Assembly (NCBI GenBank): GCA_903643055.1
Contig: CAHJWV010000030.1
Coordinates: 1-22,023, forward strand
Source of the DNA: Burkholderiales bacterium
GTDB taxonomy: Bacteria > Pseudomonadota > Gammaproteobacteria > Burkholderiales > Burkholderiaceae
Length of the DNA stretch: 22,023 bases
Direction: 5' to 3'
This document shows positions 1-22,023 of the stretch, in pieces. Below the pieces are notes generated by a model, which had not been told where the DNA came from, did not search any database, and was given only the letters and a program-made list of their open reading frames with translations. A program made the position numbers and the translations under genes. Positions within the stretch are counted from its first letter, which is position 1; the number at the start of each line of letters is the position of its first letter.

Positions 1-29
1 TGGAGTTCAGACGTGTGCTCTTCCGATCT
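1..29 (+). other. Illumina sequencing adapter remnant (not genomic)
   Basis: The first 29 bases match the 3' part of the Illumina TruSeq read-2 adapter, which ends in GCTCTTCCGATCT. Genomic sequence starts at about base 30. The adapter creates the artefactual peptide ending IGRAHV on the minus strand and one starting MCSSDL on the plus strand, both well-known signatures of adapter contamination in translated assemblies. Confidence 0.97.
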
Positions 30-459
30 CCTGGTTGACGACGCCATTGCGCCCGAGCAGCGGCACCCACGAGATCATGCGGATCACGTTCGACGTCCAG
101 AAAGGTACGGTGCAGACGATGAACAGCAAGGTCTGCGCGCCGACCGTGCGCACATGGAAGGCCAGGAAATAAGCCACCATGAACCCAATCGCCAGCGTGA
201 TCAGCCAGACCAGAAAGCAAAACTTGAAGGTCGACAGATAAGTCTTGAGCGTCACGCACAACTCATCGGTATTGGCACAGCCCGCGAAGATATCGAGATA
301 GTTCTGCGCCGTGAACGCCGGTATCAACTCATAGTCCGTCGCCCGCCAAAAACTGACCGCCGCCACCAGCAGCAGCGGCAGCACCAGGAACAACATGAAC
401 ACCAGCGTGAACGGCGCAGCCTGCAGCCAAGCCGAGACACGGAAAGGTTTGATGTTCAT
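30..459 (-). CDS. ABC transporter inner-membrane permease, PotB/PotC type (3' truncated by contig end)
   Basis: This is the N-terminal part (about 143 residues) of a binding-protein-dependent ABC permease of the spermidine/putrescine (PotB-like) class. It is predicted to form half of the membrane channel for the ATPase and binding protein encoded just upstream on the same strand. A hydrophobic segment at residues 14-37 follows a short cytoplasmic start, and further membrane segments lie around residues 81-103 and 109-130. The motif FWTSNVIRMISW then LLGRNGVVN near the break resembles PotB-family permeases. I chose the ATG at 459 (MNIKPFR); a TTG at 513 would add 18 residues, and neither has a clear Shine-Dalgarno. 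The true gene continues beyond the contig; the last codons before base 30 are adapter. A second permease gene probably follows. Substrate is unknown. Confidence 0.85.
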
Positions 460-537
460 TGCAAATTTGGCATTGAAAAGACGAGCCAACGGGTTGAGGG
501 AACGAACGAGCAAAGCAAGATCGCCATCAAACCACCC

Positions 538-604
538 GCGAGGACCGGCTTCGCCGGCCGACCCGGGGTCGCCCCTCGGGGGCAGGAGCGAAGCGACTGG
601 GGGG
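538..604. repeat. GC-rich intergenic palindromic element
   Basis: The 151-bp spacer between the binding-protein gene and the permease gene contains a compact GC-rich block with two perfect small hairpins: CCGGC/GCCGG (545-557) and GCCCC/GGGGC (571-583). It is followed by CAGGAGCGAAGCGACTGGGG. Blocks combining a run of C/G with GAGCGAAGCGAC are common in Comamonadaceae-type intergenic regions as I remember them, so I read this as a dispersed repeat. Only one copy is visible here, so repetition is inferred. Confidence 0.45.
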
Positions 605-610
605 CCTTAT

Positions 611-1879
611 TCAAGCCGCCACGAATTCATTCCACTTCTGAACCATGTAAGCGTTCTCATCCATGATCGCGTTCCAGCAGGCAATGCCGCCCATGCGTGA
701 CTCGTAGCTGCCGCCATCGCGCAAGCTGCCGGCCTTGGCGAGCAATTCACCGCCTGGCGCCTTGATGTCTTTCTCGGCCGCCTTGCCTTCCATCCAGTAA
801 GCCCACTCGTAAGCTTCCATCTTGGCCTTCGCGGTTTCGAGCACAGCGCTGTAATAGCCCTGACGGTTCAGATAAGCGCCGGCCCAGCCATCCAGAAACC
901 AGTTGATGAATTCATAGACGGCATCGGCCTTCTTACCGGTCACGCTCTTCGGCACACCGAAACCCGCCGCCCACGCGCGATAGCCTTCCTTCAAGGGCTG
1001 AAAGGTGCAGGCGATGCCCTTGGTGCGCACCGCCGTGACGGCCGGCGACCACATCGACTGGATCACCACCTCGCCCGAGGCCATCAGGTTCACGCTCTCG
1101 TTGAAGTCTTTCCACAACGCGCGGAACTGGCCGGCCTTCTTCGCTTCGATCAAGGTCTTGATCGTCAGGTCGATTTCCTTCTTGGTCATGTTCCCCTTGT
1201 CGGGGTATTTGTACAGGCCTGCCGCTTCGACCACCATCGCTGCGTCCATGATGCCGATCGACGGAATGTTCAGGATCGCCGCCTTGCCCTTGAACTCGGG
1301 ATTCAAGAGCTCTTTCCAGCTATCGATGGGCCGCTTGATCAGGTCGGGCCGAATGCCCAAGGTGTCGGCGTTGTAGACCGTCGGGATCAAGGTCATGAAC
1401 GGGGTCGGCGACGAAGCGAAGGTCTTCGAATCGGGCTTCTCGAGGTACATCACCTTCTTCGGCGCCGTGCCCTGATCACCGACCTTCTTGCCCGCCACTT
1501 CACCTCGGGTGAAGAGCGGAGTGATTTTGTCGGCGTGCTTGATGCGCTTGGTGTCAATGCCCAGCAGGTTGCCCGTGGGCATGATCTTTTTCAGCGAGAA
1601 GTACTCGGTATCGATCAGGTCGAACGAGTTGGGCGCGGTGACGGCACGCTTGGTCACGTCATCGGTCGTGACCGGGATGTACTGGATCTTGATGCCGGTA
1701 TCGGCCTCGAACTTGTCGGCGATCGCCTTGTCTTGGTTGACCGCGGTGCCGAGGTAGCGCAGCGTGATCTTCTCTTGCGCGTGCACGAACGGGAAGGCAA
1801 GCGTGCCACCGGTCGCCGCAGCGCCCTTCAGCAGGGTCCGACGGGTTGTCGATTCGGGCTTGGAGCTGGGGGCGGACAT
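611..1879 (-). CDS. ABC transporter periplasmic substrate-binding protein (PotD-like, Tat-exported)
   Basis: This 422-aa protein is a periplasmic solute-binding protein of the spermidine/putrescine (PotD, COG0687-like) group that delivers ligand to the adjacent ABC permease. The start at 1879 (MSAPSSK) is fixed by AAGGAG seven bases upstream; a longer in-frame reading to 1960 lacks support. Residues 11-34 form a twin-arginine signal (TTRRTLLKG, hydrophobic stretch, FVHA), with probable cleavage before QEK, so export folded by Tat is predicted. Mature features include a lobe start KITLRYLGTAVNQD and the mid-protein region FNESVNLMASGEVVIQSMWSP typical of PotD-like proteins. It lies 81 bp after the ATPase gene and 151 bp before the permease gene, so all three probably form one operon. 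The ligand cannot be read from sequence; polyamines are only the family prototype. Confidence 0.9.
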   Translation of the reverse strand: MSAPSSKPESTTRRTLLKGAAATGGTLAFPFVHAQEKITLRYLGTAVNQDKAIADKFEADTGIKIQYIPVTTDDVTKRAVTAPNSFDLIDTEYFSLKKIMPTGNLLGIDTKRIKHADKITPLFTRGEVAGKKVGDQGTAPKKVMYLEKPDSKTFASSPTPFMTLIPTVYNADTLGIRPDLIKRPIDSWKELLNPEFKGKAAILNIPSIGIMDAAMVVEAAGLYKYPDKGNMTKKEIDLTIKTLIEAKKAGQFRALWKDFNESVNLMASGEVVIQSMWSPAVTAVRTKGIACTFQPLKEGYRAWAAGFGVPKSVTGKKADAVYEFINWFLDGWAGAYLNRQGYYSAVLETAKAKMEAYEWAYWMEGKAAEKDIKAPGGELLAKAGSLRDGGSYESRMGGIACWNAIMDENAYMVQKWNEFVAA

Positions 1880-1960
1880 GAAGCGTCTCCTTGGAGCGAA
1901 GGTGGGATGAGGCGGGGTATGGGCGAGATCTGGGCGGGACGGGGGGGATCGATCGCGCAA

Positions 1961-2995
1961 TCAGGCAGCCAGGCTGGCTGCAGCAGGCGCGGCGGCTGGG
2001 GCGGAGTTCAGCGCATGGGCCTCGTGCGGCAGCCATGACACATAGACGGTCTCACCCGGCTGCAATGGTTCGTGATCGAACAAGGCATCGGCCATCGTGG
2101 CCGTCCATTGCGCATCGGCCGGCTCGCCCTCCGGAGCAAGGCTGATCTGCACATAGGTGCCCTGATATTCGATCGCACGAACCGCCGCCGTGCGCGCGCC
2201 GATACCGGCTGCACGCTGGAGCTTGAGCCGATCGGCGCGAACGGCGATCGGCCCCGTTGGCGAAGCGATCACGTTGTGCGCGCCCATGAAGCGAGCGACG
2301 AATTCCGAGCGCGGCGCGTTGAACACCTCGCGCGGCGAGCCGGTCTGCTCGATGCGCCCGTTGTTCATCACCACCACCTGGTCGGCCAAGGCCATCGCCT
2401 CTTCTTGCGAGTGCGTGACGTGCACGAAGGTGAAGCCCAGTTCCTGTTGCCAGCGCTTCAGCTCGGCGCGCATCTGTACGCGAAGGAACGGATCGAGCGC
2501 CGACAGCGGCTCATCCAGCAACAGCACGCGTGGCTCCGTCATCAGCGCGCGCGCCAGCGCCACGCGCTGCTGCTGGCCGCCAGATAACTCGCTCGGTAAG
2601 CGGCTGAGATAAGGCGTCATCGCGACCAGCTGCAGCAGCTCTTTGGCGCGGGCGTGGCGCTCGGGAACGGGCTTGCCGCGCATCTTCCAGCTGAAGGCCA
2701 CGTTGTCGAGCACCGAGAGGTGCGGGAACAGGGCGTAGCTCTGGAACATCATCGCGGTGCCACGGTCGGCCGCTTCGCTGTAGGTGATGTATTTGCCGCC
2801 AAGCAGGATCTGCCCGTCACTGGCCAGCTCATGCCCGGCAATCATGCGCAGCGTCGACGTCTTGCCGCAGCCTGACGGCCCAAGCAAACAGCAATAGCTG
2901 CCCGAAGGAATCTTGAGATCGATGCCGGCCACCGCAACGGTCTGACCGTATCGTTTGACAAGAGAAGTCAGAACCAGGCTTGAATCGACTTTCAT
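1961..2995 (-). CDS. ABC transporter ATP-binding protein, PotA-like
   Basis: This 344-aa cytoplasmic ATPase energises the importer encoded downstream. Counting from the ATG at 2995, all motifs are intact: Walker A GPSGCGKT (39-46), Q-loop glutamine 85 in MMFQSYALFPH, signature LSGGQ (137-141), Walker B VLLLDEP (157-163) and H-loop His195. The remaining ~110 residues after the nucleotide-binding domain match a TOBE-type regulatory domain, as in PotA/MalK. The start is uncertain: ATG 2995 (MKVDSS) and ATG 3004 (MQLMKV) are both possible and neither has a well-spaced Shine-Dalgarno; the reading further upstream is out of family. It is the first gene of the ATPase, binding protein, permease operon and is divergent from the racemase-like gene, with a shared 230-bp regulatory region. 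The C-terminus is Ala/Pro-rich. Confidence 0.93.
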   Translation of the reverse strand: MKVDSSLVLTSLVKRYGQTVAVAGIDLKIPSGSYCCLLGPSGCGKTSTLRMIAGHELASDGQILLGGKYITYSEAADRGTAMMFQSYALFPHLSVLDNVAFSWKMRGKPVPERHARAKELLQLVAMTPYLSRLPSELSGGQQQRVALARALMTEPRVLLLDEPLSALDPFLRVQMRAELKRWQQELGFTFVHVTHSQEEAMALADQVVVMNNGRIEQTGSPREVFNAPRSEFVARFMGAHNVIASPTGPIAVRADRLKLQRAAGIGARTAAVRAIEYQGTYVQISLAPEGEPADAQWTATMADALFDHEPLQPGETVYVSWLPHEAHALNSAPAAAPAAASLAA

Positions 2996-3192
2996 GAGCT
3001 GCATGTATGCAATGCATGTGCCAATCGCCTTCGCTCCTGTAGCAAGCCGATGCGCTCGGCTCGGCGCACCACGGTCTTGCCGGATCGGCGCGATATCGGC
3101 GCAAAGCGCGCATTCATCGCCCGTGTTTGGGGCAATCGGTACAGCAGCACTGGGCGCGTGATTTGCTCGATGCCCCTGGATGACTCGCACCA

Positions 3193-3206
3193 CTTTGTAT
3201 ACAAAG
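3193..3206. promoter_or_regulatory. Perfect 14-bp palindrome, candidate GntR/FCD-type operator
   Basis: CTTTGTATACAAAG is its own reverse complement. It lies 28 bp before the racemase-like start and about 190 bp before the divergent ATPase start. Members of the GntR FCD subfamily commonly bind short palindromes with a GT-N(0-3)-AC core such as TTGTATACAA. The central TATACA can also serve as a -10 element on either strand, which would suit repression of both genes. No regulator gene is in the window. Confidence 0.55.
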
Positions 3207-3234
3207 ATCGGCTTGCGTTGAAAGGACCCTCAAG

Positions 3235-3972
3235 ATGAAGATCCGCGTGATCAATCCCAATACCAGTGCATCGATGACCGCGAAGATCAGCGCAGCCGCT
3301 GCTGCAGCCGCTTTCGCCGGCACGCAGATCGATGCCGTGCAGTCGAGCTTTGGCGCCCCATCGATCGAAGGACACCATGACGATGTCTGGGCAGCTGCCG
3401 GCGTGGTCGAGCAAGTACGGCTCGGCGAAGCCAGTGGTGCCGATGCCTACGTGATAGCCTGTTTTGGTGACCCTGGCCTGCATGCCGCGCGCGAGCTGGC
3501 CCGCGGCCCGGTGATCGGCATCGCCGAAGCCGCGTTTCATTGCGCCTCCTTATTGGCCACCGGCTTCTCGGTCGTCACGACCCTGGTGCGCACCTGCGTG
3601 ATCGCCGAACACCTGGTGATTCAATACGGCTTCGAGCGCCGCTGCCGCGGCATTCACGGTACCGACATTCCCGTGCTGGAGCTCGACAACCCGCAGAGCG
3701 ATGCCTATGCGCGCATCCTGAAGTGCTCACGCGAGGCGCTGGCCCGTGACCGCTCCGGCGCCATCGTGCTGGGCTGCGCCGGCATGGCCGATCTGTGCCT
3801 GCGTCTGCAGCAGGCCTTGGGCGTGCCGGTGATCGATGGGGTTGCCGCGGCAGTCAAGCTGGCCGAAAGCTTGGTTGCGATGAAGCTCGGCACCAGCAAG
3901 CAAGGCGACTACGCATCCCCACTTCGCAAGGCCTACTCGGGCTGGGCCGCGCCGTATTCGCCGGCGGGCTGA
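3235..3972 (+). CDS. Asp/Glu/hydantoin racemase family enzyme (hydantoin or allantoin racemase-like)
   Basis: This 245-aa enzyme belongs to the Asp/Glu racemase superfamily, hydantoin/allantoin racemase branch, which interconverts enantiomers at a carbon acid using two cysteines. The N-terminal signature RVINPNTS is at residues 4-11, the first catalytic cysteine is C76 (ACFGDPG) and the second is C181 (VLGCAGM). These are the same positions as the two catalytic cysteines known for bacterial hydantoin racemases. AAGGA lies eight bases before the ATG. No signal peptide or membrane segment is seen, so it is cytoplasmic. It is divergent from the ABC importer, suggesting that the importer supplies a hydantoin, ureide or amino-acid derivative that this enzyme racemises. 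No hydantoinase or carbamoylase is in view, so the exact substrate is open. Confidence 0.87.
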   Translation: MKIRVINPNTSASMTAKISAAAAAAAFAGTQIDAVQSSFGAPSIEGHHDDVWAAAGVVEQVRLGEASGADAYVIACFGDPGLHAARELARGPVIGIAEAAFHCASLLATGFSVVTTLVRTCVIAEHLVIQYGFERRCRGIHGTDIPVLELDNPQSDAYARILKCSREALARDRSGAIVLGCAGMADLCLRLQQALGVPVIDGVAAAVKLAESLVAMKLGTSKQGDYASPLRKAYSGWAAPYSPAG

Positions 3973-4171
3973 CTCTCATTGGCAAACCTTGACGGCGCTG
4001 CAAGCTGGCTCTCAAGCAACAACATTGGCCTCAGAAGGACCTGCCAGCATTTGAGCGAAATCGTGTCAACCCGCAGCAGCGACACCGCGTTGTGGATGCA
4101 AGCTCGGCAAATGCAGGGCTCGCTCCGAATCCGTTTGGAGCAACTCCAGGCCTTTTTGATTGGAATACACC

Positions 4172-4378
4172 ATGACCTCGACCAAGACCCTTTTCATCGC
4201 CGCCCTGCTGTCTTCCGTTGCTGCAGCCTCTTTCGCTCAATCGCCCGCCACGCCAAAGGGCGACACCGCCACGGCAGCCACCGCCGCAGCTGACTCGGCT
4301 TCGTCGCCGAAGGCTCACAAGAAGCACAAGAAGGCTCACGCCAAGAAGGCCGAAGGCGCTGCTTCTGCCGCCAAGTAA
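4172..4378 (+). CDS. Small exported Lys/His-rich protein of unknown function
   Basis: This 68-aa protein has an N-terminal Sec signal peptide (residues 1-22, cleavage probably after ASFA). The mature part is Ala/Thr/Ser-rich and ends in a strongly basic tract, KAHKKHKKAHAKKA. I chose ATG 4172 because it gives a clean signal peptide; an in-frame TTG at 4160 would add four residues. It resembles in composition, but not demonstrably in descent, the acid-shock protein Asr of enterobacteria, which is exported and Lys/His-rich. It stands alone: 199 bp after the racemase gene and followed by a strong terminator at 4456-4487, so it is likely monocistronic. A role in periplasmic buffering or metal binding is speculation. 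The coding call is supported by signal peptide and terminator. Confidence 0.72.
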   Translation: MTSTKTLFIAALLSSVAAASFAQSPATPKGDTATAATAAADSASSPKAHKKHKKAHAKKAEGAASAAK

Positions 4379-4408
4379 ATCCAGAAACTGGGATCAACTC
4401 GAACCATT

Positions 4409-4448
4409 GACCGATCGACACGTCGGTCACCGATCTAACCGGGATCGG
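4409..4448 (+). other. Two consecutive hairpins in the 3' UTR of the Lys/His-rich protein gene
   Basis: Two perfect inverted repeats follow the stop codon: GACCGA/TCGGTC (4409-4414 with 4423-4428) and CCGATC/GATCGG (4430-4435 with 4443-4448). They share the word ACCGATC and precede the intrinsic terminator. Neither has a T run, so they are not terminators themselves; they may stabilise the mRNA 3' end. Confidence 0.5.
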
Positions 4449-4455
4449 AACTCAT

Positions 4456-4487
4456 GCCCCTGATGGCTTAGCCTCAGGGGCTTTTTT
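4456..4487 (+). terminator. Intrinsic terminator of the small exported protein gene
   Basis: GCCCCTGA (4456-4463) pairs with TCAGGGGC (4474-4481), with a further GGC/GCC pair inside, followed by TTTTTT (4482-4487). This is a classical rho-independent terminator separating the upstream gene from the manganese riboswitch transcript. Confidence 0.92.
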
Positions 4488-4552
4488 ATGCCGCTTTGTA
4501 TGTCGCTTGCTGCTGCCTGCTCGGCAGGCTTGCACGCCATCCGATAACCGCT

Positions 4553-4583
4553 TTGCAGCCTCGCTACCGATGGTGGCTATACT
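4553..4583 (+). promoter_or_regulatory. Putative sigma70 promoter for the manganese riboswitch transcript
   Basis: A -35-like TTGCAG (4553-4558) and a -10 TATACT (4578-4583) are separated by 19 bp, which is slightly long. The predicted start near 4590 would place the riboswitch aptamer at the very 5' end of the transcript, as expected. Confidence 0.45.
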
Positions 4584-4593
4584 CGCGCCCCGC

Positions 4594-4704
4594 ACTCGTC
4601 ATTGGGGAGTAGCCGCCCTGCTTCAGCAGGGGTTCGCGTCAACAGACTTGGTCCTCATGACCATGGTGCGAACAGCTCCTAGCCTGGCCAGACCTTTGAC
4701 TGCG
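4594..4704 (+). ncRNA. yybP-ykoY manganese riboswitch
   Basis: The conserved 5' block TTGGGGAGTAGCC (4602-4614) and 3' block GGCCAGACCTTTGAC (4686-4700) match this class as I know it from proteobacterial alx, mntP and UPF0016 leaders. P1 can close by GTCA (4598-4601) with TGAC (4697-4700). Two internal hairpins are perfect: CCCTGC/GCAGGG with loop TTCA (4616-4631) and TGGTC/GACCA (4649-4663). It lies directly upstream of a GDT1-type gene with no T-run terminator between aptamer and start codon, so control is probably translational: Mn2+ binding would free the ribosome site around 4757-4761. Confidence 0.92.
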
Positions 4705-4767
4705 CAGCATCCGGATTCACGAGCCGCGGGTGCCGCGTGGTCTTTGGTATTCGGCTCTGGAGTTCTC

Positions 4768-5346
4768 ATGGAAGCATTTCTCGTCTCCACCGGTGTTGTG
4801 GCTCTGGGTGAAATGGGCGACAAGACCCAATTGCTTGCGATGCTGCTGGCCACGCGCTTCAAGCGTCCGATCCCTATCGTTCTAGGCATCCTTACCGCGA
4901 CGCTGGTCAATCATGCGGCCGCAGGTGCTGCCGGCAGTTGGGTTGCATCAACGTTGGGGCCAGAGGTTTTGCGCTGGGTGATCGGCCTCTCGTTCATCGC
5001 GATGGCGGGTTGGATGCTGATCCCCGACAAGCTGGATGCAGACGAATCGCAAACCTCGCACCTCGGCGTTTTTGCGACGACCACCATCACCTTCTTCCTA
5101 GCCGAGATGGGCGATAAAACCCAACTGGCCACCGTCGCGCTGGCAGCGCGCTACGACGACCTGGTCGCCGTCGTGGCTGGCACCACGTGCGGCATGTTGA
5201 TCGCTGATGTGCCTGCCGTGTTTGTTGGCGACAAGATGGCCAAGAAGCTGTCGATGCGCTGGGTTCATGGCATTGCGGCCGCCATCTTTGCCGCATTGGG
5301 CGTACTGACCTTGCTCAGCGGCAACCGGCTGTTTCAGCTGGCCTGA
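4768..5346 (+). CDS. GDT1/TMEM165/UPF0016 family manganese exporter
   Basis: This 192-aa inner-membrane protein belongs to the GDT1 (UPF0016) family of Mn2+/Ca2+ transporters; bacterial members export manganese. It has the internal duplication of the family, each half carrying the cation-binding motif E-x-G-D-K-T: EMGDKT at residues 15-20 and again at 113-118. About six membrane segments are predicted, with a hydrophilic linker around DKLDADESQTS (87-97). The start at 4768 (MEAFLVS) has TGGAG six bases upstream and the family's usual N-terminus; a longer in-frame reading from 4507 would translate the riboswitch and is rejected. The yybP-ykoY aptamer ahead predicts induction by excess manganese. 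It ends before a bidirectional terminator at 5456-5484, so it is monocistronic. Confidence 0.93.
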   Translation: MEAFLVSTGVVALGEMGDKTQLLAMLLATRFKRPIPIVLGILTATLVNHAAAGAAGSWVASTLGPEVLRWVIGLSFIAMAGWMLIPDKLDADESQTSHLGVFATTTITFFLAEMGDKTQLATVALAARYDDLVAVVAGTTCGMLIADVPAVFVGDKMAKKLSMRWVHGIAAAIFAALGVLTLLSGNRLFQLA

Positions 5347-5426
5347 GCCCACCGACCAAGGTTTGTTGAGCGATGCTCTGCCGCACTCAGGTCCTGCGCT
5401 TTGTCGCATGACTGTGTCATCGCCAC

Positions 5427-5443
5427 CATCGTGCGACGATGGC
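5427..5443. other. Hairpin in the 3' region of the manganese exporter
   Basis: CCATCGT/ACGATGG form a perfect 7-bp inverted repeat with a 3-nt GCG loop. It has no adjacent T run. It lies 80 bp after the GDT1 stop codon and may protect the mRNA 3' end ahead of the true terminator. Confidence 0.45.
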
Positions 5444-5455
5444 AACACACCATGA

Positions 5456-5484
5456 AAAAAGCCAAGTCATTGACTTGGCTTTTT
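5456..5484. terminator. Bidirectional intrinsic terminator
   Basis: GCCAAGTCA (5461-5469) and TGACTTGGC (5471-5479) flank a single T, with A5 on the left (5456-5460) and T5 on the right (5480-5484). Realistically the loop is TCATTGA. It ends the plus-strand GDT1 transcript and the minus-strand tRNA transcript, which converge here. Confidence 0.92.
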
Positions 5485-5512
5485 GGATCTGGCTTTTAAC
5501 CGGAAAATTCTT

Positions 5513-5589
<77 letters not shown>

Positions 5590-5601
5590 ACTGAGTCCAT
5601 G

Positions 5602-5630
5602 ACTATATCACAAAAAGTCGCTTGTGTTTA
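5602..5630 (-). promoter_or_regulatory. Promoter of tRNA-fMet
   Basis: On the minus strand a -10 TATAGT (5607-5602) lies 17 bp after a -35-like TAAACA (5630-5625). Transcription would start a few bases before the mature 5' end at 5589. The -35 overlaps the stop codon of the permease gene. Confidence 0.6.
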
Positions 5631-6413
5631 TTTAAAGAAGCGTCGCCGTGTGAGGACCAACGCAAGGTAGTACGCGCCGATCGCATACGCGCATAGCACC
5701 AAGATCGGTTGAACAACATGCTCTGGCGCATGACCGATGATCAGCGGCCTAACGATCTCAACGGCTGCCGTCAACGGCAGCACTTGCGCTATGTGCTGAA
5801 GCCACTGGGGCATTTGCGAAATCGGAAAGTACACCCCTGACAGAAAGGTCATCGGTGTCAGTACCAATGTGAAGTAATACGTGAAGAAGTCGTAGCCCTT
5901 CGCGAGCGCGTTGAACACCATCGCAATGGACGCGAAAGTGATGCCGACGAGACACGACACCGGGATTACGAGGATCATCGACGGCGCACGGCTGATGCCC
6001 AGCACAAAGATCACCAGCAGGATGGCCGCTACCGTGAAGACCGACTTGAACGCAGACCACAGGGTCTCGGCCAACACGATGTCGTCGAGCGCAATCGGCG
6101 CGTTCATGATGCTGTCCCAAGTCTTCTGCACCTCCATGCGTGAGTAGACCGAATACAGCGCTTCGAAGGTCGCCGCCATCGCGCAGCTGACCGCGATGCT
6201 TCCAGAGGCGAGGTATTGGATATACGGCAGGCCTTGCACCGAGCCCAGCATCGAGCCGAGCCCATAGCCGAAGGCCACGAGGGTGATCAATGGCTCGGCG
6301 ATGTTGCCCAGCACGCTCGGCACGGCCAGCTTCCGCCAGACGAGGAGATTGCGCAGCAGCACTGGCCAGAAACGCAGCGAGAGGCGCGGAGCGGCATAAG
6401 GAGAAATCAGCAT
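5628..6413 (-). CDS. ABC-2 type exporter permease, NodJ-like
   Basis: This 261-aa inner-membrane protein is the permease of an ABC-2 exporter of the NodJ type and pairs with the NodI-like ATPase upstream. The N-terminus RLSLRFWPVLLRNLLVWRKLAVPSVLGN is cut here as RLSLRFWPV and LVWRKLAVP, both typical of NodJ-like proteins; about six membrane segments follow, with TFLSGVYFPISQMP near residue 200 as the family signature. I chose ATG 6413 (MLISPYAAP), which gives the usual family length of about 260. ATG 6467 is also open and would overlap the ATPase gene by 11 bp; neither start has a strong Shine-Dalgarno. In rhizobia NodIJ exports lipochitin oligosaccharide signals, but similar pairs are widespread in non-nodulating betaproteobacteria and their substrate is not known. 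Confidence 0.9.
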   Translation of the reverse strand: MLISPYAAPRLSLRFWPVLLRNLLVWRKLAVPSVLGNIAEPLITLVAFGYGLGSMLGSVQGLPYIQYLASGSIAVSCAMAATFEALYSVYSRMEVQKTWDSIMNAPIALDDIVLAETLWSAFKSVFTVAAILLVIFVLGISRAPSMILVIPVSCLVGITFASIAMVFNALAKGYDFFTYYFTLVLTPMTFLSGVYFPISQMPQWLQHIAQVLPLTAAVEIVRPLIIGHAPEHVVQPILVLCAYAIGAYYLALVLTRRRFFK

Positions 6414-6456
6414 GGGGGTGTTCCGTCGATAAGGTGCAGTGCCGATGTCATCGGGC

Positions 6457-7377
6457 TCATGCGTCATCACGAATCTGGCGACCTGTCAGCTTCAGAAAGA
6501 GGTCCTCCAGATTGGCCGGCCGATGCAGCGAACGCAGCCCCGGCGCTTGAGCCAGCGCCTTCAGCAACGGGTGAGGGTCTCGCACGTAGAAGAACACCGT
6601 CTCGCCACGGGTCTCCACGCGCTCCGCGAAGCGGGCATGCGATTGACTGGTGGCTTGCGCGCCTTCGCCATACACCTCGACCACGTGGCTCTCAAGGTGT
6701 TCACCGATCAGGCCCCGCGGCGTGCCTTCGGCAATCTTTCTGCCATGGTCCAACACCAACAGCCGGTCGCACAGGCGCTCGGCTTCGTCCATGAAATGAG
6801 TCGTTAGCAAGATCGACTTGCCTTGCTGCAGGAGGTTTTGGAGACGCTCCCACATCAGGTGACGGGCTTGTGGGTCGAGGCCGGTGGTGGGCTCGTCCAG
6901 TAGCAGCAGATCCGGATCGTTGATCAAGGCTCGCGCCAAGCTGAGCCTGCGCTTCATTCCGCCGGAGAGTTGACCTGGTTTGGCATCGGCCTTGGATTGC
7001 AGGGCCGCGAACTCCAGCAGCTTTGGAATCCGCGCATCGATCTCACTGCGCGACAAGCCAAAATACCGCCCGTAGACACGCAGATTCTCGACGCAGGTGA
7101 AGTCGGGGTCGAGGCTATCGAACTGCGTGACCACGCCCATGCGCCGCTTGGCTTCGCGTACCTGTTGAGGAATCGACAACCCAAAGGCTTCGATGCTGCC
7201 GCTGTCGGCACCCGTCAGCCCCAGGCACATGCGGATGGTGGTCGTCTTGCCCGCACCATTGGGGCCGATCACCCCCAGGCATTCGCCTGCGGCAATCTCC
7301 AATGACAGATCGTCCACGACTACGTCGTCACCAAACTTCTTGTGCAACTGCGATATGCGAAAGATGGATGAAGTCAT
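6457..7377 (-). CDS. ABC exporter ATPase, NodI-like (DRA family)
   Basis: This 306-aa cytoplasmic ATPase drives the NodJ-like permease encoded immediately downstream. Motifs are complete: Walker A GPNGAGKT (38-45), Q-loop in [10 protein letters not shown] (82-91), signature LSGGM (137-141), Walker B LLLLDEP (157-163) and H-loop His194. The first half strongly resembles NodI and other drug-resistance-type (DRA) ATPases; the C-terminal ~80 residues form the variable tail ending in [17 protein letters not shown], a common end for this group. ATG 7377 is preceded by GAGG at short spacing. The gene lies after the terminator that ends the ribosomal cluster, so it needs its own promoter, which I could not identify in the 60 bp available. 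No nod genes are nearby, so a role in nodulation is not implied. Confidence 0.92.
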
Positions 7378-7436
7378 GAGCCTCAGTTTGCCAAATGACG
7401 GTGGCAGGAACTGTTAGCCATTTCCGACCCGCCAAG

Positions 7437-7471
7437 AAAAAAGGGCCAGCAATGCTGGCCCTTTTTTTTTT
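7437..7471. terminator. Strong terminator at the end of the ribosomal/rpoA cluster
   Basis: GGGCCAGCA (7443-7451) and TGCTGGCCC (7453-7461) form a perfect 9-bp inverted repeat. On the minus strand it is followed by six Ts (the As at 7437-7442), ending the transcript that leaves rplQ. On the plus strand ten Ts follow, so it could also stop antisense transcription. Confidence 0.93.
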
Positions 7472-7494
7472 GAGAAGCCTCAGCTTCACTGAAC

Positions 7495-7890
7495 TTACTC
7501 GGCGTCTGCTGCCTTGGCGTCTTCAGCCACTTCAGGACGATCCACGAGTTCGACATACGCCATCGGTGCGTTATCGCCCACGCGGAAGCCCGTCTTCAGA
7601 ATGCGGGTGTAGCCGCCTGGACGTGCCTTGTAGCGCGGGCCGAGCTCGTTGAAGAGCTTGGTGACGATGTCGCGATCGCGCGTGCGGTCAAAAGCCAAGC
7701 GGCGATTGGCCAGCGTGGCTTCCTTTGCCAAGGTGATGAGCGGCTCGACGACGCGACGCAGTTCCTTGGCCTTGGGGACCGTGGTCTTGATCGCTTCGTG
7801 TTGCAGCAGCGAATTGCACATGTTGCGCAACATCGCTTGGCGATGTTCGCTGGTGCGGTTGAGCTTACGGAGTCCGTGACGATGACGCAT
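7495..7890 (-). CDS. rplQ: 50S ribosomal protein L17
   Basis: This 131-aa protein is L17 of the large subunit. It starts [12 protein letters not shown] and contains the conserved [13 protein letters not shown] block and [23 protein letters not shown] region (split: ARPGGYTRI, then [10 protein letters not shown] near residue 105). The C-terminus is a short acidic Ala-rich tail (EDAKAADAE), common in betaproteobacteria. AAAGGA precedes the ATG. It is the last gene of the cluster, 133 bp after rpoA, and is followed by the terminator at 7437-7471. Confidence 0.98.
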
Positions 7891-7960
7891 GGTGCTGTTC
7901 CTTTCTGACTATTAAAACCGGCAGCCGTATCAGGTACTGTCGGGTGCCCATTGCCAAGAA

Positions 7961-8029
7961 GCCACTGTGTCAGTGGCGACCCTCTTGGGGGTTTGGCCGT
8001 CATTGCTGACGGCCGCGCTGAAATCAGCG
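7961..8029 (-). other. Three perfect hairpins in the rpoA-rplQ spacer
   Basis: In mRNA order: CGCTGA/TCAGCG (8016-8029) spans the rpoA stop codon; GGCCGTCA/TGACGGCC (7995-8014) has a 4-nt loop; GCCACTG/CAGTGGC (7961-7977) has a 3-nt loop. None carries a T run. Together they fill about half of a 133-bp spacer. They may mark an RNA processing or stability boundary that sets rplQ versus rpoA output. Confidence 0.6.
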
Positions 8030-9010
8030 TTTGTCGAGGCCTTGAGGAGGCCAGTTCTCAAGACGCGCGCCAAGCGTAAGCCCGCGGGACGCCAAAACTT
8101 CCTTGATCTCGTTGAGCGACTTGCGACCCAGATTGGGCGTCTTCAGCAATTCGGTCTCAGTTCGTTGGATCAGGTCGCCAATGTAATAGATATTTTCGGC
8201 CTTCAAGCAGTTGGCCGAACGCACGGTCAACTCGAGTTCGTCGACCGGGCGCAACAAGATCGGATCGAACTGCGTGCTGCGTTGAGCCGGTTGATCGAAG
8301 GCGGCGATTTCACTGCCTTCCAACTGTGCAAACACCGCAAGCTGCTCGACAAGAATCTTGGCGGATGCACGAATCGCTTCTTCTGGCGTGATGGCACCAT
8401 TCGTTGCAATCTCCATCACCAGCTTATCGAGGTCGGTACGCTGTTCCACACGCGCCGATTCGACGGTGTAGCTCACGCGTGACACCGGAGAGAACGACGC
8501 ATCGAGAACAATGCGGCCAATCGACTTGGTCGGCTCGTCGCCATAACGGCGCATCGTACCGGGCACATAGCCGCGGCCCTTTTCAACCTTGATCTGCATG
8601 TCCAACTTGCCGCCTTGCGACAAATGGGCAATGACGTGATCCGGATTGATGATCTCGACGTCGTGGGGCGTCTGGATATCGCCGGCAGTCACGGGGCCTT
8701 CGCCTTCCTTGCGCAGAACGAGAGTGACCTCGTCGCGGTTGTGAAGGCGGAAAACAACGCCCTTGAGGTTCAACATGATGTGAACCACGTCTTCCTGCAC
8801 GCCATCGACGGTCGAATACTCATGGAGCACGCCAGCGATGGTGACCTCGGTCGGCGCATATCCCACCATCGAAGACAGCAGAACACGACGCAACGCGTTG
8901 CCGAGGGTATGGCCATAACCACGCTCGAACGGCTCGAGGGTCACCTTGGCGCGGTTGCCGCCCAGCGGCTCCACATTGATGGCTTTGGGTTTGAGCAGGT
9001 TTGTTTGCAT
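8024..9010 (-). CDS. rpoA: DNA-directed RNA polymerase subunit alpha
   Basis: This 328-aa protein is the alpha subunit, which dimerises to nucleate RNA polymerase assembly and contacts activators and UP elements. The N-terminal domain holds [19 protein letters not shown] (residues 29-47), the dimer and beta-contact region. The C-terminal domain holds [12 protein letters not shown] then [12 protein letters not shown] and ENWPPQGL, including the arginine used for UP-element DNA binding. Length and both domains are normal. It lies 147 bp after rpsD, a longer gap than is usual inside this cluster, and 133 bp before rplQ; both gaps contain hairpins. Only a weak purine-rich GAAAGA precedes the ATG. 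Confidence 0.99.
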
Positions 9011-9116
9011 GAGGTCTTTCTTTCAATACCCTCGGTTCATTACACCGATAAGGCTGATGGACCAACCGGACAGCAAGAGATACCGCCGGACTTGGAAAAT
9101 CAAGACAAGGCCGAGC

Positions 9117-9138
9117 AGTGGCGCCATCGGACGCCACT
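9117..9138 (-). other. Hairpin in the rpsD-rpoA spacer
   Basis: AGTGGCG (9117-9123) and CGCCACT (9132-9138) form a perfect 7-bp stem with an 8-nt loop, about 20 bases after the rpsD stop codon in transcript order. No T run follows. Nothing else stands out in the remaining 147-bp spacer. Confidence 0.5.
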
Positions 9139-9157
9139 CACTTAGCCTGAGCACCGA

Positions 9158-9781
9158 TCAGCGCGAATACAGTTCGACGATCAAGGCTTCCTTGATATCG
9201 GCACCGAACTCATCGCGGTCCGGGGTCTTCTTAAAGACGCCTTCGAGCTTAGATGCATCGACCTGCACCCAGTTGGGCATGCCTTGCGATTCAGCCAATT
9301 TCACTGCGTCAACAATGCGCAACTGCTTCTTGGACTTCTCGCGAACACCAACCAAATCACCGGCCTTCACCAAGTAAGACGCAATGTTGACGACTGCGCC
9401 ATTGACGGTAATGGCTTTGTGGGAAACCAACTGCCGACCTTCAGCGCGGGTCGAGCCGAAGCCCATGCGATAGACGACGTTGTCGAGGCGCGATTCGAGC
9501 AGCGACAGCAGGTTGGCGCCGGTGTTGCCTTTGCGACGCTCAGCTTCGGCAAAGTAACGGCGGAACTGACGCTCCAGAATGCCGTACATGCGCTTGACCT
9601 TTTGCTTCTCACGCAATTGCAGACCAAAGTCAGAAGTGCGCGAACCAGAGGTACGGCCGTGTTGCCCTGGCTTGCTGTCGAACTTGACCTTGTCACCGAT
9701 CGGGCGGCGAGCGCTCTTCAGGAACAGATCGGTGCCTTCGCGGCGGGCAAGCTTGCCCTTGGGTCCTAGATAACGTGCCAC
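9158..9781 (-). CDS. rpsD: 30S ribosomal protein S4
   Basis: This 207-aa protein is S4, a primary 16S rRNA binder that nucleates 30S assembly and, in other bacteria, represses its own operon by binding mRNA. It starts with GTG (MARYLGPKG) preceded by AAAGGA. The zinc-binding cysteines of some S4 proteins are absent, so it is the C-minus form. An S4-type RNA-binding domain covers about residues 96-160 ([23 protein letters not shown]). The 180-bp spacer before it is the longest within the alpha-operon part and can form a pseudoknot (9880-9930), a plausible target for S4 itself. Confidence 0.98.
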
Positions 9782-9879
9782 GTGATTTCCTTTATCAATT
9801 TAACGAGCGCCGACATCAAATCAGCACGCGCAAGTCTGGCGAGTCTTGTTTTAAGTGCTCAGACGGTGGGCTTATGAAA

Positions 9880-9930
9880 CCTCACGGCTTCAACGGAACC
9901 GCCGGCAAGCTCCGTGAGGCGCTTGCCGGC
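9880..9930 (-). promoter_or_regulatory. Putative H-type RNA pseudoknot upstream of rpsD
   Basis: In transcript sense, GCCGGCAAGC (9930-9921) pairs perfectly with GCTTGCCGGC (9910-9901) around the loop GCCTCACGGA. Eight loop bases, CCTCACGG (9919-9912), are perfectly complementary to CCGTGAGG (9887-9880), 13 nt after the stem. Stem 1 of 10 bp, stem 2 of 8 bp, single-nucleotide joints on both sides of the loop strand and a 13-nt crossing loop fit H-type geometry. Stem 2 could alternatively replace stem 1. The element ends about 100 nt before the rpsD start. No T run follows, so it is not a terminator. Confidence 0.6.
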
Positions 9931-9961
9931 GATGACTAGCAATCAATGCAAGAAAAGCAAA

Positions 9962-10363
9962 TCAGATGCGGCGACGCTTCTGTGGACGGCAACCGTTGTG
10001 CGGGACGGGTGTCACGTCGGCAATCGAATTGATTCGAATGCCAAGTGATGCCAATGCGCGAACCGACGATTCACGACCAGGGCCTGGGCCCTTGATCCGA
10101 ACGTCCAAATTCTTGATGCCTTGCTCTTGTGCAGCACGACCAGCCACTTCAGCAGCCACCTGAGCAGCAAAAGGGGTCGATTTACGCGAACCCTTGAAGC
10201 CTTGACCACCACTGGATGCCCAAGAGAGCGCTCCGCCTTGACGGTCGGTGATCGTGATGATCGTGTTATTGAACGACGCATGAACGTGAGCAATGCCATC
10301 CGCAACGTTCTTGCGGACTTTCTTTCGCACGCGCTGTGCAGCGGTATTGGGTGCTTTAGCCAT
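9962..10363 (-). CDS. rpsK: 30S ribosomal protein S11
   Basis: This 133-aa protein is S11 of the 30S platform, near the E site and mRNA exit. Conserved blocks are [18 protein letters not shown] (residues 26-43), [16 protein letters not shown] (49-64) and the basic C-terminal [17 protein letters not shown] precedes the ATG. It lies 47 bp after rpsM and 180 bp before rpsD. Confidence 0.98.
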
Positions 10364-10410
10364 ATCGACCTTTTCTTACTGTGCTCTTGAGGGAGTCTGC
10401 CGAATGGCAA

Positions 10411-10776
10411 TCACTTCTTGACCAGAGCGCCAGACTTGCGCGGTCCCTTACGGGTCCGAGCATTCGTTTTTGTGCGCTGACCACGAACGGGCAAGCCACG
10501 ACGATGGCGGAAGCCACGATAGCAACCCAAGTCCATCAGACGCTTGATGTTGATCGACATCTCGCGGCGCAAATCGCCTTCGATGGTCATGCGACCGATC
10601 TCTTCGCGAATCTTTTCCAGATCCGTATCAGTTAGGTCTTTGATCTTTCGATCAAAAGGTACCCCGCTGGCCGTGCAGATCTTTTGCGCCGTGGTGCGGC
10701 CGATCCCATAGATCGCCGTCAGACCAATTTCTGCGTGCTTCTGGGGGGGAATATTGATACCAGCAATACGAGCCAT
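10411..10776 (-). CDS. rpsM: 30S ribosomal protein S13
   Basis: This 121-aa protein is S13 of the 30S head, which contacts P-site tRNA and the L5 bridge. It starts [11 protein letters not shown], has the helix-two-turn-helix block [12 protein letters not shown] (24-35) and ends with the basic tail [17 protein letters not shown] lies upstream of the ATG. Only 35 bp separate it from rpmJ, so the alpha-operon leader pseudoknot found before rpsM in enterobacteria has no room here. Confidence 0.98.
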
Positions 10777-10811
10777 GTGCTTCCTCTATTCGCTAAGTCG
10801 CAAGACTGTCT

Positions 10812-10925
10812 TCAGCCTTGGCGTTGCTTGTGACGCGGATCAGTACAGATCACGCGCACAACACCTTTGCGACGAATGACCTTGCAATTTCGGCACATTT
10901 TTTTGACCGATGCAGCAACTTTCAT
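10812..10925 (-). CDS. rpmJ: 50S ribosomal protein L36
   Basis: This 37-aa protein, starting [20 protein letters not shown] and ending HKQRQG, is L36, the smallest large-subunit protein. It has the intact zinc ribbon C11-x2-C14, C27 and H32, so it is the zinc-containing form rather than a zinc-independent paralogue. AGGAG precedes the ATG. It sits between infA and rpsM, as in other betaproteobacteria, linking the spc and alpha gene sets into one run. Confidence 0.98.
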
Positions 10926-11001
10926 GCTCTTCTCCTAGACCCTCTCAGGCCACATCTATAGTTCAAACTTGTTCGTGTTCCAAGCGGCGATACACCAACT
11001 C

Positions 11002-11220
11002 TCATTTGGCCCGGAACACAATACGGGCCCGAGTTAGATCGTAGGGCGTCAATTCGACTGTGACCTTGTCACCGGGAAGGATGCGAATGTAGTGCATACG
11101 CATCTTTCCGGAGATATGACCCAGCACGATGTGCCCGTTCTCCAACTTCACACGAAACGTGGCATTAGGAAGATTCTCAAGAATCTCACCTTGCATCTGA
11201 ATGACGTCATCTTTCGACAT
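11002..11220 (-). CDS. infA: Translation initiation factor IF-1
   Basis: This 72-aa protein is IF-1, which occupies the 30S A site during initiation and stimulates IF-2 and IF-3. It is a single OB-fold with the standard start [25 protein letters not shown] in the middle and the YDLTRARI end. Its position between secY and rpmJ is typical of betaproteobacteria; in E. coli infA is elsewhere. The Shine-Dalgarno is weak (AAGAGA, far upstream). A 76-bp spacer follows before rpmJ, with no recognisable element. Confidence 0.98.
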
Positions 11221-11260
11221 GCCAACCGTTTCTTGTCTCTTCGTTTATGTAGAAAGCCAA

Positions 11261-12571
11261 TTAACTGGCCTTGAAACTTGCTTTTTTCAGCAGTGACTCG
11301 TACTGCTGACTCATCACATACGACTGAACTTGAGCCCAGAAATCCATCGTGACAACCACGATAATCAACAATGACGTTCCACCAAAGTAGAACGGCACGT
11401 TGTACTTCAAGACCAAGAATTCAGGCAGCAAGCAAACCGCTGTGATGTAGATCGCCCCCGCCAAAGTCAGGCGCGACAAGATCCGATCGATATGTTTGGC
11501 TGTTTGCTCACCAGGCCGAATGCCTGGAATAAACGCACCACTCTTCTTCAGGTTATCTGCTGTCTCGCGGCTGTTAAATACCAAAGCCGTATAGAAAAAG
11601 CAGAAGAATACGATTGCTGAGGCGTACAACAATACATAGATCGGCTGCCCCGGGGACAACAACCCAGCAAGATCCTTCAACCAGCGCAGCTTGTCACCCG
11701 TCGCAAACCAACCCACCACAGTGGCCGGAAGCAAGATGATGGACGAAGCAAAGATTGGAGGAATCACGCCCGACATATTCAGCTTCAACGGCAGGTGCGA
11801 TGACTGACCACCATATACCTTATTGCCAACTTGCCGTTTTGCGTAATTAACCAGTATCTTTCTTTGGCCACGCTCAACAAACACAACAACGAATGTAACT
11901 CCGGCAATGATCGCCACAATGAACAAGGCAATCAACACGCTCATTGCACCGGTACGAACCAGCTCTAACAAGCCGCCGATTGCATTTGGCAAACCAGCCG
12001 CAATACCACCGAAGATCAGAATTGAAATGCCGTTGCCAAGACCGCGCTCGGTGATCTGCTCACCCAACCACATCAAAAACATGGTGCCAGCAACCAAACT
12101 CACCACGGCAGTCAAACGAAACCCAAATCCCGGCGATAACACCAACCCAGGCGAACTTTCCAATGCCAGCGCGATACCAAGCGCTTGGAACAGCGCCAAA
12201 CCCACTGTGCCGTAGCGTGTATATTGTGTGATTCGGCGACGTCCTGCTTCGCCTTCTTTCTTTAACGCTTCCAGGCTTGGTACCACATAGCTCATCAGCT
12301 GCATGATGATCGATGCAGAGATATAAGGCATGATGCCCAATGCAAACACGGTGAACCGAGATAACGCTCCACCCGAGAACATATTGAGCAGATTTAGAAT
12401 CCCACCCTGCTGCCCCTTGAACATCTGCTGCAACTGATTCGGATCGATACCGGGCACAGGAATGTGCGCACCGATCCGATACACGACGAGTGCAAGCAAC
12501 AAGAAGACAAGCCGGCGACGTAAGTCACCGAATTTGCCACTCTTGGCCAGCTGGTTCGCGTTGGTTGCCAC
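11261..12571 (-). CDS. secY: Preprotein translocase subunit SecY
   Basis: This 436-aa inner-membrane protein is the channel of the Sec translocon, working with SecE, SecG and SecA. About ten membrane helices are visible. The plug region lies around residues 56-75 after helix 1, [14 protein letters not shown] (108-121) is the conserved first large cytoplasmic loop, and [13 protein letters not shown] (175-187) is a SecY signature. It starts with GTG at 12571 ([10 protein letters not shown]) and only a weak GGGAA lies upstream. It follows rplO by 23 bp. The gene is visibly more AT-rich at silent positions than the accessory genes at the left end. Confidence 0.98.
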
Positions 12572-12594
12572 TGAAGTTTCCCGTTTGAATCGAC

Positions 12595-13026
12595 TTAAGC
12601 GATTGAGCCGCCAGCGGCTTCAATCACTGCCTTCGCACCAGCCGTCGCTCCAACACCTTTGAGCGTGACCTTCTTGGTCAATTCACCGGACTTGATGACT
12701 TTGACCACTTTGGCCAATTCACGAACCAATCCAGCTTGCTTCAGAACCAATACGTCAATTTCGGTGACGGCCAACAACTCCAAATCACCTAAGGTCACTT
12801 CAGCGTTGTACTTTAACGAAGCTGATTTGAACCCACGCTTTGGAAGGCGGCGCTGCAACGGCATTTGACCGCCTTCAAAGCCAACCTTGTGATAGCCACC
12901 AGCACGAGATTTCTGACCTTTGTGGCCACGACCTGCAGTCTTGCCCAGACCTGAACCAATGCCACGGCCAACTCGGCGCTTGGCATGCTTGGAGCCCACT
13001 GCGGGCTTAATGGTATTGAGTTCCAT
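12595..13026 (-). CDS. rplO: 50S ribosomal protein L15
   Basis: This 143-aa protein is L15, a late-assembling 50S protein. The start at 13026 (MELNTIKPA) has AGGAG at good spacing and gives the family's usual N-terminus; a reading from 13044 adds six unlikely residues. The Gly/Lys/Arg-rich start [19 protein letters not shown] and the [18 protein letters not shown] block are intact. It lies 14 bp after rpmD and 23 bp before secY. Confidence 0.97.
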
Positions 13027-13040
13027 GATGTCTCCTAGGC

Positions 13041-13223
13041 TCAAAGCACTTTGACCAAGTATTGAACCTTGGTGATCATGCCGCGAACGGCCGGGGTGTC
13101 TTCCAACGTGGATTCGCTATTTAGCTTGCGCAAGCCCAGCCCCCGCACAGTAGCGCGATGGGACTCACGGGTTCCAGCGATGCTGCGAACCAGCTTGATC
13201 TTGACAGTTTTCTTATCAGACAT
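13041..13223 (-). CDS. rpmD: 50S ribosomal protein L30
   Basis: This 60-aa protein is L30, recognisable by [19 protein letters not shown] and the end [16 protein letters not shown] precedes the ATG. Its place between rpsE and rplO is standard. Length is normal for the bacterial short form. Confidence 0.97.
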
Positions 13224-13246
13224 GATGTTTCTCCGGGGCCAGAGCC

Positions 13247-13765
13247 TCAGCCAAGGATCTCTTCAACCGTGAGGCCGCGCTTGGCAGCAATTTCTGCAGG
13301 CGTGCTAACAGCCTTCAGTGCATCAAGCGTGGCACGAACCATGTTGTATGGATTCGATGAGCCCAAGCTCTTGCAAACAATGTCAGTCACGCCCATCACT
13401 TCAAACACAGCGCGCATCGGGCCGCCAGCAATGATGCCGTCACCCGGCTTGGCCGGAGCCATCAGCACACGTGAAGCACCGTGCTCACCAACCACCTTGT
13501 GGTGGATCGTGCCGTTCTTCAAGGAGACCTTGAAGAGATTGCGGCGCGCAGACTCCATGGCCTTCTGCACTGCGACAGGAACTTCTTTCGCCTTGCCCTT
13601 GCCCATGCCAATTCGGCCATCGCCATCACCGACGACGGTCAACGCCGCAAAACTCAGCGTACGACCACCCTTCACCACCTTGGTGACACGGTTGACCGCA
13701 ATCATCTTTTCCTTCAGGCCGTCGTCGTTGCCTTCGGTCTGAGCGCGTGGTTGAAACTTTGCCAT
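13247..13765 (-). CDS. rpsE: 30S ribosomal protein S5
   Basis: This 172-aa protein is S5, located at the mRNA entry side of the 30S and important for decoding accuracy. The N-terminal double-stranded RNA-binding fold contains [20 protein letters not shown] (split: [19 protein letters not shown]), the loop where spectinomycin-resistance changes arise in other bacteria. The C-terminal domain has [13 protein letters not shown] and [19 protein letters not shown] regions (each intact). AGGA precedes the ATG; the N-terminus [12 protein letters not shown] is usual for Burkholderiales. Confidence 0.98.
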
Positions 13766-13785
13766 TTTCGAGATCCTCGTTGCGC

Positions 13786-14151
13786 TTAGAACTGCAAACC
13801 GGCTTCGCGAGCCGCTTCGGCCAACGCCTTGACGCGGCCGTGGTATGCAAATCCAGCACGATCAAACGCCACTTTATCGATGCCGGCGGCCTTCGCTTTT
13901 TCTGCGATGCGCTTACCAATCAACGTTGCAGCGGAAACATTGCCACCTTTGCCTGCAGCACCCAACTCTTTGCGAATATCGGCTTCAGCCGTCGACGCAG
14001 TAGCGAGCACCTTGGCGCCATCTTCGGAGATCACGCTCGCATAGATGTGCAGGTTGGTACGAAATACTGTCAACCGAGCTACACGCTGCACAGCAATGCG
14101 GGCACGTGTCTGACGCGAGCGACGAATGCGCTGATCTTTTTTGTTCAACAT
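13786..14151 (-). CDS. rplR: 50S ribosomal protein L18
   Basis: This 121-aa protein is L18, one of the three 5S rRNA-binding proteins with L5 and L25. Conserved parts are [11 protein letters not shown] (residues 31-41), [16 protein letters not shown] [12 protein letters not shown] and the C-terminal [26 protein letters not shown] precedes the ATG. It lies 12 bp after rplF and 20 bp before rpsE. Confidence 0.98.
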
Positions 14152-14163
14152 ATCGTGCGCTCC

Positions 14164-14697
14164 TTACTTCTTCTTGGTCTCTTTGATCGTGACCTTCTCA
14201 TCCGAATAGCGGATGCCCTTGCCCTTGTAAGGCTCAGGAGGACGAATGGCACGAACCTCAGCGGCGATTTGACCCACAACTTGGCGGTCAGAACCTTTGA
14301 TCACGATCTCCGTCTGCGTCGGGCATTCCACCTTCACACCTGCAGGCATCTCTTTAGCCACAGGGTGAGAGAAGCCGATCTGCAGATTCAGCTTTGAGCC
14401 AACGGCTTGAGCGCGAAAACCCACACCAACTAGATTCAACTTCTTTTCAAAGCCCTTGCTGACGCCGTTGACCATATTGGCCACCAAAGCACGCAAGGTA
14501 CCCGACATGGCGTCTGCTTCGACGCTGTCATTTGCAGGTGCAAATAACAACTTGCCATCTTCGTTTTTCACGATCACCAAAGCATTAACCGGACGCACTA
14601 ACGTACCGAGCGAGCCTTTGATGCTGATTTGATTTGCCGTCACTGATACGTCCACACCCTGAGGGATGGCGATCGGCATTTTTCCTACGCGGGACAT
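14164..14697 (-). CDS. rplF: 50S ribosomal protein L6
   Basis: This 177-aa protein is L6, which binds near the sarcin-ricin loop by the factor-binding centre. The start at 14697 (MSRVGKMPI) is the universal L6 N-terminus and has GGAAGGA upstream; a reading from 14745 adds residues overlapping rpsH and is rejected. The C-terminal signature [14 protein letters not shown] is present. Confidence 0.97.
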
Positions 14698-14713
14698 GGC
14701 GCTTATTCCTTCC

Positions 14714-15109
14714 TTAGGCGACGTAGCAAAGCACTTCGCCGCCAATACCGGCCTGACGCGCCTTGCGATCAGTCATCACGCCCTTCGGCGTAGTAACGAT
14801 GGCAACACCCAAGCCATTTTTGACACTTGGAATCTCGTGACGGCCCTTATAGATACGCAGACCCGGACGACTAACCCGCTCGATGTGCTCAATCACTGGA
14901 CGACCAGCGTAGTACTTAAGACTTATCTCAAGCTCATGCGTCGCTTTCTCGCCTTTGACGGCGAAACTGTCGATATAGCCCTCTTCTTTTAGGACCTGTG
15001 CAATCGCCACTTTTAGCTTAGACACCGGCATCACTACGCTAGTTTTTTGAACCATTTGTGCGTTGCGGATACGGGTCAGCATATCGGCGATAGGATCACT
15101 CATGCTCAT
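14714..15109 (-). CDS. rpsH: 30S ribosomal protein S8
   Basis: This 131-aa protein is S8, a primary 16S rRNA binder and, in E. coli, the translational repressor of the spc operon acting at the rplE start. Conserved parts are [14 protein letters not shown] and the C-terminal [12 protein letters not shown] 15109 has AGGAG eight bases upstream; ATG 15103 (MSDPIADM) is a second option. I found no convincing S8-site mimic near the rplX-rplE junction. Confidence 0.98.
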
Positions 15110-15136
15110 TCGAATATCTCCTGATCGTCGTGCCGA

Positions 15137-15442
15137 TTACCAGCTGGCCTTGATGACGCCAGGGATATCACCCTTGAACGCCAATTCGCGAATCTTATTG
15201 CGAGCCAAACCAAACTTGCGGAAAGTACCGCGCGGCCGCCCAGTCAATCCACAACGATTGCGCTGGCGTGTTGGGTAAGCATTGCGGGGTAACTTTTGAA
15301 GTTCCAGACGGGCTGCATAGCGCTCCTCGTCGGACTTTTTTGCGTCATTTGCTGTTGACTTCAGTTCGTTGTATTTCTTAGCGAACTTGGCGACCAGTTG
15401 CTCGCGCTTGAGTTCGCGCTGAATGAGAGAAGTTTTAGCCAC
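15137..15442 (-). CDS. rpsN: 30S ribosomal protein S14 (zinc-independent form)
   Basis: This 101-aa protein is S14 of the 30S head. The start is GTG at 15442 ([10 protein letters not shown]), with GAGGTGG just upstream; a longer reading to 15496 has no homologous N-terminus. It is the long form lacking the four zinc cysteines, with the conserved block [14 protein letters not shown] and the end [17 protein letters not shown]. It lies eight bp after rplE. Confidence 0.97.
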
Positions 15443-15450
15443 GGGCCACC

Positions 15451-16017
15451 TCAGTTCTTGAACGGAAACTTGAATGCAGCGAGCAAAGCTTTGCACTCGT
15501 CATCATTCTTCGCCGACGTGGTAATGCTGATATTCAGCCCGCGCAATGCGTCAACCTTGTCGTATTCGATTTCCGGGAAAATGATCTGCTCTTTCACGCC
15601 GATGTTGTAGTTCCCACGGCCATCGAAAGAACGACCCGAGATACCACGAAAATCGCGAACACGTGGCAGCGCAATGGTCACAAAGCGATCCAGAAATTCA
15701 TACATCTGCACGCCGCGCAAGGTCACCATGCAACCGATAGGCACGCCGTCGCGAATCTTGAACCCCGCAATCGCCTTTTTTGACTTGGTCACGACCGGCT
15801 TCTGCCCTGCAATCTTTGTCAGATCACTAACGGCGTGCTCCATAACTTTCTTGTCGGAGACCGCCTCACTCACACCCATATTGAGTGTGATCTTGGTGAT
15901 ACGCGGGACTTGCATCGCCGACGTATAGCCGAACTTCTTGACCAATTCCGGCGAGATGGTCTCGCGGTAGATCTTTTGCAGGCGCGCGCCAGTTTGTTGA
16001 GCTTGCTGTTGAGTCAT
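15451..16017 (-). CDS. rplE: 50S ribosomal protein L5
   Basis: This 188-aa protein is L5, which binds 5S rRNA and forms the central bridge to S13. The start at 16017 ([10 protein letters not shown]) is preceded by AAGG inside the rplX stop region; the longer reading to 16104 runs through rplX and is rejected. The Gln-rich first ten residues are a small extension over the 179-residue E. coli protein. [15 protein letters not shown] and the end [16 protein letters not shown] are typical. Confidence 0.97.
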
Positions 16018-16021
16018 GATC

Positions 16022-16366
16022 TTATGCCTTGATCTCTTCGCCACTGGACTTAAAGACACGAACGCCGTTGTCCTTGGTTTTACGAGCTTGCTTTTCAGCA
16101 TCACTTAAGAGCTTGATGCCAACGCGATCTGCTTTGCCAGTCGATGGATTGAAGATAGCGATATTTGATTGATGAATCGACAACGACTTTTCAACCACGC
16201 CACCTGTCGTGCCCTTCATTGGGTTCGGCTTGACATGCTTTTTCACGACATTGATGCCTTCGATGACGATGCGATCTTCGTCGACGCGCTGCAGTACCGT
16301 ACCGCGCTTGCCTTTATCGCGACCTGTCAAAACGATGACTTCGTCGCCTTTGCGAATCTTGTTCAT
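16022..16366 (-). CDS. rplX: 50S ribosomal protein L24
   Basis: This 114-aa protein is L24, an assembly initiator near the exit tunnel. The start at 16366 ([10 protein letters not shown]) has AAGGA five bases upstream and matches family N-termini; the reading to 16417 is rejected. The KOW motif [15 protein letters not shown] is at residues 10-24, and [15 protein letters not shown] follows. It is a few residues longer than E. coli L24. Four bp separate it from rplE. Confidence 0.97.
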
Positions 16367-16388
16367 AGCTATCCTTACAGCAAGCAGC

Positions 16389-16757
16389 TCAGAGAACTTC
16401 CGGTGCCAGCGACACAATCTTCATGAAGCGCTCGGTCCGCAGCTCGCGCGTTACCGGGCCAAAGATACGCGTACCAATCGGCTCAAGCTTGGCGTTCAAC
16501 AAAACTGCTGCGTTACCATCAAATTTGACGAGCGACCCATCTTGGCGACGCACACCTTTTGCGGTGCGAACCACAACGGCGCTATAGACCTCGCCTTTTT
16601 TGACACGAGCACGCGGAGCGGCTTCTTTGATGCTGACCTTGATCACATCACCGATACCCGCGTAACGACGCTTCGATCCGCCGAGCACCTTGATGCACAT
16701 AACGGACTTAGCACCAGTGTTGTCCGCGACGTCAAGCCGCGATTGCATTTGAATCAT
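16389..16757 (-). CDS. rplN: 50S ribosomal protein L14
   Basis: This 122-aa protein is L14, which forms intersubunit bridge B8 and binds the silencing factor RsfS. It starts [17 protein letters not shown] and ends [12 protein letters not shown], both standard. GGGGA lies six bases before the ATG. It is the first gene of the spc set and has a ~170-nt leader from the promoter at 16937-16966, with hairpins at 16840-16854 and 16786-16806. Confidence 0.98.
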
Positions 16758-16785
16758 GTTGTGTCCCCAACTTGTCCCGCATTCA

Positions 16786-16806
16786 CTTTCATGACCATCA
16801 TGAAAG
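16786..16806 (-). other. Perfect hairpin just upstream of rplN
   Basis: CTTTCATGA (16786-16794) and TCATGAAAG (16798-16806) form a perfect 9-bp inverted repeat with a 3-nt loop, 28 nt before the rplN start in the transcript leader. There is no T run. It may shape ribosome access to the first spc gene or be a protein-binding site. Confidence 0.6.
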
Positions 16807-16839
16807 CCGCCGCGGTCAGTCTTGGGCCCGTCAGTTCCA

Positions 16840-16854
16840 CTTCTCGCTGAGAAG
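16840..16854 (-). other. Small perfect hairpin in the spc leader
   Basis: CTTCTC (16840-16845) and GAGAAG (16849-16854) pair perfectly around a 3-nt loop. It lies about 75 nt after the predicted spc transcription start. Function unknown. Confidence 0.45.
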
Positions 16855-16936
16855 CCTCACTGTTTGGGCAGAGAGCCGACCTCGATTACATGCAGCTTGA
16901 ACCGCGTCATGCGACCGGAATTCGGCGAAGCTTTAG

Positions 16937-16966
16937 ATTATGCGTTTCCGCATCAGGCACTGTCAA
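16937..16966 (-). promoter_or_regulatory. Sigma70 promoter of the spc gene set (rplN onward)
   Basis: On the minus strand a consensus -35 TTGACA (16966-16961) is followed after 18 bp by CATAAT (16942-16937), five of six matches to the -10. The stretch before the -35 is AT-rich (TCAAATAATTCAACAAG), like an UP element. Predicted start is near 16930, leaving a leader of about 170 nt before rplN. It lies in the 247-bp gap after the peroxiredoxin gene and is the best promoter in the window. Confidence 0.82.
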
Positions 16967-17004
16967 TCATCTTGTTGAATTATTTGATGAGTCGACAGCG
17001 AAAC

Positions 17005-17532
17005 TTATCGATTGATCTCAGGCTTTGATTTTTTCGCCTGCGCCAACAACGTTACTGCGTCACTGATCTCGAACTTACCAGGCGCCTCAACATTGAGTGC
17101 CTTCACAACGCCATCGACGATCAGCGCCGAATACCGCTGCGAGCGCACGCCCAAACCTTTGGACGTCAGATCAAAAGCCAGCCCTGCTGCTTGCGTGAAT
17201 TGAGCACTGCCGTCAGCCATCATTCGAACCTTTCCCGCAGTCTTCTGCTCACGGCCCCAAGCGCCCATAACGAATGCGTCGTTCACCGAAACGCACCAGA
17301 TTTCGTCAACGCCAGCAGCTTTCAACGCTTCTGCCTGCTGAACATAACCTGGCACATGCTGGGCGGAACAGATCGGCGTGAACGCCCCTGGCAACGCGAA
17401 GATCGCGATCGTCTTAGATACAGTTAGCGTCGCGATATCAAAAGTGTTAGGACCCAATGAACAACCATTGCCTTCGACTTCAATAAATTCTTGTAGGGTG
17501 CCTGCTGGCAGCTTGTCTCCGACTTTCAACAT
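17005..17532 (-). CDS. Type II (Prx5-like) peroxiredoxin inserted between rpsQ and rplN
   Basis: This 175-aa cytoplasmic thiol peroxidase of the Prx5/PrxII (AhpC/TSA-redoxin) group reduces hydrogen and organic peroxides. The peroxidatic Cys55 lies in PGAFTPICS, the catalytic Arg is probably R130 in GVRSQRYS, and Cys80 lies in the family block WCVSVNDAFVMGAW. The C55-C80 spacing of 25 equals that of plant PrxII enzymes, which use glutathione/glutaredoxin or thioredoxin. The isoleucine in TPIC, where threonine is usual, is a mild deviation. ATG 17532 (MLKVGDKLPAG) is chosen because AGGAG lies six bases upstream; in-frame ATGs at 17538 and 17550 overlap or precede that site. It has no ribosomal function known to me, yet sits on the same strand at the S10/spc junction, behind a terminator-like hairpin and before the spc promoter. 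Confidence 0.93.
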   Translation of the reverse strand: MLKVGDKLPAGTLQEFIEVEGNGCSLGPNTFDIATLTVSKTIAIFALPGAFTPICSAQHVPGYVQQAEALKAAGVDEIWCVSVNDAFVMGAWGREQKTAGKVRMMADGSAQFTQAAGLAFDLTSKGLGVRSQRYSALIVDGVVKALNVEAPGKFEISDAVTLLAQAKKSKPEINR

Positions 17533-17559
17533 CACCATCTCCTGTGTCATCGAACAATG

Positions 17560-17597
17560 AAAAACGGCCGGCCGCCGGATGCCCAGCGTGCCGACCG
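17560..17597 (-). terminator. Terminator or attenuator between rpsQ and the peroxiredoxin gene
   Basis: In transcript sense CGGTCGGC (17597-17590) pairs with GCCGGCCG (17572-17565), eight pairs with one U-G, around a 17-nt loop that can pair further (CGC/GCG), and is followed by TTTTT (17564-17560). It lies 48 bp after the rpsQ stop and 28 bp before the peroxiredoxin start. It probably ends or attenuates the S10 transcript. Confidence 0.75.
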
Positions 17598-17606
17598 TTA
17601 TATAAG

Positions 17607-17629
17607 CTGCAGGCATCAAGCTCCTGCAG
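17607..17629 (-). other. Hairpin directly after rpsQ
   Basis: CTGCAGG (17607-17613) and CCTGCAG (17623-17629) form a perfect 7-bp stem with a 9-nt loop, just after the rpsQ stop codon and ahead of the terminator. The AT-rich TATATAAC between the two hairpins resembles a -10 element, but no good -35 is present. Confidence 0.5.
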
Positions 17630-17644
17630 ACTTCAACCTATCAA

Positions 17645-17938
17645 TCAGACCGCGATGGCCTTCTCAACCAACCGCGTCACCACCCAAGATTTGGTCTTGG
17701 AGATCGGACGGCTTTCGGCGATTTCTACAACATCACCCAGCTTGTATTCGCCCTTTTCATCATGAGCGTGGTACTTGCTCGAACGGGCAACGATCTTGCC
17801 GTAAAGCTCATGCTTTGTACGACGCTCAACGAGCACTGTAATGGTCTTCGAGCGCTTATCGCTAACCACTTTTCCGACCAAGGTGCGCGTGTTCTTCAGT
17901 GGAGCCTGTACCACTGCGTCTACGTTTTGAGTCGTCAT
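17645..17938 (-). CDS. rpsQ: 30S ribosomal protein S17
   Basis: This 97-aa protein is S17, an early 16S rRNA binder with an OB-fold. Conserved parts are [20 protein letters not shown] (split: [18 protein letters not shown]) and [20 protein letters not shown]. The first ~15 residues ([15 protein letters not shown]) extend the E. coli form, as in other betaproteobacteria. The start overlaps the rpmC stop by ATGA. It is the last gene of the S10 set before the terminator at 17560-17597. Confidence 0.98.
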
Positions 17939-18138
17939 TTCGCGGCTCCTTCTTTCTTCTTCTGCGCCAGGATGGTCTTGGCACGAGCAATGTCGCGACG
18001 GGTGTTGCCCAACGTGGTGTGGTTGGTCAACTGCTGAGTCGCCTTTTGCATACGCAAGCCGAAATGGGCCTTGAGCAAATCAGCCACTTCCTTTTCGAGG
18101 CCAGCGACGTCTTTGGCTCGGAGTTCAGATGCTTTCAT
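17935..18138 (-). CDS. rpmC: 50S ribosomal protein L29
   Basis: This 67-aa protein is L29, located at the exit tunnel near L23 and a docking site for SRP and trigger factor. The start at 18138 ([10 protein letters not shown]) has GGAG six bases upstream; a reading to 18183 is rejected. The long helical pair with [16 protein letters not shown] and [11 protein letters not shown] is typical. It overlaps rpsQ by four bases, indicating translational coupling. Confidence 0.97.
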
Positions 18139-18157
18139 GTCGTTCTCCGGTTGAGCG

Positions 18158-18574
18158 TCAAGCGCCCACCTGGCGCGACACAAAGGTGGTGCTCAGCGGC
18201 AACTTGGCCGAGGCCAACTTGAACGCTTCACGAGCCAGCTCTTCAGGCACGCCGTTGATTTCATAGAGCACCTTGCCTGGCTGAATCTCAGCGACGTAGT
18301 ACTCAGGATTGCCCTTGCCGTTACCCATCCGGACTTCAGCCGGTTTTTGGGAGATCGGCTTGTCCGGGAAGATGCGGATGAAGATCCGACCGCCGCGCTT
18401 AATGTGACGCGAAATCGCGCGGCGAGCCGCTTCGATCTGGCGTGCTGTCAAACGACCACGCTCGGTGGCCTTCAGGCCGAAATCACCGAACGACACGGCA
18501 GCACCACGTGTGGCTACACCGGTATTACGGCCCTTCTGTTCCTTGCGGAATTTTCTGCGTGCAGGTTGCAGCAT
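18158..18574 (-). CDS. rplP: 50S ribosomal protein L16
   Basis: This 138-aa protein is L16, which organises the A-site side of the peptidyl transferase centre. It starts [17 protein letters not shown] and contains [17 protein letters not shown] (around residues 62-78) and [14 protein letters not shown] with the arginine hydroxylated in E. coli. AAAGGAG lies across the rpsC end, two bases of spacer separating the two genes. Confidence 0.98.
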
Positions 18575-18576
18575 TT

Positions 18577-19470
18577 TTATTCTCCTTTGCCGTCGGCAAC
18601 CGGAGCGTCAGCACCCGGAGCCTTGCGAACACGCTTGACGGTCGAGGTCTTGGCGTCACCCCCAGGAGATGCGGGCTTATCGCCACCCTCACCGCCAGGA
18701 GCTGCACCTTGACGCGGGCCGCGATCACCAGCGCCTGGACCACCCGGACGGCCACGGCCGGTCGGTGCTCCAGGACGCGTATTGCGACGCGGGCGACGAT
18801 CATCCTCTTGAACTTCCGGCTTGACGACAGCGACTTCGCCATTCGCCAGACGGTCGCCGCGATAGACCCAGCACTTGACACCGATGATGCCGTACGTGGT
18901 CTTCGCTTCAGAGAAACCGTAGTCGATGTCGGCCTTCAAGGTGTGAAGAGGAACGCGACCTTCGCGATACCACTCGCAGCGTGCGATCTCAATGCCATTC
19001 AGGCGGCCAGAAGACATCAACTTGATGCCTTGTGCGCCCAGACGCATTGCGTTCTGCATCGCGCGCTTCATCGCACGGCGGAACATGATCCGCTTCTCGA
19101 GCTGTTGCGTAATGCTGTCAGCAATCAGCTGTGCATCGATTTCAGGCTTGCGCACTTCTTCGATGTTGACTGCCACTGGTACGCCGAGACGGCGCGTCAG
19201 TTCAGCCTTCAAGTTTTCGATGTCCTCGCCTTTCTTGCCGATCACCACGCCCGGACGAGCCGAGAAAATAGTGATACGCGCGTTCTTGGCAGGGCGCTCG
19301 ATCAGGATGCGCGAAACAGCAGCATTCTTGAGACGAACTTTGAGGTAATCACGAACCTTCAAGTCTTCCGCCAGCATCGTGGCGAAATTCTTGTTCGACG
19401 CATACCACCGCGACGCCCAATTGCGCGTGACTGGCAGGCGGAACCCGGTTGGGTGAATCTTTTGTCCCAT
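18577..19470 (-). CDS. rpsC: 30S ribosomal protein S3 with extended C-terminal tail
   Basis: This 297-aa protein is S3, at the mRNA entry tunnel with helicase activity shared with S4 and S5. The N-terminus [14 protein letters not shown] and the KH domain with GKKG (78-81) are normal. The core ends near residue 221; the last 76 residues form a Pro/Gly/Arg-rich low-complexity tail ([20 protein letters not shown], later [10 protein letters not shown]) finishing in [10 protein letters not shown]. coli S3 has 233 residues, so this is about 64 longer. Betaproteobacterial S3 proteins are often extended, with variable length. AAGGA precedes the ATG. Confidence 0.98.
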
Positions 19471-19485
19471 GGTCTTCCTTAGCCT

Positions 19486-19815
19486 TCAGTTGCCGACGGT
19501 GATGTAGATGTGGGCAGTCGGCTTGCTGATGCGATTACCGCGGCCCTTGGCCCGTGCGGAAAAACGCTTCAGCGTGGCACCCTGCTCTACGAAAATCGTC
19601 TTGACGTGCAGCTCGTCAATATCGGCACCGTCGTTGTGCTCGGCATTGGCGATGGCCGATTCGAGCGCCTTCTTGATGATGCCGGCAGCCTTCTTTTGTG
19701 TGAACGTCAGGATGGTGAGCGCCTGGTCCACCTTTTTGCCGCGGACCAAGTCAGCCACCAGCCGACCTTTGTCGGCAGAGAGGCGAACACCGCGAACGAT
19801 TGAACGGGTTTCCAT
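19486..19815 (-). CDS. rplV: 50S ribosomal protein L22
   Basis: This 109-aa protein is L22, whose beta-hairpin lines the exit tunnel. ATG 19815 ([10 protein letters not shown]) is chosen because AAGGA lies five bases upstream; ATG 19821 directly abuts that site. The hairpin region [24 protein letters not shown] (split: [19 protein letters not shown]) is intact, with no sign of the loop changes linked to macrolide resistance. Confidence 0.97.
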
Positions 19816-19823
19816 CGTCATCC

Positions 19824-20102
19824 TTACTTCTTGTTGGCCTTCTTGTCGGCCGGGTGACCCTTGAACGTACGCGTCAGCGCAAATTCACCGAGTTTATGGC
19901 CGACCATCTGGTCGGTGATGTACACGGGCACGTGCTGCTTACCGTTATGAACGGCAATCGTCACACCGATGAAGTCAGGAAGAATGGTCGAACGGCGCGA
20001 CCAGGTCTTGATGGGCTTCTTGTCCTTGATCGCAACAGCCTTCTCGACCTTGGCCAAGAGGTGATGGTCAACGAATGGACCTTTTTTGAGCGAACGGGTC
20101 AT
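19824..20102 (-). CDS. rpsS: 30S ribosomal protein S19
   Basis: This 92-aa protein is S19 of the 30S head, partner of S13. It starts [15 protein letters not shown] and carries [19 protein letters not shown] and [24 protein letters not shown] precedes the ATG. It lies nine bp after rplB and eight bp before rplV. Confidence 0.98.
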
Positions 20103-20111
20103 GTTGGCTCC

Positions 20112-20936
20112 TTACTTCTTGCGACGCGAAACGATGAACGTCTGCGTGCGCTTGTTGTTGCGAGTGCGGTAGCCCTTGGTCATGGTGTTCCAAGGAGACA
20201 CCGGCACCTGGCCTTCGCCCGTGCGGCCTTCGCCACCACCGTGCGGGTGATCCACCGGGTTCATGGCAACGCCACGAACCGTCGGGCGGATGCCCTTCCA
20301 GCGACGAGCACCGGCCTTGCCGTATTGGCGAAGGTTGTGTTCTTCGTTGGAGACTTCACCGATGGTCGCGCGGCAATCGATGTGAATGCGACGAACTTCA
20401 CCGGAGCGCAAGCGCAGCTGGGCATAGATGCCTTCGCGAGCCAGCAAGGTCACCCCAGCACCGGCGGAGCGAGCAATCTGCGCACCCTTGCCAGGTAGCA
20501 TTTCTACGCAATGAATTGTCGAGCCGACAGGAATATTGCGGATGGGCAGCGTATTGCCTGCCTTGATCGGCGCTTCGGCACCGCTCAAGATCGTTGCACC
20601 GACCTCTAGGCCACGAGGCGCAATGATGTAGCGACGTTCACCATCGGCATAGCACACCAAGGCGATGTGGGCCGTGCGGTTCGGGTCGTACTCAATGCGC
20701 TCGACCTTTGCCGGAATGCCATCTTTGTTGCGGACAAAGTCAACCACGCGGTAGTGATGCTTGTGTCCGCCACCTTTATGGCGAATGGTGATGTGGCCGT
20801 TGTTGTTGCGACCGGAATGCTGAAATTGCGGCTCGACCAGCGACGCCTCAGGACGCCCCTTGTGGAGGTGCGCATGCACGACCTTGACCACGGCCCGACG
20901 GCCGGGCGAGGTTGGTTTGACTTTGATGACGGCCAT
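20112..20936 (-). CDS. rplB: 50S ribosomal protein L2
   Basis: This 274-aa protein is L2, required for subunit association and peptidyl transferase centre structure. It has the OB-fold ([19 protein letters not shown] near 42-60), an SH3-like domain, and the conserved [13 protein letters not shown] loop with His230, equivalent to the functionally important His229 of E. coli. The start overlaps the rplW stop in TAATG, with GGGGAGG upstream inside rplW. Confidence 0.99.
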
Positions 20937-21250
20937 TACGCGGCCTCCCCGGAGAAGTTGAGCTCTTGGCCCGCCTTCAGCGATACATACGCCTTCTTGA
21001 CGTGATCGCGGCGACCAATGGAACGGCCGAAACGCTTGACCTTGCCTTTTTGGATCACGGTCTGTACCGACTCGACTTCGACCTTGAACAGCAATTCAAC
21101 AGCCGCCTTAATTTCAGGTTTGGTCGCGTCGCGAAGCACCTTGAACAACACTTGATTGTTCTTTTCGGCGACCAGCGTTGCCTTCTCGCTCACGATCGGA
21201 GCCACGAGCACCTGAGCCAAACGACCTTCATCATGCTTGATCGTGCTCAT
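20936..21250 (-). CDS. rplW: 50S ribosomal protein L23
   Basis: This 104-aa protein is L23 at the tunnel exit, the docking site for trigger factor. [13 protein letters not shown] and [20 protein letters not shown] are family blocks. AGGAG precedes the ATG, which overlaps the rplD stop by ATGA. Length is normal. Confidence 0.98.
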
Positions 21251-21867
21251 GCGAACATCTCCTTGAGTTGCTCGATCGCAGCCTTCGTCACGAGCACTTT
21301 CTTGTAGTGCACCAGTGAAAGCGGATCGGCGTGACGCGGCTCAACGACCAGCACATTGACCAGATTGCGGGACGCCAACAGCAAGTTGTCGTCAACTTGA
21401 TCAGCAATCACCAGCACCGAGTCCAGACCCATGGCTTTGAACTTGGCAGCCAGCAATTTCGTCTTTGGGGAGTCGACCGAAATCGACTCAACCACAGCCA
21501 AACGACCTTCGCGAGCCAATTGGGAGAAGATCGCTGCCATACCGGCGCGATACATCTTCTTGTTGACTTTTTGGGTGAAGTTTTCATCAGGGCTGTTCGG
21601 GAAAATCCGACCACCTCCACGCCACAGCGGCGAAGACGTCATACCGGCACGGGCACGCCCCGTACCCTTTTGACGCCAAGGCTTCTTGGTGGAATGCTTG
21701 ACCGTTTCACGGTCCTTTTGTGCCCGGGTACCTTGGCGTGCGTTGGCCTGGAAGGCCACGACGATCTGGTGCACCAATGCTTCGTTGTAGTCGCGACCAA
21801 ACACGGTGTCAGGCGCATCAACCTTGGAAGATGCCTGACCTTGTTCGTTGAGGAGCTCGAGTTGCAT
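21247..21867 (-). CDS. rplD: 50S ribosomal protein L4
   Basis: This 206-aa protein is L4, which lines the exit tunnel and, in gammaproteobacteria, autoregulates the S10 operon. The extended loop (about 60-90) has [15 protein letters not shown] and SSPLWRGGG without evident resistance changes. The start overlaps the rplC stop in TGATG with GGGAG just upstream. The S10 leader it might regulate is outside the window. Confidence 0.98.
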
Positions 21868-22023
21868 CAGTGGGCTCCCTTCTTGACCTTGACCTTGATA
21901 GCAGGGCTTACGACCACATGACCGTTCTTGGCACCCGGCACAGCACCGCGAACCAGCAACAACTGGCGCGCTTCATCGATGCGCACGATGTCAAGGTTTT
22001 GAATGGTCTTGGTCACGTCGCCC
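21867..22023 (-). CDS. rplC: 50S ribosomal protein L3 (C-terminal part, cut by window edge)
   Basis: The last 51 codons of L3 read [19 protein letters not shown] at the window edge and end [14 protein letters not shown]3 organises the 3' end of 23S rRNA. The block [18 protein letters not shown] is the family's C-terminal signature. The stop codon overlaps the rplD start by one base (TGATG). The start and central loop lie outside the window. Confidence 0.95.

Follow-up and report, generated by a model that had tools for sequence, protein, structure and literature searches.

A candidate autogenous leader for ribosomal protein S4 directly upstream of rpsD in Burkholderiales

The window analysed here, a stretch of 22,023 nt from a Burkholderiales bacterium (contig CAHJWV010000030.1, positions 1 to 22,023), carries on its minus strand, in the order of transcription, rpmJ, rpsM (10411-10776), which is the operon gene upstream of rpsK, then rpsK itself (9962..10363; ribosomal protein S11, PF00411), a spacer, rpsD (9158..9781; ribosomal protein S4, PF00163 and PF01479) and, as the next gene, rpoA (8024-9010). 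With rpsK ending at 9962 and rpsD starting with a GTG codon at 9781, the spacer measures 180 nt, and rpmJ and rpsM are separated by 35 nt, as a preliminary description of the locus had stated. All comparisons were made between the window and the genomes of relatives; judged by S4, the closest named relatives are Rhizobacter and Piscinibacter, and the most similar S4 among the genomes searched (96% identical) was encoded at locus L081. The spacer directly before rpsD had been described as structured, and it indeed folded more strongly than its shuffled copies (z -3.58; 0 of 200 shuffles as good) and proved to hold a conserved RNA. A consensus scan of window positions 9700-10100 returned no promoter- or terminator-like sites; attenuation inside the leader was discarded, as the window spacer carries no terminator-like site.

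The conserved rpsD leader element, a candidate S4 r-leader delimited with the covariance model R1 and by conservation in the family, occupies positions 9779..9873 of the minus strand and includes the GTG start. It is composed, from 5' to 3', of AAGnCCACYG, helix P1, a CU-linker, helix P2, a Shine-Dalgarno sequence and the start codon. In the window copy, the CCAC (9866..9869) of the anchor AAGCCCACCG would provide the 5' strand of a proposed closing helix, P0, by pairing with the start codon. P1 is formed by GUCUG (9860..9864) and CAGAC (9834..9838), whereas P2 comprises GCGCGUG (9825..9831) and a 3' strand at 9803..9809 that has one C-U mismatch in this copy; these strands were assigned from RNAalifold, covariation and the alignment A1, the last one also from R1. 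The Shine-Dalgarno-like AAGGA of rpsD (9788..9792), recognised from its sequence, lies inside the proposed junction, and the GUG together with the first G of codon 2 (9778..9781) would make up the 3' strand of P0, as placed by the alignment and the start-codon counts. The element occurs in a Rhizobacter-like flavour (AAGCCCACCGTCTGAGCG...CGCCAGACTCGCG...CGCGTCAGATTGA..AAGGA) and an Acidovorax-like flavour (AAGCCCACCGCC...GGCTCCCGC...GCGGTAGATGACA..AAGGA), which have the anchor, P1, the CU-linker, P2, the Shine-Dalgarno sequence and the GTG in common. The anchor was matched in 186 of 191 family spacers, a set that includes duplicates (177 distinct), some genomes having entered by two routes; the match in L194 was spurious. 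The five spacers without a match (L024, L035, L171, L177 and L208) and L194 all have P1 and P2 by eye: L035 and L171 were missed because their start was mis-parsed, L177 and L208 are devoid of the CCAC, and L024 and L194 are devoid of the AAG. L168 and L169 yielded no spacer, and the scan of spacer lengths mis-parsed L118.

RNAalifold was applied to a sequence-only alignment of 195 of 203 leaders (178 distinct; L115, L120, L138, L143, L146, L149, L150 and L194 were left out) and returned both P1 and P2, together with a CAC/GUG helix that closes them. Covariation was then scored in the 170 leaders that remained after dropping those 97% alike, using a FastTree tree, substitutions placed by the Fitch method and 60 null alignments. 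The five best-scoring among 3,403 column pairs all belonged to P1 or P2, and their values were unreached in the 60 tree-based nulls, with up to 17 reconstructed double substitutions for P1 and P2 pairs. The pairs of these helices outside the top five were individually not significant, and neither was P0, which hardly varies in the 170 leaders. The alignment A1 comprised 77 of 80 selected sequences (L118, L222 and L226 were left out), drawn from 200 distinct leaders with those longer than 100 nt excluded. Its cells were paired in 90.7% of cases, compared with 71.2% in shuffles and 27-40% with slid partners, and its covariation score was 0.520, compared with 0.185 in shuffles and at most 0.131 after sliding; the structure scored on A1 had been derived with RNAalifold from an overlapping set, supplemented by inspection, and was thus favoured over its slid versions. 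The structure formed by P1 and P2 is well supported by covariation. The covariance model R1 scored 52.2 bits at 9779-9873 of the window (E 6.8e-12; model positions 1-78 of 78), the window being one of the 77 sequences from which it was built.

Searched with strict filters, under which weak matches may be missed, R1 had matches in 24 of 250 Burkholderiales genomes, one per matching genome. Twenty-two of them lie directly before rpsD (21 located by script and the 22nd by eye), and the two away from rpsD are the weakest pair (E 0.003 and 0.007). Both a conserved secondary structure backed by covariation and a consistent position directly upstream of an r-protein gene (22/24) were thus found, as in an r-leader. 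A class-wide R1 search gave matches in 3 of 229 genomes, all three members of the order, whose share of the 229 is unstated. Scanning with a sequence pattern retrieved 38 genomes out of 399 in the order, at least one of them falsely (L252, without rpsK upstream), and none with the reversed control; a looser pattern retrieved 31 of 74 genomes in one family, with one match in the reversed control (G646) and a false-looking second match in G653. In 38 of 60 order loci, taken from the 117 genomes with an rpsD match, the spacer is at most 34 nt long and leaves no room for the element, which is therefore patchy and dispensable in parts of the order. The family sample consisted of 187 genomes, of which 30 entered as loci and 80 were added. 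Other rpsD spacers of the order have motifs of their own. L148, L149 and L150 share a different-looking, probably structured spacer (TTCGTATCCTGCG...CGCAGGATAGAAGAGG) with an ATG start, possibly another type of S4 leader, and L140 and L151 share the motif TTGGCGTCGAA ... AGGG ... TTGAAC before an ATG-start rpsD. In L264, L265, L266 and L268, the CACTTCG that follows P1 is complementary to a CGAAGTG over the start codon, which suggests an alternative helix; this complement is absent in L138, L146 and L267.

The nearly invariant CCAC of the anchor could form base pairs with the GUG start codon, and in one clade the combination is CCAU and AUG. Of the 200 distinct leaders counted, 196 combine CCAC with GTG, two CCAT with ATG and two CCAT with GTG (a wobble), and none combines CCAC with ATG; these counts are not phylogenetically independent, the two CCAT leaders with ATG representing one clade, and losses are under-counted, given that the leaders were mostly chosen by patterns needing CCAC or CCAT. 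In the family that holds the CCAT and ATG pair, start codons read in 30 pattern matches comprised 28 cases of CCAC with GTG and two of CCAT with ATG. With a single compensated lineage and a single wobble lineage, the evidence that the start codon takes part in the structure is suggestive. The probability of P0 given by RNAfold was 0.002 for the window copy; over 200 leaders its median was 0.53, and it exceeded 0.5 in 106 of them. Low stability of P0 in the unliganded state would fit a switch that is closed by its ligand and would equally fit the absence of any such helix.

We consider it likely that the 95 nt up to and including the rpsD start codon act in cis as an autogenous S4 leader that represses translation when a junction closes over this codon. 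P1 and P2 would stand as hairpins within a junction that the 4-bp P0 is able to close, in which CCAC pairs with GUG and the first G of codon 2. S4 present in excess over free 16S rRNA would bind the P1/P2 junction and stabilise P0, hiding the start codon along with the Shine-Dalgarno sequence next to it; rpsD would then be translated less, and perhaps also rpoA-rplQ downstream. The element is probably a switch that balances S4 production in this bacterium and its relatives. We infer S4 as the ligand, and repression as the outcome, from the position of the gene and from precedent. The more specific proposal of a new Burkholderiales family of S4 r-leaders in which the start codon is part of the closing helix and co-evolves with it (CCAC/GUG, CCAU/AUG), so that S4 locks the start codon, comes close to an even chance. 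If it were true, the conserved GUG start of rpsD would be a consequence of the switch.

Two other readings accept the element and differ in its ligand. It may be a passive structure without a protein ligand that acts in translation initiation or mRNA stability, through start-codon accessibility, ribosome standby or a processing site. The Shine-Dalgarno sequence and the start codon do lie inside the element, which would suit such a role; yet 22 of the 24 R1 matches are confined to the rpsD start, constrained positions (AAGnCCAC, CU) stand outside the covarying helices, and S4 leaders have precedent at the same gene in other lineages (PMC7247131), so that we regard this reading as unlikely. Still less probable is that another product of the operon, such as S11, S13 or L17, is recognised in place of S4. 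The location of rpsK directly upstream and of rpoA and rplQ downstream speaks for it, whereas in other lineages the leaders of this cluster have S4 as their confirmed or proposed ligand (PMC7247131), and L17 may have a site of its own, judged by matches to the L17-Actino-Proteobacteria leader (RF03132) that four of the eight relatives searched have some 1.8 kb downstream of where rpsD starts (L009 and L027 above the cut-off, L001 and L014 below it).

The remaining two readings concern a GC hairpin upstream of the core element, at 9900..9931 of the minus strand, which was recognised from sequence and folding and has counterparts in relatives. Its stem pairs GCCGGCAAGC (9930-9921) with GCTTGCCGGC (9910-9901) across the 10-nt loop GCCTCACGGA (9920-9911) and is, as had been claimed, a perfect 10-bp helix over 9901-9930, extended to 11 bp by 9931/9900. 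The loop segment CCTCACGG (9919-9912) is, likewise as described, fully complementary over 8 nt to CCGTGAGG (9887-9880), 13 nt past the stem. When the 122 nt downstream were simply shuffled 20,000 times, a complement of at least 8 nt arose in 108 cases (0.5%); such a match is only mildly unusual, the site having been picked after reading 22 kb. From these features, the preliminary description had derived an H-type pseudoknot or a pair of alternating helices at 9880-9930 as the S4 regulatory site. RNAfold, which draws no pseudoknots, placed two local hairpins in this region, with the partner CCGTGAGG contained in a small hairpin at 9876..9891 (-), GAAGCC-GUGA-GGUUUC. The window, L081 and L098 share this small hairpin, with a loop of the GNRA type that reads GUGA or GCAA; the counterparts in L081 and L098 have GCAA loops. 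L081, the closest relative, has the same loop GCCTCACGG in the upstream hairpin, but its partner reads CCGCAAGG, with two uncompensated mismatches, and sits in the local GCAA-loop hairpin. Among 121 family spacers (111 distinct, window included), in which the loop of the best upstream hairpin plus 3 nt on each side was scanned, the longest downstream complement was 8 nt in the window, 7 nt in L249, 5 nt in L081 and 3 to 6 nt in the others; a narrower scan gave at most 6 nt and missed the 8 nt of the window itself, for which a 4-nt loop was taken and scored 4. Moreover, 64 of the 186 anchored family spacers have less than 45 nt before the conserved element, with little room for an upstream hairpin, and all of them still have the anchor downstream.

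The conservation of both helices, proposed with the pseudoknot as its check, thus holds in part for the stem, a GC hairpin recurring at the same place in many relatives, and fails for the loop helix, which is lost in L081. The pseudoknot was rejected on these grounds and looks like a local accident; that it, or the switch between helices, serves as the S4 site is very improbable, even with the perfect stem, the rarity among shuffles and the recurrent hairpin in its favour. The broader idea that S4 control was relocated to rpsD fares better, since a conserved structured RNA does lie before this gene, though at a place other than the pseudoknot. The GC hairpin may instead be a separate element that works as a leaky terminator, marks a processing site or forms the 5' end of an internal rpsD transcript, a possibility that we hold tentatively, at somewhat below an even chance, and that does not compete with the S4-leader proposal. 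At least four T within 6 nt after the best upstream hairpin were seen in 67 of 121 spacers, and a TA[TGC][AG]AT motif ahead of it in 26 of 121; these counts come from a crude automatic scan, have no chance level attached and refer to hairpins that are not all orthologous. Against this stands the window itself, which has no terminator- or promoter-like site there and whose hairpin belongs neither to the 67 nor to the 26.

Known leaders were compared with both positions in the cluster. In Escherichia coli, the alpha-operon leader (RF00140, Alpha_RBS) resembles the element in S4 feedback (proposed for the latter), in its gene cluster and in extending to the start codon of the cistron that it regulates, and differs in lying before rpsM, whereas the element lies before rpsD. 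At rpsM, RF00140 scored 24-31 bits in the window and all eight relatives, always across the rpsM start codon and under the cut-off of 38, so no match above the cut-off was obtained. The two alignments inspected, out of nine matches, rest mainly on the rpsM coding start; where the nested pseudoknot was looked for in them, 33-45 hidden model positions were matched by only 4-12 nt. Retention of an alpha-operon leader at rpsM was rejected in view of these weak scores, in line with the earlier statement that there is no room for the usual leader. At the rpsD element, RF00140 had no match in the loci searched, and the 4227 models of Rfam 15 gave none in the window and eight longer loci at permissive thresholds. 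Among 18 short loci, a few weak Rfam matches lay within or next to the spacer, to Scr1601 and ncS54 (L113), GibS and anti-hemB (L114) and eiav_FSE (L200); these unrelated families scored about 20 bits or more under their cut-offs, and the matches were taken as chance. In passages of PMC5688073, ncS54 is placed among independently transcribed sRNAs and rpsD is not mentioned.

Mimicry of rRNA was also considered. The series AAGnCCACCG...CUAACCG resembles by eye a stretch of 16S rRNA that we take to be helix 18. Local alignment of four joined anchor and linker strings to the 16S rRNA of G001 placed none of them there and was equalled by shuffles in 30, 226, 444 and 178 of 500 cases, and the idea was dropped.

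Eckert and Weinberg (PMC7247131) name leaders for S4 in Gammaproteobacteria, Firmicutes, Clostridia, Bacteroidia, Flavobacteria and Fusobacteriales. For Gammaproteobacteria and Firmicutes, whose leaders are unrelated, binding to S4 is given as confirmed, and for the other four lineages S4 is the proposed ligand; the word "Betaproteobacteria" is absent from the main text of that survey. By the same source, the leaders of Bacteroidia and Flavobacteria are likewise listed for rpsD, rpoA and rplQ and are set apart by their description, as hairpins in other lineages. Those of Firmicutes, Clostridia and Fusobacteriales share S4 as ligand (confirmed in Firmicutes, proposed in the others, inferred here), whereas the conserved rRNA-like GUAA given there for Firmicutes and Fusobacteriales occurs in only 13 of 200 leaders here and is absent from the A1 consensus, counted as sequence occurrence only, a point in which the element differs from that type. 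The L17 leader RF03132 is also an r-protein leader of this gene cluster in relatives of the window, and differs in being farther downstream, another RNA and specific for another r-protein; none was reported in the window itself. No rpsD leader in Betaproteobacteria was found in the open-licence literature searched, and passages of PMC11109978 mention neither rpsD nor betaproteobacteria. In a Bordetella pertussis mutant, rpsM, rpsK and rpsD transcripts were up and the proteins down (PMC7742992). The rpsD element is thus a candidate r-leader of what may be a new structural type for S4, apparently undescribed. If this is right, it would fill the betaproteobacterial gap in the S4 leader listing of PMC7247131, the main published one found, represent another independent solution to S4 feedback and make the start codon a structural part of a protein-sensing RNA, a model that is directly testable. 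The alignment and the covariance model can be used for annotation.

Elsewhere in the window, a second R1 match at 17936-17979 (-), with 16.5 bits and E 0.005, is probably due to chance. A yybP-ykoY manganese riboswitch (RF00080) was matched at 4592-4765 (+) with 91.9 bits, and the frame at 4507-5346 that overlaps it codes for a divalent cation/proton antiporter of the GDT1 type (PF01169), which suits such a riboswitch as a target.
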